This document shows, piece by piece, positions 1 to 64,000 of a stretch of DNA of 64,000 nt (positions are counted from its first letter, which is position 1; each line of letters begins with the position of its first letter). The DNA comes from an uncultured Methanobrevibacter sp. (lineage in GTDB: Archaea > Methanobacteriota > Methanobacteria > Methanobacteriales > Methanobacteriaceae). The translations under genes and the position numbers were made by a program. The notes under the pieces were generated by a model that was given only the letters and a program-made list of their open reading frames with translations, was not told the DNA's origin and ran no database searches. Location: the NCBI RefSeq assembly GCF_902764455.1, contig NZ_CACWVY010000010.1, positions 2,239 through 66,238 on the forward strand, given 5' to 3'.

Positions 1-1
1 C

Positions 2-796
2 GACATTATTGATTTTAATGCTTCTGAAGGCACCATATATAATGAAACTACTGGTGTTTGGACTATTGGAAACTTGAATAATGGCACAAATGTTACTTTA
101 GTCATTAAATCCATTGCAATAAATGATGGTGATGACATACTTCATAATGTCTCAGTATCCTGTAATGAAACTGAATGGAATTTCACAAACAATAAGGCTG
201 ATATTACCGTTGATGTTGTTATTCTTCCGTATCCGGTAAAAACTGTAAACAATAACACTCCGTATTACAATGATATTATTGAGTATAATTTAACCATTGT
301 TAATATCGGCACTACAGATTATGCTGGTGCTTTGAATGTCACTGACACTTTGCCTGATGGTTTGAAATTTGTTCGTTATGTAGTTAATGGTGCTACTGAG
401 TATGCTCAGTTTGTGAATGTTAATAATCAGACTGTTACATGGTTTATTACAGATATTGCTCGTAAGTCTAATGCTACTATTACTGTTTGGGTTAAAGTAG
501 TTGGACTTGGTGATAATATTATCAGGGACAGTACTTTCATTTCTAATAATGTGACTAGTAATCCTGCTGTTAAGTATGTTGGTAATTTAACCAATAATTT
601 GACTGTTACTGGCCCTAATGGTACTGCTAAGACAGTTAACTGTACTGTTTATCCGGTTCCTATTGTAGATATTTCTGTTAATATTACAAGCGACAAGGAT
701 GAGTACTTTATAGATGATATTGCTGTCTGGACAATAACTGTTTCAAATGCTGGTAATGCTTCTAATCTACTGGTGTTTGGACTATTGGAAACTTGA
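2..796 (+). CDS. Adhesin-like surface protein, left fragment (cut by window edge and by a frameshift)
   Basis: The frame is open from the window edge, so the gene begins outside. The product is Asn/Thr/Val-rich and consists of DUF11-like (TIGR01451-type) beta-sandwich repeats. Characteristic segments are TPYYNDIIEYNLTIVN, NLTNNLTVTGPNG and VDISVNITSDKDEYF, all of which recur many times in the next 6 kb. The frame ends in a nonsense tail (LLVFGLLET, stop at 794-796). The cause is a jump at about position 767 from a repeat segment encoding NASN straight to one encoding TGVWTIGN. Neighbouring units have about 79 nt between these points, so this is an out-of-frame deletion. The sequence continues, one frame over, in the next entry. 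This is one gene broken in place, not a separate gene. Family knowledge: such proteins are exported and anchored at the pseudomurein wall or membrane of Methanobrevibacter, where they probably bind host or microbial surfaces. Confidence 0.85.
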   Translation, partial: DIIDFNASEGTIYNETTGVWTIGNLNNGTNVTLVIKSIAINDGDDILHNVSVSCNETEWNFTNNKADITVDVVILPYPVKTVNNNTPYYNDIIEYNLTIVNIGTTDYAGALNVTDTLPDGLKFVRYVVNGATEYAQFVNVNNQTVTWFITDIARKSNATITVWVKVVGLGDNIIRDSTFISNNVTSNPAVKYVGNLTNNLTVTGPNGTAKTVNCTVYPVPIVDISVNITSDKDEYFIDDIAVWTITVSNAGNASNLLVFGLLET

Positions 797-3700
797 ATAA
801 TGGCACAAATGTTACTTTGGTGATTAATTCCGTTGCTAAACATGAAGGAGATGACATTCCTCATATTGTATCTGTGTCCTGTAATGAAACTGAATGGAAT
901 TTCACTAACAATAAAGCAAACAAACTTGTTGACGTTATTCCTTATCCGGTAAAAACTGTTAATAATGATACTCCTTATTATCATGAAGAGATTGAGTATA
1001 ATTTGACTGTTGTTAATACTGGTGCGGATAATTATACTGATGTTTTAACTGTTATTGATAGTTTACCTGCTGGTTTAGAGTTTGTCAAAACAGTAAATGT
1101 TATTGGTGCTGTTAAAGTTAGTGAAGATAAAAATGGTCAAGTCATTATCTGGAAATTAACTAATATTTCTACTAATAACGCTACTATTGTTGTTAGGGTT
1201 AAAGTTAACAGTTTAGGTAATTTAACTAATAATTTGACTGTTGTTGGTCCTAAAGGCAGTAGCAGAACTGTAAACTGTACAATTAATCCTATGCCTATTG
1301 TAGATTTATCAGTTAACATTACCAGCGACAAAGTTGAATACTTTGTTGATGATGTTGCTGTTTGGACAATAACTGTTCACAATGCTGCTAACGGTACAAA
1401 TGCTTCAAATATTAAGTTGAATGAATTGATTCCTGATGAGTTTGAATATATGTACTGTGACCTTCCGGATGGTACTGTATATAATGAAACTACTGGAGTT
1501 TGGAGCATTCCTGAATTGGCTAACGGTACTGATATTACTTTGAAAATATATTCCCACGCTAAGATTCCTGCAGATGACATTGAAGTTAATGTTAATGTCA
1601 CCTGTGATGAAACAGAGTGGAATATCACTAACAACAAGGATAATATGATTGTTGAGATTGTAGCATTCCATAAACCTGTTAAAACTGTTTCCAACAGTAC
1701 TCCTTATTATCATGAATATGTGAATTTTACAATGACTGTTGAGAATTTAGGTAATTATACATATACCAGTAATTTCACTGTTATTGACACTTTGCCTGCT
1801 GGTTTAGAGTTTATTAGGACTCTCAGCATTAATGGTGCTAAGAATATCAGTGAGGTACATGATGGTCAGAATGTTACTTGGATTTTAACAAATATTCCTG
1901 CTAAGTCCAATGCTACTATCGTTATTCTGGTTAAGGTTAATGCTGTTGGTGATTTGACTAATAATTTAACTGTTATTGGTCCTCGTGGTGCTACTGACAT
2001 GGTTAACTGTACTATTGCTCCTATGCCTATTGTTGATATTTCTGTTAACATTACTAGTGATAAGGATGAGTACTTTGTTGACGATATAGCTGTTTGGACA
2101 GTCACAGTTCACAATGCCGAAAACGGTACCAATGCGACTAATGTTACTTTGAAGGATTTATTCCCATCTGATTATTTCGAATTCATTAATTGCACTTTAC
2201 CGGACGGCACAGTATATAATGAAACAACCGGTGTTTGGACAATCGGAAACTTGGCAAACGGTACTAACGTTACTTTGGTAATCAATTCTCATGTTATACA
2301 AAGTGGAGATGATATTCCTCATAATGTTTCAGCAACATGTAATGAAACAGACTGGAATATGACAAACAATAAAGCTGGTATTACAGTTGATGTTTATGAT
2401 CTCCCATATCCTGTAAAATCCGTTAATAATAATACTCCGTATTACAATGATGTAATTAAGTATAATTTGACTATTGTTAATGATGGTGCTATTGAATATA
2501 CTGATGTCTTGAACGTCACTGACACTTTACCTGATGGTTTAAAATTTGTTGGTTATGTAGTTAAAGATGCTAATGAGGCTGCTAAATATGTAAATGTTAA
2601 TAATCAGACTGTAACCTGGTTTATAACAAATATTGCAGGTAAATCTAAAGCTACAATTACTGTTTGGGTTAAAGTTGTTGGTCTTGGTGATAATATTATC
2701 AGCGACAGTACTTTCATTACTAATAATGTGACTAGAGATCCTGCAGTTAAGTATGTTGGCAATTTAACCAATAATGTGACTGTTACTGGTCCTAATGGAA
2801 TTAACAATACTGACAATTGTACTGTATATCCTATTCCTATTGTTGATATTTCAGTTAATATTACTAGTGATAAGGATGAGTACTTTGTTGATGATGTTGC
2901 TGTTTGGACTATAACTGTTTCAAATGCTGCTAATGCTACTAATGCCACAAATATTAAATTGAATGAATTGATTCCTGATGAATTTGAGTTCATGTACTCT
3001 TCCGATGATGTTGCTTATAACAATGAAACAGGAGTTTGGACCATTCCTGAATTGGCAAATGGTACTGATGTTACTTTAGTGATTTATACTCATGCTAAAG
3101 TTCCTGCAAGTGATATTGAAAATAAAGTTAATGTTACCTGTGATGAAAAAGAGTGGAATTACACTAACAACAAGGATAATATAATTGTTGAGATTGTAGC
3201 GTTCCATAAACCTGTTAAAACTGTTTCCAACAGTACTCCGTATTATCATGAATATGTAAACTATACATTAACTGTTGAGAATTTAGGTAATAATATGTAT
3301 GCCAGCAATTTCACTGTTATTGACAGTTTACCTGCTGGTTTAGAGTTTATTAGGACTCTCAGCATTTCAGGTGCTAAGAATATTAGTGAGGTTCATAATG
3401 GTCAGAATGTTACTTGGATTTTAACCAATATTCCTGCTAAGTCCAATGCTACTATCGTTATCTTGGTTAAAGTTAATGCTGTTGGTGATTTGACTAATAA
3501 TTTAACTGTTGTTGGTCCTCGTAACTCTACAGAAGTAGTTAACTGTACTATTACTGCTGTGCCTATTGTTGATATTTCTGTTAACATTACCAGTGATAAG
3601 GATGAGTACTTTGTTGATGATGTTGCTGTCTGGACTATTACTGTAACTAATGCTGCTAACGGTACTAATGCTTCAAGTATCAACTTAAGCGAATTGCTTC

Positions 3701-6700
3701 CAGATGAGTTTGAGTATATGTACTGTGATGCTCCTGATGGTACTGTATATAATGAGACTACTGGTGTTTGGAGTATTCCTGACTTGGCTAATGGTACAAA
3801 TGTTACTTTGGTGATTTACGCTCATGCTAAAAATCCTGCTAATGATATTACTAACAAAGTTAATGTGTCCTGTGATGAAAAAGAATGGGATTACGATAAC
3901 AATGATGATAAAAAGACTGTTGATATTATTTCATTTCACAGGCCTGAGAAGACTGTTTCCAACAGTACTCCGTATTATCATGAATATGTGAATTATACAT
4001 TGACACTTGAGAATTTAGGAAATAACATGTACACTAGCAATTTCACTGTTATTGACAGTTTACCTGATGGTTTAGAGTTTATTAAGACTCTCAGTATTAG
4101 TAATGCTAAGAATATCAGTGAAGTTCGTGAAGGTCAAGTAATTACTTGGATTTTAACTGATATTCCTGCTAAGTCTAATGCAACTATCGTTATCTTGGTT
4201 AAAGTTAATGCTGTTGGTGATTTGACTAACAATTTAACTGTCAAAGGTCCTCGTAACTCTACTGACATGGCCAACTGTACTATTGCTCCTATGCCTATTG
4301 TTGATATTTCTGTTAACATTACCAGTGATAAGGATGAGTACTTTGTTGATGATGTTGCTGTTTGGACTATTACTGTTTCAAATGCCGCTAACGGTACAAA
4401 TGCAACTAATATTAACTTAAAAGATCTGTTCTCACCTGAAAACTTCAAATTGATTAACTGTACTGACAGTAACGGTAAATCTTATGATGTAACCGATGAT
4501 GTATGGATTATTCCTGTAATCGCCAATGGTACAAATATTACATTTACAGTAGAAGCTCTTGCAGTTACTCCTGGAAATAATATTATTGGCACTGCTGAAG
4601 TTAATTGTACTGAAGATGAATGGAATTATGATAACAATAAAGCAATTAAACCAGTTAATATAGTTCCTCTTCCTAAACCTGTAAAAGATGTATCCAACGA
4701 TACCCCATATTACCATGAAGAGATTGAATATAATTTAACTGTTGTTAATGTTGGTAGTGATAATTATATGGATAATTTAACTCTTATTGACAGTTTGCCT
4801 GATGGTTTAGAGTTTATCAAAACCGTTAATGTTATTGGTGCTGTTAAAGTCAGTGAAAATCAAAATGGTCAAGTAATTACCTGGATGTTAACTAATATTA
4901 CTAAAGGTAGTGCTACTATTACTATTTTGGTTAAAGTTAATGCTGTTGGTGATTTAACTAATAATTTAACTGTTGTTGGACCTAAAGGCAATAGCACTAC
5001 TGTAAACTGTACTATTACTGCTGTGCCTATTGTTGATATTTCTGTTAATATTACTAGTGATAAGGATGAGTACTTTGTTGATGATGTTGCTGTTTGGACT
5101 ATTACTGTTTCAAATGCTGCTAACGCTACAAATGCTTCTGATGTTAAATTAAGCGAATTGATTCCAGATGAGTTTGAATATATGTACTGTGATCTTCCAG
5201 ATGGTACTTCATATAATGAAACTACTGGTGTTTGGACAATCGGAAACTTGACTAATGGTACTGATGTTACTTTAGTGATTTATGCTCATGCTAAAGACCC
5301 AGCAAATGATATTGTTAATGAAGTAAATGCAACCTGTGCTGAAAAAGAATGGAATTACACTAACAACGATGATAAAAAGATTGTTGACATTGTTTCATTC
5401 CATAGGCCTGAGAAAACTGTTTCAAATAGTACTCCTTATTATCATGAGTTTGTTGAGTATACTTTGACTGTTGAGAATTTAGGTAATAATAAGTATATTA
5501 GTGAGTTTGATGTTATTGACTCCTTGCCTGTTGGTTTAGAGTTTAATGGAACTCTTAGTATTGTTGGTGCTGATTTGATTAAGGAAAGTGTTGATGGTCA
5601 AGTTGTTAAATGGGCTATTACTAATATTTCTGCTAAGTCTAATGCTACTATTGTTATTAGGGTTAAGGTTAATGCTGTTGGTGATTTGACTAATAATTTA
5701 ACTGTTGTTGGTCCTCGTGGTGCTACTGATATGGTTAACTGTACTATTACTCCTGTTCCTTTAGTTGATATTTCTGTTAATATTACTAGTGATAAGGATG
5801 AGTATTTCGTTGATGATGTTGCTGTTTGGACCATTACTGTTTCAAATGCTGCTAACGGTACTAACGCTTCTAACATTAAGTTGAGTGAATTGCTTCCTGA
5901 TGAGTTTGAATTTATCAACTGTACTGTTACTGGCGGTACTTATGATGATGAAACTGGTGTTTGGAGTATTCCTGAATTGGCTAATGGAACTAATGTGACT
6001 TTAGTCATTAATTCTCGTGCTAAGACTCCTGCTGATGATATTACTAACAAAGTTAATGCTTCATGTGATGAGAAAGAATGGGATTACTATAATAATGATG
6101 CAGTTAAATCTGTAGGTATTGTTCCTCTTCCACAGCCTGTTAAAACTGTTAATAATGATACTCCTTATTATCATGATGTGATTGAGTGTGAAAATCAAAA
6201 TGGTCAAGTGATTACCTGGGTTTTAACTAATATTGCTAAAGGTAGTGCTGCTATCGTTGTTAAGGTTAAAGTTAATGCTGTTGGTGATTTGACTAATAAT
6301 TTAACTGTTGTTGGTCCTAATGGTACTAGTAAGACTGTTAATGAGACTGTTTATCCTGTTCCTTTAGTGGATATTTCTGTTAATATTACTAGTGATAAGG
6401 ATGAGTATTTCGTTGATGATGTTGCTGTTTGGACTGTAATTGTATCCAATGCAGGCAATGGTACTAACGCTTCAAATATCAAGTTGAGTGAATTGCTTCC
6501 TGATGAGTTTGAATTTATCAACTGTACTGTTACTGGTGGTACTTATGATGATGAAACTGGTGTTTGGAGTATTCCTGAATTGGCTAATGGAACTAATGTG
6601 ACTTTAGTCATTAATTCCCGTGCTGTAACTCCTGCAAATAACATTGTAAATGAAGTTAATGCTTCATGTGATGAGAAAGAGTGGGAGTACAATAATAATG

Positions 6701-6955
6701 ATGCAGTTAAATCTGTAGGTATTGTTCCTCTTCCACAGCCTGTTAAAACTGTTAATAATGATACTCCTTATTATCATGATGTGATTGAGTGGTCAAGTGA
6801 TTACCTGGGTTTTAACTAATATTGCTAAAGGTAGTGCTACTATCGTTGTTAAAGTTAAAGTTAATGCTGTTGGTGATTTAACCAATAATTTAACTATTGT
6901 AGGTCCTCATGGCACTGATGCTACAGTCAACTGTACAATAAAACCAATTCCTATC
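665..6955 (+). repeat. Tandem repeat array of about 730 nt units inside the adhesin gene
   Basis: Taking the codon for the V of VDISVNIT or VDLSVNIT as a marker, copies start at 665, 1300, 2032, 2842, 3568, 4300, 5032, 5764, 6367 and 6956. The spacings are 635, 732, 810, 726, 732, 732, 732, 603 and 589 nt. The standard unit is therefore 726-732 nt. The 810-nt unit carries extra codons (GLGDNIISDSTFITNNVT) that also occur in the partial unit at the left edge. The 635-nt and 589-nt units are not whole-codon variants and mark the two frame changes. The 603-nt unit has lost 129 nt in frame. Confidence 0.9.
793..6819 (+). CDS. Adhesin-like surface protein, central repeat fragment
   Basis: About 2,000 codons of tandem DUF11-like repeats, the continuation of the preceding frame. 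The TTG at 793 is only the first possible codon after the frame change. There is no ribosome-binding site or signal peptide, so it is unlikely to be a true start. Each unit of about 243 residues holds two related beta-sandwich halves. Landmarks are VDISVNITSDKDEYFVDDVA, VWTIPELANGT-type segments, KTVSNSTPYYHEYV and VGDLTNNLTVVGP. Asn-X-Ser/Thr sequons are very frequent, which suggests heavy N-glycosylation. The frame ends in a nonsense tail after HDVIEW because 14 nt are missing relative to the preceding unit; the true continuation is the entry starting at 6785. The protein was probably extracellular and wall-anchored. As the DNA reads, this fragment lacks both an export signal and an anchor. 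Confidence 0.8.
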   Translation: MNNGTNVTLVINSVAKHEGDDIPHIVSVSCNETEWNFTNNKANKLVDVIPYPVKTVNNDTPYYHEEIEYNLTVVNTGADNYTDVLTVIDSLPAGLEFVKTVNVIGAVKVSEDKNGQVIIWKLTNISTNNATIVVRVKVNSLGNLTNNLTVVGPKGSSRTVNCTINPMPIVDLSVNITSDKVEYFVDDVAVWTITVHNAANGTNASNIKLNELIPDEFEYMYCDLPDGTVYNETTGVWSIPELANGTDITLKIYSHAKIPADDIEVNVNVTCDETEWNITNNKDNMIVEIVAFHKPVKTVSNSTPYYHEYVNFTMTVENLGNYTYTSNFTVIDTLPAGLEFIRTLSINGAKNISEVHDGQNVTWILTNIPAKSNATIVILVKVNAVGDLTNNLTVIGPRGATDMVNCTIAPMPIVDISVNITSDKDEYFVDDIAVWTVTVHNAENGTNATNVTLKDLFPSDYFEFINCTLPDGTVYNETTGVWTIGNLANGTNVTLVINSHVIQSGDDIPHNVSATCNETDWNMTNNKAGITVDVYDLPYPVKSVNNNTPYYNDVIKYNLTIVNDGAIEYTDVLNVTDTLPDGLKFVGYVVKDANEAAKYVNVNNQTVTWFITNIAGKSKATITVWVKVVGLGDNIISDSTFITNNVTRDPAVKYVGNLTNNVTVTGPNGINNTDNCTVYPIPIVDISVNITSDKDEYFVDDVAVWTITVSNAANATNATNIKLNELIPDEFEFMYSSDDVAYNNETGVWTIPELANGTDVTLVIYTHAKVPASDIENKVNVTCDEKEWNYTNNKDNIIVEIVAFHKPVKTVSNSTPYYHEYVNYTLTVENLGNNMYASNFTVIDSLPAGLEFIRTLSISGAKNISEVHNGQNVTWILTNIPAKSNATIVILVKVNAVGDLTNNLTVVGPRNSTEVVNCTITAVPIVDISVNITSDKDEYFVDDVAVWTITVTNAANGTNASSINLSELLPDEFEYMYCDAPDGTVYNETTGVWSIPDLANGTNVTLVIYAHAKNPANDITNKVNVSCDEKEWDYDNNDDKKTVDIISFHRPEKTVSNSTPYYHEYVNYTLTLENLGNNMYTSNFTVIDSLPDGLEFIKTLSISNAKNISEVREGQVITWILTDIPAKSNATIVILVKVNAVGDLTNNLTVKGPRNSTDMANCTIAPMPIVDISVNITSDKDEYFVDDVAVWTITVSNAANGTNATNINLKDLFSPENFKLINCTDSNGKSYDVTDDVWIIPVIANGTNITFTVEALAVTPGNNIIGTAEVNCTEDEWNYDNNKAIKPVNIVPLPKPVKDVSNDTPYYHEEIEYNLTVVNVGSDNYMDNLTLIDSLPDGLEFIKTVNVIGAVKVSENQNGQVITWMLTNITKGSATITILVKVNAVGDLTNNLTVVGPKGNSTTVNCTITAVPIVDISVNITSDKDEYFVDDVAVWTITVSNAANATNASDVKLSELIPDEFEYMYCDLPDGTSYNETTGVWTIGNLTNGTDVTLVIYAHAKDPANDIVNEVNATCAEKEWNYTNNDDKKIVDIVSFHRPEKTVSNSTPYYHEFVEYTLTVENLGNNKYISEFDVIDSLPVGLEFNGTLSIVGADLIKESVDGQVVKWAITNISAKSNATIVIRVKVNAVGDLTNNLTVVGPRGATDMVNCTITPVPLVDISVNITSDKDEYFVDDVAVWTITVSNAANGTNASNIKLSELLPDEFEFINCTVTGGTYDDETGVWSIPELANGTNVTLVINSRAKTPADDITNKVNASCDEKEWDYYNNDAVKSVGIVPLPQPVKTVNNDTPYYHDVIECENQNGQVITWVLTNIAKGSAAIVVKVKVNAVGDLTNNLTVVGPNGTSKTVNETVYPVPLVDISVNITSDKDEYFVDDVAVWTVIVSNAGNGTNASNIKLSELLPDEFEFINCTVTGGTYDDETGVWSIPELANGTNVTLVINSRAVTPANNIVNEVNASCDEKEWEYNNNDAVKSVGIVPLPQPVKTVNNDTPYYHDVIEWSSDYLGFN

Positions 6956-8527
6956 GTTGATATTTCAGTAAACATTACTACTGATAAAGAGGAGTATTTC
7001 ATCGATGACATTGCAGTTGTCAACATTACTGTATCCAACAGTCCTGACAGTAACAATGCAACCCAAGTTTCATTAAGCGATTTCATTCCTGATGAATTTG
7101 AATTCGTTGATTGTAATCTATCCAGCGGTACTTTTGATCCTGTCAGTAAGGTTTGGTTTATTGGTGACTTGGAAAACGGCACTCAAGTATCTTTAGTATT
7201 GTTCTTACGTGCTAAATCTGTTGGAATAGATATCGATAATGCTGTTGAAGTAAGATGTGGTGAAAAAGAGATAAACTACACTAACAATAGGGATCATAAG
7301 CCTGTTGTGATTGTTCCTCTTCCAGAAATTCAAAAGTCAGTAAACACTACAAGAACCTATAACCACAGGTTCGTAGAATATTACTTGACAGTCAACAATA
7401 CAGGTAATAACAATTACACTAAAAACTTGACAGTTATTGATAATTTGCCTGTTGGTTTGATATTCAGCGGAACCATAAGCATTGAAGGTGCTGACTTGGT
7501 AGTGGAAAATGTAAACGGTCAAAACATTAGTTGGATAATAAATAATATTCCTGCAAAATCCATTGCAGTAATAACCTTGAAGGTCTTTGTAAATGGTACT
7601 GGTGATTTGGTTAACAATTTAACCATTATTGACATTAACGGCAAAAATGACACAGTTAACTGTACAATCACTTCAGATCCAGTAGCAGATTTAGAAATTA
7701 TAAAATTCGTTTCATCTACAATCCCACATAAAAACGATAAAATCATTTGGACAATCATTGTTACTAATAAAGGGCCAAACACTGCTGTAAACACAAAAGT
7801 AACAGATAAATTGCCTTCTGGCTTAATTTATGTCTCAGATGATTCCCTAAATAATTATAATTCTAAATCAGGAATCTGGACTATTGGAGATCTTGCAAAT
7901 GGAGAATCTGCAAAAATCAACATTGTCACTTTGGTTGCAACCACCAACAGGACAATCGTCAATCTTGCAGATGTAACTTCAGACACATATGACCCTAACG
8001 ATACAAACAATCACTGCAACAGTTCAACTACTGTTCCTCCTGAAGCTGATTTGGTTATCACTGTTGAACCTGAAGTTGAAGAGGTCATTGTCGGTGATAA
8101 AGTTGTCATCAAAGTTATAGTCGTAAACAATGGTCCTGATACTGCAGAAAACACTCGTGCATCCATTAAGTTGCCTAAAGGATTGGAACTTTTAGGAGAA
8201 GAAGTATCTAAAGGTACTTATGATCCTGAAACTGGAATCTGGACAATCGGGGATTTAGCTCCTGGAGAAGAGGTTACTCTCATACTTAATACCAGAGCGT
8301 TGGTAAGCGGCAAAGTCATTGTTGAAGCAAGTGTCATCAGTGATACCTTTGACAGCGACCTTTCAAACAACAACGACTCTGCTGAAGTTGAAGTATTGCC
8401 TCCTCAAGAGCAAAATAAAGTTTCAGTAAGTGAAACTCCTAAAATGTATGCTACAGGCAATCCAATCGTAATGGTTCTATTGGCGTTACTTGCAATTGCA
8501 GGCGTAAGTCTAAGAAGAAAAGATTAA
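6785..8527 (+). CDS. Adhesin-like surface protein, C-terminal fragment with membrane anchor
   Basis: In-frame C-terminal part of the same broken gene; the TTG at 6785 is not a convincing start. It begins in the middle of a repeat (GQVITWVLTNIAKGSATIVV). It carries about two more divergent units, then two more typical DUF11 domains (roughly residues 300-420 and 420-535, beginning PVADLEIIKFV and PEADLVITVEP). It ends in a short charged linker, the hydrophobic segment NPIVMVLLALLAIAGVSL and a basic RRKD tail, a typical C-terminal membrane anchor of methanogen adhesin-like proteins. The repeats diverge towards this end, whereas the central units are nearly identical. That fits homogenisation by recombination in the centre and conservation of the anchor. 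A palindromic terminator follows. Confidence 0.85.
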   Translation: MSGQVITWVLTNIAKGSATIVVKVKVNAVGDLTNNLTIVGPHGTDATVNCTIKPIPIVDISVNITTDKEEYFIDDIAVVNITVSNSPDSNNATQVSLSDFIPDEFEFVDCNLSSGTFDPVSKVWFIGDLENGTQVSLVLFLRAKSVGIDIDNAVEVRCGEKEINYTNNRDHKPVVIVPLPEIQKSVNTTRTYNHRFVEYYLTVNNTGNNNYTKNLTVIDNLPVGLIFSGTISIEGADLVVENVNGQNISWIINNIPAKSIAVITLKVFVNGTGDLVNNLTIIDINGKNDTVNCTITSDPVADLEIIKFVSSTIPHKNDKIIWTIIVTNKGPNTAVNTKVTDKLPSGLIYVSDDSLNNYNSKSGIWTIGDLANGESAKINIVTLVATTNRTIVNLADVTSDTYDPNDTNNHCNSSTTVPPEADLVITVEPEVEEVIVGDKVVIKVIVVNNGPDTAENTRASIKLPKGLELLGEEVSKGTYDPETGIWTIGDLAPGEEVTLILNTRALVSGKVIVEASVISDTFDSDLSNNNDSAEVEVLPPQEQNKVSVSETPKMYATGNPIVMVLLALLAIAGVSLRRKD

Positions 8528-8534
8528 ACACGAA

Positions 8535-8573
8535 ATGGGAAAATTAATTTTCCCATACTTTTTATTTTTTTCA
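8535..8573 (+). terminator. Palindromic terminator after the adhesin gene
   Basis: A perfect 22-nt palindrome (8535-8556, half-site ATGGGAAAATT) lies 8 nt after the adhesin stop codon and is followed by a T-rich run at 8559-8573. The remaining spacer to ilvD (8574-8802) is AT-rich with no gene that I can see. It includes a TATA-like stretch near 8771-8780, about 27 nt before the ilvD start. Confidence 0.65.
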
Positions 8574-8802
8574 TTAACATTCATTTAATGCAATTTTCAT
8601 TCGATAATTTTGCATGTTGACATTAAAATCATTTATTTAAGCGGACTTCTTTTTCATAATTATCATCTTGTCATGTTATTTCCATAACTTTCACCACTTA
8701 ATCTACATATCAACACTCAAATCCTAACTTTTCATATAATTCAAACATTTTAAAAGTTATGAATTAAATAAATATTTATGATTAAATTATATGTGTGATT
8801 AA

Positions 8803-10452
8803 ATGAAAAGTGATAGTATTAAAAAAGGAATTCAAAGAGCTCCCCACAGATCTCTTTTAAGAGCATGCGGACTTGAAGATGATGACTTTAAAAAACCGTT
8901 TATTGGTATAGCAAACAGTTATACAGATATTGTACCTGGTCACATTCACCTTAAAGCCCTTGTTGAATTTGTAAAAGAAGGAATCATCGCTGCCGGCGGT
9001 ATTCCATTTGAATTTGATACAATGGCAGTTTGTGACGGAATCAGTATGAACCATGAAGGTATGAAATATTCCCTGCCTTCAAGGGAAATCATCGCAGCAA
9101 CAGTTGAAAGTATGACCAAAGGACATGCATTTGACGGACTGGTATTGATTCCAAGCTGTGATAAAGTAGTTCCTGGAATGATTATGGGTGCAGCAAGAGT
9201 TAATGTACCATCAATTGTCGTTACTGGAGGACCTATGGCATCAGGTTCTTATAAGGGCAAACCTGCAGATTTAATCACTGTATTTGAAGCAGTTGGAGCA
9301 TATTCTGCTGGAAAAATGACTGAAGAAGAAGTAAATGAACTTGAAAAATGTGCATGTCCTGGTGCCGGAAGCTGTTCAGGATTATTTACAGCAAACACAA
9401 TGGCATGTATTACCGAAACATTAGGATTATCACTTCCGACCTGTGCAACCACTCATGCTTTAACAGAAGAAAACAACCAGGTTGCATTCGAGTCAGGCAG
9501 ACAGATTATCAAACTGGTTGAAGATGACATTAAACCGTCTGATATTATGACTCAGGAAGCTTTCAACAATGCAATAGCAGTTGATATGGCACTTGGAGGT
9601 TCATCCAATACAGCATTACATATTCCTGCTTTGGCAAGTGAAGTTGAAGGTGTTGATGTTGATTTGGAACTCTTTGATGAAATATCAAGAAAAGTACCTC
9701 ATATCGCATTGATATCTCCTGCAGGTGAAGATTCAATGATGGATTTACATTTGGCCGGTGGTATTCAGGCAGTTCTTAAAACATTAGGAGACAAAATTGA
9801 TACAAATCAGTTAACTGTTACCGGAAAGACTATTGCTGAAAATCTTGAAAATGTTGAAAACAAAAACACTGATGTTATTCGTACATTGGATAATCCTGTA
9901 CATGAAGATGGTGGAATTGCAATTCTTAAAGGTAATCTTGCTCCAAACGGAAGTGTTGTTAAAAAAGGTGCAGTTGCAGATCATTTAATGCATCTTAAAG
10001 GTCCGGCTAAAGTATATAATTCAGAAGAGGATGTAACAAAAGCAATATTTGACCATGAAATCGATGAAGGAGACATTGTTGTAATCAGATATGAAGGACC
10101 TAAAGGTGGACCTGGTATGCGTGAAATGCTCAATCCAACCTCTGCTCTTGCAGGAATGAACATTAAGGATGTCGGATTAATCACTGACGGAAGGTTCTCC
10201 GGAGGAACACGTGGGCCTTGTATAGGACATGTATCTCCTGAAGCCAGAGAAGATGGTCCGATTGCCGCAATAAAAGATGGGGACATTATTGAGATTGACA
10301 TTAACAACAGATTAATTAATGTTGAACTTTCAGATGAAGAAATCGAAGCAAGACTTAAAGATGTCAAACACCCTGAAAGTGATGTTGCAGGATGGTTGGC
10401 ATTGTATCAGAAACTGGTTCACTCAGCAGATACTGGTGCTATATTAAGGTAG
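8803..10452 (+). CDS. ilvD: Dihydroxy-acid dehydratase IlvD
   Basis: Cytosolic Fe-S enzyme that dehydrates 2,3-dihydroxy-isovalerate and dihydroxy-methylvalerate to the 2-oxo acids, the third common step of valine and isoleucine synthesis. At 549 residues it has the usual family length. Visible motifs are [10 protein letters not shown] (38-47), the IlvD/Edd signature [14 protein letters not shown] (117-130), [16 protein letters not shown] (185-200), and near the C-terminus GGPGMREML and [11 protein letters not shown]. Cys77, Cys119 and Cys185/191 are candidate cluster ligands. The ATG follows a GTGAT ribosome-binding site at 8795-8799. Only 7 nt separate its stop from hisD, so the two are probably one transcript. 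The other ilv genes of this pathway lie elsewhere in the window. Confidence 0.96.
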
Positions 10453-10459
10453 TGTTTAA

Positions 10460-11734
10460 ATGGAAATACTTAATTATTCAGAGATTGATTTAACTGAAAC
10501 TATCAAAAGATCAGAAGAAGATGTAAACAAGGTATTAGACATTGTTTCTGACATTTTAAACAATGTTAGAGTAAATAAAGATAATGCTATTAGAGAATAT
10601 ACTGAGAAGTTTGATGGTGTTACAATAGAAAATTTGAAAGTATCCAAAGATGAAATTGAAGAGGCTTATGAAACTTTGGATGATGAATTGCTTGTGGCTT
10701 TAAAGCAAGCGGCAGATAATATTGAAAAATTTCATAAAAGGCAAATTCCATCTGAGTGGGAAATGGAAGTAAATCCAGGTATTGTTGCAGGTCAAATTGT
10801 AAGGCCAATTAACTCTGCCGGATGTTATATCCCTGGAGGTCGTGCGGCTTACCCTTCATCAATATTGATGACAGTAATTCCAGCAAAAATTGCCGGTGTT
10901 AAAAAAGTCGTTTGTGTGACACCTCCACAAAAGGACGGAAAAATTTTAGATGCCATTTTGGTTGCAGCAGATATTGCAGGTGCAGATGAGATATATAAAG
11001 TCGGTGGAGCACAGGCAATTGCAGGTCTTGCATATGGTACCGAGTCAATACCTCGTGTAGAAAAAATTGTCGGTCCGGGTAATATATTCGTTACAGCTGC
11101 AAAAAAATTAGTATATGGTCAAGTAGATATTGAGTTTCCTGCAGGTCCTTCAGAAGTGCTTATATTGGCGGATTCTACTGCAAACCCTGAATTTTTAGCA
11201 ACTGACATATTAGCACAGGCAGAACATGACCCTAATGCTTCATGTTTTTTAGTAACTGATGATGAGGACCTGGCTATTAAGACAGATGAATTTGTCAGGC
11301 AGTTAACCGAGACTGCACCAAGGCGTGAAATTATAGAAGAATCATTATCAAAAAGTGGAAAAATCATTGTCACTAACACTTTTGAGGAAGCAATTTATGT
11401 TACAAATGAATATGCTCCCGAACATTTAATCATATCCACAGCTGATGATGATGAAACATTATCACACATTAAAAATGCCGGTTCAATCTTTTTAGGTGCA
11501 TACTCACCTGTTGCAGCAGGAGATTACGGATCCGGAACAAACCACGTTTTGCCTACAGGAGGCGGTGCTAAAATGTATTCCGGCCTTTCAACTGAAGCAT
11601 TTATTAAAAAGCCTACAGTTCAAAGACTTACTAAAGAGGGTCTTAAGGAGCTTTCAAAAACTTCTGTACCGATTGCGGAATATGAAGGTTTTTTTGCACA
11701 TGCAAATTCATTTAAAACAAGATTAAGAGATTAA
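10460..11734 (+). CDS. hisD: Histidinol dehydrogenase HisD
   Basis: Zinc-dependent NAD enzyme that oxidises L-histidinol in two steps to L-histidine, the last reactions of histidine synthesis. The 424 residues match the family. Motifs include [72 protein letters not shown] (zinc site region), [10 protein letters not shown] and [19 protein letters not shown] near the end. It is probably co-transcribed with ilvD (7-nt gap), an unusual pairing of two amino-acid pathways. hisB is 34 kb away in this window, so the his genes are dispersed here. A stem-loop and T-run follow the stop codon. Confidence 0.96.
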
Positions 11735-11735
11735 A

Positions 11736-11771
11736 TAAGGATTTGATTTTTAATCCTTACATTTTTTTTTT
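11736..11771 (+). terminator. Stem-loop terminator after hisD
   Basis: Arms TAAGGATT (11736-11743) and AATCCTTA (11752-11759) form an 8-bp stem with an 8-nt loop, followed directly by a run of T at 11762-11771. Confidence 0.7.
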
Positions 11772-11936
11772 AAACGATTTTTTTTGATAAGTTTTACTAG
11801 AATTATTTCTTAATATTTGATTTTAAAAGACATTTTCAATATTTTAACATATATTTATTAAACATTAAAAATAAACTAAAATTATAATGAAAATTTATCA
11901 TTATTATTAATTTTTACAAACCTAGAGGTGAATAAT

Positions 11937-13256
11937 TTGCAAGGTTTATTAAACGATTGGAGAAGAACTAACTACGCTAACCAATGCAATTCCGAAATTG
12001 CAGGCAGTGATGTTACTGTAATGGGTTGGGTACATGAAATCCGTGATTTCGGTGGAATCATGTTCGTTATCCTCCGTGATGTGACCGGTAGAGTTCAAAT
12101 AACTGCTCCAAGCAAAAAAGTTGACGAAAAAATTATGGAAGAATTAAGAGAATTAAGAAAAGAATCAGTTGTTGCAATTAAAGGTATGGCTCAGGAAGCT
12201 CCTAAAGCTCCAAATGGTGTTGAAATTTTACCAAAAGAAGTTAAAGTTCTAAACTTAGCTAACCAACCTTTACCAATGGATCCAACTGAAAAAGTTAAAG
12301 CTGGAATTGATACAAGATTAGATTCAAGATTCTTGGATATCAGAAAAGAAAATGTTTCAGCTATTTTCAAAATTAAAGGTCAAATGTTCCATACCATAAG
12401 AGATTTCTTCTATGATAATGGATTTTTTGAAATTAACACTCCTAAACTTGTAGCATCCGCTACTGAAGGAGGAACAGAATTATTCCCGATTATCTACTTT
12501 GAAAAAGAAGCATTTTTAGGCCAATCTCCACAATTGTACAAACAGATGATGATGGCTAGTGGAATGGATAAAGTATTTGAAATCGGTCAAATTTTCAGAG
12601 CAGAAGAGCATGATACCTTAAGACACTTAAATGAAGCTGTTTCCATCGATGCTGAAGCTTCATTCATGGATGATGAAGATGTAATGAACATCTTAAATGA
12701 CATGCTCGTTAATGTAATTACCGATATCAACAATAACTGTGCCGATGAATTGGAAATCTTAGGTCATGAAATTGAAGTTCCGCAAAAAAGATTCCCACAC
12801 GTAACTTACGATGAAGCTTTAGAAATCGTAAATGCCGGTGATGTTGAAATGGAATGGGGAGAAGACTTATCCCGTGAAGCTGAAAAAGTTTTAGGAGATG
12901 CTATGGGCGGATTTTATTTCTTAACTGAATGGCCATCTGAAATCAAACCGTTCTATGTAATGCCTAAGGAAGGAGACGAAAAATACTCTCACGCTTTCGA
13001 TTTAATGTACAATAACCTTGAATTGTCTTCAGGTGCTACCCGTGTACACCAGCACGATTTACTTGTAAAACAAATCGAAGAAAGAGGATTAAACCCGGAC
13101 GGATTTGGAAGCTATCTTAAAGCATTTGAATACGGTATGCCTCCTCATGCAGGTTGGGGTGTAGGTGCTGACAGGTTAACCATGGTACTTACCGGCGCTG
13201 AAAACATCCGTGAATGTGTACTCTTCCCAAGAGACAGACACAGACTAACCCCTTAA
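11937..13256 (+). CDS. aspS: Aspartyl-tRNA synthetase AspRS, probably non-discriminating
   Basis: Class II synthetase that charges tRNA-Asp. An N-terminal OB-fold anticodon-binding domain (about 1-110) is followed by the catalytic domain with motif 2 ([16 protein letters not shown]) and motif 3 ([15 protein letters not shown]). I place the start at TTG 11937 because GAGGTGA at 11925-11931 is a strong ribosome-binding site at normal distance. The GTG at 11928 lies inside that site and would add only three residues. In the anticodon domain the sequence reads GWVHE, with His where tRNA-Asp-specific archaeal enzymes have Trp, and Pro (APKAPNG) in the region where they have Lys. Both changes are associated with enzymes that also charge tRNA-Asn. 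That would imply tRNA-dependent amidation by GatCAB. Confidence 0.93.
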
Positions 13257-13277
13257 TACTTTCTTTTTTGGATTATT

Positions 13278-14480
13278 ATGGATGAATATGAGATAGCTGT
13301 TATTGGCGGAGGTCCTGCAGGAATCATGGCGGCTATTGCTGCCAGTCAAAATTCCTCAAATGTGATATTGCTTGAGAAAAACTCCTCTTTGGGACGAAAG
13401 CTTCTTATGAGCGGAGGTGGAAGATGCAATATTACAAACCAAAAACCAATTAAAAAGCTATTGAATGTTTATCCTCAAAAAAACTTTTTAAAACACTCTT
13501 TTTTTACATTTACAAATGAAATGTTACTCTCAATTTTTGAAGATAAGGGATTGAATTTCATTGAAGAAGATGATAACAGAATATTTCCCGAAAGTGAAAA
13601 ATCCAAAGATGTCTTAAATATTTTAACTGATTATCTTGATAGTGTTGTTATAAGTTATAACTTAGAAGTTAAAAGTATCGAAAGGGGATTTATTATAAAT
13701 GATAATATAAAGGCAGATAAGGTTATTGTCGCAACTGGAGGAATTACCTATCCTCAGACCGGCTGCAGTCCTGACAACTATTTTTTAACCTCACAGCCTG
13801 TAACCGATATAAAATATGGTCTTGCTCCATTAATCACTAAAAAAGATCTCTCATCCATTGCGGGAATTACTCTTTTTGATGTGGTTGTAAGTTATAAGAA
13901 ACATAAAGTGAAAGGCAATGTTTTGTTTTCTCATGTTGGCCTGACCGGTCCGGCAATCATAAATTTAAGCAATGAAATTTCAGAAGTTTTAACTTATAAC
14001 TTATTAGAAAACGAACCAAAACTAGACTTTGAAATAGCTATTGATTTGTGCCCGAATTTATCACGTGATGATTTGCACGAAAAGTTTAACAGCGATTTTC
14101 AGCTTAAGGGAAAAACAATGCTTAAAAATTATCTGAAGATGTTTCTGACAAACAGTTTCATTGAATTCTTTTTAAACGAGATAAATTTGGATGGTGAACT
14201 GCAGCTGTCAAGAGTCAACAAAAAAAGTAAAAATCGTCTGATTGAAAATTTAAAAAGGTTTACATTTGAAATAACAGATTTCAATAAGGATTTGGCAAAA
14301 GTTACAATTGGCGGTGTTGATTTGGATAATATTAATCCAAAAACAATGGAGTCAACATTAATCCCCAACCTATATTTTGCAGGGGAAGTTTTGGATTTGC
14401 ACGGTCCTACCGGTGGCTATAACTTAAAAATCGCTTTTTCAACAGGTTATCTTGCGGGAATGTCTGCCAGTGAAAAATAA
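13278..14480 (+). CDS. NAD(P)/FAD-dependent oxidoreductase, HI0933/BaiN-like family
   Basis: Predicted soluble flavoprotein of 400 residues. The N-terminus has the dinucleotide-binding fold IAVIGGGPAGIMAA followed by the family motif GRKLLMSGGGRCNITN. Further motifs are NRIFPESEKS, KVIVATGGITYPQTG, FSHVGLTGPAIINLS, and at the C-terminus TIGGVDL, NLYFAGEVLDLHGPTGGYNL and AFSTGYLAG. All are typical of the YhiN/HI0933 family. Characterised relatives reduce bile-acid intermediates or are of unknown function, so the substrate here cannot be inferred. It begins 21 nt after aspS on the same strand and may be read through from it. The ATG is preceded by T-rich sequence with no clear ribosome-binding site. 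Confidence 0.88.
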   Translation: MDEYEIAVIGGGPAGIMAAIAASQNSSNVILLEKNSSLGRKLLMSGGGRCNITNQKPIKKLLNVYPQKNFLKHSFFTFTNEMLLSIFEDKGLNFIEEDDNRIFPESEKSKDVLNILTDYLDSVVISYNLEVKSIERGFIINDNIKADKVIVATGGITYPQTGCSPDNYFLTSQPVTDIKYGLAPLITKKDLSSIAGITLFDVVVSYKKHKVKGNVLFSHVGLTGPAIINLSNEISEVLTYNLLENEPKLDFEIAIDLCPNLSRDDLHEKFNSDFQLKGKTMLKNYLKMFLTNSFIEFFLNEINLDGELQLSRVNKKSKNRLIENLKRFTFEITDFNKDLAKVTIGGVDLDNINPKTMESTLIPNLYFAGEVLDLHGPTGGYNLKIAFSTGYLAGMSASEK

Positions 14481-14562
14481 TTTTTGAAGTTATCTATTAA
14501 TTTTAACATTTACTTTCAAAATATCAAAATATTTAACATATATTTAATTCAAAAATTAAATC

Positions 14563-15192
14563 ATGACAGACAAAATGTTCATGGGTGCATCAACTAAACA
14601 AGGTCTCGATATTGCCAACAAAAGTAGAGAGATTATCCGTGGCCTTATTGGTGATGATGTCAAAGATTTGAAACCTATAGAAAGAGACATCGTTGAAAGG
14701 ATTGTTCATTCAACTGCAGATCCTGAATATGCAAAATTAGTGAAAATGAGTCCTGATTTTGTAGATGCAGCTATGGCGTCCCTTAAAAATAAAGAAACTA
14801 TTTTAACTGATATTAACATGGTTAAATATGGTATTACAAGGTATGAGGGTGAAGTTGAATGTTATATCAAAAACGAAGAAGTTGTTAAAATAGCTAAAGA
14901 GCATCAGATTACAAGAGCTGCCGCTGCCATGAGATATGCTGCACAGAATGACTTTGAAGGTATTGTAGTTTCAGGTAATGCTCCGACTGCTGTTTTTGAA
15001 GCTATGGATTTATACCAGAAAGGTGAAATGAATCTTAAAGCTATTGTAGGAGTTCCTGTTGGTTTTGTAGGAGCCGCTGATTCTAAAGAGGCACTGCATA
15101 ATTCAAATATTCCAAATATTATTGTTGAGGGACCAAAAGGCGGAACACCAATTGCTGTAGCTTGTGTAAATTCCTTAATTCAACATTTGTAG
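14563..15192 (+). CDS. cbiC: Cobalt-precorrin-8 methylmutase CbiC
   Basis: Catalyses migration of the C-11 methyl group to C-12, giving cobyrinate, in anaerobic corrinoid synthesis. The 209 residues fit CbiC/CobH. His49 in ERIVHSTADPEYA matches the conserved catalytic histidine of the family. The C-terminal half has VVSGNAPTAVFEAMDL and AIVGVPVGFVGAADSKEAL, the substrate-binding loops. A TATA-like element (AACATATATTTAA) lies about 25-30 nt upstream of the ATG, which has no clear ribosome-binding site and may be leaderless. hemL follows after 9 nt, so two tetrapyrrole genes are adjacent. Confidence 0.94.
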   Translation: MTDKMFMGASTKQGLDIANKSREIIRGLIGDDVKDLKPIERDIVERIVHSTADPEYAKLVKMSPDFVDAAMASLKNKETILTDINMVKYGITRYEGEVECYIKNEEVVKIAKEHQITRAAAAMRYAAQNDFEGIVVSGNAPTAVFEAMDLYQKGEMNLKAIVGVPVGFVGAADSKEALHNSNIPNIIVEGPKGGTPIAVACVNSLIQHL

Positions 15193-15201
15193 AGTGATAA
15201 A

Positions 15202-16476
15202 ATGTATTCCGAAGAATTGTTTAATGAATCCAGAAAGTATTTCCCGGGAGGAGTAAATTCTCCAGTCCGTGCTTTTAAGCCTTATCCGTTTTTCGTTAAA
15301 AGTGCTGGAGGATCTAAACTCACTGATGTGGATGGAAAAACTTATATTGACCACTGTTTAGCTTATGGTCCTTTAATTTTAGGTCATGCAGACCCTAAAG
15401 TTGTAAGAGAAGTTTCCAATCAATTGACTATTGGAACTGCATACGGTACTCCTACTGAAAATGAAATAACTCTTGCAAAAGAGGTAGTTGACAGAATTCC
15501 TTCTGCTGAAATGGTAAGATTTGCAAATAGTGGAACTGAAGCTACCATGAGTGCAATCAGGCTTGCAAGAGGTTTTACAGGCAGGGATAAAATTGTCAAG
15601 TTTGAAGGAGCTTATCACGGAGCTCATGATTATGTGCTTGTGAAAGGCGGTTCCGGAGCAGCTACACTTCCTGACTCTCCCGGAATTCCTGAAGACACTA
15701 CAAAAAATACTTTATCCGTTCCGTTCAATGATGAAGAAGCTTTAACAGAGTTAATTGAAAAAGAAGGTGAAAACATTGCTTGTATAATCATGGAGGTTGT
15801 AATGGGCAATGTTGGTTGTATTGAACCAAAACCTGGATTTTTAGATTTCATTAGAAAAATAACTGAAGAAAATGGAATTGTATTAATATTTGATGAAGTA
15901 ATCACAGGTTTTAGAGCATCACGCGGTGGGGCTCAGGAGTATTATGGTGTCACTCCCGATTTAACAACTCTCGGTAAGATTGTTGGAGGAGGGCTTCCGA
16001 TGGGTGCCTTTTGTGGTAAGGCGGAAATTATGGAACTGATTGCACCTCAAGGTCCGGTGTATCAGGCAGGTACATTTTCAGGTAATCCTGTATCTGTACA
16101 GGCAGGTATTTCCACATTAACACAACTCGATGATGCATTTTACAAAGAGCTTGAGCGAAAAGGTAATTACCTGAGAGGAAATATCAAATCCATAATCGAA
16201 GATGAAGAATACAACATTCAACCTGTCGGTCTTGCATCTATGTTTCAAATTTATTTCAATCCTGCACCTGTATATAATTATGCTGATGCTCAGGAATCAG
16301 ACAGAAAGAAATTCCTGAGATACTTCAAGGCATTGTTAAAAGAAGGTGTATTCATTCCACCATCTCAATTTGAATGTAATTTTATTTCAAATGCTCATAC
16401 AATGGAGGATTTACAGAAAACCTCAGATGCAATTGAAATTGCTTTAGAGATGGCATTTAAAAAATCAAGAAGGTAA
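15202..16476 (+). CDS. hemL: Glutamate-1-semialdehyde 2,1-aminomutase HemL
   Basis: PLP enzyme that converts glutamate-1-semialdehyde to 5-aminolevulinate, the committed precursor of all tetrapyrroles (sirohaem, F430, cobamides). The 424 residues are full length. Motifs are [12 protein letters not shown] near the N-terminus, [41 protein letters not shown] (PLP-ring Asp) and [16 protein letters not shown] with the Schiff-base lysine. The ATG has a GTGAT site (gagtgataaaATG) and lies 9 nt after cbiC. The next gene starts 4 nt after its stop, so cbiC, hemL and the signal peptidase form one tight plus-strand unit. Confidence 0.96.
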
Positions 16477-16480
16477 TACA

Positions 16481-16906
16481 ATGGATATAGACTTTAAAGA
16501 AATAGCATCTTATGCAATTATTCTTATTATAGTGTTGATTGCCGCTCAGCACTTGAATGTAGTAGTTTCTGGCAGTATGGAACCTGCGTTTTACAGAGGA
16601 GATATTGTTCTAGTTCAAAAAGCGGATTTTCTAGGCCTTCATGAATTCGATCCTAAGGATGTTAAAGTAGGTGATGTGGTTGTTTATGATGCGGCATGGT
16701 ATAACCAGCCTGTTATTCACAGGGTAATAAACATTACAAATATCAACGGAACTACGATGTATATGATTAAGGGGGACAATAACAATGCTCCCGATCCCTA
16801 TTATGTAAAGGCAGATCAGATTAATGAGAAGGTAGTCACACTTGGAGATAATTTGATTGTCATTCCAAAAGTTGGTTATCTTTCCCTATGGTTAAGAGGT
16901 TTATGA
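16481..16906 (+). CDS. Type I signal peptidase, archaeal/ER type (S26B)
   Basis: Membrane-anchored protease that removes signal peptides from secreted proteins. One N-terminal transmembrane helix (about residues 8-25) is followed directly by the catalytic serine in SGSMEP (Ser32). The second conserved box has His80 (PVIHRV) instead of the bacterial lysine, which is diagnostic of the archaeal/ER Ser-His type. KGDNNNAPDP (Asp99, Asp105) supplies the conserved acidic box. At 141 residues it is compact but complete, with a second hydrophobic stretch at the C-terminus. It sits between hemL and argS with gaps of 4 and 16 nt. The many secreted proteins in this window are plausible substrates, which is an inference. 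Confidence 0.9.
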   Translation: MDIDFKEIASYAIILIIVLIAAQHLNVVVSGSMEPAFYRGDIVLVQKADFLGLHEFDPKDVKVGDVVVYDAAWYNQPVIHRVINITNINGTTMYMIKGDNNNAPDPYYVKADQINEKVVTLGDNLIVIPKVGYLSLWLRGL

Positions 16907-16922
16907 TTATTAAGGTGAGTTA

Positions 16923-18623
16923 ATGTATTTTGAAATTGAAAAACAAGCTATTGACGCTATTAACAAGGCATTAGATAAATATGATGAAGAAATTGACAGG
17001 AATTTTAGATTAGATTTCCCACCAAACCCTGAATTGGGGGATTTGGCAAGTACCATAGCTTTTGCTTTAACTAAAAAATTAAAAACTTCTCCTCCGGAAG
17101 TTGCAAAGGATTTAGTTGACAAAATAGAAGTTCCTGAAATTTTCTCCAAAGTCCAGAACTTTGGTCCTTATGTAAATTTCTTCATTGACTATTCAAAATT
17201 CTCTAAATTGTTATTGGAAAAAGTTGATGAAAATTATGGTCAGCTTCCAGCTTATGATGAAAAAATTGTATTGGAACATACTTCAGCAAATCCTAATGGT
17301 CCTCTTCACATAGGACACATCAGGAACTCAATTTTTGGAGATTCACTTACAAGACTATTAAGATTAGCAGGAAGAGATGTCATAACTCAATATTATGTTA
17401 ATGATATGGGAAGACAGATTGCTATTATCGTATGCGGTATAACTGAATGCGGCCTGAAAATTGAAGACTACGAAGGCGATAAGATTGACCATAAAATCGG
17501 AAAACTCTACTTCGATGCAAATAAGGCCGTTGAAGAAGATGAAACATTGAATGCTAAAGTGGATGAATTAATCCAAAAATATGAGGAAGGTTCTGATGAA
17601 GAATTAAATAAAGTCTTTGAAGACGTTGTGTCCAAATGTATTTCAGGAATGAAAGAATCACTTTTAAGAATGAATATTGTGCACGATGACTTTGTCTGGG
17701 AAGGTCAGTTTGTCAGAAACGGTGAAGTCGATGAACTTGTACATTTCATCCAAAGAGAAGGTTTCACCCGTGAAAATGATGTATTATACATTGATTTGAC
17801 TGACTTTAACATTGAAAAAGAGTTTGTTTTACGCCGTTCCAATGGAACATCACTTTATTCCACTCGTGATTTGGCTTATCATAAATACAAAGCTACTTTA
17901 GGCGATACTGTTCTTGATATTTTAGGTTCAGACCATAAATTGGCTGCAAAACAAATCAAAATTATTTTTGAAGAAATCTTAAGACAGGAAGCTCCTGAAG
18001 TAATCTTTTATGAATTCATTACACTTCCTGAAGGTTCAATGTCAACCAGAAAAGGAAAATTTGTATCTGTTGATGAATTGATAGATGAAGCAGTTTTAAG
18101 GGCACATGATGAAATCAAATCAAGAAATCCTGATTTGTCTGAAGAAGAAATTGCACCAATGGCTGAAGAAATTGGTGTGGGTGCTATAAGATTCTTCATT
18201 GCAAAATTATCTCCTGAAAAACACTTGACATTCAAATGGGATGAAGCTTTAAGCTTTGAGAGAGGCTGTGCTTCAATTCAATATGCACATGCAAGAGCAT
18301 GCAAATTACTTGAAAAATCAGGTAAAGACATTGCCAGTCTGAAAGTTGCTGATGACTGGATTCCTAATGATGCAGAACAGGATTTAATCAGACAAATAGC
18401 TAAATTCCCACAGGTAGTTGAGGATTGTGCCAACAAGAAAAGAGTTCACAATATCACACAGTACTGTCAAGATTTAGCCGGTTCATTCAACAAGTTCTAC
18501 AAATCAGAACAAGTAATCGGATCTGAAATAGAAGATACAAGATTAATTTTAGTTGACAGGGCTAAAACTACTATAAAAAATGCTTTAGATATTTTAGGTG
18601 TCTCTGCACCTCAAAAAATGTAG
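16923..18623 (+). CDS. argS: Arginyl-tRNA synthetase ArgS
   Basis: Class I synthetase charging tRNA-Arg. The 566 residues comprise an N-terminal additional domain (about 1-110), the catalytic Rossmann fold with the HIGH motif (GPLHIGHIRNSIFGD, about residue 125), a KMSKS-like loop (GSMSTRKGKFVSVDEL) and a C-terminal DALR-type helical anticodon-binding domain (about 440-566, with IQYAHARACKLLEKSG). The start follows an AAGGTGAG ribosome-binding site. It is the last gene of the cbiC-hemL-signal peptidase run, and a terminator hairpin overlaps its stop codon. Confidence 0.96.
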   Translation: MYFEIEKQAIDAINKALDKYDEEIDRNFRLDFPPNPELGDLASTIAFALTKKLKTSPPEVAKDLVDKIEVPEIFSKVQNFGPYVNFFIDYSKFSKLLLEKVDENYGQLPAYDEKIVLEHTSANPNGPLHIGHIRNSIFGDSLTRLLRLAGRDVITQYYVNDMGRQIAIIVCGITECGLKIEDYEGDKIDHKIGKLYFDANKAVEEDETLNAKVDELIQKYEEGSDEELNKVFEDVVSKCISGMKESLLRMNIVHDDFVWEGQFVRNGEVDELVHFIQREGFTRENDVLYIDLTDFNIEKEFVLRRSNGTSLYSTRDLAYHKYKATLGDTVLDILGSDHKLAAKQIKIIFEEILRQEAPEVIFYEFITLPEGSMSTRKGKFVSVDELIDEAVLRAHDEIKSRNPDLSEEEIAPMAEEIGVGAIRFFIAKLSPEKHLTFKWDEALSFERGCASIQYAHARACKLLEKSGKDIASLKVADDWIPNDAEQDLIRQIAKFPQVVEDCANKKRVHNITQYCQDLAGSFNKFYKSEQVIGSEIEDTRLILVDRAKTTIKNALDILGVSAPQKM

Positions 18624-18656
18624 ATGAGTATAACTCATCTTTTTATTTCTTTTTTT
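18622..18656 (+). terminator. Terminator overlapping the argS stop codon
   Basis: AGATGAGT (18622-18629) pairs with ACTCATCT (18633-18640) around a 3-nt loop, followed by a T-rich tract to 18656. It ends the plus-strand block; the following genes are on the other strand. Confidence 0.75.
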
Positions 18657-18727
18657 AAATTCTAATTTTTCTGCAAATATATTAATATTCAACTGTATTA
18701 ACACAAAAAATTAAAAAAAATAAAGAT

Positions 18728-19261
18728 TTAATCCACATAGTGGATGTAGTCTTCTTTTCTTGGTAATGGTTCAGGTGCTTCCATATCCGGATATCCTAAA
18801 ACAACGTGGCCGATTCCTTCATAACTTTCAGGAATTCCACATTCTTTCAGCAATCCTTTTCCTTTCTCGGATGCAAATTCCTCACGTGCTCTGTGAATCC
18901 AGCAGCTGCCAACACCGATTGCATGAGCTGCATTAACTAAAACAGTCAAAACGCTTGAGCCGTCTTCAACATATGTTGGAATTTCACTGTCTGCAAGAAC
19001 AATCAGCAGTGTTTTTGCACCATAGAACGGATCCATATCTTCAGGCATTTCCATTGGGAAATAACTTCTGTTCCATTCTGAAAACTCCTTGATGGTTTCA
19101 GGATTTTGAATAACTACAATTTTAGGAGATTGAAGGCCTCTTGCAGTTGGGGCATATGTTCCTGTTTCTAGAATTATTTTTAACTCTTCGTCGGTTATCT
19201 GTTCGTCTTTAAATTTACGTATGCTTCTTCTTGTTTTTAAATCTTCTATTGTTTTGTTCAT
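18728..19261 (-). CDS. Nitroreductase-family FMN oxidoreductase
   Basis: Predicted cytosolic FMN-dependent NAD(P)H oxidoreductase of 177 residues. The N-terminus has the typical TRRSIRKFKDEQITDEEL with the FMN-phosphate-binding Arg-Ser-Ile-Arg, then LETGTYAPTARGLQSPKIVV. The C-terminal half has NAAHAIGVGSCWIHRA and GIGHVVLGYPD, the second FMN-binding stretch. The natural substrate is not predictable; relatives reduce nitro compounds, quinones or flavins. It lies 70 nt downstream of the MATE exporter gene on the same strand, so exporter and reductase may be co-transcribed, which would fit a detoxification role (inference). Confidence 0.88.
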   Translation of the reverse strand: MNKTIEDLKTRRSIRKFKDEQITDEELKIILETGTYAPTARGLQSPKIVVIQNPETIKEFSEWNRSYFPMEMPEDMDPFYGAKTLLIVLADSEIPTYVEDGSSVLTVLVNAAHAIGVGSCWIHRAREEFASEKGKGLLKECGIPESYEGIGHVVLGYPDMEAPEPLPRKEDYIHYVD

Positions 19262-19331
19262 ATTAAATCCTCGCAGATTTTTAATTATTGTCTTTTACGG
19301 TAAAGCTGAAAGCAGATGTTGGAATGAGCTA

Positions 19332-20702
19332 TCAAACTTCATTTTTCTGATTTTTTATTAATTTATTGATGTAGAGTTCAATACATGCATAACATATTAG
19401 AGAACCGATTCCGCCGCCTAAAAGCATTCCGCAGTAAATTCCGAATTCGCCCATATTGAATGTAAATCCTAAAAGGTATGCAAAAATTAACACAAGTATG
19501 AATTCTCTGAATGCTGTTAGGAAAAATGATATTGTTCCTTTTCCAACACCCTGGAACACATTTCCCGCACTTGCTCCAAAAGGAACGTATAATATGAATA
19601 AGCACATTATCTGCAGGAAATTAGCAATTAATGGGGCCAGTTGTGAACTGGACTCGGAATATGAAAATGCAAGTGCAATCTGATTTGAAAAGACATATAA
19701 TATTATGCAAACGATTATTGAAGCTATCAGAGCTACTTTAACTGCATATCTTGCTACTATTCTTAAGTTTTCGTATTTTTTTGCTCCGAATGCAACTCCT
19801 GAAACTGAAATTGCTGCAGTTCCAACCCCTATTGCCGGAACCATTCCAATGTTAATTATTCTCCAGCCGGCTGTATAGACGGCCACTGATACCGGTCCTG
19901 ACACTATTGTAAGCATGTAGTTTACAAATATTGTTAAAACTGAAAGCACTAACTGTTCTAAGCTTGCCGGAATACCTACAACTAAAATATCCTTATACAT
20001 TCCAAGGTCATTGTGGAAATCTTTACGGTTATAGGAAAGGTATGTGTCCTTTTTGACAAATATCCAGTAAAGCATTACAAGTAAACTTATAAGAGGTCCC
20101 AGTACTGTTGCCAATGCTGCTCCCTTTATTCCCATTCCTAAAAGATAGATGAATATTGGGTCTAGAATCATGTTGATTATTGCAGCCAGAGCTATTGGTA
20201 TTGTTGCTCTTTTGATGTCTCCCTCTGCTCTGAATGCTCCTCCTACGATTGGGGGCATTAAAAGTCCAAATGTTCCAACAAATATGATAAATCCATAGTC
20301 CATTGCATAGTTAATTACACTGCTTGCACCCATCATAATGAGCATAGGCTTCATAAATGCCAGAAAGATTGCTGAGACGACTAATGAAAATATTAAGCTT
20401 AAAATGAGGTTGTGGATTGCGGCATTATTTGCTGAGGCCTTATCTTCTGCACCGATGTATCGTGAAATTAGGGAGTTGCCTCCTGCTCCTATTCCATTTC
20501 CAAATCCGACTAAAATCATAAAAAGTGGAGTAATGTATCCCAGAGCGGCCAAAGGGTCTGCACCTAGTCCTGCTACCCAAATACTGTCAATGATATTATT
20601 TACTAAAATTAAAAACATACTTCCAATGATTGGAAATGACAGTTTGTTGATGGCTTTTTTAGGATCTCCTGTTATCATTTCAATATTTTCAGTTTTTCCC
20701 AT
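19332..20702 (-). CDS. MATE-family multidrug/cation antiporter
   Basis: Integral membrane exporter of 456 residues with about twelve hydrophobic helices in two related halves. The N-terminal half has INKLSFPIIGSMFLILVNN and GADPLAALGYITPLFMI, and then GIGAGGNSLISRYIGAED, the typical MATE loop with Gly-rich and Arg-Tyr residues. The second half repeats the pattern (GPVSVAVYTAGWRIINIGM). It carries cation-driven export of an unknown substrate. The gene stands head-on to the preceding minus-strand reading frame only by a 95-nt gap and precedes the nitroreductase. No clear regulatory site was seen upstream. Confidence 0.9.
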   Translation of the reverse strand: MGKTENIEMITGDPKKAINKLSFPIIGSMFLILVNNIIDSIWVAGLGADPLAALGYITPLFMILVGFGNGIGAGGNSLISRYIGAEDKASANNAAIHNLILSLIFSLVVSAIFLAFMKPMLIMMGASSVINYAMDYGFIIFVGTFGLLMPPIVGGAFRAEGDIKRATIPIALAAIINMILDPIFIYLLGMGIKGAALATVLGPLISLLVMLYWIFVKKDTYLSYNRKDFHNDLGMYKDILVVGIPASLEQLVLSVLTIFVNYMLTIVSGPVSVAVYTAGWRIINIGMVPAIGVGTAAISVSGVAFGAKKYENLRIVARYAVKVALIASIIVCIILYVFSNQIALAFSYSESSSQLAPLIANFLQIMCLFILYVPFGASAGNVFQGVGKGTISFFLTAFREFILVLIFAYLLGFTFNMGEFGIYCGMLLGGGIGSLICYACIELYINKLIKNQKNEV

Positions 20703-20797
20703 ATTATGCCTCTCTTGTATAAATTCAAGTGTTAATATAATGTTTTTGAAAAATCAGTTAAAAAAATAAAAAATAGGATTAATTGAATATCAATTAA

Positions 20798-21409
20798 TCA
20801 TTCTAAATTGCCGTCAACTACATTTGGCTGGTTATTTTTAATGTAATCGTAACTCAAACCGTCATTTTGTCCGCCAACTATTACTCCATCCGAATCGTAA
20901 TTGACATTTAATTCGCTGTCATAACTTAAACCTGAAGAAGATGAAGATGAGGATGCGGATGATGATGAATCACTTGCTGTATTGGAGCCTGAATTTTGAT
21001 AACTGGCAGTATTATTAGCGTTTTGTGATGTGCCCTCAATAAGGTTAATTGTTTTGTCAGCTGAACAGCTGTTATATTTGTCGTCCCCGTTAAAACTTAC
21101 AGTTATGTTGTATTGGCCTGCAGTTTCATTTTTCACAACCAAACTGCCTCTTCCTTGACTGTCTGTTTTAATTGTGTATTTTTCGGTTCCGTGAGGACTT
21201 TCAAATTTGATGCTGACATCTTTACCTGATAACGCTTTGCCTTGTGCATCTGTAAGTTCAAAATTCACTGAATCTCCACTTTTTATGGTATTATTTCCTA
21301 AAAACTTAATTTGAGTATCAGATTTGACATTATTATGGGAAAATACCATTAATCCGCCAAGTATAATTAAAACAATAATTATAAGTGCTATGAGAATATT
21401 CTTATTCAT
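20798..21409 (-). CDS. Membrane-anchored extracellular protein with Ig-like domain and Ser-rich linker
   Basis: I place the start at the ATG ending at 21409 because GGTGAT lies 3 nt upstream; a longer frame to 21469 exists but lacks a ribosome-binding site. The product has 203 residues. MNKNILIALIIIVLIILGGL is a signal anchor without a lipobox cysteine. An Ig-like beta-sandwich of the Big_1/SpaA style follows (about 35-120), with GDSVNFELTDAQGKALSGKD and SQGRGSLVVKNETAGQYNITV. A Ser/Asn-rich, low-complexity linker (about 130-165) leads to an Asp-rich tail. It is likely displayed outside the membrane. The same type of Ig-like repeat ends the large surface proteins at 28.1, 45.9 and 52.4 kb. 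Function unknown; it is divergently transcribed from purD. Confidence 0.75.
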   Translation of the reverse strand: MNKNILIALIIIVLIILGGLMVFSHNNVKSDTQIKFLGNNTIKSGDSVNFELTDAQGKALSGKDVSIKFESPHGTEKYTIKTDSQGRGSLVVKNETAGQYNITVSFNGDDKYNSCSADKTINLIEGTSQNANNTASYQNSGSNTASDSSSSASSSSSSSGLSYDSELNVNYDSDGVIVGGQNDGLSYDYIKNNQPNVVDGNLE

Positions 21410-21449
21410 AAAATCACCAATGCTTTTTACTTTATACGAAATAGTATAT

Positions 21450-21478
21450 AAATTTCTATACTTATACAAATTTCTATA
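21450..21478. promoter_or_regulatory. Direct 11-bp repeat in the shared upstream region of purD and the Ig-like protein gene
   Basis: AAATTTCTATA occurs at 21450-21460 and again at 21468-21478, 18 bp apart, in the divergent spacer 21410-21527. Spacing of nearly two helical turns is compatible with a repressor or activator site, and the sequences also resemble TATA elements. No family can be assigned. Confidence 0.35.
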
Positions 21479-21527
21479 TAATTTTAAATATTTCTAGGTA
21501 CATATTATTTAATAAGGTGAATTTATT

Positions 21528-22838
21528 ATGAAGGTTTTAGTTGTTGGAACTGGTGCCCGTGAACATGCTATTGCTGATGGTTTAAAGGATGATGTTGAAT
21601 TATACTGTTATATGAGTAAAATCAATCCGGGAATGTCTAAAATAGCTGATTTTAAGCAAGGTGATGAAGGGGAAGTTGAAAAAGTTGCAGAATATGCTGT
21701 TGAAAATGATATTGACATAGCATTTATTGGTCCTGAAGCTCCTCTTGGAAAAGGAATCGTAGATGAACTTCAAAAAAATGGAATAAAATGTGTTGGACCA
21801 ACCCAAAGTGCAGCAAGAATTGAAACTGACAAATCCTTTATGAGAAAACTCTTTGAAGACTATGAAATTGAAGGGTCACTTGTTTATAAGGTATTTGATA
21901 ACTCTGAAGATGTTTCTAAATTTTTAGATGAATTTGACAGGGATGTTGTAGTAAAACCTGTTGGATTGACAGGAGGAAAAGGAGTTAAAATCGTCGGTGA
22001 CCATTTAAAAGATAATGAAGAAGCAAAAGAATACTCCTGTGAAGTAATTGATAATGAAATGGGAGGATTTGCTCAAGTTATCATCGAAGAAAGATTAATT
22101 GGTGAAGAATTTACCATCCAGGCATTTTGTGACGGTGAACACTTGGCACCTATGCCTGCAGCTCAAGACCATCCTCATGCTTTTGAAGGTGATGTTGGTG
22201 CAATTACTGGTGGAATGGGTTCTTACTCTGATGTTGGAGGATTATTACCATTTTTAAGCCAAGATGATTATGATAAAGCTGTAGAAATCATGCAAGAAAC
22301 TATTAAAGCTATTGCCGAAGAAGCAGAACCATACAAAGGAATTTTATATGGTCAGTTCATGCTGACAGCTGACGGACCTAAACTCATTGAATACAATGCA
22401 AGATTCGGAGATCCTGAAGCAATGAATGTTTTACCTCTGCTTAAAACTCCGTTGGTTGATGTGTGCCAAGCTATTGTTGACGGTAACTTAGATAAAGTGG
22501 AATTTGAAGACAAAGCAAGCGTATGTAAATATATTGTACCAGACGGATATCCTGAAACAGAATATGCCGGAGAACTCATTGAAGTGGATGAAGAAGCTAT
22601 TGAAGATATGGGTGCAAAAGTATTTTATGCTGCTGTAAGCAAAGAAGACGATGGAATTCACCTGTCCGGTTCAAGGGCATTAGGTATTGTAGCCAGCGGT
22701 GAATCTATCGAAGATGCTGAAAAAATAGCTGAAAAAGCATGTGAGTTTGTTAAAGGTAATGTTTACCACAGAAGAGATGTCGGTACAACTGAACTTGTTA
22801 ACAAACGTGTAGAACATATGAAAGAAATTTTAAACTAA
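21528..22838 (+). CDS. purD: Phosphoribosylamine-glycine ligase PurD
   Basis: ATP-grasp ligase joining phosphoribosylamine and glycine in step two of purine synthesis. The 436 residues are full length. It opens with [19 protein letters not shown], then [16 protein letters not shown], the ATP-grasp segment [17 protein letters not shown] and [34 protein letters not shown], and the metal-binding [15 protein letters not shown]. The start follows AAGGTGA. It is a single-gene unit here; the stop is followed only by a T-rich run, without an evident hairpin. Confidence 0.96.
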
Positions 22839-22977
22839 CTTTCTTTTATTCTTTTTTTTATCCGGTGATTTAAATTAAAAAGCATGTTCTGAAGATATTG
22901 ATGAATTAAAAAGAAATATTAATGAAAAAATTGAAAATATTAAAGAAAATACTGATGATGAAAAAACTCTTAAAGAG

Positions 22978-23691
22978 TTGGATGATATTACTTCTTTTCT
23001 TGATGACGATTCAAAAATTCGAAATGGGAAAAAAGCCGGAAAATATAATAAATTAAGCTTTTTTGACAGATTCAAAAGGAGTCTGGAAAGCGATATTGAC
23101 ATTGATCCTGGTCGGTTAATGGGTTTGACTGATGGTATTTTTGGAATGGTAATGACATTGCTTGTATTTGGTATCGGTCTTCCGGAATTTCTAATTACCG
23201 ATTATTCTGATTTTATTTCTTATATCTTCTCATTAAGACCAACTATTGGCCTTACAATAGTAAGTTTTGTTTTAATCAGTTCATTTTGGATTTATCACCA
23301 TGAATTTATAAAAATCAAAAAATTAAATATTCCATATCTGTGGATTAACATATTGTTTTTGATTAGTATTTCATTCATCCCCTTTACAACTTCATTAATT
23401 GGTAAGTATCATTATTTCTTCCTATCCGAAGTATTATTTGGTTTGAATATATTTTTAACAATTGTATTCTTTTTGTTAATGTATTATTATGCATATCAAC
23501 GAGATTTTCTTAAAAACATGCCATCTCATGATGAAAGACATTATATTTATCATACCTTTTACATATTAATGGGTTTTACAGTCATGGTAAATCTCCTGGA
23601 CTTTAATGTATCAGGTAATTTCGTATATTTGTTTTTACTGATGCCTGTGATTTCAACAATCAGAGATATAAGATATAAAATGAAATTATAG
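22978..23691 (+). CDS. TMEM175-like (DUF1211) potassium-channel-family membrane protein, start uncertain
   Basis: Predicted six-helix membrane protein of the TMEM175/DUF1211 family, whose characterised members are K+ channels. The hallmark is at the first helix: PGRLMGLTDGIFGMVMTLLV. Further helices cover the rest of the 237 residues. The coordinate given begins at a TTG without a ribosome-binding site and is only the first permitted codon. The same frame stays open and protein-like upstream to 22879 (KACSEDIDELKRN, then a charged coiled-coil-like stretch) but contains no ATG, GTG or TTG there and is closed by TAA at 22876. A GGTGAT site sits at 22864-22869. Either an unusual start codon is used or the 5' end is damaged. 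Confidence 0.72.
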   Translation: MDDITSFLDDDSKIRNGKKAGKYNKLSFFDRFKRSLESDIDIDPGRLMGLTDGIFGMVMTLLVFGIGLPEFLITDYSDFISYIFSLRPTIGLTIVSFVLISSFWIYHHEFIKIKKLNIPYLWINILFLISISFIPFTTSLIGKYHYFFLSEVLFGLNIFLTIVFFLLMYYYAYQRDFLKNMPSHDERHYIYHTFYILMGFTVMVNLLDFNVSGNFVYLFLLMPVISTIRDIRYKMKL

Positions 23692-23751
23692 AAACATTTA
23701 ATATATATCTTTTACAAATATGATTTTTTATACTGTTTAATGGGGATTATA

Positions 23752-24660
23752 ATGGATAGTTTATTGTCAATTACAGACATCAAAGATGATGTAAAATACA
23801 TTTTAGATTTGGCTAGCAAAATAAAAGCGGGGGAAATTGAAGACAAACCTCTAAAAGGTAAAACATTAGCAATGATATTCCAAAAGTCATCAACAAGAAC
23901 CAGAGTTTCATTTGATGTTGGAATGTATCAGTTAGGCGGAAGAGCAATCTTTTTATCTTCCAATGATTTGCAGATGGGTAGGGGAGAACCAATTTCAGAT
24001 ACCGCAAAGGTTTTAAGCCGGTTCGTTGATGGAATAATGATTCGTGCAATAAAACATTCAGATGTTGAAGAGCTGGCTAAACATTCTGATGTTCCTGTTA
24101 TTAATGGTTTGACTGATTATGAACATCCTTGTCAGGCACTGGCTGACGTGCTGACAATCAAAGAACATTTAGGTGATTGGGAAGGTAAAAAAATCTGTTT
24201 TGTCGGTGATGGAAATAATGTATCCAATTCCCTTTTATTAATAGCTCCATTACTTGGTATGGACATGTCTCTTGCATGTCCTAAAGGATATGAACCTTCA
24301 GAAAAAATAGTAAAAACAGCTAAAGAATATGCAGAAGAAAACAATACCGAAATTATCATTACTGATGATATAGGTGTTGCATTAGAGAATGTCGATGCAG
24401 TATTTACAGATGTTTGGGTAAGTATGGGTGATGAAAAAGAAACTGCCCAAAGAAAAACTGATTTTGCACCATTCCAGGTTAATCAAGACTTAATGAGCTT
24501 GGCAAATGACGGAGCTATATTTCTGCACTGTTTACCTGCTGTAAGGGGTCAGGAAGTTACAGCAGATGTAATTGACGGACCTCAATCTGTAGTTTATGAT
24601 GAGGCCGAAAACAGAATGCACGCCCAAAAAGCTGTTTTATATTATTATATGAAAGATTAG
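23752..24660 (+). CDS. argF: Ornithine carbamoyltransferase ArgF
   Basis: Transfers carbamoyl phosphate to ornithine, giving citrulline in arginine synthesis. I choose ATG 23752 (302 residues, MDSLLSITDIK) because GGGGAT at 23742-23747 is a well-placed ribosome-binding site; ATG 23740 lies upstream of it. Motifs: FQKSSTRTRVSFDVGMYQLG (carbamoyl-phosphate loop STRTR), LTDYEHPCQALADVLT (HPxQ), FVGDGNNVSNSLL, DVWVSMGDE and FLHCLPAVRG with the conserved HCLP of ornithine-specific enzymes. A TATA-like element (TTAATATATATC, near 23699-23710) lies upstream. The stop codon overlaps that of the convergent zinc-ribbon gene by 4 nt. Confidence 0.95.
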   Translation: MDSLLSITDIKDDVKYILDLASKIKAGEIEDKPLKGKTLAMIFQKSSTRTRVSFDVGMYQLGGRAIFLSSNDLQMGRGEPISDTAKVLSRFVDGIMIRAIKHSDVEELAKHSDVPVINGLTDYEHPCQALADVLTIKEHLGDWEGKKICFVGDGNNVSNSLLLIAPLLGMDMSLACPKGYEPSEKIVKTAKEYAEENNTEIIITDDIGVALENVDAVFTDVWVSMGDEKETAQRKTDFAPFQVNQDLMSLANDGAIFLHCLPAVRGQEVTADVIDGPQSVVYDEAENRMHAQKAVLYYYMKD

Positions 24661-24923
24661 AATCTGCTGAATAATGCAGATATGATAAATATTACAATTA
24701 TACCTAAACAACAGCATATAATCCAGCTATTGCCATCACTTTTTGATGAAGTAGTGGTTGTTGTAGTCTGCTGTCTGTTCTGATAGTTATTCTGCTGGTA
24801 ATTTGTTGGAGTTTCAATCACTTCTACTTTTTTTGCAACTTCTTCTTCTTTTAAGGGTGCTCCACAATTTCTACAAAATTTAGCTTCGTCCGGGTTGTCT
24901 TCACCACATTTGTAACAAAACAT
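24657..24923 (-). CDS. Small zinc-ribbon membrane protein
   Basis: An 88-residue protein with an N-terminal zinc ribbon (Cys3, Cys6, Cys17, Cys20: FCYKCG and FCRNCG), a Gln/Asn/Thr-rich linker containing six consecutive Thr, and one C-terminal transmembrane helix beginning ICCCLGIIVIFIISALF. It is probably anchored with the ribbon in the cytosol. Function unknown. It overlaps the upstream DUF2085 gene by 23 nt on the same strand, so the two are probably translated from one message. Confidence 0.8.
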   Translation of the reverse strand: MFCYKCGEDNPDEAKFCRNCGAPLKEEEVAKKVEVIETPTNYQQNNYQNRQQTTTTTTSSKSDGNSWIICCCLGIIVIFIISALFSRF

Positions 24924-25245
24924 TTAAAATCCCTCTGATTATGATTCTTAAAAATATTATTAATCCAATTCCACCAATAAAACCTGTGATGAAACGCAGT
25001 GTATTTGTACTTTCTCTAGGTCCGAAATATTGTGTTAAACCATCAATTGCCACTGGAGTCATTAGAATCATTGATATTATCAATGTGTTAATGTCATAAT
25101 TGTGAATATAAAACCGATTCCAAACTAAAAATACAATTAAACCAGTATAAAAGCCGGTACATCTCGCACAGACTGGAAACTGATGACCTTTAATAAAAAA
25201 ACTTCTTTCAGGTATTCTGTGACAAATTAATTTTGGCAGTTCCAT
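24901..25245 (-). CDS. DUF2085-family membrane protein
   Basis: A 114-residue protein with about three transmembrane helices. The N-terminus has the family pattern: LPKLICHRIPERSF, then FPVCARCTGFYTGL, with conserved His and Cys residues that may bind a metal, followed by DGLTQYFGPRESTN between helices. Family function is unknown. It is the first gene of a minus-strand pair with the zinc-ribbon protein and is divergent from ilvB. The 96-nt spacer between them holds AT-rich promoter-like sequence. Confidence 0.82.
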   Translation of the reverse strand: MELPKLICHRIPERSFFIKGHQFPVCARCTGFYTGLIVFLVWNRFYIHNYDINTLIISMILMTPVAIDGLTQYFGPRESTNTLRFITGFIGGIGLIIFLRIIIRGILNVLLQMW

Positions 25246-25341
25246 ATTATCAACACAAGTTTTCTACATTAATTATTTTTCAATAATTATATATATTTTT
25301 GTATTCATATGTAATTGTATAATATATAAAAAGGTTTTAAT

Positions 25342-27036
25342 ATGAGAGGCGGAGAAGCGATAATTGAATCCCTTAAAAATATGGGAGTAAATACAATATT
25401 TGGTTATCCTGGTGGACAGACCATACCATTCTATGACATGTTATATGATATGGATATGGATCATATATTAGTTAGACACGAACAATGCGCAGCTCATGCA
25501 GCAGACGGTTATGCAAGAGCTTCAGGCAAAGTTGGTGTGTGTTTGGCTACTTCAGGTCCTGGTGCAACTAACCTTGTAACAGGTATTGCAACAGCTTATA
25601 TGGATTCTTCTCCAATTATTGCTATTACTGGACAAGTTCCCACTCATTTAATTGGAAATGATGCTTTTCAGGAAGCAGATATAGTTGGAATTACAATGCC
25701 AATTGTTAAGCATAGTTATCAGCCAAAAAACCCAGATTTAATACCTTCCATGATTAAATCCAGTTTCGAAATAGCTGCAAGTGGAAGGCCAGGTCCGGTT
25801 TTGATTGATGTTCCAAAAGAAGTTCAGGAAGGAGAATTGTCAGAATTTGTAGATACATTAATAGATACACCTGGTTACAATCCGACCACTAAAGGAAATA
25901 TCAGACAAATTAAAAAAGCACGTGATTTAATTAAAGAGTCAAAAAGGCCATTAATCCTTGCTGGTGCAGGTGTAATTATATCCAATGCATGCGATGAATT
26001 AACTCAACTTGCAAATACCATTAACGCTCCGGTAATGACTTCACTTTTAGGTAAGGGTGCATTTGATGAAACTGATGATTTGGCATTAGGAATGCTTGGT
26101 ATGCATGGAAGAAAAGTATCCAATGATTCAATTAATGAGGCCGATTTATTAATAGCTATTGGTATAAGATTTTCAGATAGGACTACCGGTAGATTAGATA
26201 GTTTTGCTCCTGATACAAAAATTATTCACATTGATATTGATCCTGCCGAAATTGGCAAAAATGTTGAAGTTGATTTGCCGATTGTAGGTGATGCTAAAAA
26301 TATTCTATCTTCATTAAATAAAGTTTTAAAAGAATATAAAGTGTCTGATGATGTTAACAAATGGACAGATATGATTAAACAAAGAAAACTGGATTTACTT
26401 CCAAGAGTTACATATGATGATGTTCCATTAAAGCCACAAACTGTTATAAAAGAAATTTCAGAAGTATTGACTCCTGAATCTATTTTAACAACTGATGTAG
26501 GTCAAAACCAGATGTGGGCGGCTCATTTCTATGACACCCAAAGACCTCGTAAATTCATTTCATCAGGAGGTCTTGGAACAATGGGATTCGGATTCCCGTC
26601 AGCTATTGGAGCAAAAGTGGCTTGTCCTGATGATCCGGTTGTATCCATCAACGGTGATGGAGGATTTTTAATGGTTTGCCAGGAACTGGCTACAGTCCGT
26701 GAATATGATATACCGGTTATTGCAGTTGTTTTAGAAAACAGAACTTTAGGAATGGTATATCAATGGCAAAGCTTATTGTATAATAAAAGACATTCACAGA
26801 CTTTATTGGGCAATAGTCCGGACTTTGTTAAGTTAGCTGAAAGTTTTGGTGTTAATGGAGTTAGAATTACAAAACCTGGTGAAACTAAAGAAGCTTTAAG
26901 CAGTGCAATTAAGGATAATGAACCAATTTTATTGGATGTTGTAATCGATTCACAAGAAGCTCTACCTATGCTCCCTCCGGGAGCCGGAATAAACGAGATG
27001 ATTGGTGAGTATAAACTTGAAAAGGATGTGATTTAA
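25342..27036 (+). CDS. ilvB: Acetolactate synthase, catalytic (large) subunit
   Basis: ThDP enzyme that decarboxylates pyruvate and condenses the two-carbon unit with pyruvate or 2-oxobutyrate, the first common step of valine and isoleucine synthesis; each turnover releases CO2. The 564 residues are full length. The catalytic Glu47 lies in VRHEQCAAHAADGYARASG. LATSGPGATNLVTGIA follows, then the central FAD-type domain (GMLGMHGRKVSN, RFSDRTTGRLDSF) and the ThDP motif from SINGDGGFLMVCQEL to VVLEN. The stop codon is followed immediately by the ilvN ATG, so subunits are made in step. Confidence 0.97.
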   Translation: MRGGEAIIESLKNMGVNTIFGYPGGQTIPFYDMLYDMDMDHILVRHEQCAAHAADGYARASGKVGVCLATSGPGATNLVTGIATAYMDSSPIIAITGQVPTHLIGNDAFQEADIVGITMPIVKHSYQPKNPDLIPSMIKSSFEIAASGRPGPVLIDVPKEVQEGELSEFVDTLIDTPGYNPTTKGNIRQIKKARDLIKESKRPLILAGAGVIISNACDELTQLANTINAPVMTSLLGKGAFDETDDLALGMLGMHGRKVSNDSINEADLLIAIGIRFSDRTTGRLDSFAPDTKIIHIDIDPAEIGKNVEVDLPIVGDAKNILSSLNKVLKEYKVSDDVNKWTDMIKQRKLDLLPRVTYDDVPLKPQTVIKEISEVLTPESILTTDVGQNQMWAAHFYDTQRPRKFISSGGLGTMGFGFPSAIGAKVACPDDPVVSINGDGGFLMVCQELATVREYDIPVIAVVLENRTLGMVYQWQSLLYNKRHSQTLLGNSPDFVKLAESFGVNGVRITKPGETKEALSSAIKDNEPILLDVVIDSQEALPMLPPGAGINEMIGEYKLEKDVI

Positions 27037-27522
27037 ATGCCATTAGGGTATCATATTATTTCCACATTAGTTGAGGATAAACCAGGGGTTTTACAAAAAG
27101 TAGCTGGAATGTTTAATAGAAGAGGTTTCAACATTGACAGCATAACCGTTGGAAATTCTGAAGTAGAAGGATTATCTCGTATGGTAATTACAGTCCATGC
27201 GGATGAAAATGGATTGGAACAAGTTACAAAACAATTAAATAAATTAATTGATGTTATCAAGATTAAAGATATTACTAAAAATGCTGTTAAAAGGGAATTA
27301 TGCCTTGTTAAAGTTTATGTCCCTGATGCTCAGGCAAAAGCAGAGATCATGCAATACTCAAATATTTTCAGAGCACATATATTGGACGTTTCAGAAGAAA
27401 CACTAATGGTTGAGCTAACTGGGGATAAAGAGAAAGTTAATGCATTTATATCTTTAGTAGAACCTTTTGGAATTAAAAAAATTGCTCGTACTGGTCTTAC
27501 AGCAATGTCAAGGGGAGTATAA
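27037..27522 (+). CDS. ilvN: Acetolactate synthase, regulatory (small) subunit
   Basis: ACT-domain subunit that activates the catalytic subunit and confers valine feedback inhibition. The 161 residues contain an N-terminal ACT domain (HIISTLVEDKPGVLQKVAGM, RRGFNIDSITVG, about 4-75) and the C-terminal conserved domain (RELCLVKVY, about 85-160, with SGDKEKVNAF-like and GIKKIARTG segments). There is no gap between the ilvB stop and this ATG. The carbonic anhydrase gene starts 3 nt after its stop. Confidence 0.95.
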   Translation: MPLGYHIISTLVEDKPGVLQKVAGMFNRRGFNIDSITVGNSEVEGLSRMVITVHADENGLEQVTKQLNKLIDVIKIKDITKNAVKRELCLVKVYVPDAQAKAEIMQYSNIFRAHILDVSEETLMVELTGDKEKVNAFISLVEPFGIKKIARTGLTAMSRGV

Positions 27523-27525
27523 AAA

Positions 27526-28053
27526 ATGACTATATTAGAAAACGTATTAGAAGATAATAAAAAGTTTGTTGAAAATTTTGAAGGCAAAGAAATGTCTCAC
27601 CACGCACAAAAGAAGTTAGCTATCCTAACCTGTATGGACTGCAGATTAATCGACTTTTTCGAACCTGCATTAGGTCTTGAAAGAGGGGATGCAAAAATCG
27701 TTAGAAACGCAGGTAACTCTATTGTCGGTGAAGATGCAATCAGATCTATAGGTGCAGCTCTTTACAATTTAGGTTGTGAAGAAGTATTAGTTGTAGGTCA
27801 CACTGAATGTGGTATGGCTGGTGCAGATGCTGATGCTTTAAAAGAAAAAATGCTCGCTCGTGGCATTGCAGAAGAAGATATTGCAAAATATGATTTGGCT
27901 GAATGGATTGGTGGATTTGAAGACGAAGAAGAAAACGTCAAAGATGTTGTAGAAAAAATCAAAAACCACCCATTAATCCCAGATGTACCAGTACACGGTC
28001 TTATAATCGATATTGTAACTGGTGAGTTAAAAGTTTTAGTAGATGGTTACTAA
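27526..28053 (+). CDS. cab: Beta-class (Cab-type) carbonic anhydrase
   Basis: Zinc enzyme interconverting CO2 and bicarbonate in the cytosol. The 175 residues match archaeal Cab. Zinc ligands are Cys36 in TCMDCRL (with the Asp38-x-Arg40 dyad of beta enzymes) and His92 and Cys95 in VVGHTECGMAG. KIVRNAGNSIVGEDAIRSI is also typical. The gene starts 3 nt after ilvN and ends the operon at a hairpin. The coupling to acetolactate synthase suggests handling of the CO2 it releases or supply of bicarbonate for carboxylations; that role is inferred from position only. Confidence 0.93.
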   Translation: MTILENVLEDNKKFVENFEGKEMSHHAQKKLAILTCMDCRLIDFFEPALGLERGDAKIVRNAGNSIVGEDAIRSIGAALYNLGCEEVLVVGHTECGMAGADADALKEKMLARGIAEEDIAKYDLAEWIGGFEDEEENVKDVVEKIKNHPLIPDVPVHGLIIDIVTGELKVLVDGY

Positions 28054-28077
28054 TCATCTATTTTCTTATTTTTTTTT
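28040..28077 (+). terminator. Terminator of the ilvB-ilvN-cab operon
   Basis: TAGATG (28040-28045) pairs with CATCTA (28055-28060) around the cab stop codon, followed by a long T-rich tract to 28077. Confidence 0.6.
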
Positions 28078-28124
28078 ACATTAACGATTTAAGTTAATGT
28101 AAACATTCAGTAGTTTACATTAAC
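28076..28124. repeat. Three alternating copies of TTACATTAAC able to form two exclusive hairpins
   Basis: TTACATTAAC at 28076-28085, its complement at 28093-28102, and TTACATTAAC again at 28115-28124. The middle copy can pair with the left one (10 bp, 7-nt loop) or, extended to 12 bp (28093-28104 with 28113-28124, 8-nt loop), with the right one. It lies between the convergent cab and surface-protein genes. Confidence 0.6.
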
Positions 28125-28128
28125 ATTG

Positions 28129-30336
28129 CTATTTTTGGATTGTAATCATGCTTTTTGCTGAAATCAGATAATTGCTGTTTTTGGATGAAATTACAACATT
28201 ATGTTTTCCTGTTTTTAATTTATTGGTGTTTATTTTAGCTATTCCTTTCTTGTTTGTTTTAACAGTATAGGTTTTATATTTTTTTCCACTATAAACTTTA
28301 ATTTTAACTTTAACATTTGAAATAATCTTTTTGGTTGCTTTATTTTTCAAAGTGATTTTAAAGTATTGTGATTTTTTAAACTTGTTTGTTACTTTTGGGG
28401 CTTTAACGATTGTTTTTGCTTTTGCTATTTTTATGGTCAGTGTCTTTTTGATTTTGGTGTTTAACAGTCTAACTTCTATTTTATGTTTGCCTGCTGTAAG
28501 AGTATTCGGCAGTTTAAATGTAGTTTTTCCCTTAAAGTTGGTTTTTGAGTAATATGTTTTTGTTTTACCGTTTGTGTATATTTTATAAGCAAATTTAATG
28601 TCTTTTAAATTGGAACTGATTTTTGAAACAGTTTTTATTTCCAGACGGGCATTAATTTTTGAATATACATTTTTGTTGAAATTAACTTTGTTTATCTTAA
28701 TATCGGATATTGTTGGTTTAACTGTCAGATTCAGTATTATTCCATAGTCAGTATTATGATATCCGATTGTTCGGGTCATATAATAGATTTTTAGACTAAC
28801 ATTGCCAAGCATGTTGAGATTATATTTAGCAATTCCGTTTTTGTCTGTTTTAACTGAAGGTACAGGGTACTGATATTCATCATTTAAATTCTCTATAAAT
28901 ATCTCTTGGCCTATAACAGGTTCTCCCATATAATTTTCAAGCTTAATTATCAATATATCATTGAAATAATAGATACTTGTTTTATTAATTATTATTTTAT
29001 GAGTGGTGTCTTTATTAATATCTTCTGAGTTTATCAGATATTTTCCGGTGCTGTTTACAAAGTATAATTCATCACAGACATAATTGGTTTTTACCTGACA
29101 TTCCACTTTCTTTGCTGTGCGGGTTCCGTCCTCATCAAATGTATGCTCTTCGTTGTAATTTCTGGTTTTTATGGTGTCCTCGATATTTCCGTCATTGGCA
29201 AATGTGGAATTTGTAATATTTGCATCTGCAAAGAAAAATTCGATTGAGGATTTATTGAAAAGTGAATTATTTATTGACACATCTGAATATTCTGTGTAAA
29301 GTGTGGAATTATTTACAATTGAATCTTTGATTTTTAAGCTTCCTTTTCTAGATCCGAAAGTTATTGAACCGTCCATTGTGCAATTGCTTAAAAGAACATT
29401 GTCCATTATTATTTTACATCCGTCGGAAAAATAACCTGCTGTGAAATAAAGTTGGGGATTGGTTAAATTTGAGTTGTAAAGTGATATTTTTGAGTAGCTT
29501 GCTTCGATTTTTTGATTGTTGAAGTTGCTTTTGGAAATGTTGTAAATGCTTGAACTGCTTAAAATATTTGAATCATTAAAGTTTGAATTATCTATAGTGA
29601 TATTATAACGGTATAATGTGATATTTGATTTGCATAAATTTGAATTTTTTATATCTAAGCTATTTGTAATGCGGAACTGGTCTCCTCCAATAATTTCGAT
29701 ATAGTTTGGAGTATTTTCTCTTTTGAATGTGATTAGTGATTCATATAAGTTACAGCTAATAATTTTTGAATAATCTTTGTATATGTCACCATATCCATAA
29801 AAGAGTACTATTTCAATTTCAGATTTATTAAAAATGGAATTTTTAAATGTATTCTGATATTCATAACTTGTAAATGTCGAATTTATGAATTTGCAGTTCT
29901 CAAAAGTCATTTCATGCCAGGTGGTGATTTTCACATCTTTAAATGTAATATTTTTAAATGTAACATTTTTTCCCAGATATTTGAAGCTATATCCCTCACG
30001 TAAATAGCTTATTATAGGTTTGCCGTCATTAATTTTGCTTTTTGTCTGATTGACATCTAAAATTAATGATGTGCCCTTTCCATCAATGATTGTTTTATCC
30101 ACAACGCCTTCAACAGTAACAGATTTGTTTAAGACAATACTGGTTTTATCTCCGCTGAGATAATATGTTTTTTCATCAAGAGTTACAATTCCATTGTCTT
30201 CACAATCATCTATCAAATCTTTAATATTCTGATTGTCTTCGCTATATATTGTATTATTTTCATGAGCAGAGACTATTCCGGCGCATAAAAATAAAATAAA
30301 CAATAATATTGCTAATTTTAAAAATTTCTTTTTAAT
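28129..30336 (-). CDS. Secreted adhesin-like beta-helix protein with C-terminal Ig-like repeats (ATT start proposed)
   Basis: The first standard start is the TTG ending at 30303 (724 residues), but that cuts into the signal peptide. Eleven codons upstream in frame, ATT at 30336-30334 sits 4 nt after GGTGA and gives a typical export signal: basic KKKFLK, then hydrophobic LAILLFILFLCAGIV and a small-residue site before HENN. I therefore give 735 residues from ATT. The middle (about 60-400) is a right-handed beta-helix of the pectin-lyase type, rich in NNS.N.S and ITNST-like turns (KDSIVNNSTLY, NSNLTNPQLYF). The last 230 residues hold Lys-rich Ig-like repeats (GKTTFKLPNTLTAGKHKIEV). No membrane anchor is visible. 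Presumably wall-bound through basic domains (inference). Confidence 0.82.
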   Translation of the reverse strand: MKKKFLKLAILLFILFLCAGIVSAHENNTIYSEDNQNIKDLIDDCEDNGIVTLDEKTYYLSGDKTSIVLNKSVTVEGVVDKTIIDGKGTSLILDVNQTKSKINDGKPIISYLREGYSFKYLGKNVTFKNITFKDVKITTWHEMTFENCKFINSTFTSYEYQNTFKNSIFNKSEIEIVLFYGYGDIYKDYSKIISCNLYESLITFKRENTPNYIEIIGGDQFRITNSLDIKNSNLCKSNITLYRYNITIDNSNFNDSNILSSSSIYNISKSNFNNQKIEASYSKISLYNSNLTNPQLYFTAGYFSDGCKIIMDNVLLSNCTMDGSITFGSRKGSLKIKDSIVNNSTLYTEYSDVSINNSLFNKSSIEFFFADANITNSTFANDGNIEDTIKTRNYNEEHTFDEDGTRTAKKVECQVKTNYVCDELYFVNSTGKYLINSEDINKDTTHKIIINKTSIYYFNDILIIKLENYMGEPVIGQEIFIENLNDEYQYPVPSVKTDKNGIAKYNLNMLGNVSLKIYYMTRTIGYHNTDYGIILNLTVKPTISDIKINKVNFNKNVYSKINARLEIKTVSKISSNLKDIKFAYKIYTNGKTKTYYSKTNFKGKTTFKLPNTLTAGKHKIEVRLLNTKIKKTLTIKIAKAKTIVKAPKVTNKFKKSQYFKITLKNKATKKIISNVKVKIKVYSGKKYKTYTVKTNKKGIAKINTNKLKTGKHNVVISSKNSNYLISAKSMITIQK

Positions 30337-30479
30337 AATATCACCTTTAATTTATATATGGTGTATTGATTTAAACATTTTTTGTAAGTTACTTTTATTA
30401 ATATTAAAAGTCAAATCTATTAAATGATATTTTATTAGATATCTTGATTTTTATCAAAATTTAAAAGAGATGATTTTAA

Positions 30480-31472
30480 ATGAAAATGTATTACGACGAT
30501 GATGTAAATACAGATGCTCTTGAAGGAAAAACCATTGCTGTAATCGGTTATGGTTCTCAAGGAAGAGCACAATCTAGAAATATGGCTGATAGTGGAGCTA
30601 ACGTTATTGTTGGTTTAAGAGAAAATGGTAGCTCATGGAATTTAGCTAAAGAAGACGGTATGACTGTAAAAACTATTGAAGATGCATCAAAAGAAGCTGA
30701 TATAATTCATATTTTACTGCCTGATGAAATTCAGGAAAAAGTATACAATAATCAGATTGCTGAATATGTTGAAGCCGGAAATACTATTTCATTCTCTCAC
30801 GGTTATAACATCCACTTTGAACTAATCAAACCTGGTGAAGATGTAAACGTTGTAATGTTTGCACCTAAAGGACCTGGATCCATGGTAAGAAGAACTTACG
30901 AAGAAGGATTCGGTATTCCTGGTTTAGTAGCAGTTCAACAAGATGCAACCGGTGATGCTTTACAACTTGCATTAGGTATGGCAAAAGCATGTGGTTTAAC
31001 CAAAGCTGGTGTTTTAGAAACTACTTTCAAAGAAGAAACTGAAACTGACTTGTTCGGTGAACAAACAGTTTTATGTGGAGGTATCACTGAATTAATCAAT
31101 GCAGGATTTACTACTTTGGTTGAAGCAGGTTACCAACCTGAAATCGCTTACTTTGAAACCTGTCACGAAGTAAAACTTATTGTAGATTTAATCTATGAAA
31201 AAGGTTTCGCTGGAATGTGGCATGATGTAAGTAACACTGCAGAATATGGTGGATTAACCAGAGGAAAAAGAATCATCGGTGATGAAGCTAAAGATGCTAT
31301 GAAAGCAACTTTAAAAGAAATCCAAGATGGAACCTTCAAAAAACAATGGGCTGAAGAAAACGCTACCGACGGAGCTAACTTAAAAGAAATGAGAGCAGCT
31401 GAAGAACAATTAGATATTGAAATTGTCGGTGAAAGACTTAGAAAAGCCTGTGGATTACAAAAAGACGATTAA
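30480..31472 (+). CDS. ilvC: Ketol-acid reductoisomerase IlvC
   Basis: Mg2+- and NAD(P)H-dependent enzyme that isomerises and reduces acetolactate to dihydroxy-isovalerate, the second common step of branched-chain amino-acid synthesis. At 330 residues it is a class I enzyme. The Rossmann motif is [10 protein letters not shown] (Gly23-Gly28). The cofactor loop GLRENGSSW carries Arg47, Ser51 and Ser52, consistent with NADPH preference. Metal-binding acids lie in [13 protein letters not shown] and the C-terminal domain ([26 protein letters not shown]). The ATG is preceded by AGAGATGAT. It forms a single-gene unit with a strong terminator. Confidence 0.97.
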
Positions 31473-31497
31473 ACGTCTTTTCTTTTTTTCTTTTTTT
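31460..31497 (+). terminator. Terminator overlapping the ilvC stop
   Basis: AAAAGACG (31460-31467) pairs with CGTCTTTT (31474-31481); the stop codon is in the loop and a T-rich tract runs to 31497. Confidence 0.75.
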
Positions 31498-31506
31498 GTG
31501 ATAATA

Positions 31507-32511
31507 ATGGTATTTATTGGAATGGACCATGGAACTACCGGAATCTCTTTTTGCATAATGTCTGACGAAGGAGATGTTGTCGATGTTTTCAAGATAGGAA
31601 GAGAGGAAAGTAAAAACGGTTTGGTTTCAGCAACTGACGAATTGGCTAAACGTGTCGATTTTGATTCTGTAAAATTAATGGCAATCACTTATGCAATGGG
31701 TGACGGCATTAATAAGATTTTACCGACTGATAAAGTTAAGGACAGAGGAATTTTATCCATTAACGGCGCCGGTAAAGTTACAGGAGGAGGAACTTCAGTA
31801 TTTTCAGAACTTCAGGAATTAAATTTAAATTCAATAATGATTCCAGGTCTCCATAAAGATTCTACTTCTTTAAATGAATTATTCAGAGCGGCTTATTCCC
31901 ATCAGGCAAGTCCCGAAAAGGTCAGCATATCATATAATGCTATTTTGGAAACCGGCTGGTCAAATTTTATCGTAGCTGACATTTCCTCAAACAGTGTGGA
32001 TATACTTATTGAGGATGGTAAAATTAAGGGAGCAATGGATGCCTGTGTAGGCGCTATGGGTGTTGTTCACGGACCTATTGATTTAGAAATGATTAGAGAT
32101 ATTGATGAAAACGGTGCTTCTGCAAATGAATGCTTTTCACATGCAGGTGCTATAAAAATAGCCGGCATTGACGGTAAAGTAGCTAATATGAAAGATCAGC
32201 TTTTAAAAAATTACCAAGCTGGTGATGAAAAAGCTAAATTGGCTATTGATACATTAATAATGACTGTTGCTATGGAAATTGCCGGATTGGATCTTGTATG
32301 TGAAAATGATATAGAAGGTATTGTTTTAACAGGTTCTATTGGCAGTGCAACAGAACCGTTTAACTTTGAAAATGAAATCAATAAATATTTCAAAAATAAA
32401 TATGACTTGAAGGTCATTTCTAAAGATTCTGGAGCTATTGGTGCAGCTCAAATAGCGATGGATGTTTATAATGGTAAAAAAGAGATTTTAGGAATTGAAG
32501 TGGAAATTTAA
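31507..32511 (+). CDS. Methanogenesis marker protein 12 (ASKHA-fold ATPase-like)
   Basis: Start chosen at ATG 31507, preceded by GTGAT; an upstream in-frame ATG lies inside ilvC and has no ribosome-binding site. The 334 residues begin FIGMDHGTTGISFCIM, a phosphate-1 motif of the actin/sugar-kinase/Hsp70 fold, and contain VADISSNSVDILIEDG and VLTGSIGSATEP (adenosine-type motif). This pattern is that of the methanogen-specific marker 12 family (DUF1464-like), present in methanogens and of undefined biochemical role. It may be read through from the ilvC promoter despite the intervening hairpin. Confidence 0.85.
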   Translation: MVFIGMDHGTTGISFCIMSDEGDVVDVFKIGREESKNGLVSATDELAKRVDFDSVKLMAITYAMGDGINKILPTDKVKDRGILSINGAGKVTGGGTSVFSELQELNLNSIMIPGLHKDSTSLNELFRAAYSHQASPEKVSISYNAILETGWSNFIVADISSNSVDILIEDGKIKGAMDACVGAMGVVHGPIDLEMIRDIDENGASANECFSHAGAIKIAGIDGKVANMKDQLLKNYQAGDEKAKLAIDTLIMTVAMEIAGLDLVCENDIEGIVLTGSIGSATEPFNFENEINKYFKNKYDLKVISKDSGAIGAAQIAMDVYNGKKEILGIEVEI

Positions 32512-32515
32512 ATTC

Positions 32516-32725
32516 CTATTTTTTATCTTCTTTTAAGCTGACGAATACTACATTTCCGCCTTTTATTGTTTCTAAACCTTTTTCATTTTCAAGGACGATA
32601 TTTAAATAGTTATCAATTGCAATAACTTTTCCTTCGCTTTGATTATTATCTCTTAAATCGACACTAACATACTTATTTTTAAATTGTGCAAAAAGTTTGT
32701 TTACATTATCTTTTTCAAAACTCAT
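32516..32725 (-). CDS. Sm-like RNA-binding protein (Lsm)
   Basis: A 69-residue Sm-fold protein expected to form a ring that binds U-rich RNA. Sm1 motif: GKVIAIDNYLNIVLEN (about 32-47). Sm2 motif: IKGGNVVFVSL near the C-terminus, with the GG/GN pair instead of the more common RG. It ends in an acidic/basic tail. It is transcribed divergently from a 47-residue protein and converges with mmp12, its stop lying 4 nt from the mmp12 stop. Confidence 0.88.
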   Translation of the reverse strand: MSFEKDNVNKLFAQFKNKYVSVDLRDNNQSEGKVIAIDNYLNIVLENEKGLETIKGGNVVFVSLKEDKK

Positions 32726-32772
32726 TTTTTCAAATCCTTGAATTATTATATATTTAATATTGATGTTCCAAC

Positions 32773-32780
32773 TTTATATA
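32773..32780 (+). promoter_or_regulatory. TATA box of the 47-residue protein gene
   Basis: TTTATATA centred 27 nt before the ATG at 32804, the usual distance from an archaeal TATA box to the transcription start. The message would then start at or within a few bases of the ATG, i.e. be leaderless. Confidence 0.55.
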
Positions 32781-32803
32781 GTTTAAGATTAATAATATAT
32801 ATT

Positions 32804-32947
32804 ATGGCAATAAATCAATTAGAAAGTAATTTAGAAGCTATTACTCGTACAATAGCTCAATTAAAAAAAGATGGATGTACTGATGAAAAAATTTTAAATC
32901 AGCTTAGAGAAGAAAGGGAAAAAATACTTAAAGACTTGAACTTATAA
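32804..32947 (+). CDS. Small helical protein of 47 residues, unknown function
   Basis: Starts MAINQLESNLEAITRTIAQL and continues KKDGCTDEKILNQL, a largely helical, charged sequence. I choose ATG 32804 rather than an earlier in-frame codon because a TATA box lies 27 nt upstream and nothing upstream looks like protein. There is no ribosome-binding site, consistent with a leaderless mRNA. It converges with surE (5-nt gap). The even charge distribution and the conserved-looking start favour a real gene, but I do not recognise the family. Confidence 0.6.
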   Translation: MAINQLESNLEAITRTIAQLKKDGCTDEKILNQLREEREKILKDLNL

Positions 32948-32952
32948 GCATT

Positions 32953-33729
32953 TTAAATTAACCATTCTTTCAATAAACTCATATCGCCAGTTAAATCGAT
33001 TTTAAGTGGTGTTACTGTAGTTTTTTGGGCTTTACGTAATTCATAACCATCAGTACCTGGTGAATCTGATTCATATGGTTCACCGCCAATCCAGTAATAT
33101 GGTTTCCCGCGCGGATCCATTCGTGTATCAATTACTGGTAAATACATTCTTTTTCCAAGTTTAACAACTTCAAATTCTTCATTTATAGGGTTTGCTGGAA
33201 TATTCACATTCAACAAATCAATTCCGTCAGGTAAACCTTTTTTTAATATTATTTTAGCTATTTTATTAAGCATTTTTCCTGCAAAATCAAAATCGATTTC
33301 AACGGCGCCATTTTCAAATTTAACATCGTCTCTTGTTACTTCCAGGGAGATGGCTATTGTGGGAATGTTAAAACTTGCCGCTTCAAGTGCAGCACCTAAA
33401 GTTCCTGATGTTGTAAGCTCGGCCTGACCGATATTGTATCCGGTATTTATTCCGGAAATCATTATATCCGGTTTTTCATCAAGTATTTCAAACAGGCCTA
33501 TGGTTACTGCATCGGTCGGTGTTCCGCTCACTCCATAGCCTTTACTGCCATCTTTTAAAGTATACTCATTTACTCTTAATGGTTCATATAATGTTAATGC
33601 ATGGCCTATTCCGCTTTGTTGAGTTTCAGGAGCGACTACATAAGTGTCACACAAATCATCAACTGCTTTTTTTGCAGCCAATATTCCTGAAGCGGTTATT
33701 CCATCATCATTACATATTAATGCTTTCAT
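32953..33729 (-). CDS. surE: 5'/3'-nucleotidase SurE
   Basis: Metal-dependent phosphatase acting on nucleoside 5'- and 3'-monophosphates. The 258 residues start with the metal-binding ALICNDDG (Asp8, Asp9). APETQQSGIGHALT supplies the conserved Ser, YGVSGTPTDAVTIGL is the family signature, and MISGINTGYNIGQ carries the metal-binding Asn. The C-terminus (TDGYELRKAQKTTVTPLKID) is typical. No clear ribosome-binding site precedes the ATG; it may be leaderless. Confidence 0.93.
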   Translation of the reverse strand: MKALICNDDGITASGILAAKKAVDDLCDTYVVAPETQQSGIGHALTLYEPLRVNEYTLKDGSKGYGVSGTPTDAVTIGLFEILDEKPDIMISGINTGYNIGQAELTTSGTLGAALEAASFNIPTIAISLEVTRDDVKFENGAVEIDFDFAGKMLNKIAKIILKKGLPDGIDLLNVNIPANPINEEFEVVKLGKRMYLPVIDTRMDPRGKPYYWIGGEPYESDSPGTDGYELRKAQKTTVTPLKIDLTGDMSLLKEWLI

Positions 33730-33860
33730 ATATTTAATTAGGGCAGTTTATTTTTAAATAATTTTAGGTTTTCAACCAAATATAAAAAACTTTAATAATA
33801 GTTTTAATTATAAAATATAATATTATAATATTCTATGAAAAAACACATGCGGGTGGAAAC

Positions 33861-34760
33861 TTGGAAAAACCACAATTGATTAATTTTGTAGCAAAGGTAA
33901 TGGAGGACTCTGGTTTCAAGGTTTATAAGAATTTTAAAACCTCACAGAAAGTCATAGATATTTATGCAATACTCCCAACAACAATAGGGGACTTTGGAGT
34001 AGTTGTTGCATGTAAAAATTATGACAAAGACTTTGAAATCGGGGTTGATGTTTTAAAAGAAATGGAAGATGTTCAGGAAAGTATTAAAGCGTCTAAGGTA
34101 ACTATTGTGTCTTCTTCCTATTTTTCCAATCAGGCTAAAAACTATGCTTTAAGGAAAAATATCAAATTGGTTGATAGGGATAATTTGCTTGAAATGGCTA
34201 AGCGTTATCAGGACAGGACTTCCCAAACTACTTTGGATAATACTCCTTATGATGGAGGAGCTTCCGCTTATATTGATGAAGAATATCCCGAATATGAATA
34301 TGATGCATCAGATGTTGAATATTTAATGCAGCGAAGAGAAGCACATCCAAACGTTTATAAAAGTTCATTATACAGACAGAATGATGAACCAAGTCACCGG
34401 GGAGGAATTTCATCTTTGTTGCATAGAAACAAATCCGGCGGAATGACTTCTGGTCAGTCCAATTTATACAACTATAATTCAATGCAAAACTCATATCGAG
34501 AACCTCTTCTCTTAAAATTATTAAATAATCCTATAGTTTTGGTTATTTTTGTTGTAGTTGCTGCCTATGTGATTGCTTACCTCTTAGGCAATATTTTACA
34601 TATAGATGCAGGTTTTGTCGGAATTATTGAAATGGTCGTAGCATTACTCTTATCCTATGGTATATCATTATACACAGTAAGAAACAGTGATTTTATTGTA
34701 AAAGGATCATTTGTATTCTTCATTTCATTAATCATTTTAATTATATTAATTTTTGTTTAA
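33861..34760 (+). CDS. Membrane-anchored Mrr/restriction-endonuclease-like protein
   Basis: The 299 residues combine a PD-(D/E)xK-type nuclease fold (about 1-115) with three C-terminal transmembrane helices (about 220-299). The nuclease part has KVIDIYAILPT with Asp33 and VVVACKNYDKD with Lys52. The position two before the lysine, normally Glu or Gln in Mrr-type enzymes, is Ala50, so activity is uncertain. VSSSYFSNQAKNYALRKNIKLVDRDNLLEM closes the domain as in Mrr_cat proteins. A disordered Ser/Tyr/Arg-rich linker joins the two parts. Start is TTG 33861 with GGTGG 5 nt upstream. It may act in nucleic-acid surveillance at the membrane, but function is unknown. Its end overlaps the convergent polymerase-like gene by 15 nt. 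Confidence 0.75.
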   Translation: MEKPQLINFVAKVMEDSGFKVYKNFKTSQKVIDIYAILPTTIGDFGVVVACKNYDKDFEIGVDVLKEMEDVQESIKASKVTIVSSSYFSNQAKNYALRKNIKLVDRDNLLEMAKRYQDRTSQTTLDNTPYDGGASAYIDEEYPEYEYDASDVEYLMQRREAHPNVYKSSLYRQNDEPSHRGGISSLLHRNKSGGMTSGQSNLYNYNSMQNSYREPLLLKLLNNPIVLVIFVVVAAYVIAYLLGNILHIDAGFVGIIEMVVALLLSYGISLYTVRNSDFIVKGSFVFFISLIILIILIFV

Positions 34761-35807
34761 TTTAATATAATTAAAATTCATTATTATTAAAATTAATCCG
34801 ATTAGGTACAAAAACCATATCATAATGTCTGTTGGTCCGGTTTCTATCCAAATTAATGTGTGTGTTAAAATCATTGAATAAATCCCAGCACCAACTCCTT
34901 TTTTTAATTTATGGACCAGTCCCAAGAAAACTCCCATAAATGCCATTTGTACTGTAAGGCCGATTATGCCGAAATCAAGATAAACAGGTCCGAACAATGT
35001 TGATGTTAAACAAACATCGTATGAAAGTACATACTGGCCAATAAATGTTCTCGGACTTCCTGATGAAAAAATCATGCTTAATATATGGCCATGTGTTGTT
35101 CCGCCTAACGGCAGTATTTTTTCAAAGACTTCTAAAGTAAATGCCGCTCTATAGAATATCAGTTCCAATGGATTCAGTGTCCAGTGCTGGTTTGCTATTG
35201 ATTGTGAAGCAATATAACCAACGGCCATAATTCCAATTACTATTATTGCAATAAAAGCAATTCCAACTTTTCTTGAGATTTTTTTCAAATAATATAGTGT
35301 AATAAATGAGCTTGCCAAAATTCCTAGAACTGAGGTTCTGTATCCGTTTAATCCGAAAATCAGTGCTCCCAAAATTACAAAAAGAAGGTATTTTCTGTTA
35401 TAGTATTTTGCAAGCAGTATGTTCATCATTATTAAAAATAGAGGATAGGCAACTCTCCAGATATTTGTAGTGGCATTCGATTTCAATACGCTATTGAAAA
35501 GAGGAATTCCGCCCATTAATATTAAATTTAGAGTTTGCAGGCCCAAAGCGATTATAACCAGAATTACCAGGAGCTTTTCAGATAAAAAATCAGTTTCTTT
35601 TGTATCTTCCACCTTAATTTTATATTTTACAATAACGGCACCGATTGCAAAGATTGCACATGCAAAGATGACTGTTAAAATAACTTCCAAATCAAGCGGA
35701 TCATCAAATCTGTAGTTAAATGATCCGATATATCCCATTATGAGAAAAGCAAGGATAGCTACTACCAGTATATTTGGTTGAAAGAAATCAATTTTTTTTA
35801 AATTCAT
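34746..35807 (-). CDS. O-antigen/oligosaccharide repeat-unit polymerase-like membrane protein (DUF70-type)
   Basis: Polytopic membrane protein of 353 residues with roughly ten helices. I use the ATG ending at 35807 because GGAGG lies just upstream; a longer frame reaches into cfbB. A large loop (about 225-280) contains NPLELIFYRAAFTLEVFEKI, THGHILSMIFSSGSPRTFIG and STLFGPVYLDFGIIG, the pattern of archaeal DUF70/O-antigen polymerase proteins. It would join lipid-linked glycan repeats outside the membrane. The start lies 1 nt after the cfbB stop and its ribosome-binding site is inside the cfbB end, so translation is coupled. Confidence 0.72.
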   Translation of the reverse strand: MNLKKIDFFQPNILVVAILAFLIMGYIGSFNYRFDDPLDLEVILTVIFACAIFAIGAVIVKYKIKVEDTKETDFLSEKLLVILVIIALGLQTLNLILMGGIPLFNSVLKSNATTNIWRVAYPLFLIMMNILLAKYYNRKYLLFVILGALIFGLNGYRTSVLGILASSFITLYYLKKISRKVGIAFIAIIVIGIMAVGYIASQSIANQHWTLNPLELIFYRAAFTLEVFEKILPLGGTTHGHILSMIFSSGSPRTFIGQYVLSYDVCLTSTLFGPVYLDFGIIGLTVQMAFMGVFLGLVHKLKKGVGAGIYSMILTHTLIWIETGPTDIMIWFLYLIGLILIIMNFNYIKLNKN

Positions 35808-35808
35808 G

Positions 35809-37164
35809 TTATCCTCCAAGTTCCAGTGAAGAAATTGCAAGGTTTCCACCGAAGTTAGGCATTGCAGCAACATGGGTGTGGACATAACTTGCAAGTGTAT
35901 TTTTTTCCATAAATCCGTCCTGCAGATTATATGAGCCTTTGCCTCTTAGTATATTGAATGCAAGGTCATGTTTTATATTATTATCATCGACAAGGACTTT
36001 TGAATAATGGAATTCATGTCCATTGAATTTTTCACCTTTTTTTGCAATAATGTTGTCCTGTGTAACTTCAGCTATTGTGTATTTTAATGCCTGTACACGA
36101 TCTGTTAAAACTGCCTTGTAAGGATATACATCTACCATTTTATCTTCGTGGATAGAATTCATAAGATACATTAAACCACCACATTCGGCAAATATGGGCC
36201 TACTTTCAAGGTGGAAGTGTTTGATATCTTTAAGCATATTTTCATTTTCTGATAACTGTTTTGAAAATAGCTCAGGGTATCCTCCGCCGATATATAATCC
36301 GTCGACATCTGGCAATCCTTCATCCTTTAATGGTGAAAAGTAAACTACTTTGGCATTGTTTGCCTCCAGAGATTCAATATTTTCCTTATAATAAAAATTA
36401 AATACTTCATCAAAAGCCACACCAATCTTTACAGGCTGTTTATTTAGTTTATTCCAAATTGGAACAATGTCTGAAGTAATTTTAGGTGCACTTTTTGCAA
36501 TTTCAACCAGTCTGTCCAAATCGATTGAATTTTTGATGACCTCCGCCCAGATATCGATAAATTTTAGAGAATTTTCCCTTTCTACAGCAGGAACAAGACC
36601 CAAATGCCTTTGTTCAATTGAAATGTTATCGTCTCTTATAATTCCTCCGATAACTTCTGTTTTTGTTATTTCTTCAATTGAACGTTTTGTTTTTTCATAG
36701 TGTGCTTTGTTTTTCACTTTATTTAGAATAACGCCGGCAATATTGATTTCGGGATCCAATGCCTTAAACCCTAAAACGAGTGCTGCAGCACTTTTGACAA
36801 GACTTCTTGAGTTAATTATTAGAATAACGGGAGCATTTAATGATTTTGCAACTGACGCTGTACTTCCAATATCATTAATGGAATCGATTCCTTCGTATAA
36901 TCCGCGCACACCTTCAATAACGGCTATCTGCTTACCTTCCATCCCTTTAAGAAATGAATCCCTTACCTGTCCTTCTTTCATAAAAAAGGAATCCAGGTTT
37001 CTTGAAGTGTTTCCGGTTGCTAATGTATGATACGATGGGTCAATATAGTCAGGTCCAACTTTAAAAGGTTGAACATTGTATTTTTCGCTTAATGCTTTCA
37101 TTATTCCTGTAGCTATTGTTGTTTTTCCAACTGCACTGCCGGTACCTGCTAAAATAATTCTCAT
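35809..37164 (-). CDS. cfbB: Ni-sirohydrochlorin a,c-diamide synthase CfbB (CbiA family)
   Basis: ATP- and glutamine-dependent amidase of 451 residues. An N-terminal P-loop domain ([47 protein letters not shown]) is followed by a class I glutaminase-like domain with the nucleophile in [11 protein letters not shown] and a C-terminal His (NGHEFHYSK). CfbB amidates nickel sirohydrochlorin on the way to coenzyme F430, while the homologue CbiA amidates cobyrinate for B12. Length and the GVRGLYEG segment make me prefer CfbB, but CbiA cannot be excluded from sequence alone. It is translationally coupled to the polymerase-like gene downstream. Confidence 0.82.
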
Positions 37165-37264
37165 AAATATTAATCTGAATCTTTTTATATAACAATTTTT
37201 GTATAATTAAATCATTTTATATAATATTAACAATAAAATTTAAATCATAATATATGGTGGTATA

Positions 37265-39088
37265 ATGAGAATTTTATTAATCCATTCTGATTATTTAAAT
37301 TATAATGTAAAGAATAAGACACCTGTAGCCGAAGAAATCGAGGATGCTAAAAAAGAAGGCACCTTTGATGATTCCTTAGTAGTATTTACAAGTGTTGAAA
37401 AAGATGATGAAAATAATCCAGAAGGTATTGTTAAAAATTTAGTAAGCGAAATAATTAAAACCAATGAACAAGTAAAAGCAGAAAATATTGTATTGTATCC
37501 ATATGCACATTTATCTTCTTCATTAGGTTCTCCAAAAATAGCTATTCAAATTTTAAAAGATACAGAAGAAGCTTTGCTTGCTGAAAACTTATCTGTAAAA
37601 AGAGTACCTTTCGGATGGTATAAAGCATTTGAAATTTCCTGTAAAGGTCATCCATTAAGTGAACTTTCAAGAACAATCACTGCTGACGAAGAGGAAGAAA
37701 AAGTTGAAAGAAAACCTTCAACCTGGCAAATTCTTGAAGGAGATAAAATAACTCAAATTGAAGACTTTAATTTTGACAACAGAGCTTTCAAACAACTCGT
37801 TGACTATGAACTGGGTCAGGGAGCATCTGATGAAGGCGAACCTCCACACGTTAAATTAATGAGAGAAAAGGAAATTTGTGATTATGAACCTGCTTCAGAT
37901 GCCGGAAATCTCAGATGGTATCCAAAAGGAAAATTAATCAGAGATTTACTTTCCGATTATGTTTATGACTTGACTGTTGAGCGTGGAGCAATGCCTGTTG
38001 AAACTCCGATTTTCTATGATTTGGACAATCAAGCAATTTATGAGCATGCTTATAAATTTGGTGAAAGACAGTACAGGACAGACACCAAAAAGAATTTAAT
38101 GCTTAGATTTGCGGCCTGTTTCGGTGCATTCAGGTTAATGTCTGATTCATATTTGACATGGAAAAATTTCCCTGCCAAAATCTTTGAATTAACCAGATAC
38201 AGTTTCCGTTATGAGAAAAAAGGTGAAGTAGTCGGTCTTAAAAGGTTAAGAGCATTTACCATGCCTGATTGCCACTCATTCTGTTGTGATGTACCGTCAT
38301 CCTTGGATGAGTTTTCCGCTCAAACTGATATGTGTATGCAAACCGGTGTGGATTTGAATTTAGACTTTGAAGTAATTTTCAGAGCAACTCAGGACTTCTT
38401 TGATGAAAATGAAGAATGGATGTATGAAATTGCACGTAAATTCAATAAACCTATTCTTTTAGAAATATTGCCTGAAAGACACCATTACTGGGTATGTAAA
38501 ATCGATTTGGCAAACATTGACGCTTTAGGTCGTCCGATTGAAAACCCGACTGTACAAATCGATGTTGAAAGTGGTAAAAGATTTGACATTACCTATTTAG
38601 GTGAAGACGGCAAACAGCACAATCCTACAATCCTGCACACTTCACCGACAGGCAGTATTGAAAGAGTTTTATGCGCAATGCTTGAAAAAACAGCTATTGA
38701 AATCAATGAGAAAGCACCAATGTTGCCTACATGGTTAAGTCCTATTCAAGCTAGAATTTTAACTGTTAGCGAAGCTCACGAAGAATTTGCAGAAGAATTG
38801 TACCAGAAAATCAATGCAGCAAATATTCGTGTAGATGTTGATGACAGGGATGAAAGTATCGGTAAAAAAATCAGAAATGCTGCTAAAGAATGGATTCCTT
38901 ACATTTTCGTTGTCGGTGACAAAGAAATGGAATCCGGTAAATTCCAAGTAACCGTACGTGAAACCGGTGAAAAAGTTGACATGACTGCTGATGAATTAAT
39001 AGCTGAAATTAATGAAAAATGTGAAGGAAAACCTTTCAGAAAATTACCTTTGCCTAAGGATATTTCAAAAAGGATTAACTTCCAATAA
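37265..39088 (+). CDS. thrS: Threonyl-tRNA synthetase, archaeal type
   Basis: Class II synthetase of 607 residues charging tRNA-Thr. The N-terminal domain ([27 protein letters not shown], about 1-140) is the archaeal D-aminoacyl-tRNA-deacylase-like editing domain that removes mischarged serine, instead of the bacterial TGS/SAD module. The catalytic core (about 190-500) includes [34 protein letters not shown], the motif 2 region [20 protein letters not shown] and motif 3 [15 protein letters not shown]. The anticodon domain follows ([14 protein letters not shown]). The ATG has GGTGG 5 nt upstream and a TATA element near 37215-37222. Confidence 0.96.
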
Positions 39089-39145
39089 TTATATTTATCA
39101 ATAAAAATATATTATAAAATGTTATATTATAACGGAGGAAATTTA

Positions 39146-40396
39146 ATGGACCCAATGTATAAAATAGGAGAAGCTCTTATTGGAGACGGCCCTGAATTAG
39201 CACACATCGATTTATTAATAGGCGATAAATTTGGCCCTGTTGGTCAAGCTTTTGCTAATGGTTTATCTAATCTTTCTGTAGGCCACACTCCATTAACAAG
39301 TGTAATCAGACCTAACTTAATGACCAAACCGGCTACTTTAATTATTCCTAAAGTAACTGTTGGTGATTTAGATGATGCTAGTAAAATATTTGGACCTGCA
39401 CAAACTGCCGTTGCAAGAGCAGTAGCTGATGCAGTCGAAGATGGATACATTCCTAAAGATATTGTAGAAGATATTGTTATTAATGTAAGTGTATTCATTG
39501 ATCCATCTGCTAAAGATTTCAGAAAAATTTATCAATACAACTATGGAGCAACTAAATTAGCTATTAGAAGAGCAATGGACGGATACCCATCTATTGATAA
39601 AGTACTTGCAGAAAAAGACCGTGGAACTCACCCTATTATGGGATTCAAAGTCAAAAAACTTTGGTCACCACCATACTTACAAGTTGCTCTTGACTTAGAT
39701 AATGAATCTGCAATGGAAAGAATCATTGCTGAATTACCTGACAATGACAGAATTCTTCTCGAAGCAGGAACTCCTCTTGTTAAAAAATTCGGTGTTGGAA
39801 TTATCGGAAAAATCAGAGCTTTACGTCCGGATGCATTCATCATTGCTGATTTAAAAACTTTAGACGTAGGTCGTGTAGAAGTTAAAATGGCCGCTGATGA
39901 AACTGCAGATGCTGTAGCTATTTCTGGTTTAGGTACTATTGAATCAATTGCAAAAGCTATTCATGAAACTCAAAAACAAGGTATTTATTCCATCCTTGAT
40001 ATGATGAATGTTAAAGGCTTTGCAGATAAATTAGCTTTACTTCCAGATGATTTAAAACCAGATATTGTTTTATTACACAGAAATGTGGACATGGAATCAT
40101 ATAAAGCTGAACATGGTGAAGACACTGGTGACATGACTGAATGGGGTAACATTAAAGATATTAAAGAAATACTCGGAGATAAAGGTCTTATTGCTGTTGC
40201 TGGTGGTATTAAACCTACAAATGTTGAAGAAGCTATCAACAAAGGTGCAAACATTATCATTGCAGGTAGGTACATCATTGGTTCTAGAGATGTAAGAAGA
40301 GCTGCACAAGACTTCTTAGAACATTTCGATCCAGATCCAGACAACATGAGACTTGCTATGGATGAAGATGAAAACATTCAAGTAAAAGAAGACTAG
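39146..40396 (+). CDS. fae-hps: Bifunctional formaldehyde-activating enzyme / 3-hexulose-6-phosphate synthase (Fae-Hps)
   Basis: Fusion of 416 residues. The Fae domain (about 1-160; [45 protein letters not shown]) condenses formaldehyde with tetrahydromethanopterin. The Hps domain (about 175-395; [51 protein letters not shown]) is a TIM barrel splitting hexulose-6-phosphate into ribulose-5-phosphate and formaldehyde. In methanogens this supplies pentose phosphates by the reversed RuMP route and captures the formaldehyde. ATG 39146 is chosen because GGAGG at 39134-39138 precedes it. Single-gene unit with a strong terminator. Confidence 0.93.
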
Positions 40397-40434
40397 TAAA
40401 TTAGATTTATTCTAATTTACAACTATTTTTTTTT
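40396..40434 (+). terminator. Terminator after fae-hps
   Basis: Perfect 10-bp stem: GTAAATTAGA (40396-40405) with TCTAATTTAC (40411-40420), 5-nt loop, then a T run at 40425-40434. Confidence 0.78.
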
Positions 40435-40451
40435 AAAAAGGAGTTTTTATT

Positions 40452-40742
40452 ATGGGATTTTGTAATTCATGCGGCAGACCAATTGTAAAAGAAGATTACG
40501 GTACTAATAAAGACGGAAGCTTAAATGATGAATTTTGCATTGACTGCTATCAAAATGGTGAATATACTGAGCCGGATATAACTCTAAATGAAATGATTGT
40601 TAGAAAAACATTGGAAATGATGGAAAAAAATCCAAGATTGCCTGAAACTCAAGCTACAGGTATTACAGCAATGTTTATCCCTGGATTAAAAAGATGGAAT
40701 CCTGAGTTTCAAGATGATTATAAAGATTTTAAAGATCTTTAA
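40452..40742 (+). CDS. Small zinc-ribbon protein
   Basis: A 96-residue cytosolic protein with a treble-clef or zinc-ribbon N-terminus: FCNSCGRP (Cys4, Cys7) and FCIDCY (Cys29, Cys32), with an acidic spacer between. The C-terminal half (LNEMIVRKTLEMMEKNPRLP) is helical, followed by a conserved-looking LKRWNPEFQDD tail. It resembles the putative zinc-ribbon family that binds no known partner. The ATG follows AAGGAGTTTTTATT, a good ribosome-binding site. The 3' end overlaps the convergent coiled-coil gene by 4 nt. Confidence 0.78.
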   Translation: MGFCNSCGRPIVKEDYGTNKDGSLNDEFCIDCYQNGEYTEPDITLNEMIVRKTLEMMEKNPRLPETQATGITAMFIPGLKRWNPEFQDDYKDFKDL

Positions 40743-41593
40743 CTTCTTCCTTTTAACATAAATTCTTTAACTTTATTGGCTATATACTCGTCACGACTGC
40801 GGGTATTTTTGATATTGTATAATTCTTCTTCTAAAGCATTGTATTTGTCAACAAGTTCATTGTATTCCAGACGAAGTGAGTCGTAATCTTTTTCTAAATC
40901 TTCATTAAGTTCATACATTTCAGCATAACTGGTTTTAGTATTGAGATTTTCCTGTTTTAACTGATCATATTTTGAACTAACTTGATTATAGCTTTCTTTT
41001 ATTGAGATGTGTTCTTCTTTTAAAGTGGAACATTTGGTTTTGAGGTTTTTATTTTCTTCCTTAATGCTGGTGTATTTGGTTTTGAGGTTTTCGTTTTCGG
41101 TTTTAATATTAACGAATTTGGTTTTAAGGTTTTCATTTTCAATAATCAGTTTGGAATGTTTGTCCCTGATTAAATTATTTTCATGTTTCAAGTCATTGAT
41201 ATTATCTTGACGCAAGGATTTAAATTTATTTTCCATTTCAGCCAAATCATCATTTTTTTGATCAATTTCGGCTTTTAAACTTTCAATTTCATTTTGAAAT
41301 CCTAAAGTGGAGGGATTAATGTTTTCTTCAAGTTGCTGTTCCAATTCTTTCACTTCCTCAACATGCAAATAATTTGCTATTTTTAATGCTTTATTTTCTT
41401 CCTCTATGCTTTTAAAGTTTTCAATTTCTCCTTGAGGAATAATTAACACTTCTTCTTTGTTTTGGTAAATGTCTTCATGTTTTGGCACAGTGATTTGGAT
41501 TTGTTCTGTTGTGTATTTTTTCCTCTCACCGTTTTTTAATGTTCTATTATATTCCCTGGAATATTTTTTTACAATACCTTTACCAACTTTCAT
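40739..41593 (-). CDS. Long coiled-coil protein with 14-residue tandem repeats
   Basis: A 284-residue protein without signal peptide or transmembrane helix. The N-terminus (about 1-60) is a small basic/beta region (KGIVKKYSREYNRTLKNGER, ITVPKHEDI, EVLIIPQGEIENF). From about residue 60 to 265 it is a near-continuous coiled coil. Inside, ENENLKTKFVNIKT, ENENLKTKYTSIKE and ENKNLKTKCSTLKE form consecutive 14-residue (two-heptad, 42-nt) repeats. The start has GAGGAT upstream. Family not recognised; possibly a scaffold or nucleoid/cell-division spacer, but nothing in the context shows it. It is a single-gene unit converging with the zinc-ribbon gene. Confidence 0.75.
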   Translation of the reverse strand: MKVGKGIVKKYSREYNRTLKNGERKKYTTEQIQITVPKHEDIYQNKEEVLIIPQGEIENFKSIEEENKALKIANYLHVEEVKELEQQLEENINPSTLGFQNEIESLKAEIDQKNDDLAEMENKFKSLRQDNINDLKHENNLIRDKHSKLIIENENLKTKFVNIKTENENLKTKYTSIKEENKNLKTKCSTLKEEHISIKESYNQVSSKYDQLKQENLNTKTSYAEMYELNEDLEKDYDSLRLEYNELVDKYNALEEELYNIKNTRSRDEYIANKVKEFMLKGRS

Positions 41594-41803
41594 AGTTAAA
41601 TCCTCATTAAATGTTATGTTTGTTTTTAATTATATATGTTACCTATATCCTGATTTTATTCAGTTATTTTTTTAATTTTTCAAATCAAATGTATTACATA
41701 TATTAAGTTAAAAATGCAAAGTTATAATTGACGATTCTGCTGCAGCATAATTTTGGCAGATGTCATTTTAAAGATTTTCATTTATTGATTGGGGGTAAAA
41801 ACT

Positions 41804-42007
41804 ATTAGGAAAGTATTGGCTTCACTTGTAATTTGCATTGTTTTAATGCTGACTTTAAGTGGAGTTTCAGCAGAAGAAATTGGCGCTGATTCATCAGTCG
41901 GAAATGGAGATTCTGTTTCAGTTGAACCAACATACACTCTTGTTTATGCCATCTTTGGCATTTTATTTGTTTGTGTTTTGTTTTACAGATCATATATACA
42001 AAATTGA
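41804..42007 (+). CDS. Small secreted/membrane protein with proposed ATT start
   Basis: The frame encodes a basic start (RKVLAS), a hydrophobic stretch LVICIVLMLTLSGV and a signal-peptidase-like site before SAEE, then a short acidic region and a transmembrane helix YTLVYAIFGILFVCVLFY. Total length is 68 residues. GGGGG at 41791-41795 lies 8 nt before ATT 41804, the same spacing as between GGGGG and the ATG of the ModE-like gene at 44324. The TTG at 41789 lies at the edge of this site and could not use it. Function unknown. The preceding spacer 41594-41803 holds a TGCTGCAGCA palindrome (41738-41747) and no other gene I can see. Confidence 0.55.
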   Translation: MRKVLASLVICIVLMLTLSGVSAEEIGADSSVGNGDSVSVEPTYTLVYAIFGILFVCVLFYRSYIQN

Positions 42008-42063
42008 CTTTCAATCTTCAACTTATTTTAAAGTATTTAAGAAGTGCATTACAAAGTATTCTT

Positions 42064-42648
42064 ATGAAAATTTTTGGTATTTGCGCTAGCCCTAGAAATA
42101 ATACGACTGCATATGTTTTAAAAACTGCTTTAAGTCAGCTTGAACAAGAAGGTTTTGAGTGTGAAATGTTTACCTGTCAGGCTAAAAGCATTAAACCATG
42201 CATGCATTGCGATTATTGCTTAGAGAATAAGAAATGTATCATTGAGGATGACATGCTTGAAGTTTACAATAATCTTCAGGAAGCTGATGGTATTATTTTA
42301 GCCACTCCAGTTCAAAGTGGAGGCATAAGCAGTAATTTATCAGCGATAATGGATAGGACAAGGGCATTGGAAGCCATTGATTATAATCTGCTTCGCGGAA
42401 AAATTGGAATGAGCATTGCAGTTGGAGGGGACAGGACAGGCGGTCAGGATTTCGCCCATCTGAAAAATGTAACATATTTCATGATTCATGGAATTATCCC
42501 CGTAAGCGGCGGACCTTTTGGTTCTAATTTAGGCGCATCATTCTGGTCAAATGATTCCATTGAGGATATTAAACAAGACAGTTATGGAATGGAGTCTTTG
42601 AACAGGACTTTATATGAATTTAAAAATTTTCTAAATAAATATATTTAA
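42064..42648 (+). CDS. Iron-sulfur flavoprotein (NADPH-dependent FMN reductase family)
   Basis: A 194-residue flavodoxin-fold protein, MKIFGICASPRNNTTAYVLK, with the FMN-phosphate loop SPRNNTT (9-15). Cys46, Cys49, Cys52 and Cys58 form the compact CX2CX2CX5C motif of archaeal iron-sulfur flavoproteins, which bind one [4Fe-4S] cluster. LATPVQSGGISSNLSAIMDR and SIAVGGDRTGGQ are further flavin-contact regions. Members reduce O2 or H2O2, or pass electrons from ferredoxin; the role here is not determined. ATG 42064 is chosen over upstream in-frame codons. TATTTAA at 42034-42040 lies about 27 nt upstream and there is no ribosome-binding site, so a leaderless message is likely. Confidence 0.87.
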   Translation: MKIFGICASPRNNTTAYVLKTALSQLEQEGFECEMFTCQAKSIKPCMHCDYCLENKKCIIEDDMLEVYNNLQEADGIILATPVQSGGISSNLSAIMDRTRALEAIDYNLLRGKIGMSIAVGGDRTGGQDFAHLKNVTYFMIHGIIPVSGGPFGSNLGASFWSNDSIEDIKQDSYGMESLNRTLYEFKNFLNKYI

Positions 42649-42697
42649 ATATTAAAATCAATTTATATTAATAATAACTAATTTTTAAAGGTATATC

Positions 42698-44260
42698 ATG
42701 GCAAATAAGTTAGTAAGGGGCAGTTTGATAATTTTCATTGGAAATATAATTTTCCGTATTGGTGGTTATCTGTATCGTTTTTTAATGGCTACATTATTAG
42801 GGCCGGCTAACAATGGTATTTTAGGAACCACTATGTCCGTTCAGGGAATTTTTCAAACTTTAGCTTCTGGAGGTCTTCCTCCTGCAATATCAAAATATAT
42901 TGCGGAATATGAGGCTGTAGAAGACCATAACATGGCCAGGCAGACTATTTATACGGCATTAAAGATTATGGTTTTCCTGGGTTTGGTTTTAGGATTCTTA
43001 ATGATTTTTGTTATTGCTCCGCTTTTGGCTAATAATTTCATGGGTAAGCCTGAAGTTCAAGTTCCGCTGCAAATCATTGGTTTGATTACTCCGTTCAGTG
43101 TTGTTTTGGGTGCATTCAGAGGTGCATTTCAGGGAGTATACAAGATGGAATATATTGTTTATACTCGTGCAATTGAACAGTTGGCAATGATTTTATTTGC
43201 AACCGCATTTGTTTTAATTGGATTTTCAGTTATTGGAGCTCTATGGGGTACCGTTATTGGTTATGCCCTTGCAGCGCTTTCTTCAGTTGTAATATTCAAA
43301 TTTTATATGCCGAAATATATTCCTAAGCCTACCGGTGATTTTAAATTCCCATTTCGCGAAGAGCTTAAATTGGCTGGAATGCTTGTAAAATTCTCTATTC
43401 CAGTTATCATTACAGCTATTGCTGAAATGCTTATTTATAATATTTGTACTCTTATTATGGGAAGATTTTTATCATTGGAAAGCATCGGATTTTTCACAGC
43501 GGCCGATCCTATTGCAAGATTGCCTTTGATGATTTCTATTTCTGTGGCAACTACAATCCTGCCTGCTTCTTCTGAGGCATTTAAACTTAAGGATATATCT
43601 GCACTTCAAAAATATGTCGGTGAATCTTATAAGCTTTCATTATTGTTTGTAGTTCCAATGTGTATAGGTCTTGCTTTATTTTCCGTACCGATTTTAAGAT
43701 TGCTTTACTTTCAAATTCCCGCTTATGCAGCCGGGGCTCCTGCTTTGGCAATACTGTCTGTTGGTATGACATTTTATTCCATATTTGCAATATCAACCAG
43801 TATTATTCAAGGTATCGGAAACCCTAGAATTCCTATGTATATTTTAATATTCGGTTCCATTGTTACTGCTGTTCTCTGCTGGATATTCGCTCCAATTTTA
43901 GGAATTGCAGGAGGTGCGGCCGCAACAACTATTGCATGCTTCCTGATGATGATTCCATGCATTTACTTTGTATTTAAACTCACTAAAACAAAGCCGCCGA
44001 CAAAATCTGTTGTTAAAATATTGTCTGCTACTGCAATCATGGGAATTGTTGGACTTTTGATTCCTAAAAATACAATATTGCTATTCCCTGGAATAATAAT
44101 ATGTATGATTGTTTATTTCTTTGCATTGATTCTTGTTAGATTTTTCACAAAAGAAGATATCGAAACTTTAAGAGGCTATTCTTCTAAATTAGGACCTCTA
44201 TCCAAATTTGTAAATAAATTATTAAGCTTTGTTGAAAAAATTGAATTTAGAAATAAATAA
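42698..44260 (+). CDS. Polysaccharide/oligosaccharide flippase (MOP superfamily)
   Basis: Membrane protein of 520 residues with about fourteen helices. It opens with LVRGSLIIFIGNIIFRIGGY and MATLLGPANNGILGT, followed by LASGGLPPAISKYIAEYE and GAFRGAFQGVYKMEY, typical of the Wzx/SpoVB/MurJ-like branch. The second half has IGFFTAADPIARLPLMIS and ATTILPASSEAFKL. It probably flips lipid-linked precursors of the pseudomurein wall or of surface glycans; which one cannot be told from position. The start has AAAGGTATATC upstream, and it is separated by 49 nt from the flavoprotein gene. Confidence 0.88.
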   Translation: MANKLVRGSLIIFIGNIIFRIGGYLYRFLMATLLGPANNGILGTTMSVQGIFQTLASGGLPPAISKYIAEYEAVEDHNMARQTIYTALKIMVFLGLVLGFLMIFVIAPLLANNFMGKPEVQVPLQIIGLITPFSVVLGAFRGAFQGVYKMEYIVYTRAIEQLAMILFATAFVLIGFSVIGALWGTVIGYALAALSSVVIFKFYMPKYIPKPTGDFKFPFREELKLAGMLVKFSIPVIITAIAEMLIYNICTLIMGRFLSLESIGFFTAADPIARLPLMISISVATTILPASSEAFKLKDISALQKYVGESYKLSLLFVVPMCIGLALFSVPILRLLYFQIPAYAAGAPALAILSVGMTFYSIFAISTSIIQGIGNPRIPMYILIFGSIVTAVLCWIFAPILGIAGGAAATTIACFLMMIPCIYFVFKLTKTKPPTKSVVKILSATAIMGIVGLLIPKNTILLFPGIIICMIVYFFALILVRFFTKEDIETLRGYSSKLGPLSKFVNKLLSFVEKIEFRNK

Positions 44261-44323
44261 TTAAAAAGTTATTTAAATTATAAAAAATAAAACTTTCATT
44301 ATATATAATTGGGGGATTATATA

Positions 44324-45016
44324 ATGGCTGATGTTAGTGCAGGTGTTGAGTATAAAATCAATGTAGACGGGAATTCCTTTTTACTTGATAGTAAAAAATA
44401 TCAACTGTTGGAATCCATTTTGGATACAGGTTCTTTAACAGATGCGGCAAAATATGTAAATGTTTCATACAGGACTGCATTGAATTACATTGAAAAAATC
44501 GAGTCAACACTTAATGTTAAAATTGTTAGTACCACAAAAGGTGGAAAAGGCGGGGGTGGAGGCACTACCCTTACTGAAGAAGGATATTCAATATTAAAAG
44601 AATGTAAAAAGATTAATGCAATTATGGAACTCCACAAGGATGTCAATGAAATTGAAGCAGTTATTGTTGACATTGATGATACGAAAGGTGTAATGACTAT
44701 TAAAATGGAAGAATTCCAAATTAATGCTCCATTAAATAGGAATTATGAAATTGGAGATAAAATATTAGCTTTGATTAGCTATGATAATATATTTTTAATG
44801 TTGGAACCTCAAACTTCAAGCATCCGTAATATTCTCAAAGGTCAAATCGTTGAAATGAGACTTAAGGGCGAGATTATTCGTGTTAAAGTCGATGTCGGCG
44901 GTGTGGAGCTATGCTGTGATATTACAGTTTCTGCTGAAAAAGAATTGAATTTAAATATTGGAAAAGAGGTTTTTATTGGATTTAAAGCTATGTCAGTAGC
45001 TACTTTAAAATTATAA
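44324..45016 (+). CDS. ModE-like transcriptional regulator with TOBE domain
   Basis: A 230-residue regulator. ATG 44324 follows GGGGG (44311-44315) at 8 nt; the upstream TTG lies before this site. The N-terminal winged helix-turn-helix (LLESILDTGSLTDAAKYVNV, SYRTALNYIEKIES) is LysR/ModE-like. The Gly-rich wing KGGKGGGGGTTLTEEG is a hallmark of ModE. The C-terminal half contains TOBE/MOP-like beta segments (EIGDKILALISYDNIFLML, MRLKGEIIRVKVDVGGVEL, GFKAMSVATLKL) that bind molybdate or tungstate in relatives. It would control metal-oxyanion uptake or molybdo/tungsto-enzyme genes, but none are adjacent. Ferredoxin and hisB follow closely. Confidence 0.85.
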   Translation: MADVSAGVEYKINVDGNSFLLDSKKYQLLESILDTGSLTDAAKYVNVSYRTALNYIEKIESTLNVKIVSTTKGGKGGGGGTTLTEEGYSILKECKKINAIMELHKDVNEIEAVIVDIDDTKGVMTIKMEEFQINAPLNRNYEIGDKILALISYDNIFLMLEPQTSSIRNILKGQIVEMRLKGEIIRVKVDVGGVELCCDITVSAEKELNLNIGKEVFIGFKAMSVATLKL

Positions 45017-45026
45017 GGGTGATTTT

Positions 45027-45227
45027 ATGTTGCAAATTTTAGTTGATGAAGATAAATGTATTGCTTGTGGTAAGTGTGAAGAGATTTGTCCAAAAGCTGC
45101 TAAAATTTGGAAAGTTACTAACGTTGCACATATATTGGACTTAAGATATTGTCATGTTTGTACTCTATGTGCAATGGAATGCCCTACAAACTGTATTAAA
45201 ATTATACGTCCTGGTCAAGAAGGGTAA
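45027..45227 (+). CDS. 2[4Fe-4S] ferredoxin
   Basis: A 66-residue electron carrier. Two clusters: DKCIACGKCEEICPKA (Cys11, 14, 17, 21) and YCHVCTLCAMECPTN (Cys42, 45, 48, 52). The spacer between them is somewhat longer than in clostridial ferredoxins. The start has GGGTGAT upstream and is 10 nt after the regulator gene; hisB begins 39 nt after its stop. It is one of several ferredoxins expected in a methanogen; the partner is not evident. Confidence 0.92.
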   Translation: MLQILVDEDKCIACGKCEEICPKAAKIWKVTNVAHILDLRYCHVCTLCAMECPTNCIKIIRPGQEG

Positions 45228-45266
45228 ATGCTTGAAGGTAAAATCAATTTAAAGATAGGTTATATT

Positions 45267-45845
45267 ATGACTAGAATTTCGAATGTTTCAAGAAAAACTT
45301 CAGAAACTGACATTAACATTAAAATGAATTTGGACGGCAGCGGTAAATATAATATTTCTACTGGCGTGAACTTTTTTAATCACATGCTGGAGTCATTTTC
45401 AAAACATAGCATGATTGATTTGGATGTTCAGGCTACCGGAGATATTGAAATCGATGACCACCACACTATCGAAGACGTTGGAATATTGTTGGGTCAGGCT
45501 TTCAGTGAAGCTATCGGAGATAAGAAAGGAATCAAAAGAATGGCACATGCTATTGTTCCTATGGATGAATCCGTAGCTACTGTTGCTATTGATATAAGCG
45601 GACGCAGCTATTGCAATATGAATCTCAAATTCAAAAATGAAAAAATTGGTGATATGACCTCAGGTATAGTAATTCACTTTTTTGAGTCATTTGCATCAAG
45701 TGCTAAAATTAATATTTACGGTACTGTTGAAGGTGTAAATGATCATCACAAAGCTGAAGCTATCTTTAAAGCATTTGCAAAGTCTTTAAAAGAAGCAGTT
45801 AAAGTGGAACATGACCAGATTCCATCTACAAAAGGAGTATTATAG
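45267..45845 (+). CDS. hisB: Imidazoleglycerol-phosphate dehydratase HisB
   Basis: Mn2+-dependent dehydratase converting imidazoleglycerol phosphate to imidazoleacetol phosphate in histidine synthesis. The monofunctional form has 192 residues when started at ATG 45267; a longer frame begins at 45228, directly after the ferredoxin stop, but the family normally starts at [15 protein letters not shown]. Metal-binding motifs: [22 protein letters not shown], and [16 protein letters not shown] near the C-terminus, with SSAKINIYG between. It ends with the usual SSTKGVL-like tail and a terminator. Confidence 0.95.
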
Positions 45846-45860
45846 TCCAATACTCTTTTT
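45835..45860 (+). terminator. Terminator after hisB
   Basis: GAGTATT (45835-45841) pairs with AATACTC (45849-45855) around the stop codon, then a T run at 45856-45860. It abuts the end of the convergent surface-protein gene. Confidence 0.65.
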
Positions 45861-48800
45861 TATTTTATTGTTATTCTAATTTTTTTACTTATTGTGTTGT
45901 AGTTTGAATTTCCAGCATATTTGAAAACTGCACTGTATTTTCCTTTTTTGGTTAACTTAACATTAAAAGCGGCAATTCCTTTTGAATTGGTTCGGGCTTT
46001 GTATGTCTTTTTGTTTACTGTCAATTTGATAATGCTGTTTTTAATGACTTTGTTTTTGTTGCTCTTGAATGTCACAGTTACCTTTTTGGTTTTTGATTTA
46101 GCCTTAAATGTTTTGGAAGATGCAGTAAGCTTTGGAGTTGCCTTTTTAACTGTTACTTTGGTGGTTTTTGCTGATGATTTATAGATGTTGCTTCCTGCAA
46201 ATGTTATTTTTACAGAATATTGTTTGGCAGGCAGATTTATAGATAGTTTAACCTGTCCGTTTGCATCTGTAGTTTTATTGTAGATTTCACTGTTTAACCT
46301 AACAATAACGTTTTGTTCTGCTAAAACATTACCTTTAACGTCTTTAAGTGTAACGGCAAGATTTTTGGCTACGTTATATGTGGTGCTAATGCTGGGAGCT
46401 ATTATTTGTGAGTCCATCTGATTAATGATAATTCCGACATTTTTGGATGAAGATAAATAACCCTCATCTCCGTAAAATAGTATTTCTGCAGTATAATTGC
46501 CTGGAATCAAGTCAATTGTTAATGTGGCTTTTCCGTCAGCATCGGTAGTTAGAGTATGATTTGTTCCGTTCAATTCAATTTTAATCTCCTTTCCTTTTAC
46601 TGCATTACCTTTTATGTCTTTTAAAGTGACGACTAATTTTTCATTTGAATTATAAGTGGTAGTCATGTTAGTTGTTTCAATGACTGTTTTTGAACCTACA
46701 TTAACTGTAAATGTATTGGAATATGCCTCTCCTTCCAGTTTCCCCTCATTGTATTTCAGTGAAATTTCATGATAACCTGTTGGGAGGTCTGAAATCGCTG
46801 CTGTGAATTCACCGTTTTCTATTTTATAGTAATCAGGCAGGTTTTCATCTATTGAAATGGATAAGGAGTTAAATTGACTGTTAGGAGCTTTGAAGGTAAT
46901 ATTTACATTAGACCCTGTTTCAACTTCAGTTGGAACGTCGGCGGTTATATTTTGTGAGTTTTCAATTACATAAACTCCTTCAATCAGGTGATATTCTCCG
47001 CCGGAAGTGTCGAAATCCAAATAAAATTTATTTAAACCTGTGATTTTGCTTGAAAGGCGAACTGATGATTTTCCATTTGTTATTGTATCTGAAGCCAATA
47101 ATATTCCTTTTTCATCATTGTTATAGTCATATACATTGAAAATACCTTTGACCCAGTTATTTACCTGTATTGAAATTGTGAATTTTTCATCAACGCTCAC
47201 ATAATCCGGTGAAGTTACAGCTGGTGGTGTTAAACTACTTAATATTTCATCCTCATCATGGCCGATAATTTTATTGTCTCTGCGAACCTGCAGTCCTGCC
47301 CAGACAAAAACCTCTTTGAATTTATTTTCTAGTGCATCGTCCATTGATTTATTTATTAGTTTCCAGTATTTGTCTGCATCTTTAGGATTTTGGACAAATC
47401 CTCCGAAGTAATGCAGTCTGTCTTCACTGAATCCCAACTCCTGACCAATTGCATATGCTTCTTTGTGATGCGGATTTTCATATATGACCCAATCGTAATC
47501 CTCAATTTCAAGAATGTCAAGTTTGGAAGGTGAATATGCATCAACAAGGTAATTTACATCTCTTATCATTGGAGGAACTCTATCGCTATCAGTAACACTT
47601 GGCGGGAAGAAGAGTGCCATATATGACCCGTTACTGTACCTGTCCCCCTTGACGACTTCACGAAGGGCATCACTGTATTGTACCAGCTGCTGATTCAGCC
47701 AGTGCATGACTGCTTTGTCATATTCACGGTTCCATGCATTATCATATTCAGGTATGGCAGTGCCGTGTTCAGCCAGGTATTTTGCTTTTGTTGAATTGTC
47801 ATAGAAGCATGGGGGCTGGTTTGGCCATTGATTTTCATTCCACCACCACCAGGCTTCACCCATCTGCAGAATAGGTTTAAATCCATTACTTACAATAATG
47901 TCCAGACAGCATTCACTCACGTGCTGCATATATGGAATTACATCCTCATGGCATGGGCTGTATATGAATGTTGACGGGCTCCATCCGGTCATGGCAAAAT
48001 TGCCGCTGATATCCATTTGCCTCCAGCTTTGAGGGCATTGTAAATTCTCCATGGAAAGACTAATGATGAGGTTTTCAACACCATTCTTTTTAAGTTCACG
48101 TGAATAACAATCCAACCAGGCTCTAAATGCAGCGTTTAATGGTACATTTTTATTCAAAACCATTTTTTCAGTTCTGTTGTGGTTGAAACCCATATCGGTA
48201 ATCACATCTCCGGCAATGCCGCTTTTTTCATAGAAATATGAGGCGCCAACGTATAGGTCAACCCACTCAACATAGCCTAATTTTCTCATTTCTTTGCTAA
48301 TTCTCATCGGATTAAGATTATAAATGTCGTCATATCCTTCACAAAGTCTGTACTGATGAGAAGGCAATGGCAATTGTTCGTTATGGATTTCTCCATTGAC
48401 GACAGTTATGTTAAATATTTTACAGGTAAAATTTTCATTTTCAGTAATTCTATATTGGGAGTTGTTTTCAACAAAATTTTCAGGTAGCAATGAAAGCATG
48501 ATATATTTCAGGTTACTTACATCCAGTTTTGTTTCTTTATCAACAATCACGCTTTGTCCGGTCCTGTCCAGATATGAATTTCCAGGCAGCAATGTTAAAT
48601 TATTGAAATCGATGATGACATGACGGTTTTCAATAAAACGGTTCATTTTGAGGAAATATGTTTCACCGGTATTGGCCGCAATAATAATGTTTATTCTGTT
48701 GTTTGAAAAATCCATACATCTGCTCATCTCATAATCAAATTCCAGTGTCACGTCAGTATAATTGCTTCGATTTCCGTAGCTGATATAGGGATGCTGTATG

Positions 48801-49198
48801 GGGTCTTTTGAATTCCAGTATAATCCGACAATGTCGTTTTCGGTACGGAAAGTTCCGGTAACGATCAAATCACGGGGTGTTTCGCTAGTGACAGATGCAC
48901 TTGATTCAAAATTGTTGTTTGTAATCCAGCAGTCACCACGGAAAAGATAGTATTTGTTGTCATAAGGGTTTTCCTCATAATTTTCAATGCTGTTTGGATT
49001 CAATGCGTTTTCATCTCTTGTATAGTTTTCAGGTGAAGTTATATAAAAATCATCTCCATTATGGGAGGTACTGGCCAATTCATAAGAAGAATCGCCAATG
49101 ATTTCAGTGTTATTTTTAACTGCATTGTCAGCTGCATTTACAGCGCTAATCATCATTATTAGCAGAATGCAAAGCATTAAAATTTTATTAATTTTCAA
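45860..49198 (-). CDS. Large secreted protein with glycosidase-like (TIM-barrel-like) core and Ig-like repeats
   Basis: The 1112-residue product starts at a TTG with GGGGTG 5 nt upstream and has a signal peptide (MKINKILMLCILLIMMISAV). Residues about 80-270 look like a beta-rich carbohydrate-binding-type region (NNRINIIIAANTGETYFLKM). Residues about 290-680 resemble a TIM barrel: GYVEWVDLYVGASYFYE, NGVENLIISLSMENLQCPQS, NGFKPILQMGEAWWWWNE, YMALFFPPSVTDSDRVPP, FKEVFVWAGLQ. The QMGEAWWWW segment has an acid and aromatic residues where glycoside hydrolases place a catalytic acid. From about 690 to the end are five or so Ig-like domains (KLVVTLKDIKGNAVKGKEIK). No membrane anchor is seen. A secreted glycosidase or tail-sheath-like adhesin are both possible; I do not assign a family. 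Confidence 0.75.
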   Translation of the reverse strand: MKINKILMLCILLIMMISAVNAADNAVKNNTEIIGDSSYELASTSHNGDDFYITSPENYTRDENALNPNSIENYEENPYDNKYYLFRGDCWITNNNFESSASVTSETPRDLIVTGTFRTENDIVGLYWNSKDPIQHPYISYGNRSNYTDVTLEFDYEMSRCMDFSNNRINIIIAANTGETYFLKMNRFIENRHVIIDFNNLTLLPGNSYLDRTGQSVIVDKETKLDVSNLKYIMLSLLPENFVENNSQYRITENENFTCKIFNITVVNGEIHNEQLPLPSHQYRLCEGYDDIYNLNPMRISKEMRKLGYVEWVDLYVGASYFYEKSGIAGDVITDMGFNHNRTEKMVLNKNVPLNAAFRAWLDCYSRELKKNGVENLIISLSMENLQCPQSWRQMDISGNFAMTGWSPSTFIYSPCHEDVIPYMQHVSECCLDIIVSNGFKPILQMGEAWWWWNENQWPNQPPCFYDNSTKAKYLAEHGTAIPEYDNAWNREYDKAVMHWLNQQLVQYSDALREVVKGDRYSNGSYMALFFPPSVTDSDRVPPMIRDVNYLVDAYSPSKLDILEIEDYDWVIYENPHHKEAYAIGQELGFSEDRLHYFGGFVQNPKDADKYWKLINKSMDDALENKFKEVFVWAGLQVRRDNKIIGHDEDEILSSLTPPAVTSPDYVSVDEKFTISIQVNNWVKGIFNVYDYNNDEKGILLASDTITNGKSSVRLSSKITGLNKFYLDFDTSGGEYHLIEGVYVIENSQNITADVPTEVETGSNVNITFKAPNSQFNSLSISIDENLPDYYKIENGEFTAAISDLPTGYHEISLKYNEGKLEGEAYSNTFTVNVGSKTVIETTNMTTTYNSNEKLVVTLKDIKGNAVKGKEIKIELNGTNHTLTTDADGKATLTIDLIPGNYTAEILFYGDEGYLSSSKNVGIIINQMDSQIIAPSISTTYNVAKNLAVTLKDVKGNVLAEQNVIVRLNSEIYNKTTDANGQVKLSINLPAKQYSVKITFAGSNIYKSSAKTTKVTVKKATPKLTASSKTFKAKSKTKKVTVTFKSNKNKVIKNSIIKLTVNKKTYKARTNSKGIAAFNVKLTKKGKYSAVFKYAGNSNYNTISKKIRITIK

Positions 49199-49334
49199 AA
49201 TAACACCCCAATATTTAAGATTGATACTATTTATTTAAGTTAATATTTATTAAAGTATTCTAAGTCTTAAATTCACAGTGGGTGCAATATTATTAAAAAT
49301 CAGTTGATGGAATGGTCTCTTTTTGGATGGTCGG

Positions 49335-49376
49335 TTTTAAAAAATAAAAAAATAAAAGTAGCAAAGGATGCTACTT
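49335..49376 (-). terminator. Terminator of mtd (minus strand)
   Basis: AAGTAGC (49356-49362) pairs with GCTACTT (49370-49376). On the minus strand the hairpin is followed by a T-rich tract (A-rich 49338-49356 on the plus strand). It overlaps the original mtd stop codon at 49375-49377. Confidence 0.65.
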
Positions 49377-50123
49377 ATTCTGGTTTTGAAATTAAATCTG
49401 TTTTACAACCTGGGTTTCCTTCTTTCATGTGAGGGGTTCTTAAAACAGTATCATTTGCTTTTTCGATTTCTCTTGCTTCTTGTGCTAATTTAGCATGTCT
49501 AAGTTAGCAACGGATCCAGCCATTTCGTATGCAGCAATAGCTTTTGCTTTTGCGTATGGGTTAGCGAATCCACCAGCTTCTGCAGCTTTTTCAGCAGTAA
49601 CTATGAGTTTAGGTAATTCAATTTCACCAGCTTCAGCTTGTGCAATTACATCGTCAATGGTTTTTTGGACTAATCTTAATGCTCCGGTTTCAGCTAATAC
49701 TTTTAAGATGTCGGAGTTGAAGATAGCCATTTCAGTTGGGTCTAACCATTCTCTTTTTGCACCAATCATTGGGTCGGACATAACGATGATGTAACCTAAG
49801 CCTTGTTCATCCATTTCATCTTTTTTACCTTTACCAGGTGCGTCACCAATGATAATAGCAGGAACATCTTTTTCAGATAACATTTCTCTTGCTTTAGCAG
49901 GTCCAGGAGCTCCTGGGTTTGGGCTAATGAAAATTGCGAAATCAGGTTCGAAAGCGTCTATTTTAGGAACAACGTCTTCTACTTGTTCTGGGTTCATTTT
50001 TGCTCCAGATCCAAAGGTTCTTACATCGATGTTTGGTCTGTCTGCTCTTTCGTCTAACAATAAGTCAATAACCGGTGAAGTACCGATATTACCACTTTTA
50101 ATAATAGCAATTTTAACTACCAT
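49375..50123 (-). pseudogene. mtd: F420-dependent methylene-tetrahydromethanopterin dehydrogenase Mtd, disrupted by an internal deletion
   Basis: Mtd oxidises or reduces methylene-H4MPT with coenzyme F420 in the CO2-to-methane pathway. Residues 1-209 align with the family from MVVKIAIIKSGNIGTSPVID through SGAKMNPEQVEDVVP, FISPNPGAPGPAKARE and NPYAKAKAIAAYEMAGSVAN. After AGSVANLD the frame reads MLN and stops (49485). In another frame directly downstream is the usual C-terminus (AKLAQEAREIEKANDTVLRT, ending SKPE at 49375). Compared with my memory of the Methanothermobacter enzyme (276 residues), about 27 residues are missing at the junction, an out-of-frame loss of about 80 nt near 49493. ATG has GGAG upstream and a TATA-like element near 50168-50180. 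The terminator is intact, so damage is recent or is an assembly error. Confidence 0.85.
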
Positions 50124-50358
50124 ATTTTAGTCTCCTTATTTGTAATTAAAACTTTAATGTAGAAACTATTTAAATTTTATTATTTAAAAATTTCAGCGAC
50201 TAATTGTTATTTTTGTTTTATTATATTCGAACAATTTTTAACTTATTATTTGCTTAAAAGAGTGTTGTAAATTTAAAAAAATCAGGTTCAATCACAAATA
50301 GGAATATTATCCTAAAATTAATAATGCTTAAAAAATTTTTTAAAAATAGAAAAATCAG

Positions 50359-50430
50359 TGGTTCCGACGAGACTCGAACTCGTGATCCCCTCCTTGTAAG
50401 GGAGGTATCATACCACTAGACCACGGAACC
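50359..50430 (-). tRNA. tRNA-Val (anticodon UAC)
   Basis: Reading the minus strand from 50430: acceptor arm GGTTCCG pairs with CGGAACC. The anticodon stem is CCTCC/GGAGG with loop CTTACAA, giving anticodon TAC (Val, codon GUA). The T arm is ACGAG-TTCGAGT-CTCGT with the invariant TTC. The discriminator base is A at 50359. The CCA end is not encoded. No intron is seen. The remaining spacer (50124-50358) between this gene and mtd is AT-rich with no further gene that I can see. Confidence 0.95.
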
Positions 50431-50456
50431 AACAATCATTATTATGATTTTACTAT

Positions 50457-50465
50457 TATATATAT
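50457..50465 (-). promoter_or_regulatory. TATA box of tRNA-Val
   Basis: A TATATATA-type run about 30 nt upstream of the tRNA 5' end on the minus strand, the standard distance for an archaeal TATA box allowing a few leader bases. Confidence 0.6.
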
Positions 50466-50551
50466 CTTTCTATTTTACCAAATTTTTACTATTAAAATTA
50501 ATATATTAGTTTGAACATATTAACAAATATTAAATAAAATGAAGTGATAAA

Positions 50552-51475
50552 ATGGCATGGGACGATAAAGAAACAAAAGTTTGGATGGACGGAGAATTTG
50601 TCGAATGGAAAGATGCAAACATTTCAGTACTTTCTCACGTTGTACATTATGGTACTAGCGTTTTTGAGGGTATTCGTGCATATGAAAATGAAAATGGTGT
50701 TGCAGTATTCCGTTTAAAAGAACATGTACAACGTTTATTTGATTCTGCAAAAATTTATAAAATCGATATTCCTTTCACACAAGAAGAAATTGAAGAGGCA
50801 ATTTTAGAAACTCTTCGTGTCAATGATTTAGGGGCATGTTACATACGTCCAATTGTATTTAGAGGATACGGAGAATTAGGAGTAAACCCGTTAGGATGTC
50901 CTGTTAATGTAGCAATCGCTGCTTGGGAATGGGGATCATATTTAGGAGAAGAAGGAATGGCAAACGGTGTAGATATTGGTGTTTCATCATGGAGAAAACC
51001 TGCACCAGACACTTTCCCTGCACTTGCTAAATGTGGTGCTAATTACATGAACTCCCAATTAGCAAAACTTGAAGCTATTGAACACGGATATGATGAAGCT
51101 ATCATGCTTGATTACGAAGGTCATGTTTCAGAAGGTAGCGGAGAAAACATTTTCCTTGTAGAAAACGGAAAATTATTCACTCCATCAATGTCCTCATCCA
51201 ACCTCAAAGGTATTACAAGAGACTCAATCATGACTGTTGCCCGTGATTTAGGTTATGAAGTTGTTGAAGAAGTAATTTCCAGAGAAAGATTATACTCTGC
51301 CGATGAAGTATTCTTCACTGGAACTGCAGCTGAAGTAACTCCAATTCGTTCAATTGACCACAGACAAATTGGTATTGGAAGAAGAGGACCAGTAGCTGAA
51401 AAATTACAAAAAACATTCTTTGACATTGTAGAAGCTAAAATTGAAGATAAATTCGGTTGGTTAAGTTATATCTAA
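50552..51475 (+). CDS. ilvE: Branched-chain amino-acid aminotransferase IlvE
   Basis: PLP enzyme (fold type IV) that makes valine, leucine and isoleucine from their 2-oxo acids and glutamate. The 307 residues are full length. [20 protein letters not shown] is the N-terminal substrate-binding part. The Schiff-base lysine is in [19 protein letters not shown], and [19 protein letters not shown] and [18 protein letters not shown] complete the signature. The ATG has GTGAT 4 nt upstream. uppP follows after 12 nt and may be co-transcribed. The gene is divergent from the tRNA-Val. Confidence 0.96.
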
Positions 51476-51487
51476 GCGGTGTGATTC

Positions 51488-52321
51488 ATGGATATAATTC
51501 AAGCAATAATTATTGGTATTGTTCAGGGATTAACTGAATTTTTACCGGTCAGTAGTTCAGCTCATTTGGTTTTTATCCAAAATATTTTAGGTGTTGAAAG
51601 TTCTCTTGCTTTCGATACTTTTCTTCATTTGGGAACTTTGATTGCAGTAATGTGGTTCTTTAGGTATGACATTATAAAAATGATCAAATCTTGGATTTTA
51701 AGCATTGAAGACCTTATTCAGGGTAGATTTCAGGAAGGTTTTTACAAAGATCCTTATAAAAGACTTGCCTGGTATGTAATTTTAGCTACAATTCCTGTTG
51801 GTATTGTCGGAGTATTATTTGAAGATTCTGTAGATGCTTTGTTTTCAGGTGCTTTATACGTTCCAGCATTTTTCCTGTTTGTAACAGGTACAATACTTTA
51901 TCTGTCTCAAAGAATGGCCAGTGGAAATATTAATATGGATAATATCTCCAAAAGACAAGCTTTATTGATGGGATTAGGTCAGGCATGTGCAATTTTACCT
52001 GGTCTTTCACGTTCAGGTACTACAATTGCTGCAGGTCTTGTTGCAGGTCTTGATAAGGAATTTGCTGCAAAATTCAGTTTTATATTGTCTATTCCTGCTA
52101 TTTTGGGAGCTTTCCTCTTACAGGCTAAGGATATCGGTTCAGCAATGGATGCAAACTTTTTGCCTATAATTTTAGGATTCATAGCATCAATTATTGCTGG
52201 ATATATGGCTATTAAGTGGATGTTGGATTTAATTAGAAACAGAAGCCTGGATATTTTTGCATACTACTGCTGGGTAGTGGGCATAGTTGTATTCATGGGT
52301 TCAATAGCACATATATTTTAG
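51488..52321 (+). CDS. uppP: Undecaprenyl-diphosphatase-like polyprenyl-phosphate phosphatase UppP
   Basis: Polytopic membrane phosphatase of 277 residues with about eight helices, BacA/UppP family. It recycles the polyprenyl-diphosphate carrier released during wall or glycan synthesis. The two active-site motifs are VQGLTEFLPVSSSAHLV (Glu and Ser-rich loop) and LPGLSRSGTTIAAGL (Arg, Ser, Gly-Thr-Thr). In an archaeon the carrier is a dolichyl- or undecaprenyl-type lipid used in pseudomurein and glycoprotein synthesis (family knowledge). Starts 12 nt after ilvE with a GGTGTGAT site. Confidence 0.94.
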   Translation: MDIIQAIIIGIVQGLTEFLPVSSSAHLVFIQNILGVESSLAFDTFLHLGTLIAVMWFFRYDIIKMIKSWILSIEDLIQGRFQEGFYKDPYKRLAWYVILATIPVGIVGVLFEDSVDALFSGALYVPAFFLFVTGTILYLSQRMASGNINMDNISKRQALLMGLGQACAILPGLSRSGTTIAAGLVAGLDKEFAAKFSFILSIPAILGAFLLQAKDIGSAMDANFLPIILGFIASIIAGYMAIKWMLDLIRNRSLDIFAYYCWVVGIVVFMGSIAHIF

Positions 52322-52346
52322 ATGCGTTTAATTCAAAAAAAAATAA

Positions 52347-52372
52347 AATCAATTATCATATGATAATTGATT
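52347..52372. terminator. 26-nt perfect palindrome between convergent genes (bidirectional terminator)
   Basis: Half-site AATCAATTATCAT, repeated as its complement without a spacer. It is flanked by A-rich sequence at 52336-52348 and T-rich sequence downstream. It could end both uppP (plus) and the surface-protein gene (minus). Confidence 0.65.
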
Positions 52373-52392
52373 ATTTAACTACTTTTATTTTT

Positions 52393-54396
52393 TTAGTTAA
52401 TGTGGTTGTTCCATAAGTTGGTTGACTTGAAACCTACTTTAACGGTATATTTTTTATTTATTTTTAATAAGTTAACGTTAATTTTAGCCTGTCCTTTGCT
52501 GTCTGTTGTTTTGAAATAAGTTTTACCGTTAATTTTAAATTTGACTTTAACATGCTTTATTGCTTTTTTATTTGCGTCTTTAAAGCTAACAACAAATTTT
52601 CCATTTTTACGTATTGTAGTTTTTGAAGCCTTAATAATTGGTTTTACTACTTTTACTTTTATGGATTTGGAAGTTCCTGTATATTTGTTTCCTTTGTAAA
52701 TGACATTTACATTGAAAGTTTTAGGAGTATCTTTAATTTTAAAGCTTGCTATTCCTTCATAGTTAGTAGTGGCAGTATAAGTTTTACCTGATATTTTAAG
52801 GGATACTTTTTCTCCTTTAATGCCCTCATTATAACAGTTCACTAATTTTACGGATAATTTTTTGCTGCTTTTATAATATTTTGTAAAGTCCTTTGCAATC
52901 AATGTTGAGTATTTTGAATTCACATCCAATTGCAGTATCTGATTGTCAAGTTCTGCATAAACCACATCGTCAATGTCTGTTGGTTTGATATTGAATGTTG
53001 CAATGCCATTCACCAATTTTTTTGTAATTTTTTGTGAATTGGTGTAAACTGTAACTTCCAACGGAAGATTAATACTTTTATTTAATTTATGAACCTCTTT
53101 TGTTTCATTGTCAAAGTAATTGTTTAAATCCACAATTAAAACATTATTTTTGTTTTTATAGACAATGCCGTTATTTGATGTAAATGTCATAATCAGCCAT
53201 CTGGAAGCATTGATTTTTTCAGGATGGTGATCACCGCTATGCGGAGAGTAATAATATGGACTTATATTGTTTTGACCCCACCAGCAGTATAGTACACTTG
53301 CATTGTCGTCTAATGAAATATCTCCATAATATTTGTCTTTAATAATGTAGTTTCCGACAATTGCACAGTTTTCCATGATAAGCTCGGTATCCTTATAATT
53401 ATTAGCTACTACTCCATGATATCCTGCATGATTTTGTTCGATAATACTATTATAAACTTTTGTTATAACATGCTGACCGCTTGGCGGTGCTAAAATTGCA
53501 GCTGCATAATATTTTACATCATTATATCCGAAATAACTATTGTTTATGACGGCATAATTATGATTACTTATGGCTCCGGCAGTATAGTTTGTAGTTAAAT
53601 ATTCGAATCTGCAGTTGTTGATTGTTGCATTTCCAAGGTTTAACAAGGCAGCTGCTGAGTAAACTACAAAATTATTTGAAAATATGCATCCGTCCAAATT
53701 TATTTTTCCGCCAGACGCAATACAGCATCCCACACTTTCTTTTGCAGTCATTATGTTTTTAGTAAAATTGGAATTTCTAATATTTGTTTCTCCCAGTGTG
53801 TAAATGACTCCTCCATATTGAAATGCAGTATTGTTTGTAAAACATGTATTTTCAATATTCAGTGTTCCGAAATTATTGTATATGGCGCCTCCATTTCTAA
53901 ATCCTTGAGAATTGCTTAAAATACAATTTTTAATAGTAATTTGTCCGCCTTCATTATAAATTAGTCCACCATTGTCAGTTAAATTACCGTTTGTTAATGT
54001 AAGATTAATTAAAGTTAATTTGCTGTTTGAATTCATTGTAAATAATCTTCCGGATAACTCACAGTCGATTATTGTATTTTCTTTTGATTTACCGATAAGT
54101 GTAACAGATTTATTTAATGTAATATTTCTGTTGTTTTCACCTGCATATTTGCCTTCGTTTAAATATACTGTAGTGTCTTTCGAAGTGTAATCTATAGCAT
54201 GTCTTAAGCTATTATAAGGATTTTCGGCACTTCCGTCTCCCGAATAATCATTGCCATTAGGTGAAATATATGCTTCAAATGTATCTGAACTGGTAATATT
54301 GGTATTCTGGTTGTCTGTTGCACTAACTACGTTTATTGTAGTTATTATTGATAAGATTACTAAAAGTAATAATATTTGTTTAAGTCGTCTATTCAT
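52393..54396 (-). CDS. Secreted adhesin-like beta-helix protein with Ig-like C-terminus
   Basis: Start at the ATG ending at 54396, preceded by GGAGGG; an upstream ATG four codons earlier lacks such spacing. The 667 residues begin with a signal peptide (MNRRLKQILLLLVILSIITT, cleavage near VSA). A pectin-lyase-like right-handed beta-helix follows (about 40-370). It starts with YISPNGNDYSGDGSAENPYN and has POMP-like turns (GGLIYNEGGQITIKNC, NGGAIYNNFGTLNIENTCFT, GGVIYTLGETNIRNS). The rest (about 400-667) is Lys-rich Ig-like repeats ending KVGFKSTNLWNNHIN. It shares architecture with the protein at 28.1 kb. No membrane anchor is seen. Probably a surface or wall-bound adhesin. Confidence 0.83.
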   Translation of the reverse strand: MNRRLKQILLLLVILSIITTINVVSATDNQNTNITSSDTFEAYISPNGNDYSGDGSAENPYNSLRHAIDYTSKDTTVYLNEGKYAGENNRNITLNKSVTLIGKSKENTIIDCELSGRLFTMNSNSKLTLINLTLTNGNLTDNGGLIYNEGGQITIKNCILSNSQGFRNGGAIYNNFGTLNIENTCFTNNTAFQYGGVIYTLGETNIRNSNFTKNIMTAKESVGCCIASGGKINLDGCIFSNNFVVYSAAALLNLGNATINNCRFEYLTTNYTAGAISNHNYAVINNSYFGYNDVKYYAAAILAPPSGQHVITKVYNSIIEQNHAGYHGVVANNYKDTELIMENCAIVGNYIIKDKYYGDISLDDNASVLYCWWGQNNISPYYYSPHSGDHHPEKINASRWLIMTFTSNNGIVYKNKNNVLIVDLNNYFDNETKEVHKLNKSINLPLEVTVYTNSQKITKKLVNGIATFNIKPTDIDDVVYAELDNQILQLDVNSKYSTLIAKDFTKYYKSSKKLSVKLVNCYNEGIKGEKVSLKISGKTYTATTNYEGIASFKIKDTPKTFNVNVIYKGNKYTGTSKSIKVKVVKPIIKASKTTIRKNGKFVVSFKDANKKAIKHVKVKFKINGKTYFKTTDSKGQAKINVNLLKINKKYTVKVGFKSTNLWNNHIN

Positions 54397-54529
54397 TTTA
54401 CCCTCCATGTATAAGAATGTTCTTATCGATAGTAGTTTTGTAAAATAGAATTAATAAAGATATCTAAATGAATTTAACATTGATTTGTGATGGTAAATTT
54501 TTGGTGATAGGGTAAAGTAGAAAAAGGTT

Positions 54530-54546
54530 TAGAGAATTAATCTCTA
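54530..54546 (-). terminator. Weak hairpin at the end of cobT
   Basis: TAGAGA (54530-54535) pairs with TCTCTA (54541-54546), overlapping the cobT stop on the minus strand, with a short T run after it. Confidence 0.35.
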
Positions 54547-55611
54547 TTTACATACTTTTTCTATTCTTTTTCTAAGTCTTTCAACGGAATTTCCTAAGAC
54601 AAGTGCGGTATACATTGCTCCTCCGGCTCCGGCACCTTCCTTAACAAATCCTTTCAGGTAATTTTTAAGCCCTTCATGTTCTGATTTTTCAAATTCAGGG
54701 TCTACAACATTGACGGTAATGCTATCGTCAATCTGTTTTAATATTCCAAAGAGGTCTGCAGTTTCATCACCTGCAACAAAAACAGTTGTGGATAGGTTAA
54801 TTCTTGAAAAATCAAAGTTAGGCTGAATTGATTTTACTATAGCACAAACTGCAGCCATTTGAGTCCCGCCGGCTAGAATAATTGGAATTTCTGATCCCAA
54901 TACTATTCCTGACATTGCCGCAAGTGTAGGGTCTCCAACTGCTCCGATAGCCTGCATTGCATCGATGTCATCTGTTTCAGGGTCAAGGCCAGCATTTTTA
55001 AGTCCTTCATCAACACATTTTGTTTTCATGTCATGAGGATTATGAGGCATGCTGCCGCTCACTTTTTCATTTGCATCATAGCCAAGTGCTCTCAAAACTC
55101 CTAAAGCGGTGGTTGTTCCTGCTGCAATGCTTTCGCCAATAATCAGCATTTCGTGTCTTCTTGATAATTCGGCACCTAAATCCTTTGCATTTTCAAATAT
55201 TTCAAGAGGATTCAAGACTCCTTTCCCGGTTCTTATGTCTCTTCCATAGTCTTTTCCAAGATTTACATATTCAACGTCAGGTTTTATTTTAGACCCTGCA
55301 TCAACAATAACAAATGGGATATTTGCAAGTTGTAGTGCTGCTTTGGTAAGTCTTGCAGGGGTCGGTGCAGCAGCATCTCCAACTACTGTTTCAGCTGGAG
55401 CTTCACAGCATCTTACTTCACCTAAAATCATGAATTCCGCATCTGAAGCTGGGGTGTATTCAGTTAAGTCTGCTGAAGGACCTGCACCGGAAATTCCATC
55501 TATCAATGAAGTTTCTGTTGTACCGATTGTAAGTAAAAATACCGGATCATCACATTCCTGTAACCTTTTTGTGAGTTCATCTGATCCGTAAGTTTTAATT
55601 CCTTCAATCAT
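54544..55611 (-). CDS. cobT: CobT-like nicotinate-nucleotide-dependent phosphoribosyltransferase (archaeal family)
   Basis: Soluble enzyme family thought to activate the lower ligand base for cobamide (vitamin B12) assembly, using nicotinate mononucleotide as phosphoribosyl donor. Start at the ATG ending at 55611 (355 residues), with GGGTGA upstream; the GTG at 55620 is part of that site. Motifs: FLLTIGTTETSLIDGISGAG, PAETVVGDAAAPTPARLT, IVDAGSKIKPDVEYV, IIGESIAAGTTTALGVLRAL, MQAIGAVGDPTLAAMSG and ILAGGTQMAAVCAIV. These match the archaeal TIGR00303-type family rather than bacterial CobT, and the exact substrate is less certain. It overlaps the upstream hypothetical gene by 8 nt. Confidence 0.85.
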   Translation of the reverse strand: MIEGIKTYGSDELTKRLQECDDPVFLLTIGTTETSLIDGISGAGPSADLTEYTPASDAEFMILGEVRCCEAPAETVVGDAAAPTPARLTKAALQLANIPFVIVDAGSKIKPDVEYVNLGKDYGRDIRTGKGVLNPLEIFENAKDLGAELSRRHEMLIIGESIAAGTTTALGVLRALGYDANEKVSGSMPHNPHDMKTKCVDEGLKNAGLDPETDDIDAMQAIGAVGDPTLAAMSGIVLGSEIPIILAGGTQMAAVCAIVKSIQPNFDFSRINLSTTVFVAGDETADLFGILKQIDDSITVNVVDPEFEKSEHEGLKNYLKGFVKEGAGAGGAMYTALVLGNSVERLRKRIEKVCK

Positions 55612-56122
55612 TATTTTCACCCTGTTTTTTCAATAAGTCAATAATAATTTTATTCTGATTAATAATCTTTTTATTCTGAAGCATGATTTTCTTTAACATT
55701 TCCATTTCCGGAAGTTCATCATCCCTATAGAATTCCTTACCGTCCCTTGCTCTTGGAGGAATCTTGATTTGGTCTTTTGGAGGAAGTGCTGTTTCATCTT
55801 GCACAGGTTTTTCATCTGACCTTGGAGGTATAACTCCTCTTGAAGCGCTGTCCTCATTTGAAATAAAGTCAACATATCTGTGTGTTACCTTATTTTTTGA
55901 CCTTTCATCAAGCAATTCCATCAGTCTGTCGTCTACTTCCTTAACACCGTGAAGTTCTTCCTGTTCTACCTCGTGGAGCAACCTTTTTTGAATATTGTAT
56001 GCATTGTAAATTGGAATTCCACGGGTTTCACATTCATTTTTGAACATATCGTGGATGTTAATGTCTCCGGTTAATTTTTTTACTCGTTTCTGTTCTGGAG
56101 TATTTGCACTATAAAATCCCAT
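55604..56122 (-). CDS. Conserved-looking hypothetical protein with C-terminal coiled coil
   Basis: A 172-residue soluble, highly charged protein with no domain I recognise. The N-terminal half (MGFYSANTPEQKRVKKLTGD, NAYNIQKRLLHEVEQEELH) is helical; a proline-rich central linker (SRGVIPPRSDEKP, ALPPKDQIKIPPRARDGK) follows. The C-terminus LPEMEMLKKIMLQNKKII with NQNKIIIDLL forms a short coiled coil. The 3' end overlaps the cobT start by 8 nt, so the two are likely coupled. No TATA or ribosome-binding site was identified with confidence. It may be a scaffold, but there is no evidence for a role in cobamide synthesis beyond position. Confidence 0.65.
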   Translation of the reverse strand: MGFYSANTPEQKRVKKLTGDINIHDMFKNECETRGIPIYNAYNIQKRLLHEVEQEELHGVKEVDDRLMELLDERSKNKVTHRYVDFISNEDSASRGVIPPRSDEKPVQDETALPPKDQIKIPPRARDGKEFYRDDELPEMEMLKKIMLQNKKIINQNKIIIDLLKKQGENND

Positions 56123-56203
56123 ATTTTCACTTATGTTTTTTAAATTAAAAAAATATTTTTATATTTTAATTATTAAATATTATGTATTAAATAAATTTTT
56201 TAG

Positions 56204-57802
<1,599 letters not shown>

Positions 57803-57847
57803 TTTTTTTGGTTAACTATAATAAAAATATAATTTATATTTAAACAT

Positions 57848-58399
57848 ATGATAACATTTATAACTGGTAACGAACATAAAGTAAAAGAAGCAGAGAATAT
57901 TTTCAAAGATTATGACATTAACTTAAAGCATATTGATTTAGGTTACGAAGAACCTCAGGGAACTCTTGAGGAAGTGGCTATATCAGGCGCAAAATATGCT
58001 TGTCATGAACTTGACTGTCCTGTGATTGTAGAAGATGCTGGTTTATTCATTAGAGCTTTAAATGGATTTCCGGGGACATATTCACATTATGTTCAGGATA
58101 CTATTGGAAATCAGGGAATTTTAAAGCTATTGAAAGATACTGATGACCGTTATGCCGAATTCAGGTCAGTTATTGGGTATTGTGCTCCCAATTCTGAGCC
58201 CAAGACTTTTTTAGGCAAGGTCGTAGGTGAAATCGCAGTTGAAGAAAGAGGAGATTTAGGATTTGCTTTTGATCCTTTGTTTTATGTTCCTAGTGAAGGT
58301 AAGACATTTGGAGAACTTACAACTGATGAGAAAAACCAATTTTCACATAGAAAAAATTCATTAAAGAAATTTATAGAATGGTATTCTAGTCAAGAGTAG
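57848..58399 (+). CDS. rdgB: XTP/dITP diphosphatase (RdgB/HAM1 family)
   Basis: House-cleaning pyrophosphatase that hydrolyses XTP and (d)ITP to monophosphates, preventing incorporation of deaminated purines. The 183 residues have [18 protein letters not shown] (substrate-binding Ser/Thr-x-Asn-x-His-Lys), [31 protein letters not shown] with the conserved Glu-Asp, [26 protein letters not shown] and [11 protein letters not shown]. Starts 45 nt after kae1-bud32; a TATA-like stretch near 57832-57842 precedes the ATG and there is no ribosome-binding site, so a leaderless message is possible. Confidence 0.94.
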
Positions 58400-58458
58400 G
58401 ATTATTTTCTGTTTATTGGGCTTATTTAAGATTTAATAAATTTAAAGAGGTTTATATT

Positions 58459-58857
58459 ATGGCAAGACCAGAATGGGTAACTTATAGTGACGAAGAAATT
58501 GAAGAAATGATTTTAAAATTTAACAGAGAAGGTAAAAGTACTTCTGAAATAGGTATTGTATTAAGAGACCAATACGGAATTCCATCCGTTAAAGATGTAA
58601 CTGGTGAAAGAATCACTGAAATTTTAAGAAGAAACGGTCAAGATGGAGAATACCCAGAAGACTTATTAAACTTAATTAAAAGAGCTGTTAACATCAGAGA
58701 TCACTTAGAAGAAAACCCTAAAGACTTACACTCAAAAAGAGGTTTAACTATTATCGAATCCAGAATCAGAAGATTAGCTTCTTACTATGTAAGTGAAGGT
58801 AGATTACCAGAAGGTTGGAGATATAATCCAAAAGAAGCAGCACTCCTTGTTAAATAG
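58459..58857 (+). CDS. rps15: 30S ribosomal protein S15
   Basis: Archaeal/eukaryotic S15 (S13e in eukaryotes), 132 residues. The N-terminal extension [20 protein letters not shown] is specific to archaea and eukaryotes. The C-terminal S15 helices contain [20 protein letters not shown] and [19 protein letters not shown], the rRNA-binding region. The ATG has AAAGAGG upstream. It is followed by recJ with overlapping frames, an association also found in other archaea as far as I recall. Confidence 0.96.
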
Positions 58858-60181
58858 AGCTAGTGAAGCTACTGATATGCTCAATGAGCATATTGAAAAA
58901 GATTCAGTTATAAGATTAATTTCTCATAACGATGCTGATGGAATTTCAGCCGCAGCAGTTATAGCTAATGCTTTAGCTGAAGAAGATGTTCAATTCCATA
59001 CTACTATTGTCCCACGTCTCAAAGAAGATATGGTAAATCAGCTCAGAAGTGAAAAATATGATTTATTTATCTTCTCTGATATGGGAAGTCCTTTCATTAA
59101 GGAATTTAACACTTATAAACATGATGTTATTGTTGCAGATCACCATCAGGTAGATGGTACCGAAAGTGAAAGCAATGTAGTCCACATCAATCCTCACCTT
59201 TTCGGTGTTGATGGAAGTAAAGATTTGTGCGGTGCAGGTTCTGCCTATCTGGCTATTCGTGATTTGGACAAAAAACACCTTGCACATTTGGCTTTAGTTG
59301 GTGCATTTGGTGATATGCAGGGTCAAAGCGGTTTTACAGGTGTTAATAAGTTGATTCTTGATGATGCACTTCAAAGCGGTAATCTTGAAATTCATGAGGA
59401 TTTAAAGATTGTTTCCAAATCAACCGAACCGATTTTTAAATCTCTGGCTTATACCTTTTCACCACCTCTTCCCGGAATCAGCGGAGATTTGGATGGCGCC
59501 CGTGAGTTTTTAGAAAGAATGAATTTGTCTTATGGTATTAAATTCACCGATTTGGAAGATGAAGAAAAGGACTTGCTTAAAGATGCTTTAATCACCATCA
59601 ATCCTGAAATTTTCGGTGACTGTTATACAGTTGCAAAACAGGTACCTATGCTTCGTGATTTGGAAGAATATTCCTATATTCTAGATGCATGCGGTAAAAA
59701 TAAAAAACAGGGTTTAGGTTTAAGCATTGCCTTAGGCGAAAAGGATCAGGCTTTGGATGCGGCATTAAGATTGCAGCGCCAATATCGTGACCAGATTGTC
59801 AAAGGTCTTGAATGGGTTAAAAAGGAAGGTGCTCAGCAATTAAACTCAATACAATATCTCTACAGTGAAGATAAGGTATTGAAATCTGTAATGGGTACTA
59901 TTGCAAGTATCGGATTATCTGTTGAACTGTTGGATAATTCAAAACCTGTAATTGGCATGTCAAGACTTCACAAGGACATTAAGATTTCCGGAAGGACAAC
60001 AAGGGACATGGTTGCAAATGGTGTTAATTTAGGAAAGGCATTAAAGGATTCTTCCAATAATTTCGGTGGTACTGGAGGAGGCCACGACATTGCGGCCGGA
60101 GCCATGATACCATATGAAAGTAAGGATAATTTCTTGCACATTCTAGATGAAATGGTTGAATATCAATTAAGTGGTGAATAA
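58847..60181 (+). CDS. recJ: RecJ-like DHH-family exonuclease
   Basis: Single-strand-specific exonuclease of the DHH/DHHA1 superfamily, related to the GINS-associated nuclease of archaea. The 444 residues begin at TTG 58847 ([15 protein letters not shown]); other choices are the GTG at 58793, which overlaps rps15 by 65 nt, or the ATG at 58877. None has a strong ribosome-binding site, so the start is uncertain. Catalytic motifs: [26 protein letters not shown] (DHH), [20 protein letters not shown] and, in the DHHA1 part, [16 protein letters not shown]. Its stop is 1 nt before the next ATG, indicating an operon with the aconitase-X gene. Confidence 0.9.
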
Positions 60182-60182
60182 C

Positions 60183-61370
60183 ATGTTTTTAACAAATGAA
60201 GAACAACAAATGTGTGACGGGGAATTTGGAGAAACTATTAGAAAAAGTATGGATATCCTTGTTGCTTTAGGAGATATCTATGGAGCTTCTAAATTAGTCG
60301 ACATTACTTCTGCACAGGTATCTGGTGTTTCTTATAAAACTATTGGGGATGCCGGTTTGGAATATCTTGAAGATTTGGCTTTGGACGGATCTGGAAAAGC
60401 TAGCGTTAATGCATCACTCAATCCGCCTGGAACTGATTTGGACAACTGGGAAAAATTAGGTTTTCCAAAGGATTTTGCAGTCAAGCAAAACCAGATTGTA
60501 GATGCCTATGCAAATCTGGGAATTTCCAAGACATGCACATGTACACCATACTTGGTAGGTAATGTTCCAAGATTCCGAGACCATGTGTCCTGGTCAGAAT
60601 CATCTGCTGTTGCTTATGTTAATTCAGTTATCGGTGCTAGAACCAATCGTGAAGGAGGTCCTGCAGCTCTTGCAGCAGCAATTGTTGGAAAAACTCCATT
60701 ATACGGTTTCCATTTAGCTGAAAACAGACAGGCCAATTTGGTTGTTAATGTCAGCTGTGAACTTAAGGGTGCTGATTTCGGTGCATTAGGTTACATTATC
60801 GGTAAATTTGTTGGAGGAGGAGTTCCTTACTTCAAACTTCAAAACACTCCCAACAACAATGACTTAAAAACTCTCGGTGCAGCTCTTGCATCATCAGGTT
60901 CTGTTGCACTTTACCATATGGAAAATGTAACTCCTGAAGCCAATCTGATTAACAGTGACGAAATTGAGGATATAATGTTTATATCTGAAAATGAAATTGA
61001 GGAAACCCGTCAAAAGTTATCAACTACTGACAGACAACCTGATTTAATCTGTTTGGGATGTCCTCACGCATCACTTGAAGAAATTAAACAAGTGGCTGAT
61101 ATTGTACAGGGAAAAAGCATTAAAAATAAATTATGGATTTGCACATCTGTTAGTGTAAAAGCAACCGCTGACAGAATGGGTTACACAAAAACCATTGAAA
61201 ATGCAGGCGGAAACGTAGTATGTGACACCTGTATGGTTGTGGCTCCTATTGAAGATATGGGCTTTGAAGTAATCGGTGTGAATTCAGCTAAAGCAGCAAA
61301 CTATGTTCCATCAATGTGTGGACTTGATGTTGTTTATAATGATGTAGAAAATCTTATTCAATTCGAATAA
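60183..61370 (+). CDS. Aconitase-X family, probable phosphomevalonate dehydratase large subunit
   Basis: Fe-S dehydratase subunit of 395 residues. In archaea this family (DUF521/AcnX) dehydrates mevalonate-5-phosphate to trans-anhydromevalonate phosphate in the archaeal mevalonate pathway for isoprenoid lipids, together with a separate small subunit not seen here. ATG 60183 is chosen because GGTGA lies 5 nt upstream. The N-terminus is [17 protein letters not shown], with [14 protein letters not shown] (cluster Cys candidates), [20 protein letters not shown] and, near the end, [13 protein letters not shown] and [13 protein letters not shown]. Same family members also act as proline/hydroxyproline-pathway dehydratases, which is unlikely here. 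One nt separates it from recJ. Confidence 0.87.
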
Positions 61371-61466
61371 GGTTTTTCCAATTCTTTTTTTTCAAAAACT
61401 ATTAAACTTTAAATTACATAAAAATTATAAATTATACTAATAGAAATTTTAGAGGAAGACTTTTTT

Positions 61467-62852
61467 ATGAATTATTTAGTTGTTGGTGCTGGAAATGCAA
61501 GTCGGCCTGTTGCACGATTACTTAATTATTTAGGCCATAAAGTTGTAATAACTGATTTAAAAGATATTTCAGAATTTAAAATTGAATTTCAAAGAAGTTT
61601 AATTGAAATGGAAAAGGAAGGTGTTATTCTCGACTTGCCAAATAAAGACCCTTCAGTTGAAGGTTTTGATGCAGTTTATATGCCTCCAACTTTACCCGAA
61701 ACAGCTCCAATTGCTAAAAAAGTCAAAAACTCAGATTTAAAGATTTTAACCAACGAAGAATTTTCCAGAATGGTAAATGATTTAATTCCAGTGGATATTA
61801 TTGGAATTACAGGAACCATGGGAAAAACAACAACTACTTTTATCACAACCAGCCTATTCAAGCAGGCTGGCTATAATGTATGGTCATGTTCCTCATTAGT
61901 AAATAACCTTGTTTCAGAAGCTATCATTGATGGAATCGTTAAAGGCAAGGCTCAGGATTGTGACATTGCTATATTTGAACTTCCTCACGGTACAATCGGT
62001 CTTTTGGACAGACTGGATATTAAGATTGGTCTTTTAACCAATATTGCTGAAGACCATCTCTCTGAATTCGGAGGATCACTTGAAAGATACCAGCAGCGTA
62101 AACTTGTCCTTCAGGCCATGAGTGAAACTTTTATAGCCAACAATTCCTGCCGTGACATCATAGAAAGCGTCAGGGATGATGTGATATTCTATGCTTTAGA
62201 TGAGGATGTTGATTTCAGAGGAACTGTCGGCGATAAATCATTAACAATCAAATCAAAGGATGATGAATTTACAACTCCATTTAATATGATGAGCTATTTC
62301 TTTGAAAACTCTGTTGCAGCATCAGCGGTTGCATTAACATATGGAGTTAAAAAGGAAGATATTATAGATGCACTGACAGTATTTAAAGGATTGCCTGCAC
62401 ACATGGAGGATGTAGGTGACTATAACGGAAGAAAAGTAATTCTCGATTCCGCATTTTTATATGATGGAATGAAAATAACCCTTGATTACTTCAAGGATGA
62501 AAGTGTAGTATTATTTTTAGATCATTTTGATACATTATCCGTTAGGGATAAGGCTGAAGTAGGAGAACTCGTAAGCGGATATGATATTAAAGTAGTTATT
62601 GCAAGCGGATTCAACGAAGTCACTCAGGAAGTTGAAATGGAAGCCGCTCAGGAAATTTTGGATGCAATAACCAATCCGAACATTGAAAAGGTAGCAGTTG
62701 AAAATATTGAGATAGCCGCATGTGAAACCTTTAAATATTCAGTTCCTGGAGACATTATCCTCCACATGGGACCTCTTATAGCATATGACAGGATTACCAC
62801 AGTTGATAAAATCATGAAAGGACTTGAAAAGGGGAGTAAAATATATGAATAA
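61467..62852 (+). CDS. Mur ligase family protein (probable pseudomurein peptide ligase)
   Basis: A 461-residue ATP-dependent amino-acid/peptide ligase of the MurC-F fold. An N-terminal Rossmann-like domain (MNYLVVGAGNASRPVARLLN) is followed by the P-loop GITGTMGKTTTTF, IFELPHGTIGLLDRLDI, LTNIAEDHLSEFGG (the NIxxDHL Mur signature), and a C-terminal ligase domain with GLPAHMEDVG (in place of GRxE). Methanobacteriales build a pseudomurein peptide with such enzymes; a related enzyme, CfbE, closes a ring in F430 synthesis and is the main alternative. AGAGGA lies upstream of the ATG. The next gene overlaps by 8 nt, so the two ligases are translated together. Confidence 0.82.
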   Translation: MNYLVVGAGNASRPVARLLNYLGHKVVITDLKDISEFKIEFQRSLIEMEKEGVILDLPNKDPSVEGFDAVYMPPTLPETAPIAKKVKNSDLKILTNEEFSRMVNDLIPVDIIGITGTMGKTTTTFITTSLFKQAGYNVWSCSSLVNNLVSEAIIDGIVKGKAQDCDIAIFELPHGTIGLLDRLDIKIGLLTNIAEDHLSEFGGSLERYQQRKLVLQAMSETFIANNSCRDIIESVRDDVIFYALDEDVDFRGTVGDKSLTIKSKDDEFTTPFNMMSYFFENSVAASAVALTYGVKKEDIIDALTVFKGLPAHMEDVGDYNGRKVILDSAFLYDGMKITLDYFKDESVVLFLDHFDTLSVRDKAEVGELVSGYDIKVVIASGFNEVTQEVEMEAAQEILDAITNPNIEKVAVENIEIAACETFKYSVPGDIILHMGPLIAYDRITTVDKIMKGLEKGSKIYE

Positions 62853-64000
62853 AAATAAAACCTTTGGAGTTATTGGTGTTTGTGGTGCAAATGGTAATTT
62901 AATAGCCAGAATTTTAAAACAAAGAGGTTATGATGTAATAGGTACTGATTTGACATTTAAAAAAGATTGCAGGTTTGCAAATGCTTTGGAAGGTTATGAT
63001 ATTGAAGTCTTTTACGGACAGACTCCCGATAAATTTTTCAAAAAGGCGGATTATATAATTCCTCCTGCAAGCATGCCAAAAGATTCTGATATTTTAAAAA
63101 ATTGCGATAAACCTATTTTGGAACTTAATGATGTAATAGACATGATTCAGCCTGAAAAACCGGTCTTTGGAATAACCGGAACTAACGGAAAGACAACTAC
63201 AACAACTTTACTTAAAAAAATTGCTTATGATAATGGAATTAAACCCTGCGAGCATGATTTGGAAGGTATGCAGGGCAATGCAGAATTTATCCCGATTCTA
63301 CAGTCAAGGCTGAACGGTGATGTTGGAATCTTGGAGGTCGGAACCTTTGGTGTTCCGGGCACTGTTGGAAGAATAGTGAGCGACACTTCAATGTCAAACG
63401 GTCTGATAACAAACATTACTCCCGATCATTTAAGAGACCTTGGAAGCTTTATGGAATATGCAAACGTTAAAGGAGAGTTCATAAAGGAATTGGGAATAGG
63501 TCAATTGATTGTAAACGGTCAGGATCCGACAATAATGGGACTTTTGCGCAAACTTGATTTTAAAGGTGAAGTCATAACATTTGGTGTTGATGAACTTCCG
63601 GATTCAATAGGTATGAAAGAATGCGTTTGCGGCCGTGAAATTGCAGTTAAGGAAATCATTTCAGGCTGCGGCTATTATTTCTGTCAATGCGGTGTAACAA
63701 CTCCTCAGGTAGATTACATTGCAACAAATGTGGATTTGACCAACAGAACCTTTGATTTGCACACTCCATCAGAAAAATTAACTGTTAAAATGGGTGTGGA
63801 TGGACTTCACAATGTTTATAATCTAACTGGTGTCATCATTGCGGCACATAAATTCCTCGACTTGCCTTATGATAAAATATTACCTTCTATTGCCAGTTTT
63901 ACTGGTGTCAGTGGTAGAATGGAGGAAGTCGGTGAGGTAAAGGGCAAAGATATTTTTGTTGATTATGCCCACAATCCTGCAGGTGTTGAAACTGTGTTAA
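62845..64000 (+). CDS. Mur ligase family protein with inserted cysteine cluster (3' end beyond the window)
   Basis: Reads open to the window edge; 385 codons are present. ATG 62845 follows GGGGAG. An N-terminal Rossmann domain (TFGVIGVCGANGNLIARILK) precedes the P-loop GITGTNGKTTTTTLLKK, then ILEVGTFGVPGTVGR, ITNITPDHLRDLGS (Mur signature) and SFTGVSGRMEEVGE with VDYAHNPAGVETVL, the MurE/MurC-like C-terminal domain. Between the central and C-terminal parts sits a Cys-rich insert, ECVCGREI followed by SGCGYYFCQCG, five cysteines likely to bind zinc. This is reminiscent of the zinc ribbon in MurT. Together with the preceding gene it probably makes the pseudomurein stem peptide; MurT-like amidation is an alternative. 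Confidence 0.85.
   Translation, partial: MNKNKTFGVIGVCGANGNLIARILKQRGYDVIGTDLTFKKDCRFANALEGYDIEVFYGQTPDKFFKKADYIIPPASMPKDSDILKNCDKPILELNDVIDMIQPEKPVFGITGTNGKTTTTTLLKKIAYDNGIKPCEHDLEGMQGNAEFIPILQSRLNGDVGILEVGTFGVPGTVGRIVSDTSMSNGLITNITPDHLRDLGSFMEYANVKGEFIKELGIGQLIVNGQDPTIMGLLRKLDFKGEVITFGVDELPDSIGMKECVCGREIAVKEIISGCGYYFCQCGVTTPQVDYIATNVDLTNRTFDLHTPSEKLTVKMGVDGLHNVYNLTGVIIAAHKFLDLPYDKILPSIASFTGVSGRMEEVGEVKGKDIFVDYAHNPAGVETVL

Follow-up and report, generated by a model that had tools for sequence, protein, structure and literature searches.

At its left end, the stretch of DNA analysed here (the window: 64,000 nucleotides, G000:C10:2239-66238, from a 2.75-Mb draft genome of 85 contigs) carries a giant repeat-bearing surface-protein gene that is read in three successive frames. 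The locus raises the question of whether this gene was broken in the organism, as a pseudogene or as one state of an antigen switch, or whether it was broken by the assembly.

Reading frames and repeat array

Three consecutive reading frames cover the gene within the window:

2..796, + strand: adhesin frame 1, an ORF with a DUF11 match, open at the window edge and without a start
793..6819, + strand: adhesin frame 2, an ORF with DUF11 matches and a called length of 2008 aa, with the open frame proper starting at 766
6785..8527, + strand: adhesin frame 3, an ORF with DUF11 matches that holds the last units, more DUF11 domains and a C-terminal hydrophobic anchor-like tail

The scores for DUF11 (PF01345) were 83.5, 752 and 277 bits in fragments 1, 2 and 3 (cut-off 24.6), and tandem DUF11 domains make up most of the length of the adhesin, as is characteristic of a DUF11-type adhesin-like protein. 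A repeat unit of ~732 nt (~244 aa) is common to all three frames; Tandem Repeats Finder is blind to the array because the unit is longer than its 500-nt period limit. Of the three frames only frame 3 has a hydrophobic anchor-like end (tail ...ATGNPIVMVLLALLAIAGVSLRRKD). This tail, a hydrophobic stretch with basic residues after it, is also present in relatives and reads as a membrane anchor. The ORFs, DUF11 matches and tail therefore agree with the preliminary description of three consecutive frames that carry the same repeats and have an anchor only in the last.

The successive units are spaced at 635, 732, 810, 726, 732, 732, 732, 603 and 589 nt. Only 635 and 589 are indivisible by three and both coincide with the frame changes, as had been described before. 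A third short unit of 603 nt, ~129 nt below normal and absent from the preliminary description, keeps the frame and precedes the second break. The joins within the short units are the following:

766/767, + strand: break J1, an out-of-frame join about 97 nt below the normal unit, placed by spacing (635 vs 732), frame change and flank analysis
6187/6188, + strand: break J0, the in-frame short unit with spacing 603
6790..6791 (about 6790/6791), + strand: break J2, an out-of-frame join about 143 nt below the normal unit, placed by spacing (589 vs 732) and frame change

The numbers of missing bases (about 97, 129 and 143) were estimated from unit lengths alone. Upstream of the window the adhesin gene runs for a further 2,238 bases up to the start of contig C10, which begins inside it, and a 15-N run lies within the same gene directly before window base 1; as assembled, the gene is in at least four pieces. 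Neither a start codon nor a signal peptide of the gene was found on contig C10, and the genes of relatives have signal-like starts at the equivalent place. The assembled pieces are best read as the 3' portion of a gene that encodes a giant adhesin-like surface protein in a gut methanogen of the Methanobrevibacter type. Its product, with tandem DUF11 units and a C-terminal membrane anchor, would be a long stalk-like adhesin projecting from the cell envelope, a role suggested by its family.

If the shortened units were real and fixed out-of-frame deletions, this strain would carry the gene as a pseudogene, and the broken frames of the assembly would be the direct mark of it. Against this reading, the breaks excepted, there is no stop, no frame change and no other decay in ~3,600 codons, and the closest copies differ mostly at third codon positions (e.g. 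30 of 49 differences over 310 codons). In the sequence, this third-position bias together with the open codons is as expected of a working gene, a record which also spans the time before any recent inactivation.

The 99-base flanks of the breaks

The sequences that border the joins and the N gap share stretches of a fixed length:

668..766, + strand: left flank of J1, an exact match of exactly 99 bases to the left flank of the N gap
1..99, + strand: right edge of the 15-N gap up to the divergence from the J1 right-hand sequence, 47 + 52 bases, the 52 common to the right of J1, read as the end of a k=99 graph edge
6089..6187, + strand: left flank of J0, identical to the left flank of J2 over 99 bases (100 counting the base common to both joins)
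6692..6790, + strand: left flank of J2, identical to the left flank of J0

Beyond 99 bases the left flanks of J1 and of the N gap differ, and the piece to the right of the gap runs for exactly 99 bases from its start until it parts from the right-hand copy at J1. Exact 99-base flank identity hence occurs three times (gap/J1 left, gap/J1 right and J0/J2 left). The 52 bases right of J1 are bases 48-99 right of the N gap, the J1 right flank being without the 47 bases of the right-hand 99-mer that are present after the gap; to the right of J0 and J2, 48-49 shared bases were found, not 99. Within the array the assembly resolves exact repeats as long as 94 bases; longer ones (99-100) occur only at the breaks, and the array has no 101-mer that is present more than once. 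Of the 5,345 positions that no repeat match crosses, just two, J1 and J2, have flanks that both recur elsewhere in the array over at least 49 bases.

The same length was found elsewhere in the genome. In a survey of contig ends, 87 ends were taken, of which 20 were masked and 67 readable, and these were compared with the collected adhesin loci and with the contig ends. Eighteen of the 67 readable ends match another compared piece from the very first base; exactly 99 bases are common with another compared piece at 12 of the 67, and one further end has 98. Furthermore, the first 99 bases of contig C27 are found again in its interior. In a de Bruijn assembly, edges that meet at a branching vertex have k bases in common. 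Since the flanks, the gap and the contig ends repeat 99 bases, they point to a de Bruijn assembly with k=99, and the feature that marks a short-read de Bruijn misassembly, k-sized flank identity with the same k at contig ends, is present at this locus. As judged from the letters themselves, the break edges are almost certainly ends of assembly-graph edges glued together and not deletion endpoints.

The broken frames are thus, with high confidence, an artefact of a short-read assembly at k=99, the adhesin gene probably being one open frame in the organism. Unit stretches that are exactly shared for at least 99 bases would be unresolvable at k=99, and the graph edges would end there. The edge ends would then have been joined directly at J1, J0 and J2 and a fourth place bridged with the 15 Ns, with loss of parts of units, and the disruption of the frame at two of the joins (J1 and J2) would be a chance by-product. 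To account for the short right flanks, the right-hand ends would have to have been trimmed at joining; the reading is weakened at this point, as the right flanks of J0, J2 and J1 are incomplete and trimming must be assumed. The preliminary description had offered a protein either switched off or mis-assembled: with exact 99-base identity bordering the breaks and the N gap and recurring at contig ends, the second half of that statement is strongly supported and the first is not. Assembly artefacts might also have come from a mixture of strains instead of from repeats within one gene, as mixed strains too break assembly graphs; the break flanks, however, match other copies in the same array, so that within-gene repeats suffice, and we regard a strain mixture as an unlikely source of the joins.

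The ilvD locus in relatives and other adhesin genes

The gene that follows the adhesin served as a positional landmark for the comparison with relatives:

8803..10452, + strand: ilvD (dihydroxy-acid dehydratase, a name that we take from sequence knowledge), with full-length matches of 78-95% identity across the genus, in nearly all genomes

The search of genome contigs with ilvD led to named Methanobrevibacter loci, mostly in gut and rumen metagenome genomes, and a scan of genome contigs with the C-terminal fragment of the adhesin gave no match. In the one-contig genome G028 a single frame of 5,183 aa lies upstream of ilvD and extends from a signal-like start to the anchor. Uninterrupted frames of 3,484 aa (G018), 3,426 aa (G023) and 3,010 aa (G017) were found at the same place. 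A contig edge falls in the ilvD-upstream gene in G002, G015, G007, G003 and one contig of G035, and in G025 and G001 the gene is in two frames. The positions of the splits in these drafts are about 7068-7134 of L065 (G025:C17) and about 543-655 of L069 (G001:C13). By analogy with the uninterrupted frames seen in other species, the frame is probably intact in this strain. Several relatives are without a giant gene upstream of ilvD, some have a short one, and the number of units varies widely among relatives.

The absence or shortness of the gene in some relatives would fit a pseudogene in this strain. The break edges, however, lie exactly at k=99 edges that are common to the N gap and the contig ends, and the genes of relatives at the same place are uninterrupted; the earlier reading of real out-of-frame deletions is therefore not upheld, and a fixed loss of the gene appears very improbable. 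The preliminary description had also proposed that the deletions are reversible and that recombination between units turns the anchored protein on and off. A highly repetitive gene is indeed a substrate for inter-unit recombination, and the varying number of units in relatives is in line with it. In-register recombination nevertheless predicts normal unit lengths, whereas here the sequences meet out of register and overlap by 0-1 base. There is no tandem simple repeat at the breaks, and the 99-base edges account for both breaks without mutation. The frame changes show none of the elements that mark a phase-variable gene (simple repeat, recombination site or in-register unit exchange), and phase variation by simple repeat or unit exchange was rejected accordingly. 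A literature search for phase variation in adhesin-like proteins of methanogens found none. With the break edges being graph edges and the relatives' genes uninterrupted, the proposed antigen switch finds no support, and reversible deletions are hardly credible as the cause of the broken frames. Just as implausible is a population in which some cells truly carry the frame-shifted units and recombination between units toggles a giant archaeal adhesin between a truncated and an anchored form.

Contig C7 (L078; G000:C7:1-7103, reverse strand) carries an adhesin frame of 2,367 aa with a signal-like start, which runs off the contig start and is preceded by a gene of 366 aa. The two line up colinearly with the pair of genes that precedes ilvD in G018 and G023, and the C7 adhesin is 64% identical to its G018 and 60% to its G023 counterpart over about 2,365 residues. 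This colinearity suggests that C7 and C10 are neighbours, and the two contigs probably adjoin in the genome. C7 may carry either the 5' part of the C10 adhesin gene or a second adhesin gene in tandem, as in G028 and G025. In G028 (L025/L026; G028:C1, about 2252000-2273296) two giant adhesin genes lie upstream of ilvD as a tandem pair: the one of 5,183 aa is accompanied by another that measures at least 1,464 aa and runs off the contig end.

Other adhesin genes of this genome are interrupted as well. In the DUF11 adhesin gene on contig C58 the frame shifts where about 19 nt are exactly duplicated in tandem (L077 about 11529-11567; G000:C58, about 19528-19566); a further stop lies downstream, and the contig ends inside the gene; the duplication may represent overlapping contig ends left unmerged or may be real. 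On contig C27, which begins inside adhesin repeats, the frame of an adhesin-type gene shifts where ~13 nt are duplicated in tandem (L081 reverse strand about 7995-8022; G000:C27, about 979-1006). Both of these frame breaks sit at short exact tandem duplications and not at 99-base edges. A 7-N run lies inside another adhesin gene (L080 9135-9141; G000:C13, about 71134-71140), and nothing among the collected adhesin loci matches its flanks exactly over 12 or more bases.

Comparison with known systems

Split or short adhesin genes in draft genomes of methanogens can be k-mer artefacts, and a check for flank identity of exactly k at breaks and contig ends reveals such artefacts without reads. Such drafts should go through this check before adhesin pseudogenes are counted or phase variation is claimed from them. 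The locus resembles the repeat misassemblies of short-read assemblers (SPAdes-type, PMC5481147) in having flanks that are identical over exactly k bases, at breaks, scaffold gap and contig ends alike; it differs from a plain k-overlap misassembly in the trimmed right-hand flanks of the joins, where 48-52 of 99 bases are left. What it shares with phase-variable surface proteins (slipped-strand or recombinational) is that a gene for a repeat-bearing surface protein is out of frame in its assembled form, but its breaks lie at edges of the assembly and show neither a simple sequence repeat nor an inverted repeat nor any in-register exchange of units.

The biology itself is ordinary, namely another giant DUF11 adhesin-like protein of a gut methanogen. 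Adhesin-like proteins (ALPs) of Methanobrevibacter and Methanosphaera bear DUF11 (PF01345) and "archaeal big domain" stalks (PMC11532034, PMC2812497, PMC4987999), occur in many copies per genome and reach up to 7,805 aa. As a protein of the latter size was reported in M. millerae SM9 (PMC4987999), the giant size of the present gene is normal. Only in being broken in this assembly, with its N-terminus absent from the contig, does it depart from the known ALPs; by its sequence the gene is that of an ordinary giant adhesin-like protein of the Methanobrevibacter type, which it resembles as a giant secreted protein with tandem Ig-like repeats assigned to DUF11 and a hydrophobic anchor at one end.
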